Positions 1 through 64,000 of a DNA stretch of 64,000 nucleotides are shown here, piece after piece. This DNA comes from Asticcacaulis sp. AND118. GTDB lineage: Bacteria; Pseudomonadota; Alphaproteobacteria; Caulobacterales; Caulobacteraceae. The position numbers and the translations under genes were made by a program. The notes beneath the pieces were generated by a model. The model was not told where the DNA came from. It ran no database searches and saw only the letters and a program-made list of their open reading frames with translations. The stretch's first letter is position 1. Every line of letters begins with the position of its first letter. Location of the stretch: positions 248,001-312,000 of the forward strand of contig NZ_CP084910.1 of assembly GCF_020535245.1 (NCBI RefSeq), given 5' to 3'.

Positions 1-163
1 GATGCGCCATATCCTTCAGATCGATGTCTGCGCCCAAGGACCGGCGCAGATGCCCGATATAGAGGGCGAAGGCGTGGCCATAGGCTTCCAGCGTGCGCGG
101 CGACACACGCTTCTGCGCCTTGAGATAGTGCAGCCATTCCAGACGGGCATCGTCAATATTCAT
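1..163 (-). CDS. xerC: Tyrosine recombinase XerC, N-terminal part (runs off the window)
   Basis: Reading the minus strand from an ATG at 161-163 gives a protein that starts MNIDDARLEWLHYLKAQ and continues KRVSPRTLEAYGHAF. This is the usual N-terminal SAM-like core-binding domain of XerC/XerD site-specific recombinases, which resolve chromosome dimers at dif. Only the first 54 codons lie in the window, so the catalytic R-H-R-Y residues cannot be checked. The neighbouring DUF484 gene on the same strand supports XerC over another integrase, because DUF484-xerC pairs are common in proteobacteria. Confidence 0.75.
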   Translation of the reverse strand, partial: MNIDDARLEWLHYLKAQKRVSPRTLEAYGHAFALYIGHLRRSLGADIDLKDMAH

Positions 164-197
164 AGGCGCCACAATAGGGTTAATCTCTAACCAACCC

Positions 198-1064
198 TTA
201 AACGGCTCCACCGTTCGGGGCGGGTTCTTCGGTCGAAATGGCGTCGGTGGTGCGCCACAACGGTTCGGCCAGCCCGTCGGCGCGGGTAATGGTAATGTCG
301 ATGGGGCCGCAATCGGCCTTGCCGCCGAAAAAGGAGCAGAAGGCGATTTCCGCCGCGTCGCGCCCGACCCCGATGCGCACCAGCCCATCCAGATGCGCCT
401 GTCGCGTGGCGTCGAACAGCCACCAGCGCCCGTCGAGATAGGCTTCGAACACGGCGTGGAAGTCGCTCGGTTGCAGGCCATAGGCGTAGCAACTGACGAA
501 ACGCGCCGGAATTTCCAGCGCGCGGCAAAAGGCAATGCCCAGATGCGCGAAGTCGCGGCACACGCCGGCGCGGCGCAGCAGGCTCTCGGTGGCTGTGGTC
601 TGTTCGTCCGAGGTGCCGCGCTGATAATCGATATGATCGTAGAGCCAGTTGCAGATAGCGGTGACGCGGCTGAAACCGGGCAGCAGATGCCCGAACTCCT
701 TGCGCGCAAAATCCGCCAGCCGGTCCGAAGGTACAAAACGCGAAGGCAGCAGAAAGGGCAGGATGTCGAGCGGCAATTGCGCGACCGGCGTTTCATTCAC
801 CGTCGCCGGATCGGCGCGGTGCACATCCAGCGTCACCTCTGCCTCATAATGGACGCTCAGCGGGCCGGGCCGGGCGTGCAGACCGAAATAGCGATTATTG
901 ATGTCGGGGACGGTGTGACTGTTCAGCGGCAGGCTTGGCGTGATGCTGAGCTGTTCGACCACGTCCAGATGCCGACGCAGCCGCGCGATCTCCAGATTGA
1001 AGATGAAGACCGAAGGCGTCAGCACTTCGTATTCGAGACGGCAACCCAGCTTGTAACGCACCAT
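198..1064 (-). CDS. Transglutaminase-like (papain-fold) domain protein
   Basis: A 288-residue protein with a transglutaminase-like core in its second half. The catalytic triad is visible: Cys169 in AGVCRDFAHLG, His203 in SDFHAVFEAYL and Asp218 in WWLFDATR. The N-terminal ~100 residues resemble the beta-rich extension of bacterial transglutaminase-like proteins. No signal peptide is seen, so it is probably cytoplasmic. The ATG at 1064 is chosen because GGAG lies about seven bases upstream; an in-frame ATG at 1082 has no such site. Substrate unknown; members act as peptidases or amide hydrolases. It sits between DUF484 and xerC on the same strand. Confidence 0.8.
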   Translation of the reverse strand: MVRYKLGCRLEYEVLTPSVFIFNLEIARLRRHLDVVEQLSITPSLPLNSHTVPDINNRYFGLHARPGPLSVHYEAEVTLDVHRADPATVNETPVAQLPLDILPFLLPSRFVPSDRLADFARKEFGHLLPGFSRVTAICNWLYDHIDYQRGTSDEQTTATESLLRRAGVCRDFAHLGIAFCRALEIPARFVSCYAYGLQPSDFHAVFEAYLDGRWWLFDATRQAHLDGLVRIGVGRDAAEIAFCSFFGGKADCGPIDITITRADGLAEPLWRTTDAISTEEPAPNGGAV

Positions 1065-1138
1065 TTTTGACTCCACGGACATGTGCCGTATATGAGCCTG
1101 ACGCGATGAAAAGATACGATGTGGAGAGTGTAGGCGGG

Positions 1139-1834
1139 TTACAAAACCGGCCAGCGTTCGGCGACGCGTTCGACCACGCGGGCAATGAAGGCGACCAGTT
1201 CGGCACCCATTTCCGGGCTGAAGCCTTCCCAATCGGCGGACCCGAAGGCGACCGCGCCGGGACGGCCTTCGCGCCACATGGCCGTGCGGATGACGGCGGC
1301 GGATTTGATGCGACGGACGTCATCGCCGAACAGCGCGCGGCAGACGCCGTCCGGCCCCAGCAGCGACAGGCCGGTTTCGCCGATGATATAGTCCACGCCC
1401 CCGTAGTCGAGCGTCATCCAGCCCAGCGGGATCGGCGCGGTGTCTTCCAGCGCGATGGTGGCGCAGACGAGACCGAAGCGGTTGCGCACTTCTTCGTTCA
1501 GGCGGCGGGCCAGATCGGAATGGTTGCGCGATTCCATCAGCGACAGGGTCATGGCATGAGCCTGCCCCTGAGCGTCGAAATTGGCGCGGGCCGTCGCCTC
1601 GATCTGGCGGCGCATGTCGAAATCGCGTATGGCCTTGGCCTCCAGCCGCGACAGGGCGGCCGGGCCGAAATCGATCAGGGTGCGGGTCCGGGTTTGCAGG
1701 CCGAGCTTTTCCAGCAGCTCGCGATCCTGCTTCAGTTCCTGCACGAAATCGGGCAGGAGACCGCGCAGGGTCTGATAATCCATCAGGGCGGCGAGGCGCT
1801 CGGTCGTCGTCGGTTCGCGGAAATCTGAGGACAT
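1139..1834 (-). CDS. DUF484 family protein
   Basis: A 231-residue protein beginning MSSDFREPTTTERL. It has a short helical N-terminus (MDYQTLRGLLPDFVQEL) and a GAF-like C-terminal region (IIGETGLSLLGPDG, IKSAAVIRT), as in the DUF484 family that is encoded next to xerC in many proteobacteria. Its role is not known; the GAF-like fold suggests ligand sensing. The ATG at 1834 fits the family length. An upstream ATG at 1918 would add 28 residues with no family match. It faces away from priA, and about 110 bp separate the two starts. Confidence 0.75.
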   Translation of the reverse strand: MSSDFREPTTTERLAALMDYQTLRGLLPDFVQELKQDRELLEKLGLQTRTRTLIDFGPAALSRLEAKAIRDFDMRRQIEATARANFDAQGQAHAMTLSLMESRNHSDLARRLNEEVRNRFGLVCATIALEDTAPIPLGWMTLDYGGVDYIIGETGLSLLGPDGVCRALFGDDVRRIKSAAVIRTAMWREGRPGAVAFGSADWEGFSPEMGAELVAFIARVVERVAERWPVL

Positions 1835-1943
1835 GCTGGTTATCGGGTGTGGTAAACGGCAGGTTAAACTTGGCGTTGACCCAAGTGATGGCATAAAATC
1901 GGCGCGGGGATGAGTCAATTCTATGGTTAACGCTTAAATTCTT

Positions 1944-4154
1944 ATGGACAGCCACACCGACAGCTTAATTGACGCGCCCGCCGTTGCCACCCGGCGGGCG
2001 AAGGTTGTGGTGCTGGCGCCCATGGAAACAGCGCTGGACTATCTGATTCCGGACGACCTGGACCTCGGCGTCGGGGATCATGTCTGGGCACCGTTGGGCC
2101 ACGCGAAGATACGCGGACTGGTCGCGGAGATTTACGTAAGCGCCGAAGACGCCAGGCTGAAACCCATCGCCTCGCGCATCGACGATCCGCGCGTGCCGGA
2201 GGCCAGCGTGCGCTTCTGGCTGTGGGCGGCGGGCTGGACCCTGACTGCGCCGGGGACCTTTCTAAAAGGCTGCCTGCAGGCGCTGAAGACTCCGAAGGCG
2301 CAGGCGCGTTACGGCTATGTACGCAGCGCTGTCGAAGCGATCAAGCCGACGCCGAAACAGGCGCGGGTGCTGGAAAGCGCCGTCCTGCCCCTGACGGCCG
2401 CGGAACTGGCGCAGGCGGCGGGCGTCACGCCGGGCGTGGTGCAGACGCTGGAGAAGAGGGGGTATCTGGATAAGGTCGAATTGAGCAACGAGAGTTTCGC
2501 CACGCCGGACCCGGACCATAGGACGCCGAGCCTGAATCCGGATCAGACGGCGGCCGACCGGTTGCTGCGAAACGAATGGGACCGTCAGGGTTTCGCGCCG
2601 GTACTGCTCGACGGGGTGACGGGTTCGGGCAAGACCGAGGTCTATCTGGAAACCGTGGCACGGGCCCTGCGCGACGATCCCACCGCTCAGGTGCTGGTCC
2701 TGTTGCCGGAAATCGCTTTGACCACGGCCGTTATGGGGCGACTGGAGCATCGGTTCGGCGTGCCGCCGGTGCAGTGGCATTCGGCGGTGTCCGCATCGCA
2801 GCGCCGGCGTATCTGGGAAGGCGTGGCGGCGGGGGAGGCGCGGCTGATCGTCGGGGCGCGCTCGGCCCTGTTTCTGCCGTACAAAAACCTGCGCCTGATC
2901 GTCATCGACGAAGAACACGATGGTTCTTACAAACAGGAAGAGGGCGTGCGCTATCAGGCCCGCGATCTGGCGGTCATGCGTGCGCACCGCGACGGCTTCA
3001 TGGTGGTGCTGGCCTCAGCCACGCCGTCGCTGGAAACCCTGACCAATGCCCAGAAGGAACGCTATGTCTGGGTGCGGCTGGAAAGCCGCCACGGTACGGC
3101 GCAACTGCCCGACATTTCGCTGATCGATATGAAGACGCATCAGCCGGACGCGGGGCCCACCGGCGACAAATGGTGGCTGTCCGATCCGCTGGTGGCCGAA
3201 ATCAGCGAAACCCTTCAGCGCCGCGAACAGGTGCTGCTGTTCCTCAACCGCCGGGGCTATGCGCCGCTGGTCCTGTGCCGGGCGTGCGGAGAACGCATGA
3301 CTTCGCCCAAGACCGATAGCTGGCTGGTTGAGCACCGGGCGTCGGGACGGCTGGTCTGCCACCTGACCGGCTTTTCGATGAAGAAGCCTGACCGCTGCCC
3401 GCATTGCGGCGCGCTCGACAGCCTGACCTCGATCGGGCCGGGCGTGGAGCGCATTCTCGAAGAGGTGAAGGAACGTTTCCCGCAGGCGCGCGCTGAAATC
3501 TTCTCATCCGACACCACGCCGGATGCGGATTCTTCGGCGGCGTTGATCAAGCGGGTGGAGGATCACGAGATCGATATTCTCGTCGCCACACAGGCCGCGG
3601 CCAAAGGCCACAACTTTCTCAACCTGACTCTGGTGGGGATTGTCGACGCCGATCTGGGGCTCAAGGGCGGCGATCTGCGCGCGGCGGAGCGCACCTTTCA
3701 GCTTCTGGCGCAGGCGACGGGCCGCGCCGGGCGCGCGACCAAACCGGGGCGGGCGGTGCTGCAAACCTATACGCCGGAGCATCCGGTAATGCAGGCCTTG
3801 CAGGCGCAGGATCGTGAAGCCTTCTACGCCTATGAGCAGATGAGCCGCGACATCGCGCAATTCCCGCCCTATGGCCGACTGGGGGCAGTGATCCTGTCGG
3901 CCAAGGACAATGCGCTGCTCAACCGTTTCGCGCGGGAACTGGCGCTGGCCATTCCCAATACGGAAGGGATCGACGTCTATGGCCCCGCCGACGCGCCGCT
4001 CAGCCTGGTGCGCGGCATGTGGCGCAAGCGGTTTCTGGTGCGCGCCGACCGCAACCGCGACCTTCAGGGCTTTATGAGCGCTTGGCTGAAAAGCCTGAAA
4101 GCGCCTCATGCGGTTCGCGTGGTCACGGATATCGAACCTTACAGCTTCCTTTAG
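1944..4154 (+). CDS. priA: Primosomal protein N' (PriA helicase)
   Basis: A 736-residue superfamily 2 DNA helicase that reloads the replicative helicase at stalled forks. In order: N-terminal DNA-binding domain (about 20-105), winged-helix region, Walker A GVTGSGKTEVY near 224-234, the DEEH box at 322-325, a zinc module (about 445-490) and the C-terminal helicase lobe with TQAAAKGHNF and QATGRAGR. The zinc module is unusual: Cys445, Cys448, Cys472, Cys485 and Cys488 are present, but three positions that are Cys in E. coli PriA read Ser454, Thr457 and Thr475 by my manual alignment. The gene stands alone and is followed by a short repeat element. Confidence 0.96.
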   Translation: MDSHTDSLIDAPAVATRRAKVVVLAPMETALDYLIPDDLDLGVGDHVWAPLGHAKIRGLVAEIYVSAEDARLKPIASRIDDPRVPEASVRFWLWAAGWTLTAPGTFLKGCLQALKTPKAQARYGYVRSAVEAIKPTPKQARVLESAVLPLTAAELAQAAGVTPGVVQTLEKRGYLDKVELSNESFATPDPDHRTPSLNPDQTAADRLLRNEWDRQGFAPVLLDGVTGSGKTEVYLETVARALRDDPTAQVLVLLPEIALTTAVMGRLEHRFGVPPVQWHSAVSASQRRRIWEGVAAGEARLIVGARSALFLPYKNLRLIVIDEEHDGSYKQEEGVRYQARDLAVMRAHRDGFMVVLASATPSLETLTNAQKERYVWVRLESRHGTAQLPDISLIDMKTHQPDAGPTGDKWWLSDPLVAEISETLQRREQVLLFLNRRGYAPLVLCRACGERMTSPKTDSWLVEHRASGRLVCHLTGFSMKKPDRCPHCGALDSLTSIGPGVERILEEVKERFPQARAEIFSSDTTPDADSSAALIKRVEDHEIDILVATQAAAKGHNFLNLTLVGIVDADLGLKGGDLRAAERTFQLLAQATGRAGRATKPGRAVLQTYTPEHPVMQALQAQDREAFYAYEQMSRDIAQFPPYGRLGAVILSAKDNALLNRFARELALAIPNTEGIDVYGPADAPLSLVRGMWRKRFLVRADRNRDLQGFMSAWLKSLKAPHAVRVVTDIEPYSFL

Positions 4155-4158
4155 TTTT

Positions 4159-4262
4159 TAGAGCGAGATGATTTAAAGCGGAAACATCATCTCGCTCTCA
4201 GTTTTTGAGGGGTCGCGCACTTTTTCCGAAAAGTGGTGCCCACTTTATCGGATTGCGCTCTA
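4159..4262. repeat. Palindromic intergenic repeat (RPE/MITE-like)
   Basis: A 104-bp element bounded by TAGAGCG (4159-4165) and CGCTCTA (4256-4262). The first half is a perfect 12-bp stem, 4161-4172 with 4186-4197. The second half holds a smaller stem, CACTTTT (4218-4224) with AAAAGTG (4229-4235). This layout and the words CCGAAAAGTGG and CGGATTGCGCTCTAG are typical of short palindromic repeats scattered in alphaproteobacterial genomes. It lies just after the priA stop and may also end its transcript. Confidence 0.6.
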
Positions 4263-4378
4263 GTGGCGCATCTGATCCGAAACGAAGTTCGGCGAGCCAC
4301 AAAGCAAAAGGCCTCCGGTATGGCGAAGACCGGCCTTCGCGGCGTAAGGAAGCAAGGTGAAGCCCGATGGCGTAAAAC

Positions 4379-5218
4379 TCAGGCGAAGAGAGCGGCCTTG
4401 GGTCCGAAGACAGCGCGTTCGTCGTTCAGTGCCTTATCCATGGCGTCCAGCATGTCCTCGACTTCTTCCATGTCCTTGCCGGAGCTTTGGAAGGCTTCGA
4501 CCGTGTCCTTGTCGACCTTCTGAAAGGCGAGTTGAATCTTCGCCGTTTCGAACATGTCCTTGACCTTCCTGGTGATGGCGCGGACCTGCTTCATGAAATC
4601 GTGGACGTCCATCAGTTCGCTTTCGGCGCGGCTGCGTTCGGTCCGCACATAGGCTTCGGCGGCGGCGCGGGTCTGGGCCGGGGAAGGCAGGGCCGGTTCG
4701 CCGGTCTCTTCGGTGTTTTCCGTGTCCTCGACCGGTTCGGCGTCTTCGAGGGTTTCCGCCTCTTTTGCGGCGTCCTCAGCGGCTTCGGCCGCTTCGACCT
4801 CGCCCTTGGCACTGTCCTGCGCGTCTTCAGACACCGGGGTGCTGGCGGCGGTCTGAGCCGACGAAAAGGCCGAGACATCCATCGAATTGCCGCCGGCGCT
4901 GGCATATGCCTTCACGGCAGCCTTCAACTCTTTCATCAGGCTGGCCAGCATCCTCGCCATCGTCTTGGGGTCGTTCTGGCCCATCTCCCTGATGAGCTTC
5001 AATCGCTCCAGAAGTTGCGTCACCTTGAGCTTGGCGCGGGCCCGCACATCGTCGCGCGTCTTTTTCGGCAGGTCGCGGAGGTCTTCGGCCGCCTGCTTCT
5101 GGGCGGCGCTCTTGTCTTCGACTTTCTGGGCGGTGTTTTGGGCGCGCAGGGCCTTCAGGCTGTCGAGCACGCTCGCGGCGGTGCTGGCGCGGGCGGCGTA
5201 GGTGCTGCCGATATCCAT
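4379..5218 (-). CDS. Hypothetical Ala/Glu-rich coiled-coil protein
   Basis: A 279-residue protein of unknown function. It starts MDIGSTYAARASTAASVLDSLK. Residues about 20-110 are strongly charged and probably helical (KKTRDDVRARAKLKVTQLLER). Residues about 130-190 are a low-complexity Ala/Glu/Thr acidic stretch, and the C-terminus (KVDKDTVEAFQSSGKDMEE) is helical again. No signal peptide or membrane segment. The ATG at 5218 is preceded by AGAAGG; an alternative start at 5287 would add 23 residues and is less likely. It could be a structural or secretion-linked protein, but nothing here decides this. Confidence 0.65.
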   Translation of the reverse strand: MDIGSTYAARASTAASVLDSLKALRAQNTAQKVEDKSAAQKQAAEDLRDLPKKTRDDVRARAKLKVTQLLERLKLIREMGQNDPKTMARMLASLMKELKAAVKAYASAGGNSMDVSAFSSAQTAASTPVSEDAQDSAKGEVEAAEAAEDAAKEAETLEDAEPVEDTENTEETGEPALPSPAQTRAAAEAYVRTERSRAESELMDVHDFMKQVRAITRKVKDMFETAKIQLAFQKVDKDTVEAFQSSGKDMEEVEDMLDAMDKALNDERAVFGPKAALFA

Positions 5219-5286
5219 GGTGTCGAGCCTTCTGCTAACGCCGTCAGGATAGGGCAACAGGCTTAACCGAGTATTGAGCAGAAGCA

Positions 5287-5323
5287 TAAACGCAAAACGC
5301 CCCCGATCAGAACCGGGGGCGTT
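5287..5323 (-). terminator. Intrinsic terminator of the TerC gene
   Basis: A perfect 10-bp GC-rich stem, 5296-5305 with 5314-5323, and an 8-base loop. On the minus strand it is followed by a T-rich run (TTTGCGTTT). It sits about 20 bases after the TerC stop codon. Confidence 0.75.
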
Positions 5324-5345
5324 GCAGGCTAAGCTGTCGTCAGGA

Positions 5346-6146
5346 TCAGATATGCGGATCGGGCGACTTGGCGGCCTTCTTCTTCTGTGCGTTGCGCGAC
5401 AGCATGTTCAGGCCCTCGACCATGGCCGAGAAGGCCATCGCCGCGTAGATATAACCCTTGGGCACGTGGACGCCGAAGCCTTCGGCGATCAGCACCGTAC
5501 CGATCATCAGCAGGAAGCCCAGTGCCAGCATGACGACGGTCGGGTTCTTGTCGATAAAGTTGGCCAGAGGGTCCGAAGCCAGCAGCATGACCAGAACGGC
5601 GACGACGACGGCGATCATCATGACCGGCACATGGTCGGTCATGCCGACGGCGGTCAGGATCGAGTCGACCGAGAAGACGAGGTCGAGCAGGATGATCTGC
5701 ACGATGGCGGCGCCCGCATTGTTGATGGTGGCGTTTTTGGCGTCCATCACGTCATGGGTCGGCGCGGGGTCGACCGTGTGGTGGATTTCCTTGGTCGCCT
5801 TCCACAGGAGGAACAGGCCGCCCGCGATCAGGATGAGGTCCTTCCATGAGAAGGAGGTCTCGAACATCGGCTCGCCGTGCTCACCGATCGGCCCGATCAG
5901 GCCCAGATTGAACACCTCCGCCTTCAGGCCGATGATCCAGCCGATGGTCAACAGCAGGCCGAGGCGCATTATCAGCGCCAGGGCGATACCGAGACGGCGG
6001 GTCTTCTGACGGTCCTTCTCCGGCAGCTTGTTGGACAGGATGGAGATGAAGACGAGGTTGTCGATGCCGAGCACGACCTCCATCACAATGAGCGTAATAA
6101 GGGCTGCCCAGACGGTGGGGTCGGAAAAAAGGGCCAGAAGGTCCAT
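5346..6146 (-). CDS. TerC family integral membrane protein
   Basis: A 266-residue inner-membrane protein with about seven hydrophobic segments. It has the TerC signatures [19 protein letters not shown] near the N-terminus and [17 protein letters not shown] in the middle; the paired acidic residues in membrane segments are thought to bind or move metal ions. The family is linked to tellurite resistance and to manganese or calcium export coupled to exoprotein metalation. No CBS or CorC domain follows, so it is the short TerC type. Transcribed alone; the AT-rich 6147-6484 region upstream must hold its promoter. Confidence 0.85.
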
Positions 6147-6348
6147 GAGGTCTTTCTCAGAGAAAAGAGTACGAGCGTTCTAAATAGACGCAGCGGCATC
6201 AGGCGGCAATGTGCCGCATAACAGTGAAATCGATTGTCCGGTGCAGATTCGCGTCATTTTTCCTTTTGCGGACTTGCGGCTGAAAAAAGGCGACATGAGC
6301 TGTGATCGTTATGCGGTCACAGAAAAGTGAAAAATGCTTTTTGCTTGG

Positions 6349-6377
6349 TTGCGGTGGGTCATACCCCATGCTAAGAG
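6349..6377 (+). promoter_or_regulatory. Candidate housekeeping promoter of the atp operon
   Basis: TTGCGGT at 6349-6355, 14 bases, then GCTAAGAG at 6370-6377. This resembles the Caulobacter sigma-73 pattern TTGACGS-N10-14-GCTANAWC with two or three mismatches. It lies about 110 bases before atpH. The rest of the 338-base gap 6147-6484 is AT-rich and shows no gene. Confidence 0.4.
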
Positions 6378-6484
6378 GCGCGCGGCTTGAATGGCCGGTC
6401 GCTTTTGCGCGCCTGTAGTTTTAGTGCGCCCCGCCGGCCCCGGAAAAGCCCATTCCACTTATTTCTTTGGCTGGAAAAGTTATC

Positions 6485-7039
6485 GTGAGCGATATTTTTA
6501 GAGAGACAGAGGTCGGTGAGCGTTACGCCAAGGCCGTGTTCGAACTGGCGGAAGCCGCCGGTAACCTGGATGCGGTGCAGGCGGATCTCAAGACCCTGAA
6601 GGCGCTGCTGATCGAAAGCAAGGATCTCCGCCGTCTCGTCACCTCGCATGCCTTCAAGTCCGAAGACAAGCTGAAGGGCCTCACCGCCGTTCTGAACGCC
6701 GCCAAGCCGAACGCCCTGACGCTGAAGGCCCTGGGCCTGATGGCGCAGAACGTCCGTCTGGATCAGGTCTTCGGTTTCATCACCGCTTTCAACCGCCTGT
6801 ACGACGCCAGGAAGGGCATCGTTTCGGCGGTGGTTACCTCCGCCACGGCCCTGTCCGATGAGCAGGTGGCCGGTCTTCAGGCCGCGCTGCGCACCGCGCT
6901 CGGTCAGGACCCCGTCCTCAGCCAGACGGTCGATCCGTCGCTGCTGGGCGGCCTCAAGGTTCGCGTCGGCTCGCGCCTGTTCGACGCTTCGCTTAAAACC
7001 AAACTCGATTCCCTCAAATTTGCCCTCAAGCGGGCGTAA
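6485..7039 (+). CDS. atpH: ATP synthase F1 delta subunit
   Basis: A 184-residue delta (OSCP-like) subunit, part of the peripheral stalk that joins F1 to F0. It has the family N-terminus (VGERYAKAVFELAEAAG) and the C-terminal motif ILGGLKVRVGSRLFDASLKTKLDSL-like, here read as LLGGLKVRVGSRLFDAS. The GTG at 6485 (SDIFRETEVGERY) gives the usual length; an in-frame TTG at 6467 would add six residues. First gene of the F1 operon atpHAGDC, as in other alphaproteobacteria where F0 genes lie elsewhere. Confidence 0.92.
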   Translation: MSDIFRETEVGERYAKAVFELAEAAGNLDAVQADLKTLKALLIESKDLRRLVTSHAFKSEDKLKGLTAVLNAAKPNALTLKALGLMAQNVRLDQVFGFITAFNRLYDARKGIVSAVVTSATALSDEQVAGLQAALRTALGQDPVLSQTVDPSLLGGLKVRVGSRLFDASLKTKLDSLKFALKRA

Positions 7040-8593
<1,554 letters not shown>

Positions 8594-8601
8594 TAAACCT
8601 C

Positions 8602-8658
8602 CTCCCCTGCGCGAGCGGGGGAGCGGGGCGGCCCGTGCCGTGGCCAGCTTGTCTGGCC
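8602..8658. repeat. Two hairpins in the atpA-atpG gap
   Basis: The 98-base gap between atpA and atpG holds CTCCCC (8602-8607) pairing with GGGGAG (8618-8623), followed by GGCCAG (8642-8647) with CTGGCC (8653-8658). The first is a short form of the CTCCCC/GGGGAG repeat seen at other sites in the window. It could tune transcript stability between alpha and gamma. Confidence 0.5.
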
Positions 8659-8691
8659 GGGAGGGCTACCCCCGAATGATAGGGACTTTTC

Positions 8692-9564
8692 ATGGCAAGT
8701 CTTAAGGACATGCGCAATCAGATCGGAAGCGTGAAAGCCACGCAGAAGATCACCAAGGCCATGCAGATGGTCGCCGCCGCCAAGCTCAAGCGGGCTCAGG
8801 ATGTGGCGGAAAACGCGCGCCCCTATGCCAAGCGCATGGCGGCTGTCATCGCCAACCTCGCCAAGGGCGTGTCGGGCGACGCTGCGCCGAAGCTGCTGGC
8901 CGGCACGGGGTCCACTCAGAAGCACCTCGTCGTCGTGGCGACCGCCGATCGCGGTCTGGCCGGCGGTTTCAACTCGTCGATCGGCCGCGCCGCACGCGAC
9001 CACATCAACGCGCTGAAGGCCGAAGGCAAGACGGTTCGCGTCATCACCGTGGGCCGCAAGGGCCGCGACCAGCTCAAACGTTTGTTCGGCGACCTGTTCG
9101 TCGAAAGCTTCGAACTGGGCAAGACGCTGGACCTCACCACGGTTCAGCCGATCGCCGAAGCCATCTTCAAGGAATTCGACGAAGGCCGCGCCGACGTCGT
9201 GACCCTGTTCTACAGCCAGTTCAAGTCGGTGATCGCTCAGGTTCCGACCGCCAAGCAACTGATCCCGGCCCAGGTCGAAGCCGCCGCTGCCGAAGATACG
9301 TCGGGCGGCGCGGTCTATACCTACGAGCCGTCGGAAGAAGAAATCCTCGAAACCCTGCTGCCACGCAACCTGACCATTCAGGTTCTGGCCTCGCTTCTGG
9401 AAAACAATGCGGGCTTCTACGCCTCCCAGATGAGCGCCATGGACAATGCGACGCGCAATGCGGGCGAAATGATCAACGCGCTCAACCTCAAATACAACCG
9501 TAAACGTCAGGCCCAGATCACGACCGAACTGATCGAGATCATCGCCGGTGCCGAAGCCCTTTAA
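8692..9564 (+). CDS. atpG: ATP synthase F1 gamma subunit
   Basis: A 290-residue gamma subunit, the rotating central shaft of F1. It has the N-terminal helix [19 protein letters not shown] followed by [17 protein letters not shown], and the C-terminal helix with [20 protein letters not shown] and [21 protein letters not shown] clean AGGGA ribosome site precedes the ATG. Length and both ends are normal for the family. Confidence 0.97.
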
Positions 9565-11025
<1,461 letters not shown>

Positions 11026-11033
11026 TTCTCCCG

Positions 11034-11160
11034 CCTGAAAGTCACGGGCTTCGCCCGAATACTTTCAGGTGGGGTCAATATCGGGAAAATTTACGCAGGG
11101 CACAGCCCGTCGAAAATTTTCACATCTTGGTTAAGTGGTGAGCAGCCAAGGCTGCCCACC
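11034..11160 (+). other. Two hairpins in the atpD-atpC gap
   Basis: The 153-base gap between beta and epsilon holds a two-part hairpin: CCTGAAAGT (11034-11042) with ACTTTCAGG (11061-11069), enclosing CGGGC/GCCCG. A second one pairs GGTGAGCAGCC (11137-11147) with GGCTGCCCACC (11150-11160), with one mismatch. Neither is followed by a T run, so they look like mRNA-processing or stability structures, not terminators. Confidence 0.5.
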
Positions 11161-11178
11161 GATTAAGGGACGCCGGAT

Positions 11179-11454
11179 ATGGCTGACAAACTTCACGTTT
11201 CTCTGGTGACGCCGACGAGCGAACTCTTCGCCGGTGACGTCGATCAGGTCATCGCACCGGGTTCCGAAGGCGAGTTCGGCGTTCTGGCCGGCCACGCGCC
11301 GCTGATGACGACGCTGAGCGAAGGCACAGTGACGATCATCGACGGCGACCAGAAGCGCATGTTTCAGGTGATCGGCGGCTTCGCGGATGTGAATGCCGAG
11401 GGCATCACCATCCTGGCCGAACGCGCCGAGGAATATGTCGAAACGGTCCACTAA
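11179..11454 (+). CDS. atpC: ATP synthase F1 epsilon subunit (short form)
   Basis: A 91-residue epsilon subunit, containing the N-terminal beta-sandwich (LHVSLVTPTSELFAGDVDQV, GEFGVLAGHAPLMTTL, GGFADVNAEGITILAE) that binds gamma and the c-ring. The C-terminal two-helix domain that inhibits ATP hydrolysis in E. coli (about 139 residues) is absent, as in several alphaproteobacteria. AAGGGA lies eight bases before the ATG. Last gene of the F1 operon, followed by a strong terminator. Confidence 0.93.
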   Translation: MADKLHVSLVTPTSELFAGDVDQVIAPGSEGEFGVLAGHAPLMTTLSEGTVTIIDGDQKRMFQVIGGFADVNAEGITILAERAEEYVETVH

Positions 11455-11480
11455 ACCGTTCTGACAATCAGAAACAAAAA

Positions 11481-11516
11481 ACCCCGCCGGATCGCTCCGG
11501 CGGGGTTTTTTGTTTT
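11481..11516 (+). terminator. Intrinsic terminator of the atp operon
   Basis: A perfect 10-bp stem, ACCCCGCCGG (11481-11490) with CCGGCGGGGT (11497-11506), then TTTTTTGTTTT. The same 26-base hairpin core occurs at 57117-57142 after the DUF2794 gene. Confidence 0.92.
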
Positions 11517-11519
11517 CAT

Positions 11520-11647
11520 CCTCCCCTGTAGCGAAGCGTACGGGGGAGGTGGATACGAGCGATAGCGAGTAGACGGAGGGGGCATTGCTCGCGACTTGCC
11601 CCCTCCACACTTCGTGGTCCCCCTCCCCCGCTTCGCAGGGGAGGATG
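11520..11647. repeat. Dispersed CTCCCC...GGGGAG intergenic repeat, copy A
   Basis: The outer ends CTCCCCTG and CAGGGGAG are inverted. Internal words include ACGGGGGAGGTGG, GAGCGATAGCGA, GACGGAGGGGGC, TTGCCCCCTCCAC and GGTCCCCCTCCCCCGCT. Copy B at 22028-22161 shares almost the same order of words, so these are copies of one element. It lies between the atp terminator and the DUF1330 gene and holds no gene. Confidence 0.7.
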
Positions 11648-11652
11648 GGGCA

Positions 11653-11943
11653 TTACTCCACGCCTTCGACGACCACCATGTTGAACTCCGCCGCATTCAG
11701 GCGGTGTTCGCGGGCGGCCTGATATTCCGGCGAATTGTAATAGCCGAGCGCCGCTTCGTAGGACGGGAACTCAAGGATCACCACGCGCGGAAAGCCCTGA
11801 CCTTCCAGAACTTCCGAACGACCACCGCGCGCCAGCGGCGTCATGTTGAACATCTCGGCAGGCGCCTTGGTGCCCGCGCCGTATTTGGCGTAAGATTCCG
11901 GATCGCTGACCTTGGCTTGGGCGATGATGTAGGCTTTGGGCAT
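11653..11943 (-). CDS. DUF1330 domain protein
   Basis: A 96-residue dimeric alpha/beta-barrel (ferredoxin-like) protein starting MPKAYIIAQAKVSDPESY, with the family segments RGGRSEVLEGQ, RVVILEFPSYEAALGYYNS and NMVVVEGV. No enzyme activity is established for the family. GGAGG precedes the ATG at 11943. Single-gene unit, divergent from dapF. Confidence 0.85.
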   Translation of the reverse strand: MPKAYIIAQAKVSDPESYAKYGAGTKAPAEMFNMTPLARGGRSEVLEGQGFPRVVILEFPSYEAALGYYNSPEYQAAREHRLNAAEFNMVVVEGVE

Positions 11944-12040
11944 GGGGAGGTTCCTCCACTTTCGATTGGATGTGCCCCGGTTAGCAAGATTTTCCACAAA
12001 AGCCTACATTTTAACGGGCTTTGAGACTATATAGCCGGTC

Positions 12041-12883
12041 ATGGACCGCCCTTTTCTCAAGATGAACGGCCTCGGCAACGATTTCGTGGTCGTCGATGCC
12101 CGCCAGACGCCTTTCCAGCCCTCTGCCGATCAGGTGAAGGCGTGGGGTGATCGCGCGTCCGGCATCGGCTTCGATCAGCTTATCTCGATCGAGGCCTCGG
12201 CGTCGGGCGACGCCTTTATGCGCGTGTGGAATTCGGACGGGGGCACGGTGGAAACCTGCGGCAATGCGCTGCGCTGCGTGAGCTGGTATCTCGACCGCGA
12301 CACGCCCGGCGCGGAGCTAAGCATCGATACGCTGGGTGGGGCTACGACGGCCAAGGTGCTGGAGCGCGACGCGAAGACCGGTATGGCCAGCGTCGATATG
12401 GGGCCGCCGCGTCTCGACTGGACGCAGATTCCGCTGTCGGAAGAGATGAACACCGAACGGCTGGAGCTTCAGGTCGGACCGATCGATGCGCCGCTTTATC
12501 ACACGCCCTGCGCCGTCTCGATGGGCAATCCGCACGTGGTCTTTTTCGTCGATGACGTGATGAGCGTCGATGTCGAGCGCACGGGCAGCCTGATCGAAAA
12601 CCACCCGCTTTTCCCTGAAGGTGTGAACGTCGAATTCGCGCAGGTCATCGACCGCAACACCATCCGCATGCGGGTGTGGGAACGCGGCGCGGGCATCACA
12701 AAGGCCTGCGGCACCGGGGCCTGCGCCACGCTGGTCGCCTGTGCGCGGCGCGGTCTGACCGACCGCCACGCCAATGTCATTATGGACGGCGGCCCGCTGC
12801 ATATCCTGTGGCGGCAGTCGGATGACCACGTCATCATGACCGGCCCGGTCGAGGTCGAGTTTGAAGGTCAGCTTGATGGCTGA
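12041..12883 (+). CDS. dapF: Diaminopimelate epimerase
   Basis: A 280-residue enzyme converting LL- to meso-diaminopimelate for lysine and peptidoglycan. The two catalytic cysteines are present: Cys73 in TVETCGNALRC and Cys223 in TKACGTGACAT. The N-terminus LKMNGLGNDFVVVDAR is typical. Its stop codon overlaps the mtaB start (ATGGCTGA), so the two are probably coupled in translation. Confidence 0.96.
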   Translation: MDRPFLKMNGLGNDFVVVDARQTPFQPSADQVKAWGDRASGIGFDQLISIEASASGDAFMRVWNSDGGTVETCGNALRCVSWYLDRDTPGAELSIDTLGGATTAKVLERDAKTGMASVDMGPPRLDWTQIPLSEEMNTERLELQVGPIDAPLYHTPCAVSMGNPHVVFFVDDVMSVDVERTGSLIENHPLFPEGVNVEFAQVIDRNTIRMRVWERGAGITKACGTGACATLVACARRGLTDRHANVIMDGGPLHILWRQSDDHVIMTGPVEVEFEGQLDG

Positions 12884-14204
12884 CGGCACCACACACCTCC
12901 ACGAAGACGTACAGGAAGGTACTTTGGCTGAACCGCCCGTCACGCCGACTGGCGTGACGTCGGGCGTCGAGGTGGTGACCTTCGGTTGCCGCCTGAATTC
13001 TTACGAGTCCGAGCAGATCCGCAAGGTCGCCGCCGATGACGGGCTGGATGGGGCGATCATCTTCAACACCTGCGCCGTGACGGGCGAGGCCGTGCGTCAG
13101 GCGCGTCAGGCCATCCGCCGCGCGCGTAAGGAAAACCCGGCGGCGCGCCTGATCGTCACCGGCTGTGCGGCCCAAACCGATCCGGACACCTTCGCCAATA
13201 TGGGTGAGGTCGATTTCATTATCGGCAATGGCGACAAGGCCAAGGCCGGGGCCTATGCCCTGACGCCGGACACGGCGCGCATCGCCGTCAACGATATCTT
13301 TTCGGTGCGCGAAACCGCCGGTCACCTGATCGACGGGCTGAAGGACCGTGCGCGGGCCTATGTCGAGGTGCAGAACGGCTGCGATCACCGTTGCACCTTC
13401 TGCATCATCCCTTATGGCCGCGGCAATTCGCGTTCGGCCGCTGCGGGCGATGTGGTAGGCCAGATTTCGCGGCTGGTGGCCGAAGGTTATAACGAGGTGG
13501 TGCTGACCGGTGTGGACCTCACCTCTTGGGGCAACGACCTGCCGGGGACGCCGCAACTGGGTAATCTGGTCGGGCGCATCCTCAAGCACGTGCCGGATTT
13601 GAAACGCCTGCGCTTGTCTTCGATAGACGCGGCGGAAATAGACGACAGCCTGTTGCGTCTGTTTGCCGAAGAGGAGCGTCTGGCGCCCTATCTGCACCTC
13701 AGCCTGCAACACGGCGACGACCTGATCCTCAAGCGCATGAAGCGCCGCCATCTGCGCGCCGACGCTATCAAGCTGGTGCAGCAGGTGCGTGCCCTGCGTC
13801 CGGATGTGGCTTTTGGGGCCGACATGATCGCCGGCTTCCCGACCGAGACGGAAGAGCACTTCGCCAATTCAATGGCGCTGGTCGATGAATGCGATCTGGC
13901 CTTCCTGCACGTCTTCCCCTATAGCCCGCGCCCGCAGACCCCGGCGGCGAAGATTCCGCAACTGCCGCGCCCGCTGATCAAGGATCGTGCCGCCCGTCTG
14001 CGCGGCAAGGCGACCGAAGCCCTGACGCGGCATCTGGACCGCCAGGTCGGGCGTGAAGTGTCGGTGGTTGTCGAAAAGCCCGGCTTCGCTCGCGCGGCGG
14101 ACTTTACCGAAGTGCTGTTCGAAGGCGATGCGGCTATTGGGGGTATTGCCTCTTTGCGCATTACCGGCCATGACGGGAAAAGAGCGATTGCTGAAATTGC
14201 TTAG
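12876..14204 (+). CDS. mtaB: tRNA ct6A37/t6A37 methylthiotransferase MtaB
   Basis: A 442-residue radical-SAM enzyme adding a methylthio group to t6A37 of ANN-reading tRNAs. The N-terminal methylthiotransferase domain has FGCRLNSYESE, FNTCAVT and VTGCAAQ cysteines for an auxiliary cluster. The radical SAM motif is GCDHRCTFCIIPYGRGNSRS. The order matches MtaB better than MiaB or RimO. The ATG at 12876 has GAAGG upstream and overlaps the dapF stop by eight bases. A short TRAM-like tail ends the protein. Confidence 0.9.
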   Translation: MADGTTHLHEDVQEGTLAEPPVTPTGVTSGVEVVTFGCRLNSYESEQIRKVAADDGLDGAIIFNTCAVTGEAVRQARQAIRRARKENPAARLIVTGCAAQTDPDTFANMGEVDFIIGNGDKAKAGAYALTPDTARIAVNDIFSVRETAGHLIDGLKDRARAYVEVQNGCDHRCTFCIIPYGRGNSRSAAAGDVVGQISRLVAEGYNEVVLTGVDLTSWGNDLPGTPQLGNLVGRILKHVPDLKRLRLSSIDAAEIDDSLLRLFAEEERLAPYLHLSLQHGDDLILKRMKRRHLRADAIKLVQQVRALRPDVAFGADMIAGFPTETEEHFANSMALVDECDLAFLHVFPYSPRPQTPAAKIPQLPRPLIKDRAARLRGKATEALTRHLDRQVGREVSVVVEKPGFARAADFTEVLFEGDAAIGGIASLRITGHDGKRAIAEIA

Positions 14205-14313
14205 CGCCCCTTCTCCCCAGTGGGGAGAAGGTGGCCGACAGGCCGGATGAGGGGGCGATCCTCCGTAAGCGGCCCCCTCACCCCAACCCTCTCCCCGCGC
14301 GGGAGAGGGGGAG
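14205..14313. repeat. Dispersed intergenic repeat with hairpins before ftsY
   Basis: The whole mtaB-ftsY gap is a repeat: CCCCTTCTCCCCA / TGGGGAGAAGG (about 14206-14231), GAGGGGGC...GCCCCCTC, and CTCTCCC GCGC GGGAGAG. The last arm, GGGAGAGGGGGAG, ends a few bases before the ftsY start and can act as its ribosome binding site. Confidence 0.6.
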
Positions 14314-14319
14314 ACATGA

Positions 14320-15264
14320 ATGAGCGATACTAAAAAACCCGGCTGGTTTTCGCGCCTGACGCAGGGCCTGTCGAAAACCTCTCAGCAACTGACCGAGCAG
14401 GTGACGAGCGTTTTCGTCGCCAACAAGACGCTGGATGCCGCCGCGCTGGAAGCGCTGGAAGACATGCTGATCGAAAGCGATTTCGGTCCGCACATCGCTG
14501 CCTCCATCGCCGGAAAGATGGCCGAGAAGAAATTCGCCTCGACCGACGACCGCGCCGTCAAGGAAGCGCTGGCCGAGGCCATTGCCGACGAACTGAAGGG
14601 CCGCGAAGACACCTTCAATCCGCTGTCGGGCCCCAAGCCCTATATCGTGCTGTTCGTCGGCGTGAACGGGTCGGGCAAGACCACGACCCTGGGCAAGATC
14701 GCCGCCGACCTGACCTCCAAGGGCGCGAAGGTGCTGATCGTCGCCGGCGACACCTTCCGCGCCGCCGCGGTCGAGCAGCTCAAGGTGTGGGCCGAGCGCG
14801 CCAAGGCCGACTTCATGGGCCGTAAGACCGGCGCCGATGCGGCGGGTCTCGCCTACGACGCCACCCTGCGCGCTAAGGAAGAGGGCTATGACGTCGTGCT
14901 GATCGATACGGCGGGGCGTCTGCAGAACAAGCAGCAACTGATGGACGAACTGCTCAAGATCGTCCGCGTCATCAAGAAGGTCGATGCGGACGCGCCGCAC
15001 GAAACCCTGCTGGTGCTCGACGCCACGGTGGGCCGCAACGCCCTCAGTCAGGAACAGATTTTCGGCCGTCAGGCCTTTGTCTCCGGCCTCGTCATGACCA
15101 AGCTTGACGGTACGGCGCGCGGCGGCATTCTGGTGCCCATCGCCAAGGCCTCGGACGCGCCGATCAAGCTGATCGGTGTCGGCGAAGACATAGACGACCT
15201 GCAACCCTTCCGCGCCAATGCCTTCGCCCGCTCGATGGTCGGTCTGGAGCCTTTGGGAGACTAG
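14320..15264 (+). CDS. ftsY: Signal recognition particle receptor FtsY
   Basis: A 314-residue SRP GTPase that docks ribosome-SRP complexes at the membrane. It has the N domain (about 25-100) and the G domain with GVNGSGKTTTLGKIA (G1), DTFRAAAVEQL, DTAGRLQNKQQLMDEL (G3), TKLDGTARGG (G4) and GVGEDIDDLQPF. The long acidic A domain of E. coli FtsY is missing, as usual in alphaproteobacteria. The gap of one base to the next gene shows an operon. Confidence 0.97.
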   Translation: MSDTKKPGWFSRLTQGLSKTSQQLTEQVTSVFVANKTLDAAALEALEDMLIESDFGPHIAASIAGKMAEKKFASTDDRAVKEALAEAIADELKGREDTFNPLSGPKPYIVLFVGVNGSGKTTTLGKIAADLTSKGAKVLIVAGDTFRAAAVEQLKVWAERAKADFMGRKTGADAAGLAYDATLRAKEEGYDVVLIDTAGRLQNKQQLMDELLKIVRVIKKVDADAPHETLLVLDATVGRNALSQEQIFGRQAFVSGLVMTKLDGTARGGILVPIAKASDAPIKLIGVGEDIDDLQPFRANAFARSMVGLEPLGD

Positions 15265-15265
15265 T

Positions 15266-15949
15266 ATGAACGATCCGAAACCCAGGATAGAGATCACCGA
15301 GGCTCAGGAGCACGCCCTGCCCGAAGCCATCGTGCCCGAAGCGCCGGAACCGGCAGCGACCAATTGGGTCAAGGGGGCTATCGACTTCGGCCCGGTCGTA
15401 GGCTTCGGTCTGAGCTTCTTCCTGTTCCGTGCGCTGAAGGTCGGCGGCGCGGACGCCACCGCGCCGATGATCTGGGCGACCGGCGTGCTGATCGCCATTT
15501 CGGTTGTGGCCCTGATCGCCGCCTATATCATCGAAAAGCGCGTGGCGTGGATTCCGTTGGTGGCGACCCTGTTCGCCATTCCGATGGGCCTGATGACCAT
15601 CTTCTTCCACGACCCGGTCTTCATCAAGGTCAAGGTGACGGTCATCAACGTCCTGATCGGCGGTATTCTGGCGGTGGCGGCGCTGATGAAGAGGTACCCG
15701 CTGCGCAGCCTGATCGGCGAGACGCTGAAGCTGAAAGAGGGGGCGTGGCCGCAACTGACGTGGCTTTATGTCGGTTTCTATGCGGTGATGGCCGTGGCCA
15801 ATGAGATCGTCTGGCGCACCCAGTCGGACGATGTGTGGGTGACGTGGAAGATGGCCTCGCTGTTCGGCGGTCCCATCGTCTTCACCCTTATTCTGACGCC
15901 CTTCCTGATGAAGAACATCGTGTCGGACACGCAATCGTCCGCCTCCTGA
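15266..15949 (+). CDS. yciB: YciB/IspA-type septation membrane protein
   Basis: A 227-residue inner-membrane protein with about five or six transmembrane segments (VVGFGLSFFLFRALKV, GVLIAISVVALIAAYI, INVLIGGILAVAALM and two more). The C-terminal part (GAWPQLTWLYVGFYAVMAV, NEIVWRTQSDDVWVTWK) is the YciB/intracellular septation protein A signature. The 40-residue soluble N-terminus is longer than in E. coli. Starts one base after the ftsY stop, with GGGAG upstream. Confidence 0.88.
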   Translation: MNDPKPRIEITEAQEHALPEAIVPEAPEPAATNWVKGAIDFGPVVGFGLSFFLFRALKVGGADATAPMIWATGVLIAISVVALIAAYIIEKRVAWIPLVATLFAIPMGLMTIFFHDPVFIKVKVTVINVLIGGILAVAALMKRYPLRSLIGETLKLKEGAWPQLTWLYVGFYAVMAVANEIVWRTQSDDVWVTWKMASLFGGPIVFTLILTPFLMKNIVSDTQSSAS

Positions 15950-16036
15950 GCGCACTCCGTCAGTATGCGGATGGATTTGTCGTAATTTTGTAGTATAGTA
16001 GTGATTATATAGCGCCGTTCAGCATGGGGACGGCGC

Positions 16037-16636
16037 ATGAAGAAGCATAAGCGTAATCATTTCGAGGGTTCGGACTTGCTGGAAAATTCGCCGTCGCATC
16101 TTCTCCACCGCGTGCTGCAAATCGCGCTCGACATCTATACCGAAGAAACCGGCGACAGCGCCCTGACCCAGCGGCAATACGCCCTGCTGCTGGCCGCCGA
16201 TTCGACCGAAGGCCTGACCCAGACCGATCTGGTCAAGGCGACGGGCATCGACCGCTCGACCCTGGCTGACATGGTGGCGCGCCTGATCACCAAGGGGCTT
16301 CTGGAGCGCGAACGCTCGGCCACCGATGCGCGCGCCAATCTGGTCCGCCTGTCGGACGAAGGCCGTGCGGCGCTCAGCGAAATCCGCCCCAAGGTCGAGG
16401 CGGCCGACGAACGCATCCTGTCGCTGCTGTCGCCGCCCAAGCGCGATAGCTTTCTCAAGCTGCTGCGCCGTATCGCCGCCGTGCGTGAGGAAGACGCCGT
16501 CGATGCGCCCAAGGTGAAGGGCGAAAAGAAGGGCGACAAGAAGAAAAAGGGCAAAAAGGCCGGCAAAAAGCACAAGGAGCCGCTGCCTTTCCCCGCGCTC
16601 AACGAAGGCGTCACGCCTGAAAAGGAAGACGCATAA
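16037..16636 (+). CDS. MarR-family transcriptional regulator with Lys-rich tail
   Basis: A 199-residue protein. Residues about 20-155 form a MarR winged-helix domain (LTQRQYALLLAAD, LTQTDLVKATGIDRSTLADMV, LLERERSATDARANLVRLS). After that comes a very basic low-complexity tail (KGEKKGDKKKKGKKAGKKHK) not usual for MarR. The tail could add non-specific DNA or RNA binding. The AT-rich 90 bases upstream probably hold its promoter. No obvious target operon is adjacent. Confidence 0.85.
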   Translation: MKKHKRNHFEGSDLLENSPSHLLHRVLQIALDIYTEETGDSALTQRQYALLLAADSTEGLTQTDLVKATGIDRSTLADMVARLITKGLLERERSATDARANLVRLSDEGRAALSEIRPKVEAADERILSLLSPPKRDSFLKLLRRIAAVREEDAVDAPKVKGEKKGDKKKKGKKAGKKHKEPLPFPALNEGVTPEKEDA

Positions 16637-16653
16637 GCGTCGTCTGACCGCGC

Positions 16654-16944
16654 TTAAATCCGGATATTGAGCAGGCTGCCCGGTCGCAGCATACGCACGT
16701 CTTCGGGCTTGGCGCCCTGTGCGATGTCGGCGGCCTTGAAAGTGGCCGGGGTCACGCCGGCCGGCTTCGGCGCGGGCTGATCCACCGCTGCCGCCTGTCC
16801 GGTCGCCTGACGGAAAAACGCCTTTTGCGCCGACAGGGCGTCATTGAAGCGCGCGGCGGCATCAGGCGTCGTCTTCTGTGGCGAGGCCGAAGGCGCGGCG
16901 CGGCCCAGCAGCATCTGGGACAGGGAGGGCGGTATAGTGCTCAT
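16654..16944 (-). CDS. Small hypothetical protein
   Basis: A 96-residue protein starting MSTIPPSLSQMLLGRAAP. It is rich in Ala and Pro, with a helical middle (AARFNDALSAQKAFFRQATG) and a C-terminal DVRMLRPGSLLNIRI. The codon use has high GC at third positions on this strand, which favours a real gene. I do not recognise a family. No signal peptide. Confidence 0.55.
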   Translation of the reverse strand: MSTIPPSLSQMLLGRAAPSASPQKTTPDAAARFNDALSAQKAFFRQATGQAAAVDQPAPKPAGVTPATFKAADIAQGAKPEDVRMLRPGSLLNIRI

Positions 16945-16997
16945 ACCTGCTTTATGCGCTGATTCAGGTATTTAAATGGTTAACGCGCGTTAAGCGT

Positions 16998-17696
16998 TTA
17001 AACTTTCAGCTTGGGCCTCACGCGGCTTAAGCCGCCGTCCACACCGAGCACCTGCCCGGTGATCCAGTCGTTCTGCGGGTCCAGCAGAAACGCGATGGCG
17101 CGGGCGACGTCTTCCGGCTTACCCAGTCGCCCGAGGGCGTGCATGGACTCCGACACGCGGCGCCCGGCTTCCGAGCCGATCAGGCCCGCCGTCAAAGGGG
17201 TTTCGACAAGGCCGGGCGCTATAGCGTTCACCCTCAGGTTCTGACCGGCATAGGAGGCTGCGGCGGACCGGGTCAGGCCTATGACCCCCGCCTTGGCGGC
17301 GGCAATGGCTTCGTGATTGGCCAAGCCTTCGAGGGCGGCGGCCGACGATAGCAATACGAGGGAGCCGCCTTCCGTCAGATGTCGTGCGGCGGCGCGCACG
17401 GTGGCGAAAGCCGTGGTCAGGGACGCCGTGATGATGGCGTCGTACTGACTGCGGCTTGTCAGCGCCGCGGACTTCAGCAATAGCGAGCCGGCCAGATTGG
17501 CAACACCGTCGACCTTGCCGACTTGGGCGAACACGCTGTCGACCGCATCGAAATCCGATGCGTCGAGCACGTAATCCGGTGTTATAGACCGGTCATGTCT
17601 CGCCGTGGTGATGACTTCATGTCCGCTCTGTCGGAGGTGCTGAACAAGGCTGCGGCCAATCCCTGAACTCGCTGCAATAATGAGATAACGCGCCAT
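16998..17696 (-). CDS. SDR-family protein lacking the catalytic Tyr
   Basis: A 232-residue short-chain dehydrogenase fold. The Rossmann start is IIAASSGIGRSLVQHL, with Ala where the first glycine of GxxxGxG is usual. The Ser (VLLSSAAA) and the Lys (AIAAAKAGVIGLTRS) of the active site are present, but the Tyr of YxxxK reads Ile. The C-terminus (ITGQVLGVDGGLSRV) is normal. It lies 45 bases after phnE on the same strand, so it is probably the last gene of the phosphonate transporter operon. It may bind NAD(P) without the standard reaction. Confidence 0.8.
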   Translation of the reverse strand: MARYLIIAASSGIGRSLVQHLRQSGHEVITTARHDRSITPDYVLDASDFDAVDSVFAQVGKVDGVANLAGSLLLKSAALTSRSQYDAIITASLTTAFATVRAAARHLTEGGSLVLLSSAAALEGLANHEAIAAAKAGVIGLTRSAAASYAGQNLRVNAIAPGLVETPLTAGLIGSEAGRRVSESMHALGRLGKPEDVARAIAFLLDPQNDWITGQVLGVDGGLSRVRPKLKV

Positions 17697-17741
17697 ATCC
17701 GGGCTCCCGTCGAATGTATGTTCTACGACGGACGCGCGTTC

Positions 17742-18557
17742 TCAGACCAGTCGCTTGCGGATGGCTGAAGAGGTTATGTCGATGATAACCACGGCAATGA
17801 CAATGATGATGGCGATGGCCGAAACGCGGGCATAGTTGAAACTGTTGATATTGTCGAACAGCACCTGTCCGATGCCGCCTGCGCCGATCAGGCCGAGCAC
17901 CGTGGCCGAACGGGCACTCGATTCGAAGCGATAGAGGGCAAACGACGTCCACAACGGCCCGACCTGAGGGATGACGCCCCAGACGATTTCCTGCAGCCGT
18001 GTGCTCCCGGTGGCGCGCACCCCTTCGATGGGCGGCTGATCCACCGCCTCGACGGCTTCGGAAAACAGCTTGGCCAGCACGCCGGTATTGTGCAGCGCCA
18101 GCGCCAGCACCCCGGCCAGCGGTCCCGGTCCCACGGCCACCAGAAAGGCCGTGCCGATAACCAGCTCATTGACGGCGCGCAACGTGTCCATCAGCCGCCG
18201 CACGGGAAAGCTGATCCAGGCCGGGGCGATATTGGTGGCGCACAAAAGCGAGAAAGGGACGGCCAGCAGGATCGATAGCACCGTCCCCCAGATAGCCACC
18301 TGCACCGTCACCCACATTTCCCGGATGTAGTGAGTGACGGTCGCATGGTCGGAAAAATCCGGATGCAGATAGTCGCGCAGATAGGTGCTGGTATTGCTCC
18401 AGTTCTGCCCCAGCAGGGGCAGGTCGCCGATCTGCGCCCCCCTGAAACTGAGCGCCAGCAGCAGGCCGAACCCCAGCCACAAGGCCCAGGTCACCAGTTT
18501 TTCCCCCAGCGAGGCGCGCGGCGGCTCCAGTGCGTCGAGTTGTGCGGCTTCGGCCAT
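17742..18557 (-). CDS. phnE: Phosphonate-type ABC transporter permease
   Basis: A 271-residue inner-membrane permease. The first segment WALWLGFGLLLALSF is followed by about five more. The EAA loop (EAVEAVDQPPIEGVRATGST) that contacts the ATPase is clear, and the C-terminus (FRFESSARSATVLGLIGAGGIG-like, here RFESSARSATVLGLIG) is the PhnE signature. The ATG overlaps the phnD stop by one base (TAATG). Confidence 0.9.
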   Translation of the reverse strand: MAEAAQLDALEPPRASLGEKLVTWALWLGFGLLLALSFRGAQIGDLPLLGQNWSNTSTYLRDYLHPDFSDHATVTHYIREMWVTVQVAIWGTVLSILLAVPFSLLCATNIAPAWISFPVRRLMDTLRAVNELVIGTAFLVAVGPGPLAGVLALALHNTGVLAKLFSEAVEAVDQPPIEGVRATGSTRLQEIVWGVIPQVGPLWTSFALYRFESSARSATVLGLIGAGGIGQVLFDNINSFNYARVSAIAIIIVIAVVIIDITSSAIRKRLV

Positions 18558-19600
18558 TACGGCGCGTCAGGCAGTTTGTCGGGTAAGGCCTGCGGAGCGG
18601 CCTGACGCGCAGCGGCTTCCCTCGAAATCGCCTTCAGGTCGGCCTCGGCCTTTTTGACCGCTTCGGCGTCGCCGGCGTTCTGCGCCTGAATGAGCGCCTC
18701 GGCGGCTTCCATTTCGCGCACGGGCAGGAGGTGCGAATTGTCCGCAGGCTTGAACACGCCGAAGATCAGGTTGTTGAGAATCTTGAGCTGACGCTGGCCC
18801 TCGGCGTCCTTGCCCGTGCCGTAGGACAGGAAGAAGGAGCGAATTTTTTCCTTGGTCGCCGGGTCGAGGTCCTTACGGAAGATGATCGGATCTTCGGGCA
18901 GGGTCGGCGAGGTCCAGATGACCTTGATCTGCCTGATCTTGTCCGGCGATACCTGCGCCATGCGCTCCAGCGAGGCGTTATTGTTGGTGGCGGCGTCGAC
19001 CAGCCCGTTGGCCACGGCCTGGAAATTGGCCTCGTGGCTGCCCGAACGGACGCTCTTGAAGCACCTGGCCGGATCGACCTTGTGCGGCAGGAAGAAGTAG
19101 GTCATCGGCGCCAGCGTGCCGGAGGTCGATTTCACATCGCCTAGCCCGAAGGTGCGCTTGCCGTCGCATTTCAGCAGATCTTCGGCTGTCAGGGGCGAGT
19201 CGGCGCGGGCGATGATAACGCTCTGATAGCCGTCGACGCCCGACGGGTCGGACGAACGCGCGAACACCTCGCCATCGGCGCGGCGCACGGCTTCGAGGCC
19301 CGACGCATTGGAGAACCAGCCGACCTGCACCTGATTGAAGCGCATGGCCTCGATCAGCGCCGTATAGTTGGAGCCGAAAAAGGGCTTCACCTTAAGGCCC
19401 GTCTGCTTTTCCATATCGGCGAGGAACGGCCGCCACAACGGCTCCTGATTCTGGGCGTTTTCGGTCGACAGGATCGAGAAGGCGATCTCGGTGCGCGGGC
19501 CCTTGGTCTGATCGGCCTTGCCGCAACCCGACGTCAGGAAGGGCAGGGCGAGTGCAGACGCGGACAATCCTCTCAGCATATCCTTGCGTGACAGGGTCAT
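18557..19600 (-). CDS. phnD: Phosphonate-type ABC transporter substrate-binding protein
   Basis: A 347-residue PhnD/SsuA-type periplasmic binding protein. The N-terminus MTLSRKDMLRGLSASALAL is an export signal; LPFLTSGCGK may be a lipobox but is weak. Family parts are PFFGSNYTALIEAMRFNQVQ, VGWFSNASGLEAV and GSHEANFQAVANGLVDAATN. The start at 19600 has GGAGGG at the right distance and overlaps the phnC stop by four bases (ATGA). The true ligand (phosphonate, phosphite or phosphate ester) cannot be told from the sequence. Confidence 0.9.
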   Translation of the reverse strand: MTLSRKDMLRGLSASALALPFLTSGCGKADQTKGPRTEIAFSILSTENAQNQEPLWRPFLADMEKQTGLKVKPFFGSNYTALIEAMRFNQVQVGWFSNASGLEAVRRADGEVFARSSDPSGVDGYQSVIIARADSPLTAEDLLKCDGKRTFGLGDVKSTSGTLAPMTYFFLPHKVDPARCFKSVRSGSHEANFQAVANGLVDAATNNNASLERMAQVSPDKIRQIKVIWTSPTLPEDPIIFRKDLDPATKEKIRSFFLSYGTGKDAEGQRQLKILNNLIFGVFKPADNSHLLPVREMEAAEALIQAQNAGDAEAVKKAEADLKAISREAAARQAAPQALPDKLPDAP

Positions 19601-20412
19601 GACGGGTCCCTCCAATAGGCCTGCTCGATTTCAGGGCCGTAAATCTCGGTCAGGCGTTCCAGGCTCAGGCCGTCGGCGGGACCGTCATAGACGATCTTCC
19701 CGTCTTTCAGGGCCAGAATACGGTCGCAGTATTTCATAGCATAGTCGACCTGATGCAAGGTGACGATGACCCCGACGCCACGGTCTTCATTTACATGCAT
19801 CAGAAGCTCCATCACCTTGCGCGCCGTGACAGGGTCGAGCGAGGCGACGGGCTCGTCGGCGAGGATGAGGCGCGCGTCCTGCACGATGGCGCGCGCGATG
19901 GCCCCGCGCTGCTGCTGACCGCCGGAGAGGGTTTTGGCGCGCTGGGGGGCCTTGTCGGCAATGCCCACCGTATGGAGCGCCTGCATGACGCGCTGCTTTT
20001 CCTCGGGTGTCCACAGACCGAGCAGGCCGCGCAGGTGCGGAATGCGCCCCAGAAGCCCCAGCGCCGCATTGGTGAACAGACTCAAACGCCCGACCAGATT
20101 GAATTGCTGCGCCACCATGCCCAGATCGGCGCGCGCAGCGCGCACATCGGCACCGAGCTTGCCGTCGTTTTGTACGATGCGGCCCCGCACGGTAATGGGG
20201 CCGGAACCTTCGTCGCCGAGGATCAGGCCGGACAGGCTGCGCAGAAGCGTGGACTTGCCCGATCCCGAAGGACCGATGAGACCGATGCGTTCCGGACGGC
20301 TCATGGAAAACGAGACATCATCCAGCGCCTTGAAGCGACGTGCAGGCGCATCGCCTTGCGCTTTGAGCGCGAAGGTTCTCGACAGCGACTGGACTTCGAC
20401 AAGGCTCGGCAT
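19597..20412 (-). CDS. phnC: Phosphonate-type ABC transporter ATP-binding protein
   Basis: A 271-residue ABC ATPase. Walker A is IGPSGSGKSTLLRSLSGL, the Q-loop is GMVAQQFNLVGRLS, the signature is LSGGQQQRGAIARAIV and Walker B is LILADEPVASLDP. The order QQFNLVGRLSLFTNAALG matches PhnC. The ATG at 20412 (MPSLVEVQSLSRTF) gives the usual length; the longer frame to 20481 has no family match. First gene of phnC-phnD-phnE-SDR. No C-P lyase (phnG-M) genes are in the window. Confidence 0.9.
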   Translation of the reverse strand: MPSLVEVQSLSRTFALKAQGDAPARRFKALDDVSFSMSRPERIGLIGPSGSGKSTLLRSLSGLILGDEGSGPITVRGRIVQNDGKLGADVRAARADLGMVAQQFNLVGRLSLFTNAALGLLGRIPHLRGLLGLWTPEEKQRVMQALHTVGIADKAPQRAKTLSGGQQQRGAIARAIVQDARLILADEPVASLDPVTARKVMELLMHVNEDRGVGVIVTLHQVDYAMKYCDRILALKDGKIVYDGPADGLSLERLTEIYGPEIEQAYWRDPS

Positions 20413-20584
20413 TTCATGCTCACGGGGGCTGTCCCCGTCCCCCCTGCGCCGTCTGCCTGTCCGGGACAGCGGCGTTAACAAAGATGAACGGAGGAGTCTT
20501 GCCGAAGTTCGTGCGCTTTGGCAACCGCCTCCGTTACCGCTCAGTCGATTGGTCGCAAGGGTTTACAGAGGGTGTTGACCATAA

Positions 20585-20610
20585 TTTGGTCTTTACAGTC
20601 CGGCTAAAAT
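20585..20610 (+). promoter_or_regulatory. Candidate promoter of the ornithine decarboxylase gene
   Basis: GCTAAAAT at 20603-20610 matches the Caulobacter -10 pattern GCTANAW, with TTGGTCT (20585-20591) at an 11-base spacing as -35. A sigma-70 style reading, TTTACA (20592-20597) and GATATA (20615-20620) at 17 bases, is also possible. Either would start the transcript near 20617-20627. Confidence 0.4.
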
Positions 20611-20616
20611 GCCCGA

Positions 20617-20749
20617 TATAGCCCGCTTCCGGCGGACCCCGACACACAGGTCGGCGCCCTGGGGCCCCAAGAGACTGTAATCTCGAAGGGCTGGGTGTCG
20701 TTGAAACGCTGCTAACGCCGGTCTGGGTTTAACTTAATTTTACGGGGTA
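20617..20749 (+). promoter_or_regulatory. Structured 5' leader of ornithine decarboxylase, probable speF-type motif
   Basis: About 130 bases between the likely promoter and the coding start. GACAC (20641-20645) can pair with GTGTC (20695-20699), GCCCT (20656-20660) with AGGGC (20687-20691), and GAGA (20671-20674) with TCTC (20681-20684). GGGGCCCC (20661-20668) is self-complementary. A conserved-looking CGCTGCTAACGCCGG follows at about 20707. The place, just upstream of an alphaproteobacterial ornithine decarboxylase, is that of the Rfam speF motif; identity is inferred, not searched. Confidence 0.5.
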
Positions 20750-20755
20750 TTGGCA

Positions 20756-22024
20756 GTGGCAAACTTCCAATCGGCCCTGGACCTGGTCCGCGAGCAGTCA
20801 CCGGAAAAGCCCGTCGCCCTTGTGCGACGTGAGCCTGTTTCCGTCGCAGCGCAATGGTTCCAGCGCCACTTCAACGGCGATGTCTTCTACGCAGTCAAGG
20901 CGAATCCGTCTGCGTGGGTGATCGAAACCCTGCTCGACGCCGGTATCGGCTCCTTCGACGTGGCCTCGATCAACGAGGTCAAGCTGGTGCGCTCCATTGC
21001 GCCCGAAGCGCGTCTGGCCTTCATGCACCCGGTCAAGTCGCGCCGCGCCATCGCCGAAGCCTATCATGACTTCGGGGTAAAGACGTTCAGCCTCGACACC
21101 CACGAAGAATTGCAGAAGATCCTCGACGCCACGGGCGGCGCGAAGGACCTCAATCTCATCGTGCGTCTGGCAACCTCGGGCGAAGGCTCGAACCTGCCCC
21201 TGACCAACAAGTTCGGTGCGCAGCCCTATGAAGCTCCGGCCCTGTTGCTGGCGGCGCGTCAGGCGACGCAGGACCGTATGGGCATCTCCTTCCATGTGGG
21301 TTCGCAGTGCATGCGCCCGACGGCCTATGCCGCGGCCATGTCGGCGGCCTCGCGCGCGCTGGTTCGCGCCGGCGTGCTGGCCGATATCGTCGATATTGGC
21401 GGCGGCTTCCCCTCGGTCTATCCGGGCATGGTGCCGCCTTCGCTCCCCGAATATATGGACGTCATCCATCGCGCTTTCGATGAAATGAAGGTGCACGAGG
21501 CGACCGAACTGTGGGCCGAGCCCGGCCGTTCGCTGGTGGCGGAATCGACCTCGATCCTGACCCGCGTCGAACTGCGCAAGGGCGACGCCCTGTATCTGAA
21601 CGACGGGGCCTACGGCAATCTGTTCGACGCCACCCACGCCAAATGGCCCTTCCCGGTGCGCCTGCACCGCGCCGAGGATGGCGACGAGCAGCCGGAACTG
21701 AAGCCCTTCCGTTTCTACGGCCCGACCTGCGATTCCATCGACCACATGCCGGGGCCGTTCTGGTTGCCTGCCGATGTGGAAGAGGGCGACTATGTCGAAA
21801 TCGGTATGCTGGGCGCTTATGGCGTGGCCATGACCACCGGTTTCAACGGCTATGGCCAGACGGAAACCGTCTTCCTCGACGACGCGCCCATGGCCTCGCT
21901 GTTCGGTTTGGGGCCGCGTTCGCTCAACGTGCCGCGCAGCCTTTTCGATAGTGTCGAAGAGAATAAGGTCGTGCGTCTTAATCGCCCGAAGGGTGGCAAG
22001 CGCGGCAAGAAGCGCTCGAAATAA
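20756..22024 (+). CDS. Ornithine decarboxylase, fold III PLP enzyme
   Basis: A 422-residue alanine-racemase-fold decarboxylase making putrescine from ornithine. The PLP Lys is Lys48 in DVFYAVKANP. DIVDIGGGFPSVYPG is the glycine-rich phosphate loop, WAEPGRSLVAES the Glu/Arg site, and YGPTCDSIDHM carries the partner-chain Cys and Asp. Lysine or dual specificity cannot be excluded. GTG at 20756 is preferred, since GGGG lies about ten bases upstream; TTG at 20750 is too close to it. The C-terminus is very basic (RPKGGKRGKKRSK). Confidence 0.9.
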   Translation: MANFQSALDLVREQSPEKPVALVRREPVSVAAQWFQRHFNGDVFYAVKANPSAWVIETLLDAGIGSFDVASINEVKLVRSIAPEARLAFMHPVKSRRAIAEAYHDFGVKTFSLDTHEELQKILDATGGAKDLNLIVRLATSGEGSNLPLTNKFGAQPYEAPALLLAARQATQDRMGISFHVGSQCMRPTAYAAAMSAASRALVRAGVLADIVDIGGGFPSVYPGMVPPSLPEYMDVIHRAFDEMKVHEATELWAEPGRSLVAESTSILTRVELRKGDALYLNDGAYGNLFDATHAKWPFPVRLHRAEDGDEQPELKPFRFYGPTCDSIDHMPGPFWLPADVEEGDYVEIGMLGAYGVAMTTGFNGYGQTETVFLDDAPMASLFGLGPRSLNVPRSLFDSVEENKVVRLNRPKGGKRGKKRSK

Positions 22025-22027
22025 ATA

Positions 22028-22161
22028 CATCCGCCCCTGTGAGCGTAGCGATACGGGGGAGGTGGCATTGAGCGATAGCGAAAATGACGGAGGGGGCGGA
22101 GTCTCGAACCTTGCCCCCTCCACCACTTTGTGGTCCCCCTCCCCCGCTATGCAGGGGAGTA
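22028..22161. repeat. Dispersed CTCCCC...GGGGAG intergenic repeat, copy B
   Basis: Same word order as copy A (11520-11647): ATACGGGGGAGGTGG, GAGCGATAGCGA, GACGGAGGGGGC, TTGCCCCCTCCAC and GGTCCCCCTCCCCCGCTA, ending CAGGGGAG. It fills the space between the decarboxylase stop and its terminator. No gene. Confidence 0.7.
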
Positions 22162-22171
22162 TGAAAATACA

Positions 22172-22206
22172 AAGGGCCGGTTTTTCAGAACCGGCCCTTG
22201 TTTTTT
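22172..22206 (+). terminator. Intrinsic terminator after ornithine decarboxylase
   Basis: A perfect 11-bp stem, AAGGGCCGGTT (22172-22182) with AACCGGCCCTT (22189-22199), loop TTTCAG, then GTTTTTT. Confidence 0.9.
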
Positions 22207-22213
22207 GCCGCAT

Positions 22214-22236
22214 CATGTAACATATAAAGTTACATG
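22214..22236. promoter_or_regulatory. Perfect inverted repeat at the Rrf2 gene start (operator)
   Basis: CATGTAAC (22214-22221), 7 bases, GTTACATG (22229-22236). The last three bases are the Rrf2 start codon. TATAAA at 22223-22228 sits between the arms and can be the -10 box, with TTGTTT (22199-22204) 18 bases upstream. A transcript would then start at or beside the ATG, giving a leaderless mRNA under autoregulation. Confidence 0.65.
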
Positions 22237-22713
22237 AAAAGAGATGGCAAACTTTCCGGCATGCTCCACGTCCTGCTGCATATGGCGGGCATGGAGGCGG
22301 CCGTGACCTCCGAGCGGCTGGCGCAGATGATGGGAACCAATCCCGTCGTCATCCGCCGTGTCATGGCCGGCCTGCGCGCGCAGGGACTGGTGCAATCCGA
22401 AAAAGGGCATGGCGGCGGCTGGCGTCTGGGGCGGCCGCTGGCGGAGGTGACGCTGGCCGAAGTCTATCGGGCTGTGGGCGAACCGGAACTGTTCGCTATG
22501 GGCAACCGCAGCGAAAACCCGCAGTGCCTGGTCGAGCAGGCCGTCAATGCCGCGATCGACAACGCCCTGTCCGAAGCCGAGACCCTGCTGATGCAGCGGT
22601 TCGGCGAGGTGACGCTGGCCATGCTGGCCGCCGATTTCCAGAACCGTGCCGATGCGCGCGGTTACGTCCTGCTCAAGGATCACCCCCAAAAGGAAAACGA
22701 CCATGATCTATGA
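22234..22713 (+). CDS. Rrf2-family transcriptional regulator
   Basis: A 159-residue winged-helix regulator: KLSGMLHVLLHMAGM, TSERLAQMMGTNPVVIRRVM (recognition helix), GLVQSEKGHGGGWRLGRPL (wing) and LAEVYRAVGEPELFA. Iron-sulfur members such as IscR and NsrR carry three spaced cysteines; here only one is seen (Cys98 in ENPQCLVEQ). This fits the YwnA/CymR-like redox group. The gene overlaps the next by 11 bases, so the flavoprotein is the likely target along with itself. Confidence 0.9.
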   Translation: MKRDGKLSGMLHVLLHMAGMEAAVTSERLAQMMGTNPVVIRRVMAGLRAQGLVQSEKGHGGGWRLGRPLAEVTLAEVYRAVGEPELFAMGNRSENPQCLVEQAVNAAIDNALSEAETLLMQRFGEVTLAMLAADFQNRADARGYVLLKDHPQKENDHDL

Positions 22714-23611
22714 CGCCCTGATCGTTGGCGGCAGCTTTGCCGGCCTGTCCGCCGCCATGCCGCTGGCCCGCGCCGCAAAGTCGGTCTGTGTGCTCGACAG
22801 CGGTCAGCCGCGCAATCGCTTCGCCGAAGCCTCGCACGGCTTCTTTGCTCAGGACGGGGCCGCGCCGCTGGCGCTCAAGGCCGCCGGGCGCGACAAGCTG
22901 GCGGCCTATCCCACCGTGGATTTTGTCGAGGGCGAAGCGATCCGCGCGCACAGGTCGGACGACGGTTTCGTGGTCGAGACCCTGCGCGGCGAGAGGCTCT
23001 ACGCACGCAAGCTGGTGCTGGCCTTCGGCCTCCGCGATCACCTGCCCGACGTGCCGGGCATGACCGAACGCTGGGGCGGGACGGTTTTGCACTGTCCCTA
23101 CTGCCACGGCTATGAGTTCCTCAACCGGCCGCTGGGTGTGCTGCGCGTCACGCCGATGTCGGTGCATCAGGCCCTGCTGATCAGCGAATGGGGCCCGACC
23201 ACCTTCTTCCTCAATGGCGGGGAGATGCCCGACGCCGAAACCCTCAGTCACCTCAAGGCGCGCAATGTACATATCGAGCCCGCGCCGATTGCGGCTTTGG
23301 AAGGCGAGGCGGAGGCGCTGGAGGGCGTGCGCCTGACCGATGGGCGTCTTGTGCCGCTGGCGGCGCTGTATGTGGCCACGCGCACCGAAATGACCAGTCC
23401 GCTGGCCGAACAACTGGGTTGCGTCATGCAGGACGGTATGCACGGGCCGGTAATCGTGGTCGATCAGATCGGTCAGACCAGCGTACCGGGTGTCTTTGCC
23501 GCGGGCGACATCACGCGCTCAATGCACAATGCCAGTTTCGCCGCAGCGGAAGGCATGATGGCCGGGGTGGGCGTGCACCGTTCGCTGGTCTTCGGACCGC
23601 TGGGGATTTAG
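22703..23611 (+). CDS. Thioredoxin-reductase-like FAD/NAD(P) oxidoreductase
   Basis: A 302-residue flavoprotein. The FAD site is ALIVGGSFAGLSAA, the redox pair is Cys131/Cys134 in LHCPYCHGYEF, and the second FAD motif is GVFAAGDITRS. The central NAD(P) domain (PLGVLRVTPMSVHQALL) lacks a clear GxGxxG, so the electron donor is unsure. Such genes are often paired with Rrf2 regulators. AAAGGAA lies about ten bases before the ATG. Confidence 0.85.
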   Translation: MIYDALIVGGSFAGLSAAMPLARAAKSVCVLDSGQPRNRFAEASHGFFAQDGAAPLALKAAGRDKLAAYPTVDFVEGEAIRAHRSDDGFVVETLRGERLYARKLVLAFGLRDHLPDVPGMTERWGGTVLHCPYCHGYEFLNRPLGVLRVTPMSVHQALLISEWGPTTFFLNGGEMPDAETLSHLKARNVHIEPAPIAALEGEAEALEGVRLTDGRLVPLAALYVATRTEMTSPLAEQLGCVMQDGMHGPVIVVDQIGQTSVPGVFAAGDITRSMHNASFAAAEGMMAGVGVHRSLVFGPLGI

Positions 23612-23647
23612 GCCCGGACCCTTTGCCGCCCTTTGCAAAACCTTGAT

Positions 23648-23676
23648 TTGCAAAGTGCCAACTTATGGGCTATAGG
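23648..23676 (+). promoter_or_regulatory. Candidate promoter of the deoxyhypusine-synthase-like gene
   Basis: TTGCAAA (23648-23654), 14 bases, GCTATAGG (23669-23676): the Caulobacter sigma-73 layout with few mismatches. It also reads as TTGCAA-17-TATAGG. The resulting leader is about 90 bases and ends in AAGGACC before the ATG. Confidence 0.5.
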
Positions 23677-23774
23677 CCGCTCCCTGTAAAATCCCGCCCC
23701 ATCGCACCGTCTGGGGGGTATCGGGCACATGACGGGCGTCCACCTTTCTCCTCTTTATCAAAAAGGACCAAGCG

Positions 23775-24827
23775 ATGAACGCTAACACCCCCCAATCGAA
23801 CCAAAAGGCCGCCCTGCTCCAGAACACCGTGGAGCACGTCGACATCACCTCCTACGACGCCCGTCCGATCATCGACTCGATGCGCAAGATGTCGTTCTCG
23901 TCGCGCGACACCGCCCGCGCCGCCGACATCTTCAACATGGCGCTGGAAGACAAGGGCTGCTCGCCGTGGCTGATCCTGGCCGGTTCGACCTCGGCCGGCG
24001 GCTGCATGCACGTCTACCGCGACATGGTGAAGTTCGGCATGATCGACGCCGTGGTCGCCACGGGTGCCTCGATCGTCGACATGGACTTCTTCGAAGCGCT
24101 CGGCTTCAAGCACTATCAGGCCGCGGGCCCGGTCGATGACAACGTCCTGCGCGACAACTATATCGACCGCATCTACGACACCTATATCGACGAAGAAGAG
24201 CTTCAGGCGTGCGATCATACGATCCTGGAGATCTGCAACCGCCTTGAGCCACGCGGCTATTCCTCGCGCGAATTCATCTGGGAAATGGGCAAGTGGCTGT
24301 CGGAAGGCAATGCCAAGAAGCCCGGCTCGCTGATCCAGACCGCCTACGAAGAAGGTGTGCCGATCTTCTGCCCGGCCTTTGTCGACTCGTCCGCCGGTTT
24401 CGGTCTGGTCAAGCACCAGAAGGAACGCATCGCCGCCAAGCAACCCTACCTGATGATCGACGCCGTGGCCGATTTCCGCGAACTGACCGACATCAAGATC
24501 GCGGCGGGCACCACCGGCCTGTTCATGGTCGGCGGCGGCGTACCGAAGAACTTCGCGCAGGACACCGTCGTCTGCGCCGAAATCCTCGGTATCGAAGCCG
24601 ACATGCACAAGTACGCGGTGCAGATCACTGTTGCCGATGTACGTGACGGCGCCTGCTCGTCCTCGACGCTGAAGGAAGCCGCATCGTGGGGTAAGGTTTC
24701 GACCACCTACGAACAGATGGTCTTCGCCGAAGCCACCACGGTCGTACCGCTGATCGGCTCGGACGCCTACCACCGTGGCGCGTGGAAGTCGCGTGAGAAG
24801 CGTAACTGGGCGAAGCTGTTTGCTTAA
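23775..24827 (+). CDS. Deoxyhypusine-synthase-like protein (candidate homospermidine synthase)
   Basis: A 350-residue NAD-dependent Rossmann protein of the bacterial deoxyhypusine synthase group. Family parts are LAGSTSAGGCMHVYRDMV, VVATGASIVDMDFFE, PIFCPAFVDSSAGFG, GVPKNF and ACSSSTLKEAASWGKVS. Bacteria have no eIF5A. Some members have been shown to make homospermidine from putrescine or related amines, which fits the ornithine decarboxylase 1.7 kb upstream. The region that carries the active-site Lys in the eukaryotic enzyme reads EQMVFAEATTVVPLI, with Met at that place by eye. AAGGA precedes the ATG. Confidence 0.8.
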   Translation: MNANTPQSNQKAALLQNTVEHVDITSYDARPIIDSMRKMSFSSRDTARAADIFNMALEDKGCSPWLILAGSTSAGGCMHVYRDMVKFGMIDAVVATGASIVDMDFFEALGFKHYQAAGPVDDNVLRDNYIDRIYDTYIDEEELQACDHTILEICNRLEPRGYSSREFIWEMGKWLSEGNAKKPGSLIQTAYEEGVPIFCPAFVDSSAGFGLVKHQKERIAAKQPYLMIDAVADFRELTDIKIAAGTTGLFMVGGGVPKNFAQDTVVCAEILGIEADMHKYAVQITVADVRDGACSSSTLKEAASWGKVSTTYEQMVFAEATTVVPLIGSDAYHRGAWKSREKRNWAKLFA

Positions 24828-25182
24828 ACCCTGAGTATATGACGCCGGTTTTTGAGAATAATTATCCGTAATCGTTTGCTTAACGGTACGTCTTTGCCAT
24901 TAACCAAAGATCGGCGTCATAGATCACAAAAAAGTTTTACTGAGGCTCTTCCATTTTTGGAAATAGGGGCTATTTAGGCTCTAACGACAACGGCTCACGG
25001 TAATTGAGTCGTCGTCAATTAGTTCGTCGCCGGGATCATCCCCCCCCCCCCTCGAATCCGGCGGCATGCGCGGCCCTCTCTGCCCCCCAGAGAGGGCCGT
25101 TGTTATTTGGGCTCGTACTGCGGGCAAAAAAACAGGCGCTGAAATTTTCAGCGCCTGTTTTTTTGTGTCTGAGAGTGGGTTG
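24828..25182. other. 355-base intergenic stretch with poly-C run and two terminator hairpins
   Basis: The left 190 bases are AT-rich without an ORF. A run of 12 C lies at 25040-25051. GGCCCTCTCT (25072-25081) pairs with AGAGAGGGCC (25089-25098), followed by a weak T-rich stretch. From 25126 to 25164 an A-run, a 14-bp stem around AACAGGCGCTGAAA and a T-run form a strong two-way terminator between the convergent genes. Confidence 0.75.
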
Positions 25183-26250
25183 TCAGGCCGCCTTGCGCAG
25201 GCGTCGCGGTAAGGTCCGCAGGCGCGCCCATAGTTTCTTCTTCTCGGCTTCCGGATAGGGCTCCAGATTACGGATGAATTCTTCAGCGCAGGCCTTCCAC
25301 GAAAACTTTTCGGCATGACGACGCACATGGCCGCGATCGAGCTTCAAAGCCTCGGTAATGGCCACGCCCAGATCGTCATCGATAACACCCGCGCCCGTGC
25401 CGGGGATAAGATCGATGGGGCCGTGCGCCGGGAAGGCGGCGACCGGCGTGCCGGTGGCCATGGCTTCGAGGATGACCAGACCGAAGGTGTCGGTCAGGGA
25501 CGGAAAGACGAAGACGTCGGAATCGGCATAAGAGCGCGCCAGTTCGTCGCCGAAGCGCGCACCGGTGAAGACAGCGTCCGGATACTTGACCTTCAGTTCC
25601 TCCAGTTGCGGCCCCTTGCCGACGATCACCTTCGTGCCCGGCAGGTCGAGCGACAGGAAGGCTTCGAGGTTCTTCTCGATGGCCACGCGACCGATATAGG
25701 TCATGATCGGACGCGGCAGGTCGCCGAAGATGGGCTCAAGGTCGGGGCGGAACATTTCGGTATCGACGCCGCGCGTCCAGGGCGAGATGTTCTTGAAGCC
25801 GCGTGCCTCCAGATCCTTCTGCAGGGTCGGCGTCGCCACCATCACCCGGCCGGAAGGTTTGTGGAACCAGCGCATATAGCCGTAACCCCAACTCAGCGGG
25901 ATGGGCAGGCGGGCGGAGACGTATTCGGGAAACTTGGTATGGTAGGAGGTCGTGAAGGGCATCTTCCATTCCATGCACACGCGGCGCGCGGCGAGGCCGA
26001 CAAAGGCCTCGGTGGCGATATGCACGGCGTCCGGCTCATAATCCTGGATGATTTCGCGGACTTCCTCATAACAGCCCAGCGCCAGCTTGACCTCCGGATA
26101 GTCGGGCCAGGAAACGGACTTGAATTGGTTGTAGTCCACGATCTTGAATTCGTGACCGAGTTTTTCGCACTCGGCGATGACCCGCTTCATTGTCGTGACC
26201 ACGCCATTGACCTGAGGGTCCCACGCATCGGTCGCCAGTAAGATACGCAC
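25183..26250 (-). CDS. Glycosyltransferase family 4/1 (MgtA/GtfA-like)
   Basis: A 355-residue GT-B enzyme. The N-terminal domain begins VRILLATDAWDPQVNGVVTT and has TSYHTKFPEYVSAR; the C-terminal nucleotide-sugar domain has YIGRVAIEKNLEAFL and FPSLTDTFGLVILEAMATGTP, with the two Glu of the EX7E motif. It resembles enzymes that glycosylate membrane lipids. GTG at 26250 is the likely start because the family N-terminus begins there; the longer frame to 26361 is unrelated. The head-to-head TetR gene may share the control region. Confidence 0.85.
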   Translation of the reverse strand: MRILLATDAWDPQVNGVVTTMKRVIAECEKLGHEFKIVDYNQFKSVSWPDYPEVKLALGCYEEVREIIQDYEPDAVHIATEAFVGLAARRVCMEWKMPFTTSYHTKFPEYVSARLPIPLSWGYGYMRWFHKPSGRVMVATPTLQKDLEARGFKNISPWTRGVDTEMFRPDLEPIFGDLPRPIMTYIGRVAIEKNLEAFLSLDLPGTKVIVGKGPQLEELKVKYPDAVFTGARFGDELARSYADSDVFVFPSLTDTFGLVILEAMATGTPVAAFPAHGPIDLIPGTGAGVIDDDLGVAITEALKLDRGHVRRHAEKFSWKACAEEFIRNLEPYPEAEKKKLWARLRTLPRRLRKAA

Positions 26251-26428
26251 AATCGTTTCCGTCTGTTGTCCTTGGCCCACTTGTGTAGAGCGCAACGGGC
26301 GCTCTGTGAAGCACGATTTTGTTTCAGGCCTGCGACAAGGGAAGGAAGTTTTTCTGCCCATGGCGCGGTTGCGAAAGAAAATGGAGCCATATTTTCAAGG
26401 TGTGGCCGGTTTTTGGACCGCAGAGTTG

Positions 26429-26456
26429 TTGCGATGCACAAAAACCCGCGTATAAT
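26429..26456 (+). promoter_or_regulatory. Candidate promoter of the TetR gene
   Basis: TTGCGA (26429-26434), 16 bases, TATAAT (26451-26456), a near-consensus pair. The start point would fall near 26463, next to an in-frame ATG at 26464. Confidence 0.5.
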
Positions 26457-26592
26457 CCCGATCATGGAACCGCGTCGCGTTAAAACTCGTACTGCCTTGT
26501 CAACCGCGACGAACGACCTGAATGTGAGTACCGTCCGCGCCCGTAAAGAACACACAACGGGAGGCCAGCGCGCGGAAGCTGGAAGGCAGCGC

Positions 26593-27216
26593 ATGAGCGA
26601 TCGACCGAAAGACACGCCCAAGTCCCGCCGCACGCGGGTCCAGATTCTCGACACCGCCATGCGGTTGTTCGCGGAGTTGGGCTATGACCGCGCGGGTAAT
26701 GCCGCCATCGCCGAAGCCTGCGGTCTGACGCGCGGGGCCATGCTCTATCACTTCCCGACGCGCGAAGCGCTGGTCGAAGCGGCCGCCTGGCACATCCATT
26801 CGGCCCGCGAAGCCGCCTTTGAGGCTGAGGCCAGCAAGCTGAAGCCCGGTCAGGACGCGCTTGACGGCGCTATCGACGCCTACTGGCGTCTGCTGAGTTC
26901 GGTGCCGTTTTCCGCCTTTCTGGCGTTGGAACGCGCCGCGCGTCAGGACGAAGACGTGGCCAAGGCCATCCGTCCGGCGCAGGAAGCCTTCGATCGCGGG
27001 GCCATGGGCCGCGCCACGCCGGGCTTCATTACCGCCGGCGTCGATTCGCGTTTCCAGGCCAGCCGCGATCTGGCCCGTTTCGCTCTGGACGGACTGCACC
27101 GCGCCGCCCTGACCTACGATCAGCCGGAGCGTATCGAAAACCTGCTCAACGTCATCAAGCGCGCGGTGCACATGCTGAACCGCAAGGGCGATGTGACGGA
27201 CCTCTGGGTCGACTGA
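26593..27216 (+). CDS. TetR/AcrR-family transcriptional regulator
   Basis: A 207-residue regulator. Its N-terminal helix-turn-helix is ILDTAMRLFAELGYDRAGNAAIAEACGLTRGAMLYHFPTRE in effect, with the key turn ACGLTRGAMLYHFP; the ligand domain follows. ATG at 26593 has GGAAGG seven bases upstream. An in-frame ATG at 26464 next to the TATAAT box could give a leaderless form with 43 extra residues. It reads away from the glycosyltransferase and stops two bases before the next gene, so it may control both. Confidence 0.88.
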   Translation: MSDRPKDTPKSRRTRVQILDTAMRLFAELGYDRAGNAAIAEACGLTRGAMLYHFPTREALVEAAAWHIHSAREAAFEAEASKLKPGQDALDGAIDAYWRLLSSVPFSAFLALERAARQDEDVAKAIRPAQEAFDRGAMGRATPGFITAGVDSRFQASRDLARFALDGLHRAALTYDQPERIENLLNVIKRAVHMLNRKGDVTDLWVD

Positions 27217-27217
27217 G

Positions 27218-27631
27218 TTGGGCGATACGGCGGTCATCCTGCGCCTGACCATCGCCGATCCGGTGCCGGGCGTCGCCTACAGCCTTCAGGACAAGGACAA
27301 TCATCCGATCGATCCCGTGATCGCGAGCGAGGGTCCGCTGTCCTTCGACGTGCCGGTGCGCTTAAGTGCCGATAATCGCTGGCTGGGGCCGTTCGTGCGC
27401 CGCGAAGGGCCGGAGCGCCGTTTCGTCTATATCGCTATCGGGCAATCGGCGGGCGACCCCGGCAGCGAATGGTCGCGCCGCGCCAAGATCGACATCCATG
27501 ACATGCCCGAAGCCCTGAGGGACGCCGCCCGTGTCGGGGCCGTGCCTGAAATCGTCCTGCCGGGACGCGGCAAGGACGGCACGCCCGCCTGCGCCACCGT
27601 TCGCGGTCCTGAGGGCTGGAAGCTGGTCTAA
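27218..27631 (+). CDS. DUF5990 family protein
   Basis: A 137-residue protein read from TTG at 27218 (MGDTAVILRLTIADPVPGVAYSLQD). Family parts are LSFDVPVRLSADNRWLGPFVRREG, in pieces, and RFVYIAIGQSAGDPGSEWSRRAKI. Function unknown. No ATG or GTG lies near the conserved start, so a TTG start is likely. It begins right after the TetR stop and probably depends on translation of that gene. Confidence 0.7.
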   Translation: MGDTAVILRLTIADPVPGVAYSLQDKDNHPIDPVIASEGPLSFDVPVRLSADNRWLGPFVRREGPERRFVYIAIGQSAGDPGSEWSRRAKIDIHDMPEALRDAARVGAVPEIVLPGRGKDGTPACATVRGPEGWKLV

Positions 27632-27730
27632 CCCGCTCTTCGCTTTGAATCTTTATCATCCCTGTCTCATTGTCGCGGCACCGGATCAAGCCGGCCAGAA
27701 AATACTGGAAAAGATAAACAGGGGTTACGC

Positions 27731-29251
27731 ATGAGTCGGATACCGCTTGCTGTCGTTCTGTCCTTGGGACTGTCTCTGGCCGCCTGTGGCGGTGACGATT
27801 CGGGCGGAGGCGGCGGGGGCGGCGGCGCACCGTCCCTGAGCTTCACCTCGGGCGGTACGGCCAGTTTCGGCGAAAACGGCACGGGGACAGCCTACACCGC
27901 GGCGGCAACGGGCGGCAGCGGCGCCATCACCTACAGTCTGGGCAGCGGCGGCGACAACGCCCTGTTCTCTATAGACGGAACGAGCGGCGCCCTGACCTTC
28001 AAGGCCGCGCCCAATTTCGAATGGCCGCGGGATTCCAACCGCGACAATATCTATGATGTAACGGTCACCGCCTCGGCAGGCGGGGCTTCGGCTTCGCGCA
28101 CGGTCGCGGTCACCGTCACCGACCGTTCGGGCCGGGTGGCGCTGCGCCGGGTGGGGGAGGGCTTCACCCAACCCCTGTTCGTGACCGGGCGCGGCGACAA
28201 TTCGGGCAAGGTGCTGGTGGTGCAGAAGGGCGGGCTGGTCCGTGTACTCGACCCGCTGACCGGGGTCATCGACGCGACCGCCTTCCTCGATGTGCGCGAT
28301 CAGATCGCCACCGACGGCGAGCGGGGTTTGCTGGGACTGGCCCTCGCGCCCGATTTCAGCACGACGGGGGTTTTCTACGCCTATCTGACGGCGACTAACG
28401 GAGCGATCAATATCCGCCGCTACACGGCGACGGCGGCCGGCGCTTCGGGGGCGGGCGACACCCTCCTGACCATTGCGCACCCGGCGAATAACCACAATGG
28501 CGGCTGGATCGCCTTCGACAAGAACGGCCTGCTGGTGGCCGCCGTCGGTGATGGCGGCGGTGGCGGCGACCCTTCGGGCAATGCCCAGAACACCAATGTC
28601 CTGCTGGGCAAGATTTTGCGCATCGATGTGCGCAGCGACGCCTATCCGGCGGATCCGAACCGCGACTACGCCATCCCGATGACCAACCCCTTCGCCAGCA
28701 TGGGCGGCGCGCCGGAAATCTGGCACTGGGGACTGCGCAACCCGTTCCGCAACAGCTTCGATCGTGAAACGGGGCACCTCTATATCGGCGATGTGGGGCA
28801 AAGCGCGATCGAGGAAATCAACTTCGCCTCGTCCGGCAGCCCCGGTCTCAACTACGGCTGGAACATCCTCGAAGGCACATCCTTTTACGCCGGTGGTTCG
28901 ACGACCGGCCTGACCCCGCCGGTGGCGCAATACGCCCAGGGCACGGGTCCGCTGCAAGGCAAATCGGTCACGGGCGGTTATGTCTATCGCGGGCCGGTCG
29001 TGTCGATGCGCGCACAATATGTCTTCGGCGACTTCGTCAACAAACGCATGTGGTCGATCCCGGTAGCGAATATGGTGCAGGGCACGACCCTGGCCAACAC
29101 CGCCTTCACCGACCGCACCACAGCCTTTGCCCCGTCGGCGGGGGCGGTAGGCAGCATCACCAGCTTCGGCGAGGACGATTTCGCTAACCTCTACGTGGTG
29201 GACTTCGACGGCGAGATATTCCTGATGGACGAGGTGGACGAAGGGGCCTGA
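27731..29251 (+). CDS. PQQ-dependent sugar dehydrogenase-like lipoprotein
   Basis: A 506-residue lipoprotein. The signal peptide ends at the lipobox LSLAAC (Cys19), followed by a Gly-rich linker. Residues about 35-125 are a cadherin-like beta domain. The rest is a six-bladed propeller of the soluble glucose / sorbosone dehydrogenase family, with GLLGLALAPDF, HPANNHNGGWIAFDKNG, GLRNPFRNSFDRETGHLYIG and NYGWNILEG. Whether PQQ is bound cannot be shown, but His/Asn of NNHNGG sit at the expected catalytic place. Single gene. Confidence 0.82.
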   Translation: MSRIPLAVVLSLGLSLAACGGDDSGGGGGGGGAPSLSFTSGGTASFGENGTGTAYTAAATGGSGAITYSLGSGGDNALFSIDGTSGALTFKAAPNFEWPRDSNRDNIYDVTVTASAGGASASRTVAVTVTDRSGRVALRRVGEGFTQPLFVTGRGDNSGKVLVVQKGGLVRVLDPLTGVIDATAFLDVRDQIATDGERGLLGLALAPDFSTTGVFYAYLTATNGAINIRRYTATAAGASGAGDTLLTIAHPANNHNGGWIAFDKNGLLVAAVGDGGGGGDPSGNAQNTNVLLGKILRIDVRSDAYPADPNRDYAIPMTNPFASMGGAPEIWHWGLRNPFRNSFDRETGHLYIGDVGQSAIEEINFASSGSPGLNYGWNILEGTSFYAGGSTTGLTPPVAQYAQGTGPLQGKSVTGGYVYRGPVVSMRAQYVFGDFVNKRMWSIPVANMVQGTTLANTAFTDRTTAFAPSAGAVGSITSFGEDDFANLYVVDFDGEIFLMDEVDEGA

Positions 29252-29291
29252 TAAGAGAAAACGGCTGACTTTCCGAAGTGAAGGGATTAAG

Positions 29292-29317
29292 AACCACGGA
29301 AAACACGGAAAGCACGG
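29292..29317. repeat. Left inverted repeat of the GxxExxY unit
   Basis: AACCACGGAAAACACGGAAA followed by GCACGG. Its first 20 bases are the reverse complement of the right copy at 29711-29736. It lies seven bases before the GxxExxY start codon. Confidence 0.8.
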
Positions 29318-29323
29318 ACATTC

Positions 29324-29707
29324 ATGGAAAATACCGGCCTTCTTTATGAGGCTGAAACCTACGCCATTCGCGGGGCTATCTTTGAGATATCACGTGAGAT
29401 GGGCGTTGGCTTTCTTGAATCTGTCTATCAGGAATGTCTGATACGCGAGTTTGCCCAGCAGGACATTCCGGCCGTCGCGCATCCTGAGTTGCGATTGGCT
29501 TACAAGGGTGAACCGCTTACCCAGGTATACAGGCGGGATTTCATCTGTTTCGATAGCATTATTGTTGAGTTGAAGACTTGTCGTACCTTGCTGGATGAGC
29601 AGAGGGCGCAGGTGTTGAATTATCTCAAGGCCTCTGGTCTTCGGGTCGGGCTTCTCGTTAATTTCGGTGTCCATCCCAAGGCGCAAATCGAGAGATTAGC
29701 GCTCTGA
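29324..29707 (+). CDS. GxxExxY protein
   Basis: A 127-residue protein of the GxxExxY family (TIGR04256). The naming motif is GVGFLESVYQECL; also seen are LRLAYKGEPLTQVYRRDF, VELKTCRTLLDEQRAQVLNY and GLRVGLLVNFG. The D...ELK pattern (FICFDSIIVELKT) suggests a PD-(D/E)XK nuclease-like fold, as noted for the family. The base composition is lower in GC than its neighbours, and inverted repeats frame the gene, both signs of mobility. No ribosome site is visible. Confidence 0.88.
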   Translation: MENTGLLYEAETYAIRGAIFEISREMGVGFLESVYQECLIREFAQQDIPAVAHPELRLAYKGEPLTQVYRRDFICFDSIIVELKTCRTLLDEQRAQVLNYLKASGLRVGLLVNFGVHPKAQIERLAL

Positions 29708-29710
29708 TTT

Positions 29711-29736
29711 CTGTGTTTTCCGTGTTTTCCGTGGTT
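29711..29736. repeat. Right inverted repeat of the GxxExxY unit
   Basis: CTGTGTTTTCC then GTGTTTTCCGTGGTT, the reverse complement of the left copy with one or two mismatches at its outer end. It starts three bases after the GxxExxY stop codon. Confidence 0.8.
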
Positions 29737-29764
29737 AATCTTTAAAATCGTCAGAGTCAGATTC

Positions 29765-30130
29765 ATGCGTCAGTTGCTGCGTTCCAAGATCCATAACGCC
29801 TACGTCACCGAAGCCAATCTCGCCTATATCGGTTCGATCACCATAGACGAGGATCTGATGGATGCCGTCGGCCTGTGGGAGGGCGAGCGGGTGCTGGTCG
29901 TGTCCAACACCTCCGGCTCGCGACTCGAAACCTACGTGATCACCGGCGAACGTGGATCCGGCAAGATCGCCATGAACGGCGCCGCCGCGCACCTGATCAG
30001 CGAATCCGAACAGATCATCATCATGGGGTTCGAGCTGACCGACGCGCCGATTATCCCCAGAGTCGTGCTGGTCGACCGCGAGAATCGGGTTGACCGCTAC
30101 CTCTCTGAAACCCCCTCGACGATTCTCTAA
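29765..30130 (+). CDS. panD: Aspartate 1-decarboxylase proenzyme
   Basis: A 121-residue pyruvoyl enzyme making beta-alanine for pantothenate and CoA. The self-cleavage site is Gly23-Ser24 in LAYIGSITID; MRQLLRSKIHNAYVTEANL at the start and GSGKIAMNGAAAHLISESEQ later are family marks. Length and both ends are normal. No other pan gene is nearby. Confidence 0.95.
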   Translation: MRQLLRSKIHNAYVTEANLAYIGSITIDEDLMDAVGLWEGERVLVVSNTSGSRLETYVITGERGSGKIAMNGAAAHLISESEQIIIMGFELTDAPIIPRVVLVDRENRVDRYLSETPSTIL

Positions 30131-30270
30131 CAGGACTCTTTTTTGGGGGTATTTTCGCGTCGTCGCGCCAACCCCTTGAGGCGCTTGGAATAATGTTTCT
30201 TTTAAGAAATCATTAACTAAAAACTTCGCCTGTGCGGCGACTTGGCCGTTGACGATGCGGCGCGATTATG

Positions 30271-30316
30271 GCCCCATATAGGGGCTTAGGGCGGCCAATG
30301 ACACTATATCTAGTTG
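30271..30316. promoter_or_regulatory. Paired NrdR-like boxes upstream of nrdA
   Basis: ACACTATATCTAGTTG at 30301-30316 fits the NrdR box ACACWATATWTWGTGT at 13 of 16 places. A weaker palindrome, GCCCCATATAGGGGC, lies at 30271-30285. Their centres are about 30-31 bp apart, three helical turns, as in known NrdR box pairs. No other site stands out in the 255-base gap. Confidence 0.55.
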
Positions 30317-30385
30317 TTGTGGGGGCAAGCCTTCGGTGCTCCGCCCGCGGAGCGGTTTTCTCAGGCATACCAGGTGAGTGTGACG

Positions 30386-32263
30386 ATGTCGGCAAATGAT
30401 GCGGCGGCGAAGGTTCAGAGTGCGGCGCCTGTGAAGGGCGCGCTCAAGGTGCGCCCGAAGGAGCGCCCGGAGTTCAGGCTGATCAAGACGGTGGTGACCG
30501 ATCCGTCCAAGGACGAGAAGCTGACCGACTTCGGCAAGAAGACGCTCGACGACCGTTACCTGCTGGCCGGCGAAACCTATCAGGACATGTTCGCCCGCGT
30601 CGCCACGGCCTATGCCGACGATTCGGAACACGCCCAGCGCATCTATAACTACATTTCAAACCTGTGGTTCATGCCGGCCACGCCGGTGCTGTCGAACGGC
30701 GGCGCCAAGCGCGGCCTGCCTATCTCGTGCTTCCTCAACTCGGTCCCCGACTCGCTCGAAGGCATCGTCAGCGTGTGGAACGAAAACGTGGCGCTCGCTT
30801 CGAACGGCGGCGGCATCGGCACCTATTGGGGCGGTGTTCGCTCTATCGGCGAAAAGGTCAAGGGTGCGGGCCAGACCTCGGGCATCATCCCCTTCATCCG
30901 CGTGATGGACTCGCTGACGCTGGCCATTTCGCAGGGCTCGCTGCGTCGTGGTTCGGCCGCCGTCTATATCGACATCTTCCACCCTGAAATCGAAGAATTC
31001 CTCGAAATCCGCAAGCCGTCGGGCGACTTCAACCGTAAGGCGCTCAACCTGCATCACGGTATCTCGATCACTGACGAGTTCATGGAAGCCGTCCGCGACG
31101 GCGCGCCGTTCGGCCTGCGTTCGCCCAAGAACAACGAAGTCATCCGCTACGTCGACGCGCGCGCCCTGTGGCAGAAGATACTCGAAATCCGCATGCAGAC
31201 GGGCGAGCCCTATCTGATCTTCGCCGACACGGTGAACCGGTCGATGGCCCCGCACCAACGCGAACTGGGCCTTAAGGTCAAGCAGTCGAACCTGTGCGCC
31301 GAAATCATGCTGCACACCGGTAAGGACCACCTCGGTCATGAGCGCACCGCCGTGTGCTGCCTGTCCTCGGTCAATGCCGAAACCTTCCTCGAATGGCGCG
31401 ACCAGCCTCAATTCATCGAAGACATCATGCGCTTCCTCGACAACGTCCTGCAGGACTTCATCGATACCGCGCCGGATTCGATGGCCGCCGCCGCCTATTC
31501 CGCCCAGCGTGAGCGTTCGGTCGGCCTCGGCCTGATGGGCTTCCACTCCTTCCTGCAATCGCAGGGCGTGGCTTTCGAGTCGGCGATGGCCAAGTCGTGG
31601 AACATGCGCCTGTTCAAGCACCTGCGCCGCGAAGCCGACAAGGCCTCGGTCAAGCTGGCTCAGGAGCGCGGGCCATGCCTCGACGCCGAAGAGCGCGGCG
31701 TCATGGAACGCTTCTCGCACAAGCTGGCCATTGCGCCTACCGCCTCCATCTCGATCATCTGCGGCGGCACCTCGGCGGGTATCGAGCCGATCCCGGCCAA
31801 TATCTACACCCACAAGACCCTGTCGGGCTCGTTTGCGGTCAAAAACCCCTTCCTGCAGAACCTGCTGGCGGAAAAGGGTCTCGACACGCCGGAAACCTGG
31901 GACTCGATCGTCGAGCATGAAGGTTCGGTCCAGCACCTCGACGCCCTGAACGAAGACGAAAAGGCCATCTTCAAGACGGCCTTCGAAATCGATCAGCGCT
32001 GGGTGGTCGAACTGGCCGCCGACCGCGCGCCGGAAATCTGCCAGTCGCAGTCGCTCAACATCTTCCTGCCGGGCGATGTCGATAAGTGGGACCTGCACAT
32101 GCTGCACTGGACGGCGTGGGAACAGGGCGTCAAGTCGCTCTACTATCTCCGCTCCAAGTCGGTGCAGCGCGCGGCCTTCGCCGGTTCGGAAGGCAAGGCC
32201 GCGGTGGTGTCGATGGAAGCCGCGGGCAAGACGGACTACGAGGAATGCTTGGCTTGCCAATAA
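30386..32263 (+). CDS. nrdA: Ribonucleoside-diphosphate reductase alpha subunit
   Basis: A 625-residue class I catalytic subunit. Seen in order: WFMPATPVLSNGG, ISCFLNSVPDSLEGI (first redox Cys), GGGIGTYWGGVRS, the radical site KQSNLCAEIML, ERTAVCCLSSVN (second redox Cys) and LYYLRSKSVQ (radical-path Tyr). The C-terminal tail DYEECLACQ carries the Cys pair that is re-reduced by thioredoxin. The N-terminal ATP-cone of E. coli NrdA is absent, so no dATP switch of that type. AGGTGAG lies eight bases before the ATG at 30386. nrdB is not next to it. Confidence 0.94.
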   Translation: MSANDAAAKVQSAAPVKGALKVRPKERPEFRLIKTVVTDPSKDEKLTDFGKKTLDDRYLLAGETYQDMFARVATAYADDSEHAQRIYNYISNLWFMPATPVLSNGGAKRGLPISCFLNSVPDSLEGIVSVWNENVALASNGGGIGTYWGGVRSIGEKVKGAGQTSGIIPFIRVMDSLTLAISQGSLRRGSAAVYIDIFHPEIEEFLEIRKPSGDFNRKALNLHHGISITDEFMEAVRDGAPFGLRSPKNNEVIRYVDARALWQKILEIRMQTGEPYLIFADTVNRSMAPHQRELGLKVKQSNLCAEIMLHTGKDHLGHERTAVCCLSSVNAETFLEWRDQPQFIEDIMRFLDNVLQDFIDTAPDSMAAAAYSAQRERSVGLGLMGFHSFLQSQGVAFESAMAKSWNMRLFKHLRREADKASVKLAQERGPCLDAEERGVMERFSHKLAIAPTASISIICGGTSAGIEPIPANIYTHKTLSGSFAVKNPFLQNLLAEKGLDTPETWDSIVEHEGSVQHLDALNEDEKAIFKTAFEIDQRWVVELAADRAPEICQSQSLNIFLPGDVDKWDLHMLHWTAWEQGVKSLYYLRSKSVQRAAFAGSEGKAAVVSMEAAGKTDYEECLACQ

Positions 32264-32305
32264 GCAGGGCCTCAGGCCCTGCACCCGAAACCGGGAGCCA
32301 ATATC

Positions 32306-32335
32306 AAAGGCCGGAGCACCCGCTTCGGCCTTTTT
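32306..32335 (+). terminator. Intrinsic terminator after nrdA
   Basis: AAAGGCCGGAGC (32306-32317), a four-base loop, GCTTCGGCCTTT (32322-32333) with one G-T pair, then TTTT GC. A further palindrome, GCAGGGCC / GGCCCTGC, lies right at the stop codon (32264-32282). Confidence 0.85.
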
Positions 32336-32460
32336 GCTATGGAATGTCACGCTGCGCAACTTTGACAAATTTTCGTCGCTTTGATTTTTGCCTTTGATAA
32401 TTGCGTATTTTGATTGACGGTCCCGTATCGAATGTTAAAGTATTCCAAAGCGAGGTTGCA

Positions 32461-32973
32461 ATGTCTGATTCTGCTTTACAAATGATGCGTCAATTGAGGC
32501 AGGCCATTGAGGCTCGTCTTTTGGCGTCTGAGGATTACCGGGCTCTCAAAGCGTTGGATTTAGCAATCGAACAAGCGCTTGCTCCCACAAATAGGGGCTC
32601 TTCCCCTCCTCTTAAAACTCACTGGATCTCGGAAAATATAACAAATACAAAAAATAAAGAGCGCGCTACCCAAAAGGGAATGTCCCATGCTGATGCCGCA
32701 GAATTAGCCCTACAAAAGCGCGGATCACCTGCAACAACGGCGGAATTGGTTGAGCTTCTCGAAAAATATGGTTCCATGGTTGGCGGAAATGATCGCAATA
32801 CCAATCTGGCATCGTCGTTGTCGCGCGATGGGCGTTTTCGAGCCGTACGCATCAACGGAAAACCCCATTGGTGGTTTAAGGAACGGCCGATACCTTCAAT
32901 CGAGGACTTTGCACTTGAGCATGGAGAAAGTTCAAGAGGCAATGACGATTTAGAGGATTTGCTTGGTTCTTAG
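32461..32973 (+). CDS. HARE-HTH-like winged-helix protein
   Basis: A 170-residue protein. The N-terminal 70 residues are helical (ALQMMRQLRQAIEARLLASE). After a Ser/Asn-rich linker comes a winged-helix module, ADAAELALQKRGSPATTAEL, VELLEKYGSMVGGNDRNTNL and ASSLSRDGRFRAVRINGKPH, which looks like the HARE-HTH fold found with restriction and chromatin factors. The gene is clearly AT-richer than its neighbours (AAAATATAACAAATAC at its centre), suggesting transfer. GAGG lies six bases before the ATG. Target unknown. Confidence 0.65.
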   Translation: MSDSALQMMRQLRQAIEARLLASEDYRALKALDLAIEQALAPTNRGSSPPLKTHWISENITNTKNKERATQKGMSHADAAELALQKRGSPATTAELVELLEKYGSMVGGNDRNTNLASSLSRDGRFRAVRINGKPHWWFKERPIPSIEDFALEHGESSRGNDDLEDLLGS

Positions 32974-32979
32974 AGTTTG

Positions 32980-33005
32980 AGGCCCTGCTTTTGGCAGGGC
33001 CTTGT
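32980..33005 (+). terminator. Terminator-like hairpin after the HARE-HTH gene
   Basis: AGGCCCTGC (32980-32988), loop TTTTG, GCAGGGCCT (32994-33002), then TGT. The T run is short, so termination may be partial. Confidence 0.55.
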
Positions 33006-33011
33006 ATTGGT

Positions 33012-33174
33012 CAGAGGGATCAATCTTGCCGGACTACCCTCTGTCGCAGAATTCGGAAAGGAGGTGAGGCGGAATGAAGCCGCCATAAACCCTTCCTGAT
33101 CTTGGGGGCGAGATGCCGCCAAGGTGAGCAGCCCTCACAAGGAGGGCAAAGGAGAGGGCGGTTTCCGCCCTCTC
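33012..33174 (+). ncRNA. Candidate structured RNA: chain of five hairpins with an exact Shine-Dalgarno word
   Basis: A 351-base gene-free gap (32974-33324) holds hairpins at 33012-33043 (CAGAGGG/CCCTCTG), 33068-33084 (GGCGG/CCGCC), about 33100-33123, 33124-33138 (GTGAG/CTCAC) and a GC-rich 10-bp hairpin 33152-33174 that could end a transcript. AAAGGAGGTGA (33057-33067) is a perfect anti-16S word, six bases before an ATG in the loop of the second hairpin, but that frame has only four codons. The rest, up to the HD-GYP stop, is AT-rich without features. I know no matching family. Confidence 0.4.
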
Positions 33175-33324
33175 TACATTATCTAGAGTGAATTTTGCCT
33201 ATCTGTCAAATTGAATGCAAAAAGGCTTTTAAAAGCCGTATAAAATAAAAGAAGCGAATAGACCGTAGTCGCGTGAACGATTTTCAAGCCATATCATTGA
33301 TATTATACGGGTATTATTGATAAG

Positions 33325-34749
33325 TCATGCCACCTTCTGCACCGGCCGCTCGGTCGCGTCGAAGCTGACCGTCCCCGCCTTGGCGTCGGTCTCTATCCGC
33401 TCAATGGCCTGTTTCAGCGCCGCGAAGCACACCGGGTCTATGGCGTCGCCGACGCTTTCGCCGATGATGTCCAGCGCCTTCCAGATCGGCAGGGCCGGGC
33501 GATAGGGGCGGTCGGCGGTCAGGGCGTCGAAGAAATCCGCCGTCGAAATGATCCGCGTCTCCAGACTGATCTCTTCGGCGCTCAGGCCGTGGGGATAGCC
33601 CTTACCGTCCAGCCGCTCATGGTGCGCGCCAGCGATGCGCGCCAGTTCGGCAAAGGCGCCGATGCGCGACAGGATGGTTTCGGTATAGAGGGCATGGGCC
33701 TGCATCTGCACCCACTCCTCGTCCACCAGACGGCCCGGCTTGTCGAGAATGGTGTTCGATACGCCCAGTTTCCCCACATCGTGCAACAGGGCGGCGCGCT
33801 TCAACCAGCGCCGGGCGCGGGCGTCCAGCCCCATCGCTTCGGCCATCATGTCCGTATAGAGGGCGACGCGCGACGAATGGCCCGCCGTATAGGGGCTCTT
33901 GGAGTCGACCACCTGCCCGAAGGCGATGGCGATGTCGTCGAGATAGTCTTCGTCCAGCGCCACCTCATGATGCGCCGGCTCCATCGACTGAATGCGCTGG
34001 ACGAGGTCGGGCGCGCTCAGTCCTTCCCAGAAGCCGGGGCGGGCGGCGACCTCAAAAAAGGCGTCGGCGGTTTCGGGTTCGAACCAGGTGCCGGCGCGGT
34101 TGAGGATTTCGCGCGTGGCGGCGTCCTGCCCCCGGCTTTTGAAAAACACGTCGGCGCACTGACACAGCAGCGCGATGCGGGCATAGGGCGAGATGGCCTG
34201 ACGGCGCAGGCCCTGCGGCTGACCGCGCCCGTCCCAGTGTTCATCAAGGTCGCGGATGCCGATGGCCACGGCTTCGGGAAAGCGCAATTGCCGCGCGATG
34301 TCGGCGCCGCGCGTGCAGCGCGTCTCGATCAGTTCGCGCGAAATCTCGCCGCCGTTCTTGAAGATATTGATTACGGCGCGGAAGCGTTCGGCCAGATCGG
34401 CCTTCAGCCCCGTATGCGAAATGACGAAGCCCATCACGTCCGACAGTCCGGTGTCGATGTCCTTGAAGTCGCGTTTGAAGCTGAGATCGTCGGTCAGATA
34501 GAGCTGGCAGATACGCGCGGCATTGGACGAACAGCCCAGATCCTTGAGCAGCAGGACGTAGTAAAGCTCCCACCTCTGTTCCGCGGAAAAGCCCAGTTCC
34601 TCGGCGATGTGCATGCCGATATAGCAGCAGCGCACGCAATGGCCTTCGGGCTGACCTTCGGTGATGTCGAGCGCATAGGAGAAGGCGCTGATTAACTCCG
34701 ACAGCTTGAGGCGGTCGGGCGATATGTCGGGCAGTTTCGGCGCTGGCAT
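33325..34749 (-). CDS. HD-GYP domain phosphohydrolase
   Basis: A 474-residue cytoplasmic protein with two HD-like halves. The C-terminal half is a full HD-GYP domain: ALLHDVGKLGVSN (metal His-Asp), AGAHHERLDGKGYPHGL (the GYP motif) and STADFFDALTADRPYR. Such enzymes degrade cyclic di-GMP to pGpG or GMP. The N-terminal half looks like a decayed copy: LLLKDLGCSSNAARI replaces HD, and LDEHWDGRGQPQGLRRQAIS keeps the shape of the second motif. It may serve as a dimer or sensor part. No receiver domain or membrane segment. Monocistronic. Confidence 0.87.
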   Translation of the reverse strand: MPAPKLPDISPDRLKLSELISAFSYALDITEGQPEGHCVRCCYIGMHIAEELGFSAEQRWELYYVLLLKDLGCSSNAARICQLYLTDDLSFKRDFKDIDTGLSDVMGFVISHTGLKADLAERFRAVINIFKNGGEISRELIETRCTRGADIARQLRFPEAVAIGIRDLDEHWDGRGQPQGLRRQAISPYARIALLCQCADVFFKSRGQDAATREILNRAGTWFEPETADAFFEVAARPGFWEGLSAPDLVQRIQSMEPAHHEVALDEDYLDDIAIAFGQVVDSKSPYTAGHSSRVALYTDMMAEAMGLDARARRWLKRAALLHDVGKLGVSNTILDKPGRLVDEEWVQMQAHALYTETILSRIGAFAELARIAGAHHERLDGKGYPHGLSAEEISLETRIISTADFFDALTADRPYRPALPIWKALDIIGESVGDAIDPVCFAALKQAIERIETDAKAGTVSFDATERPVQKVA

Positions 34750-34877
34750 GAAGGCCCCATCATTAAGTCGCTTCGATCATGCCACGTCACGCTTAAGACC
34801 GCGTTACGCGTTGACGCAGGGCCTGCGGGAGGCTAGTCCTGCTGCATCCAAAGCCATTACAAAAAAGCGATTTTCAA

Positions 34878-35837
34878 ATGCCGATGACATTGACCGCCTT
34901 CCTCGAAGGCCAGAGCGATCTGCCGCAAAATCTCAAGGTCCTGATCGGCGCGATGGCCGACACCTGCGCCGTGATCGGCCGCACGGTGAACCTCAGCGCC
35001 GTCAACGATCTTCAGGGCGCGCTGGAGCAGGAAAACGTGCAGGGCGAGGTGCAGAAGCAACTCGATGTCATCGCCAACGACATCATGCTCGAAGAGGCCC
35101 GCTGGAAGGGCGTGGTGCGCGGTCTGGCCTCCGAGGAAATGGACGACTATATCGCCTTCGATAAGGGCGACTATCTGCTGTTCTTCGACCCCATCGACGG
35201 GTCGAGCAATGTCGACGTTAACGGCGTGGTCGGCACCATCTTCTCCATCCTGCCCGCGCCGCAGGGCGAGCTGGGCCTCAACGACTTCCTGCGTCCGGGC
35301 CGCGATCAGGTGGCCGCCGGTTACGCCGCCTACGGCCCGCAGACCATCCTGGTCCTGACCGTGGGCAAGGGCGTCGTGTCTTTCACCCCTGACGCCGACG
35401 GCGTGTGGGTGCAGACCAGGGCCGAAATGACGGTTCCGGCCTCTACCCGCGAATTCTCCATCAACATGTCGAACCACCGCCACTGGTTCCCCGGCGTGCA
35501 GCGCTATATCGACGAGTGCGTGGCGGGCAAGGACGGGCCGCGCGGCGCGGATTTCAACATGCGCTGGCTGGCCTCGATGGTCGGCGACGTGCACCGCATT
35601 CTCACGCGGGGCGGCATCTTCATGTATCCGGGCGACAAGAAGCGCGCCGACGGCAAGCTGCGCCTGATGTACGAGGCCAATCCCATCGGTCTGCTGATCG
35701 AGCAGGCGGGCGGCAAGGCCACGGACGGCACCACCCGTATCCTCGACATCCAGCCGACGGGCCTGCATCAGCGCACGGGCGTCGTGCTGGGCTCGACCGA
35801 AGAGGTCGAACGCGTGGCAGAATATCTGAACGCCTGA
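34878..35837 (+). CDS. fbp: Class I fructose-1,6-bisphosphatase
   Basis: A 319-residue gluconeogenic enzyme. The metal site is [20 protein letters not shown], and the substrate part is [16 protein letters not shown] with [11 protein letters not shown] and LRLMYEANP. Start at 34878 or the second ATG at 34884; no clear ribosome site in either case. It meets the DUF1428 gene tail to tail with no gap between stop codons. Confidence 0.95.
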
Positions 35838-36215
35838 TCAAGCCGTAAAGATCGTCTGAAAGCCGCCATAGATCAGGCGCTTGCCGTCAAAGGGCATGTC
35901 CATCTCGGCCATGCGCGGATCGGCCTGCGCCTTTTCCCAGGCGATATTGCGGACCTCTTTTGACGGCCAGACGACCCACGAAAAGACTACGACCTCGCCC
36001 GCTTCCAGCTTTACGGCCAGGGGCAGCGAGGTCAGCTTGCCTTCCGGGACGTCATCGCCCCAGTTTTCGACGACGGCCAGCGCGCCCAGTTCCTTGAACA
36101 GGGTGGCGGTGACCTGCGCGGATTTCAGATAGGCGTCGCGGCTTTCGACTTTGACCGGACAGACAAAGCCATCGACATAAGTGCTGGGGGCGTCAGACAT
36201 GGCGGCATCAGACAT
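35838..36215 (-). CDS. DUF1428 family protein, copy 1
   Basis: A 125-residue ferredoxin-like-fold protein: TYVDGFVCPVKVESRDAYLK, VENWGDDVPEGKLTSLPLAV, VVFSWVVWPSKEVRN and MPFDGKRLIYGGFQTIF. The YbaA/DUF1428 family has no known function. GAGGAG lies ten bases before the ATG; a second ATG 15 bases later is possible. About 63 bases separate it from copy 2 on the same strand. Confidence 0.88.
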   Translation of the reverse strand: MSDAAMSDAPSTYVDGFVCPVKVESRDAYLKSAQVTATLFKELGALAVVENWGDDVPEGKLTSLPLAVKLEAGEVVVFSWVVWPSKEVRNIAWEKAQADPRMAEMDMPFDGKRLIYGGFQTIFTA

Positions 36216-36278
36216 GGGAAGCGTCTCCTCTGTTGGGAGGCACCAGCCTACGGCCCTGTGGATAAAATGCCAATGGGT

Positions 36279-36632
36279 CTATTTCTCGACCAGCACCTGA
36301 AAACCGCCATAGACCAGCTTAGCGCCGTCGAAGGGCATGGCCTCGGTCGGCTGCATGCGCGGGTCTTCCATGATCTTCTCGTTGGCTTCGTCGCGTGCCT
36401 CTTTCGACGGCCACATGACCCACGAAAAGACCACACTGTCCGACAGCTTGCCGCGCGCGGAGTTACGGAACGAAGCCCCTTCGTCGCCTTCGGGCAGGTC
36501 GTCGCCCCAGCATTCGACCACCTGAAGCGCGCCGTATTCCTTGAACACCTCGGCGGCGGTTTCGGCCATCTTCTTGTAGGCGGCGCGGTTTTCCTTGGGT
36601 ACCGGGATCAGGAATCCATCGACGTAAGACAT
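36279..36632 (-). CDS. DUF1428 family protein, copy 2
   Basis: A 117-residue paralogue of the preceding gene: SYVDGFLIPVPKENRAAYKK, VVECWGDDLPEGDEGASFRN, VVFSWVMWPSKEARDEAN and MPFDGAKLVYGGFQVLV. GAAGGG precedes the ATG at 36632. It begins two bases after the rppH stop, so it shares that transcript. Confidence 0.9.
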   Translation of the reverse strand: MSYVDGFLIPVPKENRAAYKKMAETAAEVFKEYGALQVVECWGDDLPEGDEGASFRNSARGKLSDSVVFSWVMWPSKEARDEANEKIMEDPRMQPTEAMPFDGAKLVYGGFQVLVEK

Positions 36633-36634
36633 GG

Positions 36635-37120
36635 CTATACCCTTCCCAGAAGCGTTTTCAGTTCGGCGATGACGGTGCGGTACGAGTCGCGCTTGAAATG
36701 CACCACGCGCTCGATGACCTGATCGAGGTCGCACCATTCCCAGCGGTCGAACTCCTGCTCGCCGTGGGCCTGAAGGTTCACTTCGCTGTCCGGACCGGTG
36801 AAGCGGCAGAAGTACCAGATCTGCTTCTGACCTTTGAAATTGCGGCCGATCTTCTTCTGGGCCAGCACTTCGGGCGGGAAGTCGTAGATGATCCAGTCCG
36901 ACGTGCAGCCAAACATCTCGATCGTGCTCAGGCCGGTTTCTTCGTAAAGCTCGCGCTTGGCGGCAGCCTCGAAATCTTCACCGGCATCGACGCCGCCTTG
37001 CGGGAATTGCCAGGCGTAGTCGCCGCTCATGCCGAAGCGATGGCCGATCCACACCTTGCCGTCCGGATTGATCACGACGATGCCCACATTGGGGCGGTAG
37101 TCTTTTAGGTCTCTTGTCAT
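36635..37120 (-). CDS. rppH: RNA pyrophosphohydrolase (Nudix)
   Basis: A 161-residue Nudix hydrolase that removes pyrophosphate from mRNA 5' ends and so starts decay. The Nudix box is GGVDAGEDFEAAAKRELYEE followed by TGL; the start YRPNVGIVVINPDGKVWIGHR and the later DWIIYDFPPEV and FKGQKQIWYFCRF are RppH marks. It overlaps the deacetylase gene by four bases (ATGA). Confidence 0.92.
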   Translation of the reverse strand: MTRDLKDYRPNVGIVVINPDGKVWIGHRFGMSGDYAWQFPQGGVDAGEDFEAAAKRELYEETGLSTIEMFGCTSDWIIYDFPPEVLAQKKIGRNFKGQKQIWYFCRFTGPDSEVNLQAHGEQEFDRWEWCDLDQVIERVVHFKRDSYRTVIAELKTLLGRV

Positions 37121-38349
37121 CGCCTCATAATAGCGGAAGCCGGAGCCAGTTGCAGCCCCTTTTGCTCAAGACCCTGTGTCCATTTGATCGCGGCGGCCAG
37201 CGTCACCGGATAGGCGAAGCCCGACCCCAGCGCGCGACCGCGAGCCTTGGCCTGAGTCTCGATGGCCGTGAGTTGGGCTGTGATGCTCTGGGTGTTGATC
37301 TGGGCGTCGATCACGCGATCCGCCGAGGCGCGGGTCCAGCCGCCGGCGACGTCGCGGGCCTGACCGTCGTCGATAAAGGCCACGCCGCGCGCCTTCATCA
37401 CATTGAGAAAGCCGGTCATCGAACCCTTGTCGCGTAAGTAAGCGCTGCCCTGATAGTTCATGACGCCGAAATAGCCGGTGGCGCGCCCCATCAGCCAGTT
37501 GAGGCTGGCATTCATGTCGTCCGGACGCTGACCCACCAGAAGCGTGCGCGGGCCGGGATCGGTGTCGGGATAGTTGGTCGGCTCCATCGGAATTTCGATC
37601 AGCACCTCGTGGCCCTGCGCGCGGGCGGCGTCGATCCACCCTTGCAGCCCTTCGGCGTGCGGCACGAAGGACAGGGTGACCTCGGCGGGCAACTGCTCGA
37701 TGGCGGCCTTGGTGGTGGTCGGATTGAGCCCCAGACCGCCGACGATCAGCGACACCATGGGCTTGCCGTTGGATTTGAACGGACGGGCATAGGCCGAGGC
37801 CGGGACGCGGCCGTCCGAAGCGATGGCCGGCAGCGGGCCGTTGGGCCCGTTCTGCGACAGGCCGGCGATGGGCGCTGGCGCTAGCGGCGAGGCGGGCAGC
37901 TTGTTGGCCGCGCTGACCGTCACCGGCGCGCCGTCATTGGGAAGCGTGATGATCGCCGTACCGTCGGCGGGCCCGGCCTCGCCATTGGCGCCGAACTGCT
38001 CGGCGGAGGCGTCGTTGAACAGGCCGAGCGAATCGAGCGTGAAGGCTTGCAGGCCCGATGCGGCCTCATTGGCAGGCGCTTGCGCCTGTGCGTGGTCGTC
38101 CGCCTTTGGGGCGGCGACGGTCGCGGCGGCGATGCGGATGCTGGGGTTGCCGGCTTCGGGATCGGACAGGCTGAGGAACAGCGCCCCGCCGCCGAGGAAC
38201 AGGCCCAGGGCGATCAGCGGCGCGGTATAGGGCTTTTTCAGTATGTCGAGCGCAGCGGGCCCGAAGCCCTTGATGCGGCTCATCAGGCCGCCGTCCTGAC
38301 GGAACAGCGGTGAATTGGACAGGGAGGGGAGCTTCGGCTTGGCGAACAT
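37117..38349 (-). CDS. Divergent polysaccharide deacetylase family protein
   Basis: A 410-residue membrane-anchored protein. One transmembrane segment near residues 40-60 (PLIALGLFLGGGALFLSL), a long Ala/Pro-rich linker, then a NodB-like barrel: VSLIVGGLGLNPTTTKAAIE, EVTLSFVPHAEGL, GHEVLIEIPMEPTNYPD and VAFIDDGQARDVA. This is the alphaproteobacterial 'divergent polysaccharide deacetylase' group next to rppH. The catalytic metal ligands of true NodB enzymes are not all visible, so activity is unsure. ATG at 38349; the earlier TTG at 38364 is less likely. Confidence 0.85.
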   Translation of the reverse strand: MFAKPKLPSLSNSPLFRQDGGLMSRIKGFGPAALDILKKPYTAPLIALGLFLGGGALFLSLSDPEAGNPSIRIAAATVAAPKADDHAQAQAPANEAASGLQAFTLDSLGLFNDASAEQFGANGEAGPADGTAIITLPNDGAPVTVSAANKLPASPLAPAPIAGLSQNGPNGPLPAIASDGRVPASAYARPFKSNGKPMVSLIVGGLGLNPTTTKAAIEQLPAEVTLSFVPHAEGLQGWIDAARAQGHEVLIEIPMEPTNYPDTDPGPRTLLVGQRPDDMNASLNWLMGRATGYFGVMNYQGSAYLRDKGSMTGFLNVMKARGVAFIDDGQARDVAGGWTRASADRVIDAQINTQSITAQLTAIETQAKARGRALGSGFAYPVTLAAAIKWTQGLEQKGLQLAPASAIMRR

Positions 38350-38360
38350 GGATGTGACCG

Positions 38361-38397
38361 GCAAAAAACCCTGCCCGCACGAACTGCGGACAGGGTT
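38361..38397 (-). terminator. Intrinsic terminator of the amn operon
   Basis: AACCCTG (38367-38373) with CAGGGTT (38391-38397) and CCGCA with TGCGG inside, one mismatch between. On the minus strand a run of six T follows. It separates the 38453-40595 unit from the deacetylase gene. Confidence 0.8.
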
Positions 38398-38452
38398 AAT
38401 ATGGGCTAACGGCGGTTAACAAAGCCTAACGCAATCTAAATTGGATGAAAAT

Positions 38453-39067
38453 TTAGCGTATGCGCTCGCAGTATGTGTTCAGCGCAAGCCATACTTGTTG
38501 AAACGGAGTGGGGAAATTCGATTGGCGTAGGGTTTTAACTATTTCAGTTGTAGCCTCATCACATCCAGATTCATGGTCTATGGAGCCGGTATTGAGATAT
38601 ATAAGCAAACCAAAAACCGTTGAATATTTTGGCTTATTCTTACGCGCTATAGCTTTGATAACCAGATCGATATTTTCCGAGATTGTGAGCCAGTTTTCGG
38701 CCGGGTCCATCTGCGGGCCTAGCTCATGCACTTCACGGAGTTCGATATCGCGTTTTCGATTGGGCCTCAGCACTTCCGTGGCCTCAAACGAATAGTCCTG
38801 ACCCTCGACAGTTAGCCAAAAATCAGGGGGATCATCACCTAACCAAACGTGCGTTGCTTGTCGAAGTGGTGCAAAGCGGCTGGCTAAAAAAGCTTCTTTG
38901 TAAAAGCCTGTTTGTGGCGTGCCGATTAATTGATAGCCCAGCCTTGAGTTTGCCTCGTCAACTATCGCTGAAAAATCGTCTGCGCTTTGTTTGACACTTA
39001 AGGTCCGCCGCAATTGAGATGCGGCGGACCTTATAAGTTCCTTTAGCTCTTCAGCCGTCTCGTTCAT
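38453..39067 (-). CDS. Hypothetical protein downstream of amn
   Basis: A 204-residue protein with no family I recognise. The N-terminus is helical (AEELKELIRSAASQLRRTL). The middle DDPPDFWLTVEGQDYSFEA followed by TEVL has the spacing of a PD-(D/E)XK nuclease core, but this is only a pattern. The C-terminus has FQQVWLALNTYCERIR. It is AT-richer than amn. It starts two bases after the amn stop, so it is co-transcribed. Confidence 0.6.
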   Translation of the reverse strand: MNETAEELKELIRSAASQLRRTLSVKQSADDFSAIVDEANSRLGYQLIGTPQTGFYKEAFLASRFAPLRQATHVWLGDDPPDFWLTVEGQDYSFEATEVLRPNRKRDIELREVHELGPQMDPAENWLTISENIDLVIKAIARKNKPKYSTVFGLLIYLNTGSIDHESGCDEATTEIVKTLRQSNFPTPFQQVWLALNTYCERIR

Positions 39068-39068
39068 A

Positions 39069-40595
39069 TCACCTAAACGGCGGTTCGTCGAAGGCGCGGA
39101 GCTTGCGCGAGTGCAGCTTCGAGCCAGCCTGACGCAGCAGGTTGATCGTCTCGAAACCGATATCGATATGCTCGGCGATGGCCCGTTCGTAGAAGTGGTT
39201 GGCCTGACCCGGCAGCTTTAACTCACCATGTAGCGGCTTATCCGACACGCAGAGCAGCGTCCCGTAAGGCACCCGGAAGCGATAGCCCTGTGCGGCCAGC
39301 GTTGCCGACTCCATGTCGATGGCGACGGCCCGGCTTTGCGAGAACAGCAGCGCCGAAGACGAATAGCGCAGCTCCCAGTTGCGGTCGTCGGTGGTGACCA
39401 CCGTGCCGGTGCGCAGGCGCTTTTTCAGGGCGTCGCCGTCCTGACCGGTGATGTTGACTGCCGCCTGTTGCAGGGCGACCTGCACTTCGGCGATGGGCGG
39501 GATGGGGATTTCGCGCGGCAGGACATTATCCATCACGTGATCGTCACGCAGATAGGCGTGGGCCAGAACGTAGTCGCCGATGCTTTGCGACGGACGCAGG
39601 CCGCCGCAGTGGCCGATCATTAGCCACACATGCGGGCGCATGACGGCGAGGTGGTCGGTGATGTTCTTGGCATTGGCCGGGCCGACGCCGATATTGACCA
39701 GGCTGATGCCCTGACGGTCGGGCGACAGCAGGTGATAGGACGGCATCTGGAACTTGCGCCACGGCGAATTGGCAATCAGCTCCAGCGGGTTCGGCGTGTC
39801 CTTGGTAATGACGATGCCGCCGCAGCACGACAGGGCCGTGTACGGGCTGTCCGGGCGCTTGAGCTGCTCCAGCGCGTAGGTGACGAACACATCGACATAG
39901 CGATGATAGTTGGTCATCAGGATGTAGGACTGAATGTGCTCGGCCGGGGTGCCCGTATAGTGTTTCAGGCGGGCCAGCGAAAAATCGGTGCGCAGACCGT
40001 CGAACAGGGCCAGCGGACGGTGGCCTTCATTGTCCAGCAGGTCCATGCCGTCGGCGACCTCGTTGCCGATCAGGGCCAGTTCGGTCGTCGGGAAGTGACG
40101 CGCCAGATCGAAGGCCGAGACGCTGTTGAGGTCCAGCCCCGCGCCGTCCAGCACATAGGGATAGGGGATTTCCTGATCCGAGACATCGACGCTGATTACG
40201 GCGTCATAGTCTTGTTGCAGGAGTTCGAGCTGATGGGCGATCTCTTCGCCGAACAGGTCCGGGCGGGTGATCGAGGACGAATAGGTGCCGGGCCGCGAGA
40301 AGCGGGCGAAGGCGCGATTGACGACCGGGTGGCGGTGGGTGAGGGGCGCTTCGTCCTCCTCATCGATATCGACGCCCTTCCACACCACGATCAGGCGCGG
40401 ATAGCAGTACCGGCCCTGTTCGCGGGCGGTCTTTGACGGTTTTGTGCGGTCGGTGAGATAGGCCTGAAGATCGGTTTGCAGCGCCTTGACGGCAGCGACG
40501 TAGATGTCTTTCAGGCGGGCGACGGCCTCAACGGCGGTCAGATTTTCGAAGGCGTGGCTTTCGGCACCACGAGCCGCTTTTCTTTGCTTTTCCAT
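39069..40595 (-). CDS. amn: AMP nucleosidase
   Basis: A 508-residue enzyme cleaving AMP to adenine and ribose 5-phosphate. The N-terminal regulatory domain (about 15-180) is followed by a phosphorylase-like catalytic domain: SLVNIGVGPANAKNITDHLA, WLMIGHCGGLRPSQSIGDYV, AVAIDMESATLAAQGYRFRV and GTLLCVSDKPLHGELKLPG. Length fits the proteobacterial family. Head of a two-gene unit. Confidence 0.93.
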   Translation of the reverse strand: MEKQRKAARGAESHAFENLTAVEAVARLKDIYVAAVKALQTDLQAYLTDRTKPSKTAREQGRYCYPRLIVVWKGVDIDEEDEAPLTHRHPVVNRAFARFSRPGTYSSSITRPDLFGEEIAHQLELLQQDYDAVISVDVSDQEIPYPYVLDGAGLDLNSVSAFDLARHFPTTELALIGNEVADGMDLLDNEGHRPLALFDGLRTDFSLARLKHYTGTPAEHIQSYILMTNYHRYVDVFVTYALEQLKRPDSPYTALSCCGGIVITKDTPNPLELIANSPWRKFQMPSYHLLSPDRQGISLVNIGVGPANAKNITDHLAVMRPHVWLMIGHCGGLRPSQSIGDYVLAHAYLRDDHVMDNVLPREIPIPPIAEVQVALQQAAVNITGQDGDALKKRLRTGTVVTTDDRNWELRYSSSALLFSQSRAVAIDMESATLAAQGYRFRVPYGTLLCVSDKPLHGELKLPGQANHFYERAIAEHIDIGFETINLLRQAGSKLHSRKLRAFDEPPFR

Positions 40596-40697
40596 GTTCT
40601 ATTGTGCCACGGCTTTTTTACGGTGAAAAGACCGCAGCGCACAAATTTTGTAACCCGGTTACAGATTGCGTGAGGGGGACGTGGGAGTGCCATTCTT

Positions 40698-40873
40698 ATA
40701 CCTCCCTGCCTTTGGCGGGGAGGGGGACCGTTTGCGGAGCAAATGGTGGTGGGGTGGTTTCTTAGCTATAACGGTTTGAGGCGGTGTAATTCGGAAAGAC
40801 ACCCCACCACCACATCTCAACGGCTACGCCGTTTCGTGCGGTCCCCCTCCCCGCACTTTGTGCAGGGAGGTAT
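40698..40873. repeat. Long imperfect inverted repeat between amn and the hydrolase
   Basis: ATACCTCCCTGC (40698-40709) pairs with GCAGGGAGGTAT (40862-40873), CGGGGAGGGGGACCG (40716-40730) with the 15 bases at 40839-40853, and GGTGGTGGGGTG (about 40745-40756) with CACCCCACCACC (about 40799-40810). The whole 176 bp could fold back on itself. It fills most of the 284-base gap and holds no gene. Confidence 0.75.
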
Positions 40874-40879
40874 GAAAGG

Positions 40880-41764
40880 TTACAGATTCGCTTTCAGGAA
40901 CTTGGAGCAATCCGCCCGCAACGGTCCCTTGCCCCTGAACGGGATCGAATAGGCGGCGGCGCAGTCCTGATGGCTCAACCCCTCATAGACGATCAGTTGC
41001 GACTCCGTGCCGACCTTTTTCAGCGCTTTGTCGAGATTGACCGCGTTGCTTAGCCGGCAGATGGTGTCGGCGCGGCTATGCTGGAGCAGGAACTTCGTCG
41101 TGCTTTTGGTCGCGTGGTTGATCGGCTGGGTTTCCAGCGGGCGCGGATAGCTGCCGAAGCTGTTGAGCGTCGCATCGACGTCGAAGGGATAGAAGTCATA
41201 GGGACCGGACACGCCGATCGCCACCTTGAACGGATTGGAAGCCAGCGGATCGAATGTCAGGAAACCTTCGTCCAGGGCCAGGCTGATGGCGATGAAGGCC
41301 CCGGCGGAATGGCCCATCACGCCCATGCGCTGGGGGTCGCCGCCCCAGTTGGCCGCCTGCCCTTGCAGATGGCGCACGGCAGAGGCGGCGTCTTTCATGA
41401 ACTCCGGATAGACGACTTCGGGATAGAGGCGATAGTCGGGAATGACCACCAGATAGCCGAGCGCCGCCAGCGACCGGCCCATCCACGCATAGTCGGTCTT
41501 GCTGCCGGAATCCCAGTTGCCGCCGTAGAAGAAGACCAGCACCGGCCAACCTTTTTGATTTTTTGGGCCGGATGTGGGCGCATAGACGTCATACGTCTGA
41601 CGCGCATGATCGCCATAGGCCACATCGCGCGCCAGCCGCCGCGACCCGCCGTCCTTGGGCGTCAGATTGTTGAAGGCGGTAAGCGTCGAACATCCCGACA
41701 ACATCAATCCTATACCGGTGCCGAGAGCCAAGCCGCCGAGCAGGTGACGTTTATTGAGGATCAT
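40880..41764 (-). CDS. Alpha/beta hydrolase lipoprotein (carboxylesterase type)
   Basis: A 294-residue lipoprotein with lipobox MLSGC (Cys25). The hydrolase core shows the oxyanion motif VLVFFYGGNWDSGSK, the nucleophile Ser153 in MGVMGHSAGAFIA and a late His in YEGLSHQDCAA. It is of the BD-FAE / esterase-lipase type. Its place, divergent from a PL22 gene, hints at removing acetyl or feruloyl groups from pectin fragments, but no motif proves this. Confidence 0.82.
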   Translation of the reverse strand: MILNKRHLLGGLALGTGIGLMLSGCSTLTAFNNLTPKDGGSRRLARDVAYGDHARQTYDVYAPTSGPKNQKGWPVLVFFYGGNWDSGSKTDYAWMGRSLAALGYLVVIPDYRLYPEVVYPEFMKDAASAVRHLQGQAANWGGDPQRMGVMGHSAGAFIAISLALDEGFLTFDPLASNPFKVAIGVSGPYDFYPFDVDATLNSFGSYPRPLETQPINHATKSTTKFLLQHSRADTICRLSNAVNLDKALKKVGTESQLIVYEGLSHQDCAAAYSIPFRGKGPLRADCSKFLKANL

Positions 41765-41879
41765 ATCGGGAGCCCTGGCGACGGTTTATGCGTGCAATTG
41801 CGTAAAATTGATTGAGTTGCGCCCTCAGTCCCTTACTATGGCGCTTAAGAAACCATACGGACTTCAGGGAGCTTTGGAC

Positions 41880-43205
41880 GTGCACAAGCGACAATTTCTT
41901 CTCGGCGCGGCGGCCGCCGCCTTCGTCACGCCGGTTCTGGCGCAAAACGCCACGACCCCCAAGGCCGATATTCCGCGCGAATGGATCGACCCCGACACGG
42001 GCCACCGCATCGTGCGCCTGTCGAACGAAGACAATTCCAAGTCGCTCTATTTCCACGACAATGCCTTCACCGCCGATGGCAGGTGGATGATTTTCGACAG
42101 CCCGTCGGGCATCCAGAAGGTCGAACTGGCGACGCGCAAAGTGTATCCCTTGACGCCCGCCGGTTACGGCAGCCTGATGGTGTCGCACACCAAAAACATC
42201 TGTTACGCCCGCAAATTCCCCGGTGGCGAAAAGAAGAGCGCCGACGACAAGGGCCGTGGCGGCATCGAGATCGTCGCCATCGATATGGATACGGGCAAGA
42301 TCCGCACCATCGCTAAGGACATCAAGGGCTTCGTCACCTCGGTCAATGCCGACGACACCCTGCTGGTCGGCACCTGGGCCGAGCGCGAATACCAGCTCCA
42401 GCCGGGGCCGAAGGTGGCCAATACCGACGGCGGCTATAACGCCGTAGGGCCGGATGGTAAGCCGCTGAGCTTTCAGGCGGCCAAGGAGGTGCGCATGGCC
42501 GAACGGCTGGCGCAGAACATCCCCATGGAAATCTTCACGCTGGATATCAGGACCGGCGAGCGCAAGGTGGTCACGGCCTCGACCGACTGGCTCAACCACG
42601 TGCAGTTCTCGCCCGCCGATCCGCACCGCATCATGTACTGCCACGAAGGGCCGTGGCACAGCGTCGACCGCATCTGGACAATCAAGACCGACGGCACGGG
42701 CAAGGAAAATGTCCACAAGCGCTCGATGAACATGGAAATTGCCGGGCACGAGTTCTTCTCGTTCGACGGTGAGCGCATCCTGTACGACCTGCAAACGCCG
42801 CGGGGCGAGGACTTCTGGCTGGCCAGCTACGACCTCAAGACGCACAAACGCATCTGGTATCATATGGAGCGCAACGAGTGGTCGGTGCACTTCCAGATCA
42901 GCCGCGACGGCAAGATGTTTGCCGGCGATGGCGGGGATGCCGACATGGTCGCCCGTGCGCCGGACGGCAAGTGGCTCTACCTGTTCCAGCCGGAGATCAT
43001 CGAAGACCTCGGCGTCTCGGCGCCCAATGCGGCGGAACTGGTGCGGCCGGGCGTATTACGGGCGACGAAGCTGGTGAACCTCAAGGCGCACAATTACAAT
43101 ACCGAGCCGAACCTGCAATTTACGCCGGACGGCAAATGGCTGGTCTTCCGCTCCAACATGCACGGACCGATCCACGTCTATGCGGTCGAAGTGGCGAAGG
43201 CCTGA
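41880..43205 (+). CDS. Oligogalacturonate lyase (PL22)
   Basis: A 441-residue exported seven-bladed propeller. Starting from GTG at 41880 (AGGGAG upstream), the signal peptide is HKRQFLLGAAAAAFVTPVLA. The mature part has IDPDTGHRIVRLSNEDNSKS, NHVQFSPADPHRIMYCHEGP, HEFFSFDGERILYD and HNYNTEPNLQFTPDGKWLVF, with the His and metal ligands of the PL22 family. It cuts unsaturated digalacturonate and short oligogalacturonates. A longer frame from 41754 or 41838 would bury the signal peptide. Confidence 0.88.
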   Translation: MHKRQFLLGAAAAAFVTPVLAQNATTPKADIPREWIDPDTGHRIVRLSNEDNSKSLYFHDNAFTADGRWMIFDSPSGIQKVELATRKVYPLTPAGYGSLMVSHTKNICYARKFPGGEKKSADDKGRGGIEIVAIDMDTGKIRTIAKDIKGFVTSVNADDTLLVGTWAEREYQLQPGPKVANTDGGYNAVGPDGKPLSFQAAKEVRMAERLAQNIPMEIFTLDIRTGERKVVTASTDWLNHVQFSPADPHRIMYCHEGPWHSVDRIWTIKTDGTGKENVHKRSMNMEIAGHEFFSFDGERILYDLQTPRGEDFWLASYDLKTHKRIWYHMERNEWSVHFQISRDGKMFAGDGGDADMVARAPDGKWLYLFQPEIIEDLGVSAPNAAELVRPGVLRATKLVNLKAHNYNTEPNLQFTPDGKWLVFRSNMHGPIHVYAVEVAKA

Positions 43206-43212
43206 AAATGAC

Positions 43213-43246
43213 AAAGGGCTCCGGTGTTCCGGAGCCCTTTCTGTTT
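43213..43246. terminator. Two-way terminator between PL22 and rnk
   Basis: A perfect 12-bp stem, AAAGGGCTCCGG (43213-43224) with CCGGAGCCCTTT (43229-43240), loop TGTT, then CTGTTT. Confidence 0.88.
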
Positions 43247-43640
43247 AACGCTCTACGGTTGTCACGATGAGGCGTTCGACCTCGCCGGAGGGCGCCTCGA
43301 AGGCGATGGATTGGCCTTGGGACAGGCCGATCAGGGCCGCGCCGACCGGCGTGAGGACCGACAGCCTGCCCTCGGTAATATCGGCCTCGTCCGGCAGGAC
43401 CAGCTTCAGGCGGCGCGTCCCGCGCGCCGTTCGGAAGGTGACCCAATCCCCGAGGCGCACCGTATCGGCGGGCAGTTCCGCCTGTGGCCGCAGGGTGGCG
43501 CGCGACAGTTCTTCGAGCAGTTGTTCGCCGGCCTCGGCCAGAAAACCGCCGGCCTGTTCGGCCTGTTTCTTCAGAAGCTGGAAGTCGTCCTCGCCGATGG
43601 TGATGGCGGGCAGAGCAATGGGTTCGGTGTGGAGGGTCAT
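43245..43640 (-). CDS. rnk: Rnk-like GreA/GreB-family protein
   Basis: A 131-residue protein with a short N-terminal helical part and a C-terminal FKBP-like Gre domain: DTVRLGDWVTFRTARGTRR, LVLPDEADITEGRLSVLTPV and GAALIGLSQGQSIAFEAPSG. It lacks the long coiled coil of GreA and so cannot rescue backtracked polymerase in the same way; Rnk-type members bind RNA polymerase and affect nucleotide metabolism. Length and the LSVLTPVGAALIGL motif fit Rnk. Confidence 0.82.
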   Translation of the reverse strand: MTLHTEPIALPAITIGEDDFQLLKKQAEQAGGFLAEAGEQLLEELSRATLRPQAELPADTVRLGDWVTFRTARGTRRLKLVLPDEADITEGRLSVLTPVGAALIGLSQGQSIAFEAPSGEVERLIVTTVER

Positions 43641-43895
43641 GGGAATAAACCTGTGCAGACGCGCGCGGCAGACGCCGCGTGACGATGAATGGAGATGCGG
43701 AAAAAGCGCGAGATTTGGGAAACGGCTGGGATATGATCAGCGGTTCGAGAGGCCGCCCGAAACCCGAACGGCGCGCAAGGCCGGGCTTCGGGCTACGATC
43801 CCGTGACGGGATGTCCCTTGAGCGATGCAGTGATGTGCAGCACGGCGCGGATGGTCATGATCCAGACGTGGGGGTTGGATGACGCCTTGTCAAGC

Positions 43896-44120
43896 CTACC
43901 CCCTGACCAGCGTGCAGCCGGTCGAATAGACGAGCAGCACTGGCGGCGCGGGTGGGGTGGAGGGCAGTGGCGTGCCGTTTTCCTGATAAGCGAAGGCCCC
44001 GATGCGGTAGACGCCCTTTCGCGTTTCATCGCGCAGCGCGGTTTGCGGGCGGACCTGACCGAGGATTTCGACCAAGGCGCGATCGTAGAGTTTGAGGGCG
44101 GAAAATTTCGATCGACGCAT
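43896..44120 (-). CDS. Small hypothetical protein
   Basis: A 74-residue protein starting MRRSKFSALKLYDRALVEIL, ending VLLVYSTGCTLVRG. No family recognised. Third codon positions are nearly all G or C, and GGAG lies eight bases upstream, which favours this strand over the overlapping plus-strand frame 43803-44153. The 255 bases on its left (43641-43895) hold nothing I can call. Confidence 0.5.
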   Translation of the reverse strand: MRRSKFSALKLYDRALVEILGQVRPQTALRDETRKGVYRIGAFAYQENGTPLPSTPPAPPVLLVYSTGCTLVRG

Positions 44121-44174
44121 ACGGGCGCTCCACGGCTTTCGGACAAACCGTGAACGATCAGGGTTAATCAAAGG

Positions 44175-45410
44175 TTAACCGACCCTCAGATGCAGGGCCT
44201 TCGGACCGCGCAGGGACAGGCTGGGTTTGAATAACGGCTCGGCGCTCAGTTCGATGCGCTCGAAGCGCGACAGAAGGGTGGCGAAGGTCGCCTCCATATT
44301 CATGCGCGACAGGTGATTGCCCAGACAGAAGTGCGGCCCCGCCGCAAAGGCCAGGTGACGGTTGGGCGTGCGACCGATGTCGAAGCGGTCGGCATCGGGA
44401 AAGGCCTCCGGATCGCGATTGGCCGAGCCGTAAAGCAGGCCGATCTTCGTGCCCTTTGGTATCTCCCAGCCATTGACTTCCATGTCTTCTGAGGCGAGGC
44501 GATGAAAGAAGGGCAGGGGCGCGTCGTAGCGGAACATCTCCTGCATGGCGGTGGGCATCAGGTCAGGGTTGGCGCGCAGCCGGCGTAATTCGTTCGGGTG
44601 TTTGAGCAGCGCCGTTAGGCCGTTGCCCATGGCGTCGATGGTCGAGCCATGCCCCGCCATCAGGATCAGCATACAGTTCGAGATATATTCGTCTTCGTTC
44701 AGTTCGCCGGCGTCCCAGCGCATCAGCAGGCGTGAAATCAGATCGTCCTGCGGGCGTTTGCGTCGCTCGTTCGACAGGTCAATCAGGTAATCGTAGAAGG
44801 TCTTGGTCGTAAGTTCGGCCAATGCCTTGCGTTCATCCGTGCGGTCGATGTCGAAATACTGCACGATGTCCTCGGACCAGACGCGCAGTTGCGGGCAATC
44901 TGCGTCCGGGACACCCAGAAAGCGGCCGATGACCCGCCCCGGCACGTGCACGGCCAGATCGTTGATGAAATCGAACTCTGAACCCACCGCGTCGAACAAT
45001 TCCGATACATAGGACTCGACCCCCGCCTTGAGCCGTTCGACCTGACCGGGCGTAAATTCGCGAAAGACTAGCTTGCGCAGGCGTTGGTGCGCGTCGCCGT
45101 CGGAATTGAGCATCGAAAACTGCACGAAGCGCGAATGATAGGGCATGTCGTGCCAGTTCTGCGCCCGGCGGTCGGCAGCGATTTCCTCCGCCGTCAGGCG
45201 GTGATCGAGCGAGCGCAGCGAAAGGGGGTTTAGCGCGGCGGCCTGCACATCGGCAAAACGCGAGAACAGCCAGATATCGAACGGGGCGAAGTACCACGGC
45301 GCGTTCAGGGCGCGCAGCCTGGCATAGGCGGGATAGGGATCGCGGGTAAACTCCGCCCCCAAGGGGTCAAAAAGTGCGGAGTCGGCGGCGTAGGGATCGG
45401 GCAGGCGCAT
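44175..45410 (-). CDS. Cytochrome P450
   Basis: A 411-residue soluble bacterial P450. The heme ligand is Cys362 in FAAGPHFCLGNHLS, the ExxR is Glu291/Arg294 in MQEMFRYD, and the I-helix reads LMAGHGSTIDAMGNG. The I-helix has Gly-Ser where Glu-Thr is common, so the acid of the acid-alcohol pair is lacking. Substrate and redox partner cannot be told; no ferredoxin gene is close. Confidence 0.93.
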   Translation of the reverse strand: MRLPDPYAADSALFDPLGAEFTRDPYPAYARLRALNAPWYFAPFDIWLFSRFADVQAAALNPLSLRSLDHRLTAEEIAADRRAQNWHDMPYHSRFVQFSMLNSDGDAHQRLRKLVFREFTPGQVERLKAGVESYVSELFDAVGSEFDFINDLAVHVPGRVIGRFLGVPDADCPQLRVWSEDIVQYFDIDRTDERKALAELTTKTFYDYLIDLSNERRKRPQDDLISRLLMRWDAGELNEDEYISNCMLILMAGHGSTIDAMGNGLTALLKHPNELRRLRANPDLMPTAMQEMFRYDAPLPFFHRLASEDMEVNGWEIPKGTKIGLLYGSANRDPEAFPDADRFDIGRTPNRHLAFAAGPHFCLGNHLSRMNMEATFATLLSRFERIELSAEPLFKPSLSLRGPKALHLRVG

Positions 45411-45539
45411 GGTTTGAGCCTGTGCGGAGGCGTGTCGCGTGTCAAGCTATGAGGCGGGCGCAATCGGTGGGTTTACGATTGCGTAAAAATAACAGCATAT
45501 TGTCAAGCTCGAACCCCGCTACTCAGGACCCGCCGGATC

Positions 45540-45998
45540 ATGCCGCCTGAGATCAGTATACTGATCGTCGATGATAATCGCGGCGACGCGCTGCTGCTGA
45601 CGCGCGCGCTCCACGCGGCGTTCGGCGATGCTGCCATAGACGCCGCGACATCGGGCGAGCAAGCGTTGCAAAGATTGCGTTGTGAAGCGGAATTCGCCGG
45701 CTGCCCCCTGCCCGCTCTGGTGCTGCTCGATTGTCGACTGCCGCGTTTGAGCGGGTTTCAGGTGCTGGAGGCCGTGCGCACCGATGCGTCTTTTAATGAT
45801 GTGCGCATCGTACTGATGTCTGGCGTGGTGACGCCGGAACACCTCGATGACGGGCACAAGAGCGGCGCCGACGGTCATCTGCAAAAACCGGAAACCATGG
45901 ACGAATTCGATGCGTTGGCCCGGGCGCTGGCCGGGTTTGTCAGGGGGCAATCAAGCCCCCCGTTTCGTTTCCCGGCGGGTCTGCCCTACTGTTTCTAG
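45540..45998 (+). CDS. Single-domain response regulator
   Basis: A 152-residue CheY-like receiver: acidic pocket ILIVDDNRGDALLL, phosphate acceptor Asp64 in LVLLDCRLPRLSG, the Ser of IVLMSGVV and Lys in HLQKPETMDE. No output domain. It is of the kind that partners with phytochrome-type or hybrid kinases. It faces the histidine kinase gene across a 120-base repeat; the two may form a pair. Confidence 0.9.
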   Translation: MPPEISILIVDDNRGDALLLTRALHAAFGDAAIDAATSGEQALQRLRCEAEFAGCPLPALVLLDCRLPRLSGFQVLEAVRTDASFNDVRIVLMSGVVTPEHLDDGHKSGADGHLQKPETMDEFDALARALAGFVRGQSSPPFRFPAGLPYCF

Positions 45999-46122
45999 AG
46001 CGGAATGATTTCTGAGGGAATCATTCCGCGCAAGCCGCCATTGAGGCGGCGGAGCCACCGCCCAGCGAGGGCGTAAACAAATCCAGATCCTTATGCTTTC
46101 TTATGGAAAGATAAGGATCTAG
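45995..46122. repeat. Palindromic intergenic repeat (RPE/MITE-like), second copy
   Basis: Bounded by CTAGAGCGG and GGATCTAG. Two stems: GCGGAATGATT (46000-46010) with AATCATTCCGC (46019-46029), and AGATCCTTAT (46085-46094) with ATAAGGATCT (46111-46120) that encloses CTTTC/GAAAG. The first stem resembles the 4161-4197 stem of the repeat after priA. It overlaps the end of the kinase gene and may act as its terminator. Confidence 0.55.
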
Positions 46123-46841
46123 GCCTTCGGTTGAGCCTTAGGCAGGCTGAACGAAATCACCGTGCCATCGTCGGATGAGCCGATGCCGATCTGACCGCCG
46201 TGCATCAGGACGATCTTGCGCGCCAGGGTCAGGCCCATGCCGGCCCCGTCATAGACATCGTCGGTATGCAGCTTGCGCAAGGGGCGGAACACATCGTCAT
46301 AGAACATCGGATCGATGCCGATGCCGTTGTCGGCGATGGAAATCCAGTAGTCACGCTCGGTTTCCTCGCAATTGACCTCTATGGTCAGCGGCTGATTGCG
46401 GCGGCGGAACTTAATGGCATTGTCGACCAGCATGTAGACGAGCTGATAGAGGCGGTTGGGGTCGCCCTGCACTTCGGGCAGTTTGCCATGGTTGAGCGTG
46501 CCGCGGATCATGTCGAGGTCGGTTTGCCGGTTCATGTGCACGCGGGCGACAATCTCTTCCAGATCGACCTTGTGCGTCAGGCGCGGAACGGTATTCAGGC
46601 GCGAAAACTGCAGCAGGCCGTGCAGGATTTCCTGCAGCTTTTCCCCGCTTTCGAGAACCATGGAAAGGTTGGTGCGGGCGTCGTCGGTTTCAGGAACGGG
46701 CGCCTGTTCGACCAGCAGGCGCGAGAATTCGACCAGGGACCGGACGGGGCCGGCCAGATCGTGAGAAATGATATAGGCGAAATCCTTGAATTCCTCCGCC
46801 GTATCCATCTCGGTCATGCTCCTGATCTGATATTTTTGCAT
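46119..46841 (-). CDS. Sensor histidine kinase
   Basis: A 240-residue soluble kinase with only a HisKA and a HATPase_c domain. The phospho-acceptor is His27 in FAYIISHDLAGPVRSL; the N box is YMLVDNAIKFRRRNQPL, G1 is WISIADNGIGIDP and G2 is DGAGMGLTLARKIVLMHGG. The kinase core is like those of phytochromes, but no sensor part is fused, so the signal must come from elsewhere. CGGAG precedes the ATG. Confidence 0.9.
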   Translation of the reverse strand: MQKYQIRSMTEMDTAEEFKDFAYIISHDLAGPVRSLVEFSRLLVEQAPVPETDDARTNLSMVLESGEKLQEILHGLLQFSRLNTVPRLTHKVDLEEIVARVHMNRQTDLDMIRGTLNHGKLPEVQGDPNRLYQLVYMLVDNAIKFRRRNQPLTIEVNCEETERDYWISIADNGIGIDPMFYDDVFRPLRKLHTDDVYDGAGMGLTLARKIVLMHGGQIGIGSSDDGTVISFSLPKAQPKA

Positions 46842-47063
46842 GTCGGGCTCCGTGCCTGAATGGAAGGTTATACCGCTTCTTGTTCTTCGCGTACCTTAAG
46901 CCCTTGTACGCCTGAACTATCGGGATGGGTGCGTTTGGCAATCCCACAAATCGGTTACTTTATGACCCATACAACCTTACAGAGATTTAAAGATAAGTTG
47001 AAAGCACATAAATTTGATTGATTTTGTTGCGGATATTCGGCGTCGTCTGTGTCTGCATCCTGG

Positions 47064-47095
47064 CGCAAAAAATGCCCCGGTCGAGTGACCGGGGC
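47064..47095 (-). terminator. Intrinsic terminator of the PL11 gene
   Basis: GCCCCGGTC (47074-47082), loop GAGT, GACCGGGGC (47087-47095). On the minus strand ATTTTTTGCGCC follows. The 268-base gap around it (46857-47124) has no ORF; AATTTGATTGATTTTG at about 47011 resembles sites near other pectin genes. Confidence 0.85.
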
Positions 47096-47124
47096 TAAAG
47101 ATACCGTTGGAGAATATATAAATT

Positions 47125-49089
47125 CTATTGGGCTTTGATGACCGTCACGTTAGCCATGGGCGGTGATTTCATGCCTTCGCCGATGAAGAAGGACGGCCAG
47201 GGCGGCTGGTTATAAGCCGTATTCTGCCACGCGATCGCTGCGCGGTATTGCGGGTCTTGCATCAGGGTGGTGAACTTGTACGTGGTCGGAATATTCGTCG
47301 AATAGATGCGCAGCGACAGATTGTCCTCGCTGCGCAGCATGACCTCTTCGCGCCAGTCGCCGAACAGGTCCGCCGACAGGGCCGGAGTCGACTTCGTGCC
47401 GTTGTTCGAGGTCGCGCCTTGTGCATCGAGGATCACCTTCGATTCCGAGGTGTTCCAGTCCCACTTCGACACCTTGTTGCCGTCGAGCAGTTCGCGCAGC
47501 AGATCGCCGTCCCACCAGACCATGAAGTTCATCTGGCGCGGGCGCTTGTCGGAGATGACATTGCCCTTGACGTCATAGAGATTGCCGCTGTTCGAGGCCC
47601 AGAACTCTGCGCCCGGATGCCGGGGGTCGATGTCGCCTGCCGCGCCGCGGCCAGTGTCCTTCTCCGCCGGCACCTTGAAGATGACCTCGCCGGTGCGGGC
47701 GTCGATCAGCGCCGCGCCGACATTGCCGGACATACGCATATTCTCGTGCACGCCCCACTTTTCGAGGCCGGGGCGGTTCGGGTCTAGGTCGGACACATGC
47801 ATGGCGTCGCCGTGGCCCATGCCGGTGGTCCACAGCGGCTTGCCGTTATCGTCGAGCGTCAGCGAGCCGTAGATGATCTCCTGCTTGCCGTCGCCATCGA
47901 CATCGGCGACGCTGAACTGATGGTTGCCCTGACCTGAGTAGGTTTCGTCCAGCCCGTTTTCTTTCGAGTCGAAGTACCAGCGCTTGCTCAGCTTGCCGCC
48001 CTTATAGTCGACGGCGGCGATGGTCGTGCGGGCATAGTAGCCGCGCGCGAAGACAGCGCTCGGATGCTCGCCGTCGAGCCACGCTGTACCGGCCAGGAAG
48101 CGGTCGCTCCGATTGCCGTAGGCGTCGCCCCAGCGGGCGGTGGCCTCTTCGTCGGTCGGGTTGTCCCCGTTCGGACCGCGCGGCGACGGATAGGCGATGG
48201 TGTCCACCACCTTGCCGGTCGCGCCTTCGAAGACGCTGAGATATTCCGGCCCTTTAAGAATACGGCCGGTCAGGCGCGCCATCAGCTTGCCGTCTTCGGT
48301 CTGACGCGAGCCCGTGCGGTCCTTGTTTTCGATCTCGCCGGAAGGCGTGACCCAGTCGGCATTGGCGTCGCCGATAACCTTGCCTTGGGCGTCGGTGGTG
48401 CCGTCGGCGGTCTTGACGATCAGTTCGGCCTTGCCGTCGCCGTCATAGTCAGCGACCTGAAACATCGTATAGTGCGCGCCGGCGCGGATATTGCGGCCCA
48501 GATTGATGCGCCAGAGTTGCTGGCCTTCGAGCGTATAGGCATCGAGGAAAACGGGGTCGGTATAGCCGCCCTGGCTGTTGTCCTTGGAATTGGTGGGGTC
48601 CCACTTCAGGATGATCTCGTAACGGCCATCGCCATCCAGATCGCCGACCGAGGCGTCGTTGGCCGTGTAGCTGTAGGCCTGACCGTCCGGCGTCGTGCCG
48701 TCGGCGGGCTTGTTCAGCGGAATGTTCAGAAAGCCGTCGATGACCGGCGCCTTCGACGCTGGGCCCTCCTTGCCCGCCTTGACTTCGCGCACTTCATAGG
48801 CGGCGGTTTTCGTCCCGGCGTCGTCCTTGAAGCTGGTGGTGGCGGTGACCGGCCTGGCGTTCAGCTTTTTGCCGTCGCGATAGACGTTGAAGCCCAGCTT
48901 GGCGTCGTCGGTGACCAGCGCGCGCCAGCTCACCAGCACACCCTTGTCGGCGGTAACGGCCACCGCGCCGCGATCGAGATATTCGACCTTGGCCGGCGCA
49001 GCCACCGCGGGCGCGGCGCTCAGCATCAGGGGGCTCAGGCTCAGGGCGGCGCCAGCCAGCAGCCAGGTCTTGGATGTCAGGATTGTCAT
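47125..49089 (-). CDS. Rhamnogalacturonan lyase (PL11)
   Basis: A 654-residue exported lyase cutting the rhamnogalacturonan I backbone. The signal peptide runs to SAAPAVAA. The catalytic propeller follows with several calcium-binding repeats (DLDGDGRYEIILKWDPTNSK, DYDGDGKAELIVKTADGT, DVDGDGKQEIIYGSL) and GMGHGDAMHVSDLDPNRPG, all PL11 signatures. GGAGGAA precedes the ATG at 49089; the longer frame to 49203 has no export signal at its start. Confidence 0.93.
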   Translation of the reverse strand: MTILTSKTWLLAGAALSLSPLMLSAAPAVAAPAKVEYLDRGAVAVTADKGVLVSWRALVTDDAKLGFNVYRDGKKLNARPVTATTSFKDDAGTKTAAYEVREVKAGKEGPASKAPVIDGFLNIPLNKPADGTTPDGQAYSYTANDASVGDLDGDGRYEIILKWDPTNSKDNSQGGYTDPVFLDAYTLEGQQLWRINLGRNIRAGAHYTMFQVADYDGDGKAELIVKTADGTTDAQGKVIGDANADWVTPSGEIENKDRTGSRQTEDGKLMARLTGRILKGPEYLSVFEGATGKVVDTIAYPSPRGPNGDNPTDEEATARWGDAYGNRSDRFLAGTAWLDGEHPSAVFARGYYARTTIAAVDYKGGKLSKRWYFDSKENGLDETYSGQGNHQFSVADVDGDGKQEIIYGSLTLDDNGKPLWTTGMGHGDAMHVSDLDPNRPGLEKWGVHENMRMSGNVGAALIDARTGEVIFKVPAEKDTGRGAAGDIDPRHPGAEFWASNSGNLYDVKGNVISDKRPRQMNFMVWWDGDLLRELLDGNKVSKWDWNTSESKVILDAQGATSNNGTKSTPALSADLFGDWREEVMLRSEDNLSLRIYSTNIPTTYKFTTLMQDPQYRAAIAWQNTAYNQPPWPSFFIGEGMKSPPMANVTVIKAQ

Positions 49090-49822
49090 AGGGTTCCTCC
49101 GATGCGGCGCTTTGTCCACCTTTGCGGCCGCTTTCCCGGAACTTTTACGCGCCAGTCCTGCGTACCAGTCGCAACCGATAGCACAATTTTGTGCCCTTCC
49201 CATCGAATTTGATTGAAGTTGATTTATTTGCAGCGTTGGAACCGACGCTTAGCAGTCGTTCGTTTGGCGCGGGATCGTGTTGCACGTTGAGAATGGCGTG
49301 AAGGAAGAGGTGTTTATAAAATATTGAAAACAAATGGTTATTTTTGCGCTTATCGACGGTGAGAAGTTTCCGCTGGCTTTCTGCTGAGGAGCGCTAAATG
49401 ATTGCAATATATAAATAAACAGCTCTACACCGGGCATTTGTGTGACATTTGTGTTACTTATAACGTGGAATGTGTCGATATTGTCAGACCTAAGGCCAAT
49501 TATGATCACATTGTGGCTTGACTTATCACCATCGATCAATGAGGATCAGGCTCATCCAACAGGTTGTTGAGTCAGAGGCCCGCACAAAAACAAGGGCCCT
49601 GGCAGGGGAGTGAAAGGCCGAAAGGCGATTTCCGAACTGACGGGATATTTGTGTGTGCCTGCGCCATTTAAGGCGAGGTGTGTTCTGTCATTCCGAATCG
49701 TTTTTCCGATAAGGGCGGTGCGCGATTGCGCCACCGTTTGTCTGCTTGTTCCCCGCGCAGTCTCAAGGACCAACACAGTTCTTAAGGGGCATGCCGTTCC
49801 GGCGGCATATCGGAGGAATAAA
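49090..49822. other. 733-base divergent control region of PL11 and the TonB receptor
   Basis: AT-rich from about 49200 to 49560. On the left, GAATTTGATTGAAGTTGATT (49205-49224) resembles a half-site of the palindrome at 53526-53549; GATCAAT at about 49534 is another. TTTGTGTGACATTTGTGTTA (about 49437) holds a direct repeat. The receptor frame is open from 49610, but its first 71 codons look non-coding. No confident promoter could be picked. Confidence 0.45.
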
Positions 49823-52800
49823 ATGCAGAAATCACCCAAGGGGTCTTTCGCAAAGTACCTGATGGCCGGCACGGGCCTGGTCATGATTGCCGTTTCCGGC
49901 GCAGCTTACGCGCAAGACGCCGCGCCTGTTCAGGCGGGCGCTGAAGATATCGAAACCGTCGTCGTCGTCGGCGCGCGCGCCGCCCAGCAGTCATCGAACG
50001 ACCGCAAGAAGCGCGCCAAGACGGCTACGGACTCCATCGTGGCGGATGATGTCGGCGCGTTTCCGGATAAAAACCTTAATGAAGCCATTTCCCGTGTCGC
50101 TGGTGTCGCGCTTCAACGTGATGACTTCGGTGAAGGGAGCGCCATCGAAATTCGCGGTAACAGTGCTGAGTTTGCACGAGTCGAAATAGATGGAATGGGT
50201 GTGCCCAACACCAGTTTCGGCCTTGGTGGCACGGGCTCAGCGCGTGGTTCGGATTTGACCGTGCTTCCGTCAGACCTGATCAAGAGCGTGGATGTTGTTA
50301 AGGGGGCCACCGCTGACATGACCGAAGGGTCTTTGGGCGGCGGGATTCAGGTCAAGACTCGCACCGCGCTTGATTTCAAAAAGCCTTACGTGTCGCTTCG
50401 CGTCGGCACGCGCCGCAACTCTCTCGGGGAAAAGTGGCGTCCGGACTATAATTTTATCGCTTCGCGCAAATTCTTCGACAATCGTCTGGGCGTTATCTTC
50501 AGCGTGACGGGCAGCGATTATCAGAATAATTCCAACCGTCAGGGCGTGTCGGCGAATACCGCCGGCTATCAAGGACGTATTGATTTTGACAATTCGCCGG
50601 AGAAAACCTTCGCCTTTAATCCTGCGGCCGTTTACGGCGTAACGGGACTGGCGACTTCCGACGCCGATGTCCTGCTCGCTAACTCCTTCTTCACGCCACG
50701 TCAGATCGTCGAAAAATCCGCAGCGGCTCAGACGAAGGCCGATTGCGCCACACAGTTCCCGCTGTTCACGACTTCCGCTCAGACGGCAAACCAGCGCAAC
50801 CAGCGCATCTATGAGCAGATGACCTGTCTGAATCAGTGGAATGACCTTGAGCCCAACTTGGTTCGTAGCTACGACGACACTCAAAATGACTCCCGGCTGG
50901 CTGCTGACATTCGCTTTGACTTTCGGGTCAATGATAAACTCACGGTCTACGCCAAATATGCCATTTCTGACCGTAAGGTTGATCGCCAATATCGCTGGCG
51001 CAGTCTGTCAGGTGGTCAGGAACTGGGGCTGAATCCGGGGAATATTTACAACGCAACCAGCAACCCTAACGGCGTCTGGAATGTTTTGAACCCGAACACC
51101 GCTAATCAGCAACGTGTCGTGGCACCGGGTAATACAAAATATTATCAGTATGGTGGTCTAAATACCTATGGCAATCTGCCCATTTACGGCAATGTGGCAG
51201 GCATTATTCCGTCCAGCGTAAAAGTGGATGCTAACCATTTTGTCACGGAATATGTGATGACGGATGCAGGCTCCAACATCACGCAATCTTACGAGCCATT
51301 CGAGATCAACACGCGCTATGCACAGTTTGGTGGTGAGTATAAGGACGGTGACCTGCGTATCGAATTTGTAGCTGGCAAATCTGAGTCGGATTACTGGCGC
51401 AACAATATTTCTACCAGCCGCTTCTTCACCTATGGTGCGGCGCGTTTCTTCGTTCAGCCTAGTGGTCTGTGGGCGCACGAAATTTTGGGCACCTATGATG
51501 AAACCAACCCTGCCAACTATGTGCAGTTGAACACTCAAGCCGCTCAGACGGCCGCGGCAGCGACGGTAGATCTTCCGGCAGGACGACCTGCTTATACCGT
51601 CGCCCAGCGCCCGCTGGTTTCAAACAGCTTTACGCTCAATTATGACGCTTGGCTGAGCGAGTCGTCGGAGACAACGGCGAAAATTGACGTAACGTACAAC
51701 CTGAAGGACAAGGTTCCGTTCTTCACCCGTTTCAAGACGGGGATCAATTATCGCAACCCTGAAGGTTCGGCATGGTCCCGTCCTGGCGGTGTGACGGTTC
51801 GCTCTGCGTCAGGTACCTATGGGCAGCCTGGCTATGTTGCTCCTATTGTCGTTCCCAGTACGCTCATCCGCAGCACGTTCCGCGCTTGTCAGCCGACGGC
51901 GACCTCAATTGAGCCTTGTAACTATGGATATGTGCCTAACACCGCCCTCTCAGGTGTGCTTGGAGGGGTAACCACCTACACCCCGGCAGAACTTCAGGCG
52001 TTGATCGGCGGTACGACCATCGCTCCCGACTCCAATTTCTTCAACGGATATGAAGGCGCTGAAGATCTGGAGAACTGGCAGGGGATCGACGTTCAAAAGC
52101 TTATGGCACTTGTGCCGGGTGCGATGAATTTTAACCTCAACTGCATGAAGACCTGCACTGCCAATGACGGTAAGGTCTATGAGCAGCCCTATACCTCCTT
52201 TGATGAAAAAATTACGGCTGCGTACTACATGGCCGAATTTGAGCAGGATTTGCCATTTTTTGGCATGTACTTTGAAGGTAACTTTGGTCTGCGTGTTGTA
52301 GAGGTGGAAGCCTCTGCCACTGGCAATATGACCTTGACGTCGAACCGTATCACTTCGGCATTCGATTCGAACAACCCGAATTTGGCTGCGGGGTTTACCT
52401 CTACTGTCTTTAACCAGAATGTCGCCATTACGCGCACAACCCGCGATTATCTGCCGAGTTATAACCTCGCGCTGTGGGTTGTGCCTGATCAGGTGGTCTT
52501 GCGTTACTACAAATCGAAGACTGTAACCCGTCCTGCTGTTGGCAATCTTCTTCCGGGTGGTAGCTGCACGATCGACGAGCGTCGGGAACTTGGGCTTCCG
52601 GATTTCGACGAAGACAATGTTTGCTCTGGTCGCGTGGGTAATCCAGGATTGAAACCTTACACTGCCTGGGATCAAAACCTTAGCGTGGAATGGTACCCGA
52701 ACAAGGACACGATGTTCTCATTGGCCCGTCACGAGCTTGATGTCCGCATCGGAGGTGTGGTTGGTACGACGGCCACGGGCAAACTGTTCGCGGGGTCAAG

Positions 52801-53443
52801 CCAGGTCGATCCGCTTACCGGTGAGCCCATCGCTGATCTCGAATTCTCCTATCCAACTTGGGGCAATGGACCGGGCTATAAGCGCACGGGTTGGGAATTT
52901 ACGTCAAAGACGGCGTTTACCTTCCTCCCTTGGTATCTGAAGTACACGGGCGCTGACTTCAACTATTCGAAGCTGGAGTCGGGCGGTAACAATTACATTG
53001 TAAATCCGAATACGGCCGAAGCCATGCCGCCGCAGCGGGAGTCCGATTACTTTGCGAATCTTTCTCTGTGGTATGATGACGGCAAGACCAATGCTCGCGT
53101 CTCTTACCAAGCCCGTGGCGCCTTCTTCATCAATATCGAAGGTAACTCCGGCAACGCCCGTAATAACTTCCCGTTCCAAGGGGGAACCAACTCCAGGCCT
53201 GTGCCCTATCAACCGGGCAATCCTATCTGGGCAGACGAAACAAAGTATCTGGATGCCAAGGTCACTCACAAAGTGGCGCCTGGAGTCGAAATTTACTTTG
53301 AAGGTCGCAACCTGACGAAGCAAGGTTACTTCGAATCGGCGGGCGGTTCCCGGTCGTTTGCGGATGGTACGCCTTACATCAACACCCTTGGTTATGGCGG
53401 CCGCACCTTCTCGATGGGCGTCACCTATCGTATGGGGCAGTAA
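49823..53443 (+). CDS. TonB-dependent receptor, Caulobacter type
   Basis: A 1206-residue outer-membrane receptor. ATG at 49823 has GGAGGA seven bases upstream, followed by a signal peptide ending GAAYAQDA. The TonB box region is EDIETVVVVGARA, and the plug has FPDKNLNEAISRVAGVALQR, IEIRGNSAEFARVEIDGM and IKSVDVVKGATADMTEGSL. The barrel ends in GGRTFSMGVTYRMGQ. It belongs to the large receptors (TIGR01782 group) that import sugars in Caulobacterales. Flanking PL11 and PL26 genes suggest rhamnogalacturonan fragments as ligand. Lower GC than its neighbours. Confidence 0.93.
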   Translation: MQKSPKGSFAKYLMAGTGLVMIAVSGAAYAQDAAPVQAGAEDIETVVVVGARAAQQSSNDRKKRAKTATDSIVADDVGAFPDKNLNEAISRVAGVALQRDDFGEGSAIEIRGNSAEFARVEIDGMGVPNTSFGLGGTGSARGSDLTVLPSDLIKSVDVVKGATADMTEGSLGGGIQVKTRTALDFKKPYVSLRVGTRRNSLGEKWRPDYNFIASRKFFDNRLGVIFSVTGSDYQNNSNRQGVSANTAGYQGRIDFDNSPEKTFAFNPAAVYGVTGLATSDADVLLANSFFTPRQIVEKSAAAQTKADCATQFPLFTTSAQTANQRNQRIYEQMTCLNQWNDLEPNLVRSYDDTQNDSRLAADIRFDFRVNDKLTVYAKYAISDRKVDRQYRWRSLSGGQELGLNPGNIYNATSNPNGVWNVLNPNTANQQRVVAPGNTKYYQYGGLNTYGNLPIYGNVAGIIPSSVKVDANHFVTEYVMTDAGSNITQSYEPFEINTRYAQFGGEYKDGDLRIEFVAGKSESDYWRNNISTSRFFTYGAARFFVQPSGLWAHEILGTYDETNPANYVQLNTQAAQTAAAATVDLPAGRPAYTVAQRPLVSNSFTLNYDAWLSESSETTAKIDVTYNLKDKVPFFTRFKTGINYRNPEGSAWSRPGGVTVRSASGTYGQPGYVAPIVVPSTLIRSTFRACQPTATSIEPCNYGYVPNTALSGVLGGVTTYTPAELQALIGGTTIAPDSNFFNGYEGAEDLENWQGIDVQKLMALVPGAMNFNLNCMKTCTANDGKVYEQPYTSFDEKITAAYYMAEFEQDLPFFGMYFEGNFGLRVVEVEASATGNMTLTSNRITSAFDSNNPNLAAGFTSTVFNQNVAITRTTRDYLPSYNLALWVVPDQVVLRYYKSKTVTRPAVGNLLPGGSCTIDERRELGLPDFDEDNVCSGRVGNPGLKPYTAWDQNLSVEWYPNKDTMFSLARHELDVRIGGVVGTTATGKLFAGSSQVDPLTGEPIADLEFSYPTWGNGPGYKRTGWEFTSKTAFTFLPWYLKYTGADFNYSKLESGGNNYIVNPNTAEAMPPQRESDYFANLSLWYDDGKTNARVSYQARGAFFINIEGNSGNARNNFPFQGGTNSRPVPYQPGNPIWADETKYLDAKVTHKVAPGVEIYFEGRNLTKQGYFESAGGSRSFADGTPYINTLGYGGRTFSMGVTYRMGQ

Positions 53444-53473
53444 CCTTTCAGTTCCTGAGTAGCGTAGCCACTG

Positions 53474-53506
53474 ACCGCCGTCCGGGCTCCGGACGGCGGT
53501 TTTTTA
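53474..53506 (+). terminator. Intrinsic terminator of the TonB receptor gene
   Basis: A perfect 12-bp stem, ACCGCCGTCCGG (53474-53485) with CCGGACGGCGGT (53489-53500), loop GCT, then TTTTTATT. Confidence 0.92.
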
Positions 53507-53525
53507 TTGACGTAAGGATTGGTCT

Positions 53526-53549
53526 GATCAATTTTGGACAAAATTGATC
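53526..53549. promoter_or_regulatory. Perfect palindromic operator upstream of the PL26 gene
   Basis: GATCAATTTT (53526-53535), GGAC, AAAATTGATC (53540-53549): ten-base arms with no mismatch. The core TTTTGGACAAAA is like sites of GntR/FadR-type sugar-acid regulators. It ends 66 bases before the PL26 start. No regulator gene of that type is in the window. Confidence 0.7.
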
Positions 53550-53615
53550 GATAATGCGCCGGAAATCGTCTTCGTCGGCGTTTAAGTCACTGAATTCACA
53601 AAAGGGCTGGGAACC

Positions 53616-56339
53616 ATGTCATCTTTGTCGCGTCGCCACCTTCTGCAATCCGCCGCTGCCCTGTCGGCGCTCACCGCCGTGCCGCTGGCCGCTGAGGCTG
53701 CGGCGCCCGTTAAGGCCAAACCGGTGTCGTCCACCGATCTCAAATGGCTGGACGGGATGCCCGCCGCTTTTGAAGGCGCGACCCTGGGCGTGCCGTGGCC
53801 GCGTGGCACGGTGAAGCCGGGCAAGGGCAAGTCGCCGGAGTTCAAACTGGGCGATGTCGCCGTGCAGTCGTGGCCGCTGGCCTACTGGCCCGACGGCTCG
53901 CTGAAGTGGACCGCTCACGCCGTGCCTGCCGGGACCAAGCCTGCCGACCTGTCGTTGAGCGTCGGCAAGCCCGCCGCCCCCGCCAAGGCCGTCAGCGTCA
54001 AGTCGGATGCCGCCGCGGTTACCGTAACCTCCGGCGATCTGGTCTGGGTGGTGCCGACTTCGGGCGAGCACCTGATCGCCACCGCCACCCGTGCGGGTCG
54101 TCTGACGCTCAAGGAGATGAAACTGGTCGCCCTGTGGCAAAGCCAGCCCGATCTCGACGCCACCGGCAACGTGTCGCAGCAAAAATTTGCCAGCAAGGTC
54201 ACCAAGGTCACGGTCGAGCAGACCGGCCCGGTGCGCGCCGTGCTCAAGGTCGACGGGACGCACAGCGGAAACGGTCGCGACTGGCTGCCCTTCTCGGTGC
54301 GTCTGTACTTCTACGCCGGTTCGCAGAGTGTGCGCATCGTGCACTCCTTCATCTATGACGGCGACCCGATGAAGGACTTCATCCGTGGCCTCGGCGTCAC
54401 CGCCAGGACGCCGATGACCGAAGAGACCCATAACCGCCACATCAGTCTGTCGGGCGACGGGGTGGGCGTGTGGGGCGAGGCGGTGCGTCCGCTGACGGGC
54501 CTGCGCCGTCCGGTCGGCAAGGGGCTCGGTCTCGCTCAGATCGAAGGCAAGGCCGTGGCCGTTGCCGATATGGCCAAGCCGGTTCAGGACGGGCTGAAGT
54601 GGATTCCGGAATGGGGCGACTTCAGCCTGTCGCAACTGACGCCCGATGGCTACACCATCAGGAAGCGCACCCGCGCCGGTCACGCCTGGATCGACTCCAA
54701 TGCCGGGACGCGTACCAAGGGCCTCGCCTATGTCGGCGGCGCGACGGGCGGCGTGGCTCTGGGCTTCAAGGACTTCTGGCAACGCGCGCCGACCCAACTC
54801 GATGTACGCAATGCTCACACGGAGGAGGCGGAAATTACCGCCTGGCTGTGGTCGCCGGACGCCCCGGCCATGGACGTGCGGCCCTATCGTTCGGCCGATG
54901 GCATGGACACGCACCCGGAGGAGATCGAAGGCCTCAACATCACCTATGAGGACTACGAAACCGGCTGGGATACGGCCAATGGCGTGGCGCGCACGTCGGA
55001 ACTGAACCTGTGGGTGCTGGGCGCGACGCCGTCGCATCAGGCCTTCTCCGACATGGCCGAACAGGTCGCCAATCCGGCGCGTCTGGTGCTGAGCCCGGCG
55101 CGCATCCACGAAGCCGGCGTCTTCGGCGACTGGGACCTGCCCAATTCGTCGACCCCGGCGCGCAAGATTCTCGAAGACCGCCTGACCTATCAGATCGAAT
55201 ATTATATGAAGGAGGTCGAGCAGCGCCGCTGGTACGGCTTCTGGACCTATGGCGACGTCATGCACACCTACGATCACGAGCGTCATATGTGGCGCTACGA
55301 CATCGGCGGCTATGCCTGGGACAATTCCGAACTCTCGACCGACCTGTGGATCTGGTACACCTACCTGCGCACCGGGCGCGCCGATGTGTTCAAATTCGCC
55401 GAAGCCATGACGCGACAGACCGGTGAGGTCGATGTCTATCACCTCGGCCGCTTCAAGGGCTTCGGCACCCGTCACGGTGTGCAGCCCTGGTCGGATTCGT
55501 CGAAGCAGCCTCGCGTGTCGAACGTCGCCTATCGCCGCATTTTCTACTACCTGACCGCTGACGAACGCGTGGGTGATCTGATGCGCGATCTGGTCGATTC
55601 CGATATGTCGCTGGAAAATGTCGATATCTCGCGCAAGCTGCCGCCGGCGCCGGGTCGCGAACGTCCTAAGGGCGTCGTCGCCTCGGGCTTTGGCACCTCG
55701 TGGGGGGCTTTCCTCGGCGCGTGGCTGACCGAGTGGGAACGTACGCAAGATCCGAAATGGCGCGACCGCATCGTCAACGGCATGACCACCATTGCCGGGC
55801 TCAAGCGCCGCTGGTTCGCCGGCGAAGCGCCTTACGACCTCAAGACGGGCAAGTTCCTGGGTACCGGCGACTATATCAGCGTCTCGCACCTCAATGCGGT
55901 GTTCGGCGTGGTCGAAATGACTTCGGAACTGTGGGAACTGGTCGACGTGCCCGCCTATCGCAAGGCGTGGCTGGAATATTGCCGCTGGTACAATGCGCCG
56001 GGACCGGAAATCACCGCCTATCTGGGGGAAAACCCCAAGGGCCGCAACCTGACCGACGCCCACTCGCGCCTGACGGCCTTTGCCGCCTTCCACGAGAAGG
56101 ACAAGGCGCTGGCCCTGCGGGCGTGGAGCGAGTTCTTCGGCCGCGAAGGGCGTGAGTCCGACGGCGGGCTGAACCGTCGCACCAGGCGCATCGACGGCGC
56201 GACGGTCCTGCGTCCGCTGGACGAAGACCCGACCTTGTCGACCAACGGCACGGCGCAATGGGGTCTGGCGGCGATGCAGAACCTGGCCCTGATCGGCGAC
56301 AGTCTGGACGAAGCAGCGGCAAAAGCCGGTATTCTTTAA
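53616..56339 (+). CDS. Exo-rhamnogalacturonan lyase family protein (PL26-like)
   Basis: A 907-residue exported protein. It starts SSLSRRHLLQSAAALSAL, a Tat-type signal with twin Arg, ending near PLAAEAA. It resembles the PcRGLX-type exo-rhamnogalacturonan lyases (PL26): a long beta-sandwich N-terminal half (DGSLKWTAHAVPAG, VRLYFYAGSQSVRIVHSF) and an (alpha/alpha) helical domain with WYGFWTYGDVMHTYDHERH and RYDIGGYAWDNSELSTDLWI. It would release units from the end of the backbone cut by PL11. Single gene behind the palindrome. Confidence 0.85.
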   Translation: MSSLSRRHLLQSAAALSALTAVPLAAEAAAPVKAKPVSSTDLKWLDGMPAAFEGATLGVPWPRGTVKPGKGKSPEFKLGDVAVQSWPLAYWPDGSLKWTAHAVPAGTKPADLSLSVGKPAAPAKAVSVKSDAAAVTVTSGDLVWVVPTSGEHLIATATRAGRLTLKEMKLVALWQSQPDLDATGNVSQQKFASKVTKVTVEQTGPVRAVLKVDGTHSGNGRDWLPFSVRLYFYAGSQSVRIVHSFIYDGDPMKDFIRGLGVTARTPMTEETHNRHISLSGDGVGVWGEAVRPLTGLRRPVGKGLGLAQIEGKAVAVADMAKPVQDGLKWIPEWGDFSLSQLTPDGYTIRKRTRAGHAWIDSNAGTRTKGLAYVGGATGGVALGFKDFWQRAPTQLDVRNAHTEEAEITAWLWSPDAPAMDVRPYRSADGMDTHPEEIEGLNITYEDYETGWDTANGVARTSELNLWVLGATPSHQAFSDMAEQVANPARLVLSPARIHEAGVFGDWDLPNSSTPARKILEDRLTYQIEYYMKEVEQRRWYGFWTYGDVMHTYDHERHMWRYDIGGYAWDNSELSTDLWIWYTYLRTGRADVFKFAEAMTRQTGEVDVYHLGRFKGFGTRHGVQPWSDSSKQPRVSNVAYRRIFYYLTADERVGDLMRDLVDSDMSLENVDISRKLPPAPGRERPKGVVASGFGTSWGAFLGAWLTEWERTQDPKWRDRIVNGMTTIAGLKRRWFAGEAPYDLKTGKFLGTGDYISVSHLNAVFGVVEMTSELWELVDVPAYRKAWLEYCRWYNAPGPEITAYLGENPKGRNLTDAHSRLTAFAAFHEKDKALALRAWSEFFGREGRESDGGLNRRTRRIDGATVLRPLDEDPTLSTNGTAQWGLAAMQNLALIGDSLDEAAAKAGIL

Positions 56340-56342
56340 TGC

Positions 56343-56376
56343 GAAAAGCCCGCCGGAAACGGTGGGCTTTTTCTTT
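56343..56376 (+). terminator. Intrinsic terminator of the PL26 gene
   Basis: AAAAGCCCGCC pairs with GGTGGGCTTTT (one G-T pair), loop GGAAAC, then TTCTTT. It begins a few bases after the stop codon. Confidence 0.85.
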
Positions 56377-56390
56377 GGCCGTGAGGCGCG

Positions 56391-56575
56391 CAATAAAAAA
56401 CGCACCGACCGGGGAGGAGGCGGGTGCGTTCTTATGAGTCATCTTGGTGGGGGGACAAAGATGATATGCCGGCCGGACGGGAACTGCCAAAAGCTGGCGG
56501 TCAAGTCCGGGGGCTGGGGGGCTGTTCAGGGGGTGGACCTGACGAACCGATCCGGCCGACGCTCATCTTGTATAA
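56391..56575 (-). ncRNA. Candidate structured non-coding RNA with its own terminator
   Basis: The 414-base gap 56340-56753 holds a fold closed by AAGATGA (56458-56464) with TCATCTT (56563-56569) and CGGCCGGA (56470-56477) with TCCGGCCG (56551-56558). Inside are two more stems, 56483-56488/56496-56501 and 56501-56508/56535-56542. On the minus strand an intrinsic terminator follows: AACGCACC/GGTGCGTT (56399-56406/56423-56430), then TTTTTTATTG. A third copy of the 7-base word (TCATCTT, 56439-56445) could pair with 56458-56464 instead, giving two exclusive folds. Strand and start are inferred; no known family recognised. Confidence 0.45.
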
Positions 56576-56753
56576 ACTAATATGGGCGGCTAAACGGCTG
56601 AATTGAGGTCATTTTGCGTTGGCTTCATTTCTTTTGGAAGCGTGGTGAGCGTGCCACCGTTTGCACAGGGTGCGGACGGGTTCGTGCGCAATCCCGCTTG
56701 CCTTTTTGCGGATGCGGGGGGCTAATAAGAGGGTATCCGCCGAGAGGTTTCGC

Positions 56754-57110
56754 ATGAGCATTCAGGATCAAAGCCCAGGTTTCATTGCGGCCCCCCAGGG
56801 TGCTTTAAAGGGGCCGGTCTTCTTCGAGCGGCGTGAACTGGAACTGATCCTCAGACTGTATGGGCGCAAGGTGGCGTCGGGCGACTGGCGCGACTACGGG
56901 ATCGACAGTTTGGCCGATGGGGTGGTTTTCAATATCTTTCGTCGCACGGGCGAAGCCCCGGTCTATCGCGTCGAGAAACGCCCGGCGCTGGCGCGTAAGC
57001 AGGGGGCGTTCGCGGTGTTCAATCAGAACGGCATGGTGCTCAAACGCGGGCGCGAACTGGCGCTGGTGCTGAGCGTGCTCGACAAGACCAAACTGGATGT
57101 GATCGGCTAA
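56754..57110 (+). CDS. DUF2794 family protein
   Basis: A 118-residue protein: GPVFFERRELELILRLYGRK, DWRDYGIDSLADGVVFNIF and VYRVEKRPALARKQGAFAVF. DUF2794 is found mainly in alphaproteobacteria and has no known role. GAGAGG lies about seven bases before the ATG. Followed by a hairpin terminator and convergent with the BI-1 gene. Confidence 0.88.
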   Translation: MSIQDQSPGFIAAPQGALKGPVFFERRELELILRLYGRKVASGDWRDYGIDSLADGVVFNIFRRTGEAPVYRVEKRPALARKQGAFAVFNQNGMVLKRGRELALVLSVLDKTKLDVIG

Positions 57111-57116
57111 ATAAAT

Positions 57117-57142
57117 ACCCCGCCGGATCGCTCCGGCGGGGT
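57117..57142. terminator. Hairpin terminator between DUF2794 and BI-1 genes
   Basis: ACCCCGCCGG (57117-57126), ATCGCT, CCGGCGGGGT (57133-57142), the same 26 bases as in the atp operon terminator. On the minus strand ATTTATTTA follows, on the plus strand only CATATG, so it works better for the BI-1 gene. Confidence 0.7.
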
Positions 57143-57165
57143 CATATGTTCGGTCATAACCGATC

Positions 57166-57915
57166 CTAGTCGCGGCGCACGCCCATGAAGGCGAGCAGGA
57201 ACTGGAACAGGTTGACGAAGCTGATGTAGAGGCTCAGCGCGCCGTAGTTGGTGGCCATGGCCATACCGGCCTGATTGCCGCCCAGCTCATAATAGGTGTT
57301 CTTCAGGTTCTGCGTCTCGAAAGCGATCAGCGCCGAGAAGATCAGCACGCCCAGACCGCTGACGATGAAATAGAGCATCGTGCTTTGCAGGAACAGGTTG
57401 ACCAGGCTGGCGAGGATCAGGCCGATAACGGCCATGAACAGGAACTTGCCCCAGCCGGTCATATCGCGCTTGGTGGTGTAGCCGTAGAGGCTCAGCGCAC
57501 CGAAGGCGGCGGCGGTGACGAAGAAGGTCGAGGCCAGCGAACCGCCCGTATAGACGAGGAAGTTGGCACCGGTGGACAGGCCGATCAGAGCCACGACCAG
57601 CCAGTAGAGGATGCTGGTGGAGGCGACGGTCGGCTGACGCATGACGAAGCCCGAGCCCAGCAGGATCACCACGGGGGCGAAGGAGATGACGTAACCCATG
57701 AGGGTGTAACCCGCCAGACGACCGTCCGGGGCGACCTGAAACATCAGGTTGGTGATGGCGGGCACATTGGCGGCCGCCCAGGCGAGCGCGCCGGTCAGCA
57801 GAAGGCCCAGAGCCATCTTGTTGTAGACGCCCAGCATGAAGCTGCGCAGGCCCGCATCGACCGACATGTCCTGTACGGTCGCGCTGGCCGGATTGTGACT
57901 GCGGAAGTCGTTCAT
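57166..57915 (-). CDS. Bax inhibitor-1 / YccA family membrane protein
   Basis: A 249-residue inner-membrane protein with about seven transmembrane segments, from MALGLLLTGALAWAAANVP to LSLYISFVNLFQFLLAFMGV. The C-terminal NYGALSLYISFVNLFQFLL is the family signature. Members (YbhL, YccA) influence membrane-protein quality control or ion leak. Short N-terminal cytoplasmic region. AGGGA lies upstream of the ATG. Confidence 0.92.
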   Translation of the reverse strand: MNDFRSHNPASATVQDMSVDAGLRSFMLGVYNKMALGLLLTGALAWAAANVPAITNLMFQVAPDGRLAGYTLMGYVISFAPVVILLGSGFVMRQPTVASTSILYWLVVALIGLSTGANFLVYTGGSLASTFFVTAAAFGALSLYGYTTKRDMTGWGKFLFMAVIGLILASLVNLFLQSTMLYFIVSGLGVLIFSALIAFETQNLKNTYYELGGNQAGMAMATNYGALSLYISFVNLFQFLLAFMGVRRD

Positions 57916-58091
57916 TTTGAATCCCTGTGGAAGGGGCCGGAATGGCCCGCTGCCTCATAATATGTGCTTAAAACCCCAATATGACAAGGGTAGGGCGGGG
58001 CTGGCTGCCGCAGGAACAATCGATTTAATTCATGCAAAGGATTGCGTTTTCCATTGTTTGAGGTGCTGCGGAATGGGGATAGAATAGGACC

Positions 58092-58907
58092 ATGATCCAC
58101 TTACCGCTCCGCTCCGTCCTGTTCGTTCCCGCCGCCAATGAAAAGGCGATGGCCAAGGTGGCGACGCTTGAGGCCGACGCCCTGATCCTCGATCTGGAGG
58201 ACTCGGCCGGCGAGGCGGAAAAAACCGAGGCGCTTCGACGTGTCACGGGTGCGCTCGAAGCCGGGGGTTTCGTCGCGCCGCTGGTTCTGGTGCGCGTCGA
58301 TCCGGCGCGCAAGGCCGCGGCGCTGGTGGCTTTGACGCGTTATGTCGGGCACGGGCTGAACGGCTATGTCATCCCCAAGGTCGGGGCCGCCGTGCATCTG
58401 ACCGGATACGAAGCGCCGGTGTGGGCGATGATCGAAACGGCGAAGGGCGTGCTGAATCTGAAAGAGATATGTACTGCGCCGGGCCTGCAGGGGCTGATCG
58501 CCGGGCCGAACGATCTGCGGGCCGATCTGCGCGTATCGCCGACGCCGGAACGGACGGAGTTGCAACTGTCGCTGTCGAACATCGTGCTGCACGCCCGCGC
58601 CTTCGGGCTGAGCGTTATCGACGGGGTCTACAACACTTTCCGGGACGACGAGGGGCTGCGGCGCGAATGCGAAAACGGCCGCGCGCTGGGCTTCGACGGC
58701 AAGACCCTGATCCATCCGGCGCAGATCGCCGTGACCAATGCCGTGTTCGCGCCGACCGAAGGACAGCTCGATTGGGCGCGCGCTGTGGTCGCCGTCTTCG
58801 CGCAGCCGGAGAACCTCGACAAGGGCGTGGTGTCGGTCAATGGCGAGATGGTCGAGCGCATGCACCTGGCCACGGCAAGACGGTGGTTAGCTTCCCCTCT
58901 CCCCTGA
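58092..58907 (+). CDS. HpcH/HpaI-type CoA ester lyase (citrate lyase beta-like)
   Basis: A 271-residue TIM-barrel enzyme. SVLFVPAANEKAMAKV, ADALILDLEDSAGEAEK (metal Glu/Asp), LVRVDPARKAAALVAL, YVIPKVGAA, MIETAKGVLNLKEI and GFDGKTLIHPAQIAVTNAVF are the family marks. It probably cleaves a malyl-CoA or citramalyl-CoA type substrate. The last residues and the stop codon come from a palindrome (CCCCTCTCCC ctga GGGAGAGGGG), so the natural C-terminus may have been replaced. Confidence 0.88.
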   Translation: MIHLPLRSVLFVPAANEKAMAKVATLEADALILDLEDSAGEAEKTEALRRVTGALEAGGFVAPLVLVRVDPARKAAALVALTRYVGHGLNGYVIPKVGAAVHLTGYEAPVWAMIETAKGVLNLKEICTAPGLQGLIAGPNDLRADLRVSPTPERTELQLSLSNIVLHARAFGLSVIDGVYNTFRDDEGLRRECENGRALGFDGKTLIHPAQIAVTNAVFAPTEGQLDWARAVVAVFAQPENLDKGVVSVNGEMVERMHLATARRWLASPLP

Positions 58908-58917
58908 GGGAGAGGGG
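58894..58917. repeat. CCCCTCTCCC hairpin at the end of the CoA lyase gene
   Basis: A perfect 10-bp stem, 58894-58903 with 58908-58917, whose four-base loop CTGA holds the stop codon of the gene. It is related to the dispersed repeats elsewhere in the window and also lies 20 bases from the phosphatase stop codon. Confidence 0.75.
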
Positions 58918-58928
58918 GCCTTTCTGCC

Positions 58929-60377
58929 TTACTTCTTCTTCGACGTCTCCGCCCCGAACAGGGCGCGGTGCATGACCTGGTACAGATAGGTCGATTCGAC
59001 CGTCGAGCGGACCAGATGCGCCTGCGGGCCGCGGGCATAGACCGGTACGTCTTCGCCGCCGTGGGCCGCGCTGGACATGCCGAACAGCGCCGGATTGATG
59101 AAGCCCAGCTTTTCGGTTTCTTCGGCGGTGTAGTCGCCTTCGTGGACGTCCTCGCCGCCGGGGCCGGTGGCGTAGCTGAGCAGCGGATAGGCCTTGTCGC
59201 CCTTGCCTGACACGCCCTCGACCGAAGCGTCGCGCGGCGCATAGCCCGACAGGCTGAGGCCGTGGCTGTGGTCGGCGGTGATCAGGATCAGCGTGTCCCT
59301 GGCGTCGGTCTTGGACAGGGCGACGCTTACGGCCTTGGCCAGTTCGTCGACATCGTGCAGGGCGCGGTGGGCGTCGTTCTTGTGGTGCCATTTGTCGATC
59401 GAGGCGGATTCGACCAGCAGGAAGTAGCCCTTATCGTTGCGGGACAGGAGATCAATGGCCTTCGCCGTCATCTCGTCCAGACCCGGTACGTCGACAGGCT
59501 TGTCGAGCGGCGAGGGCAGGTCGCCCTTGCTGAACAGGCCCAGCACCGGACCCGAAGTTTTGGTGTCGAGTGCGTCGAGTTGCGCCTTGCCGGTGAGAAA
59601 GGCGGCATTCTTTTGCGTCTTCCATTCGGCGGTCAGGTCGCGCCCGTCCTTGCGTTCACCGCCGGCGGCGATCGGCGTGAAGTCCTGAAGGTCGCCACCC
59701 ATCGCCACGTCGAGGCGCACCGAGGCCGGGGCCTGAACCAGTTGGCGCGCCAGATCGATGCAGCCCGCCGCCACGGCTTCGGGCGTCAGGTCGGCGTCGG
59801 AGCGCCAGCCGCGCGTCGAGGTGTGGCCGTAAGCGCCCGCAGGCGTTGCGTCGGTGATGCCGGAGGTGGTGACGACACCGGCGGAACGCCCCGACAGCTT
59901 GGCCTGTTCGGCGATGGTCATGACGCGGGCGGCGGCGACGCCGTCGCACTGCCTGCCCTTCACATTGCCGTCGACGCCGATGCCGCCATTGATCGTCTTG
60001 ACGCCGGTGGTGATGGCCGAAATGCCGTTGGCGGAGTCGGTGACCAGATCGTTGGTCGAATAGGTCTTGGAGAAGGCCGTGTAGGGCAGTTCCTCGAACG
60101 ACAGCACGTAGCTGGCGCCATCGAGGCCGCGCACCTGCCCGGCAAGGATGCGGCCGGAGGTGACCGAGTTGATGCCCATGCCGTCGCCGATGAACAGGAT
60201 GACGTTTTTGGCGCGGCCGGTATTGGGGACCAGCGCCGCGGCGGCTTCGATGGCGGCCTGCTGCGTCTGGAAACTGGCGTCCTTGCTCAGATCGCGCGTG
60301 GCGGGAAGCGTCTGCGCCCCCGCTGAGAGCGGCAGGCTGAGGACGGCGAAAAGCAGGCTGATGGCGCGGACGGACAT
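58929..60377 (-). CDS. Alkaline phosphatase (PhoA type)
   Basis: A 482-residue periplasmic phosphatase. The signal peptide SVRAISLLFAVLSLPLSAGA is cleaved before QTLPA. The metal site starts with NVILFIGDGMGINSV, the nucleophile is Ser115 in LVTDSANGISAITTGVKT, and later ligands are in LVESASIDKWHHKNDAH and LILITADHSHGLSLSG. It releases phosphate from esters. No Pho box was found near its start. Confidence 0.92.
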   Translation of the reverse strand: MSVRAISLLFAVLSLPLSAGAQTLPATRDLSKDASFQTQQAAIEAAAALVPNTGRAKNVILFIGDGMGINSVTSGRILAGQVRGLDGASYVLSFEELPYTAFSKTYSTNDLVTDSANGISAITTGVKTINGGIGVDGNVKGRQCDGVAAARVMTIAEQAKLSGRSAGVVTTSGITDATPAGAYGHTSTRGWRSDADLTPEAVAAGCIDLARQLVQAPASVRLDVAMGGDLQDFTPIAAGGERKDGRDLTAEWKTQKNAAFLTGKAQLDALDTKTSGPVLGLFSKGDLPSPLDKPVDVPGLDEMTAKAIDLLSRNDKGYFLLVESASIDKWHHKNDAHRALHDVDELAKAVSVALSKTDARDTLILITADHSHGLSLSGYAPRDASVEGVSGKGDKAYPLLSYATGPGGEDVHEGDYTAEETEKLGFINPALFGMSSAAHGGEDVPVYARGPQAHLVRSTVESTYLYQVMHRALFGAETSKKK

Positions 60378-60484
60378 GGCGGACCCCGTAACGGACTAAG
60401 GATGCCGTGTCTGTAATCCCGCCATGTGACAGTGCGGCGACAGGGGCGGTAATACTCCCACTCGTGGGGGCGTATCGAGGGGAG

Positions 60485-61597
60485 TCAGTCCGCGATCTTT
60501 TCCAGATAGGTCTCCGAGCGCATCTCCTCCAGACGCGACACGGTGCGCTCGAATTCAAACGCGCCGTCACCCGCCGGATACAGCGCCGCGGGCTCGGCAG
60601 CGGCCAGCGCCACCACCTTGGTGTTGGCTTCGTAAAGCGCGTCGATCAGGGTGACGAAGCGTTTGGCCTCGTTGCGCTTTTCCGGCCCCAGTTGCGGGAT
60701 GTGGTCGATGAAGACCGTGGTGAAGCGCTCGGCAATGGCCAGATAGTCCGCTGCGCCGTTGTTCCGGGCGCACAGTTCGGCGAAGCTTGCGCGCAGCAGC
60801 GGCCCGCAGGTGCGCGCGAAGGTCAGTTTGCGTTCGTTGACACTGAGCGTGATCGGCACCGTCTTACCCGGACCGACCATGTCGCGCCACAGGGCGTCGT
60901 AGGCGGCCTCGGCCGGGGCGTGGTCCGGCGTGAAATAGACGCGCGCGCCTCTGAGGCGATCGAGGCGGAAATCCTTCGGTCCCCTGACTTCGTGCACGGT
61001 CATCTTGTCGCGGATCATGTCGATGAAGGGCAGGAACAGGTCGCGGTTCAGCCCGTTTTTATACAGGGCTTCGGGCGCGCGGTTGGAGGTGATGACGATG
61101 TTCACCTTTTGCGCGAACAGGGCCTCGAACAACCGCCCCAGTATCATGGCGTCGGCGATGTCGGTCACCTGAAGCTCATCGAAGCAGAGCAGCTTGGACT
61201 CTTTGGCGATCAGTCTGGCGACCGGCGCGACCGGATCGTCGCCCCTGGCCGTGCCGAAAACCGACTGACGCTCTTTGACGTCGCCCTGCCGCCAGACCTG
61301 CACCAGTTCGTGCACCTTGGCCATGAAGGCGTGAAAGTGGATGCGGCGCTTGGGCTCGAAGGCGATGCGCTCATAGAAGAGGTCCATCAGCATCGACTTG
61401 CCGCGTCCCGGCTGACCCCACAGGTAGAGGCCGTAGCAGTGCGGCCCGCCGAACAGGCCCTGCCAGAAGCCGGCGCTGTCGTGCAGGGTGCGCTCCAGCT
61501 TGCATAGCACCTCGACGGCTTCGGCCTGACCGGGATCGGCGGCGATCTGGCCGGATTTCACCAGTTGCTTGTAGGCGGATTTGACGGCGCTGGGCAT
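60485..61597 (-). CDS. zapE: Cell division protein ZapE (AFG1-type ATPase)
   Basis: A 370-residue P-loop ATPase. Walker A is LYLWGQPGRGKSMLMDLFY (Lys67), Walker B is LLCFDELQVTDIADAMIL, and RIHFHAFMAKVHE and VNIVITSNRAPEALYKNGL are family marks. ZapE acts at the Z ring in gammaproteobacteria, and relatives sort membrane proteins. Monocistronic. Confidence 0.92.
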   Translation of the reverse strand: MPSAVKSAYKQLVKSGQIAADPGQAEAVEVLCKLERTLHDSAGFWQGLFGGPHCYGLYLWGQPGRGKSMLMDLFYERIAFEPKRRIHFHAFMAKVHELVQVWRQGDVKERQSVFGTARGDDPVAPVARLIAKESKLLCFDELQVTDIADAMILGRLFEALFAQKVNIVITSNRAPEALYKNGLNRDLFLPFIDMIRDKMTVHEVRGPKDFRLDRLRGARVYFTPDHAPAEAAYDALWRDMVGPGKTVPITLSVNERKLTFARTCGPLLRASFAELCARNNGAADYLAIAERFTTVFIDHIPQLGPEKRNEAKRFVTLIDALYEANTKVVALAAAEPAALYPAGDGAFEFERTVSRLEEMRSETYLEKIAD

Positions 61598-61682
61598 GGA
61601 CTACGCAGGGAGGCTTTCAGAGATTGCCAATAACTCTTAGCAGAGATGCGTGATCGGGCGATTAAAAAATGCGGCGACCGCG

Positions 61683-62579
61683 TTACCGAAGGCGCAGCGA
61701 AATCTGTTTGGCGACCTGAACGCCGTGGGCGGCGGAGGTGGTGACGCACGGGTGCCAGTAGTCGGTGACCTCGCCGCAGGCCCACAGGTTCGGCGTGCGC
61801 GTTTCGCCGAAACGATCGACCTCGACATAGCCGTTGCCGCTCGTGAGGCTGAGGCCCGGCGGGACGTGGGCCTCGAAACCGTACATCACGCCGAAGCCGT
61901 CGAACGCTTCACCATTGACGGTCAGGGCGTCGGGATCGGCCTGATAGGGGCCGGTGCGAATGTCGGCCTGCGGGATCATGTCCTGTAATAGGCTCTGCGC
62001 GCGGGGCGCAGAGCGGCTGAACACCGTCACATGGGCCGCACCGCGGTGCAGGACGAAGCGCGCCTGATCGAAGGCATTGTCGCCGCCGCCCAGAATGGCG
62101 ATGCGGCGGCCCTCAACCTCCAGCGCTTCCATCGGGTGACCGGGGCCGATGGCGATGTTCGGCGCGGGCCGGAAAGGACCGGCGGCGGGGCGCGTCCCGG
62201 TGGCGAGCACCAGATGCCGCGCCCGGAAAGTCTCTTCCTCCGTCGTCACGCTAAACCCCTCGCCGATCTGCGTCACGCGCGTGTTCAGCCGGTGCGGCAC
62301 GCCGGCGGCGGCGATATGATCGTGCAGGGCTTCGGCCACCTGTTCACCGGTGCGGTCCTGCACGCCCGGAATCCACAGGTTCTCATAAGGGCTGAGGCGT
62401 TGCAGCCCGCCCAGCCGGTCCGACGACTCCAGCAACAGCGTCTCCACCCCCAGCCTGTGCAGCCATAGGGCGCAGGCGCAGCCCGCCGGGCCGCCGCCGA
62501 TGATCAGGGCGGGCAGGGGGGATGTGAACGGCGCGGCGTGATCGGACATGGCGTCCATAAACCGGCAAGCTGCTTTCAT
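61683..62579 (-). CDS. Thioredoxin-reductase-fold NAD(P)/FAD oxidoreductase without redox Cys pair
   Basis: A 298-residue flavoprotein. The FAD site is ALIIGGGPAGCACALWLHRL, the NAD(P) site is RIAILGGGDNAFDQARFVL and the second FAD motif is NLWACGEVTDYWHPCVTT. The CxxC pair of thioredoxin reductase is absent, so it resembles ferredoxin-NADP+ reductases of the TrxR type. Starts at 62579, 62558 and 62549 (MSDHAAPFT) are all possible; none has a strong ribosome site. Confidence 0.82.
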   Translation of the reverse strand: MKAACRFMDAMSDHAAPFTSPLPALIIGGGPAGCACALWLHRLGVETLLLESSDRLGGLQRLSPYENLWIPGVQDRTGEQVAEALHDHIAAAGVPHRLNTRVTQIGEGFSVTTEEETFRARHLVLATGTRPAAGPFRPAPNIAIGPGHPMEALEVEGRRIAILGGGDNAFDQARFVLHRGAAHVTVFSRSAPRAQSLLQDMIPQADIRTGPYQADPDALTVNGEAFDGFGVMYGFEAHVPPGLSLTSGNGYVEVDRFGETRTPNLWACGEVTDYWHPCVTTSAAHGVQVAKQISLRLR

Positions 62580-62708
62580 GGCAAGGGGCTTGCAGGAAAA
62601 TTACACGATTGGCCAAACCGCTAACCGCGCCCCTATGTGGGGTGTGTAACAATGAGACATCTTCCGTGAGTCAAAGGGAAGACTGTCTCGAAATCGTGAG
62701 GAGCCGCT

Positions 62709-63122
62709 ATGAAACTGTTGTGCGTGGATGACAATTCGACCGTCTGTCAGATGCTCGACACCCTGCTGACGGCGACGGGCGCGGACGTCGATTTTGCCTC
62801 CAACGGGCGCGAAGCCGTCGAGGCCTACGAAGAGTCCGAATACGACGCCATCCTCATGGATATCGAACTGCCGGTTCTGTCGGGCATCGAGGCCGTGCGC
62901 GAAATCCGTCAGATCGAATCCGGTCATCATCTGGAACGCACGCCGATCCTCTTCGTCACGGGCGATACGGACAGCCGCGCGCACATCGAAGGGCAGACCG
63001 TGGGCGGTGACGGTCTCCTGACCAAGCCCTTTACCCCGGAAGCCTTACTCAAGGCGCTCGACCGTGTGCGTCATGCGTCTGCGACGCCGGTTTACCCCGG
63101 TGACATGTCGGTTCATGCCTGA
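62709..63122 (+). CDS. Single-domain response regulator
   Basis: A 137-residue receiver. The acidic pocket is KLLCVDDNSTVCQML, the phospho-acceptor is Asp51 in AILMDIELPVLSGI, the Thr is in ILFVTGDTDS and the Lys in GLLTKPFTPEALL. The 15-residue C-terminal tail has no known domain. No kinase gene is next to it, so its partner is elsewhere. Confidence 0.92.
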   Translation: MKLLCVDDNSTVCQMLDTLLTATGADVDFASNGREAVEAYEESEYDAILMDIELPVLSGIEAVREIRQIESGHHLERTPILFVTGDTDSRAHIEGQTVGGDGLLTKPFTPEALLKALDRVRHASATPVYPGDMSVHA

Positions 63123-63237
63123 AGTATGGGCCTGAAAATAATCTCGCAAGTAACCAACCGGCGATCAGGGGCGCGGATCAGTTCTGCTGAGGCAAACCCG
63201 CAGAAAAAAGACATTTTCCCGCCCCCCTTTCTCTGAT

Positions 63238-63270
63238 AAGGCACGCGCCGTATGCGCGATGCCTTTTTCG
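63238..63270 (+). terminator. Terminator after the response regulator gene
   Basis: AAGGC pairs with GCCTT with CGCG/CGCG inside, then TTTTCGTTTG. It lies about 40 bases before the asd start. Confidence 0.65.
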
Positions 63271-63308
63271 TTTGTCTGCGCAAACCTCAATCAGTTTGGA
63301 GTTTTCCG

Positions 63309-64000
63309 ATGACCTATCGTGTCGCCGTCGTCGGCGCCACCGGCGCTGTTGGCCGTGAGATGCTCGCCACGCTCGAAGAGCTGGATTTCCCGATCAAGGA
63401 CATCTATGCCGTCGCGTCGCGCAAATCCCTGGGCGTCGAGGTGGGCTTCAAGAACCGCACCCTGCGTTGCGAAGACCTTGAGCAGTTCGACTTCACCAAG
63501 GTCGACATCGTGCTGATGTCGGCGGGCGGCGACGTGTCGAAGGCGTGGTCGGAAAAGATCGGTAAGCTGGGACCCATCGTCATCGACAATTCGTCGGCGT
63601 GGCGCATGGACCCGGACGTGCCGCTGATCGTGCCGGAAGTGAACCCGGACGCCATCTGGGACTGCAAAAAGAAGAACATCATCGCCAACCCCAACTGCTC
63701 GACGATCCAGATGGTCGTGGCGCTGAAGCCGCTGCACGACGCCGCGCGCGTCAAGCGCGTCGTCGTCTCGACCTATCAGGCCACCGCCGGCGCGGGCAAG
63801 GAAGGCATGGACGAACTGTGGAACCAGACCAAGGCCGTCTACGGCATGGGTGACGTTCCGGCCAAGAAGTTCACCAAGGAAATCGCCTTCAACGTCATTC
63901 CGCACATCGACGTCTTCATGGAAGACGGCCAGACCAAGGAAGAGTGGAAGATGAAGGTCGAGACCAAGAAGATCCTCGATCCTAATATCGAAGTCTTCGC
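63309..64000 (+). CDS. asd: Aspartate-semialdehyde dehydrogenase, N-terminal part (runs off the window)
   Basis: The first 230 codons of the enzyme that makes aspartate semialdehyde for lysine, methionine and threonine. It starts MTYRVAVVGATGAVGREML (NADP site). The catalytic Cys lies in IANPNCSTIQMVVALKPL, and STYQATAGAGKEGMDEL follows. GGAG lies about eight bases before the ATG at 63309. The C-terminal part is beyond the window. Confidence 0.95.
   Translation, partial: MTYRVAVVGATGAVGREMLATLEELDFPIKDIYAVASRKSLGVEVGFKNRTLRCEDLEQFDFTKVDIVLMSAGGDVSKAWSEKIGKLGPIVIDNSSAWRMDPDVPLIVPEVNPDAIWDCKKKNIIANPNCSTIQMVVALKPLHDAARVKRVVVSTYQATAGAGKEGMDELWNQTKAVYGMGDVPAKKFTKEIAFNVIPHIDVFMEDGQTKEEWKMKVETKKILDPNIEVF

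Follow-up and report, generated by a model that had tools for sequence, protein, structure and literature searches.

Between a PL26-like gene and a DUF2794 gene in Asticcacaulis sp. AND118 lies an interval which a sequence-only reading took to hold an unassigned structured RNA, with two mutually exclusive folds and a terminator of its own on the minus strand. This locus raises the question of whether such an RNA gene exists and, if so, from which strand it is read, to which family it belongs and how its product might act.

Locus, strand and predicted fold

The predicted small RNA (sRNA) gene occupies positions 56391-56561 of the minus strand in the window, the whole 64,000-nucleotide stretch of DNA that was analyzed. 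It is flanked on one side by the PL26-like gene (53616-56339, plus strand), which encodes PcRGLX domains, and on the other by the DUF2794 gene (PF10984; 56754-57110, plus strand), a divergent and conserved neighbour. The minus-strand fold has an energy of -73.6 kcal/mol compared to a mean of -46.8 for shuffled sequences (z -7.2, with 0 of 200 shuffles as good), while the plus-strand fold of the same interval has a z of -2.7, which supports the proposed structured, minus-strand RNA. Exact inverted repeats in this element extend to 8 nt at most, a length that is not unusual, as it was reached by 124 of 300 shuffles; the evidence for an RNA therefore lies in the total energy of the fold and in the comparison with relatives.

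The main element of the folded RNA is a 95-nt rod (56561-56467), made up of a 13-bp basal stem (56560-56547 paired with 56480-56468), a 9-bp inner stem (56543-56535 with 56508-56500), a 4-bp side stem (56498-56495 with 56489-56486) and, at the apex, a 22-nt C-rich segment (56530-56509; CCUGAACAGCCCCCCAGCCCCC) that is a putative seed. A separate small hairpin in the linker (56464-56439), with six C in its loop, lies 3' of the rod; these two elements replace the single 112-base domain, closed by 7-bp and 8-bp stems, that had been drawn earlier. The intrinsic terminator (56395-56433) is a 14-bp hairpin (56433-56396), with CCUCCUCCC in its loop, followed by the six T already recognized in the first reading, and no protein gene is found 3' of the sRNA on the minus strand. 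Transcription of this sRNA in Asticcacaulis sp. AND118 is predicted, with a probable 5' end near 56560, where the RF01530 model described below starts, and a 3' end at the T run of the terminator.

On the 5' side of the sRNA, comparison of relatives reveals a block of ~33 nt conserved across the family (56585-56617), located between the sRNA and DUF2794, that is probably a promoter or regulator site. This block has a GAAATGACCTTATTTCGGTCC-like sequence, contains GACC/GGTC half-sites in many relatives, is followed on the minus strand by a TATACA box (56574-56569), and may bind a regulator common to the sRNA and DUF2794. At the opposite end of the interval, a hairpin on the plus strand, whose tail is rich in T (56343-56372), follows the PL26-like gene and faces the sRNA terminator; it is likely the PL26-like gene's own terminator.

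Assignment to the CC3664 family

The family was sought at the level of the window, the genome and the genus. Scanning the window against Rfam, as had been recommended, gave no family at its gathering score, and a permissive scan returned RF01530 over 56560-56399 of the minus strand at 20.8 bits, compared to a cut-off of 60 bits, as one of several weak matches. This score alone is not significant, but RF01530 has a single match in the whole 4.05-Mb genome at E values up to 1, and it falls exactly at the sRNA interval. The cut-off of 60 bits is passed by only 12 of 150 genomes of the order, so it also excludes most syntenic orthologues; a gathering-score scan of 20 relatives similarly retained only one close Caulobacter locus. 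By analyzing the genome with a covariance model (R2) of 41 sequences from Caulobacter, Phenylobacterium, Brevundimonas and related bacteria, from which all Asticcacaulis members were left out to avoid circularity, it was found that the sRNA interval is again the sole match (37.7 bits, with E 3.4e-4 for the genome and E 5.3e-6 for a search of just the window, over the rod at 56467-56561). The same model finds one strong match per genome in 25 of 25 Asticcacaulis genomes, with a few further matches that are weak (E above 0.1), and CC3664 is present as one copy per genome in this genus.

The Asticcacaulis RNA shares with CC3664 an alignment over its whole length on the same strand, a GUCGGC start, the apical core CCUGAACAGCCCC, a terminal hairpin, a basal stem with compensating changes, and a place divergent to DUF2794 with Bax1-I beyond. 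It differs in scoring far below the curated cut-off, in a rod that is longer and carries an additional side stem, in a core of 6 C rather than 7, and in a linker hairpin that the two do not have in common. From the model lacking the genus, the invariant loop and the DUF2794 neighbourhood, the minus-strand RNA of Asticcacaulis sp. AND118 is therefore orthologous to Caulobacter sRNA CC3664 (Rfam RF01530) in sequence, structure and place, with the Rfam cut-off missed, and the label ‘unassigned’ no longer applies. The Rfam entry records CC3664 as a Caulobacter sRNA; in the literature searched, no paper naming CC3664, no function for its family and no mapping to a CCNA_R number, which would lead to expression data, was found.

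A test of conservation and covariation of the stems, set beforehand, speaks for a structured RNA where the basal stem is concerned. When 55 sequences were aligned by plain MAFFT, 96.8% of the cells in a basal stem of 12 bp were paired, 10 of the 12 pairs contained changes on both sides (106 cells, compared to a shuffled mean of 27), and pairing dropped to 14-45% if the partner was shifted by 1-3 columns. Double changes are present in 12 of 12 basal-stem pairs in a model-fitted, order-wide alignment, which leans towards structure. When covariation was scored over all 3486 column pairs with our own tree-based null, a more stringent test, one helix pair was clearly significant, and when the same output was limited, by our own arithmetic, to the 12 proposed pairs, eight were below E 0.05. 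RNAalifold on the gapped alignment returned the basal stem only; the inner stems are predicted in single-sequence folds, and covariation was not seen for them.

While the stem drifts, the loop CAGCCCCCC(C)AGCCC is invariant across the family, and the apical segment to which it belongs remains nearly unchanged over ~17-22 nt across the order and beyond. Unpaired bases of the RNA are 51% C and 8% G, CCUCC-like motifs occur in 79% of tails compared to 56% of shuffles, and terminator-like sites are found in 79 of 122 relatives on the sRNA strand as opposed to 13 of 122 on the other strand. The linker hairpin is kept in the closest species only. In some congeners (L007, L008 and L011) the linker 3' of the rod contains UUUCCUCCCU or UUUCCUCCC, which resemble the core of the unrelated SisA/alpha-R8 sRNAs. 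A protein-coding reading was ruled out, as the C tract varies by single bases among relatives and no start codon is conserved.

Distribution of the family across the Alphaproteobacteria

The model R1 places the CC3664 family in 153 of 200 Caulobacterales genomes and in 34 of 42 genera, making it a near-universal gene of this order, and models R1 and R3 together find matches in eight other alphaproteobacterial families at E values up to 0.05, the weakest of which would not stand without the neighbour gene DUF2794. The rod recurs in most matches outside Caulobacterales and bears CA(A)GCCCCCC(C)AGCCCC at its tip or close to it. Within the order, loci of other families (f2, f3 and f4) have the loop CAGCCCCCCCAGCCCC and lack the CCUGA prefix. 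DUF2794 lies divergently upstream of the sRNA in family loci, usually with Bax1-I beyond, and does so at a locus that scores 168 bits with RF01530; it is beside the sRNA in most, not all, of the loci fetched from other families of Caulobacterales. Outside the order DUF2794 is present in most loci, sometimes adjacent and divergent and sometimes 1-1.4 kb away.

Additional copies of the sRNA were also observed. Several Caulobacter genomes contain a second copy ~230-300 nt downstream of the first on the same strand, and these tandem duplicates have the same core. In some Phenylobacterium and Caulobacter genomes a further, shorter copy with a ~75-nt rod lies away from DUF2794, with neighbour genes common to L253 and L254 and to L255 and L256. 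One genome (G120; L258 1962-3797) has three shorter copies, nearly identical to one another, in which the core is changed to CUGAACGCCCCCCCAGCCC and which lie ~0.8-1 kb apart.

What is new here is the Asticcacaulis member of a known sRNA family and the breadth of that family, which is far broader and older than the database records and most of which the current Rfam CC3664 model misses. The sRNA has been retained in all Asticcacaulis genomes searched, in the majority of Caulobacterales and in members of eight other families, which suggests an important function that a tractable model bacterium would make accessible to testing. It is tempting to propose, as a speculation to which we give perhaps a modest chance, that CC3664 is an ancient alphaproteobacterial housekeeping sRNA which was linked to DUF2794 before Caulobacterales arose, and that its C-rich loop contacts one conserved partner, either a protein or a core transcript, to set translation or stress physiology globally.

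Mode of action, alternatives and comparison with known RNAs

A varying stem with an invariant C-rich loop, C-rich unpaired stretches and a terminator together make up the layout of an sRNA that is directed in trans, by base pairing, at G-rich sites. The reading that we favour, with moderate confidence, is thus that this CC3664 orthologue acts in trans by base pairing of its C-rich segments with G-rich stretches of mRNAs. The RNA would start near 56560 and form a long rod whose stem holds up the apical loop, to be followed by a C-rich linker and the terminator. Its exposed C-rich segments (the apical CAGCCCCCCAGCCCC, plus CCUCC or CCCC in the linker and terminator loop) could then pair with G-rich mRNA stretches, typically around ribosome-binding sites, and so change mRNA translation or stability. 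The predicted anatomy is consistent with an Hfq-dependent sRNA that acts in trans; the mode of pairing, the targets and any dependence on Hfq are presumed from these features. With at most 2 mismatches allowed, the organism's own genome contains 32 loop-complementary sites, compared to 18 for the reversed pattern, and most are inside long open frames, a count that is weak evidence because the open frames were called mechanically. Given this mild excess over the control, none of the loop-complementary sites in this genome was a convincing mRNA target.

Among the alternatives, the one that survives best accepts the family assignment and treats the invariant loop as a protein-binding site, so that the RNA binds or titrates a protein like CsrB-type or 6S RNAs; we consider it unlikely, if still deserving of attention. 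At ~17-22 nt the invariant segment exceeds the usual length of a seed, so it could have a protein partner, and the lack of obvious mRNA targets in the organism's own genome and the single copy per genome in Asticcacaulis point in the same direction. However, the RNA is not 6S RNA, whose gene sits elsewhere in the genome, and the combination of C-rich unpaired loops and CCUCC-like tails fits mRNA pairing. We know of no protein partner of CC3664.

It is considerably less probable that the RNA, or the upstream region common to both genes, is a cis element that mainly controls DUF2794. Such a role could explain why the divergent DUF2794 neighbourhood is kept over great distances and why a block is conserved between the two genes, and in this genome the DUF2794 leader contains GGGGGGCU (56716), which could pair with 8 nt in the loop of the sRNA. 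However, this G run is missing from most relatives, so the leader was ruled out as a cis target of the sRNA. In addition, DUF2794 is ~1-1.4 kb away in some relatives, the RNA is oriented away from DUF2794 and has a terminator at its 3' end, and extra sRNA copies unlinked to this gene occur.

A two-state switch, in which the middle of three copies of AAGATGA/TCATCTT pairs either way, was the most specific proposal of the sequence-only reading and is now highly improbable. The three copies are indeed present (56439, 56458 and 56563), and the energy cost of the alternative fold is just 1.8 kcal/mol. However, pairing between copy 1 and copy 2 is interrupted in four relatives (L003-L006), reaches 6 of 7 in another (L002) and is absent in two more (L007 and L008), and the linker hairpin is itself confined to the closest species. 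The RF01530 model begins at the base aligned to 56560, which places copy 1 (56563-56569) upstream of the likely 5' end, so that it is probably not transcribed and probably belongs to the promoter, beside the TATACA box. With this pairing unconserved and one partner probably outside the transcript, the switch is rejected. A riboswitch was set aside because the mutually exclusive pairing is not conserved and no gene lies downstream on the same strand for it to control; together with the terminator, these observations agree with the earlier preference for a free small RNA. Finally, the notion that there is no RNA gene and only chance hairpins between two genes could appeal to the unremarkable length of the exact inverted repeats, but it is close to untenable, being contradicted already by the compensation seen in 10-12 of the 12 pairs of the stem, the invariant loop, the order-wide retention and the fold z of -7.2.

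The trans-acting reading of CC3664 can also be placed beside other known RNAs. The window contains no match at the gathering score of any Rfam family, and the genome's 6S RNA (RF00013) is encoded elsewhere (G000:C1:2107361-2107525, 51.2 bits), in agreement with the initial impression that features of 6S, SRP RNA and tmRNA are lacking. The family alpha-r14 (RF02344) shares CCUCCUCCC in a hairpin loop and gives a weak match over the terminator, but the score is far below the cut-off (24.6 compared to 58.8 bits), the middle hairpin of the model has no counterpart and the match extends into the terminator of the neighbouring gene. The Caulobacter sRNAs SisA-D use a C/U-rich core to base-pair both with their targets and with CrfA, a sponge (PMC12559287). 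SisA-D/alpha-R8 resemble CC3664 in having a C/U-rich unpaired core, and UUUCCUCCCU is found in the linker of congeners L007 and L008; unlike CC3664, they are encoded at other loci and lack the rod with an invariant apical loop (PMC12559287); the likeness is one of mode, not homology. In Caulobacter, a C-rich unpaired loop of GsrN, a general-stress sRNA, has been proposed to pair with G-rich mRNA sites such as that in the katG leader (PMC5869019). GsrN and CC3664 differ in sequence and locus (GsrN is near the sigT region) and homology is not claimed, but both combine a C-rich unpaired loop with an intrinsic terminator (PMC5869019), a likeness in mode of action.
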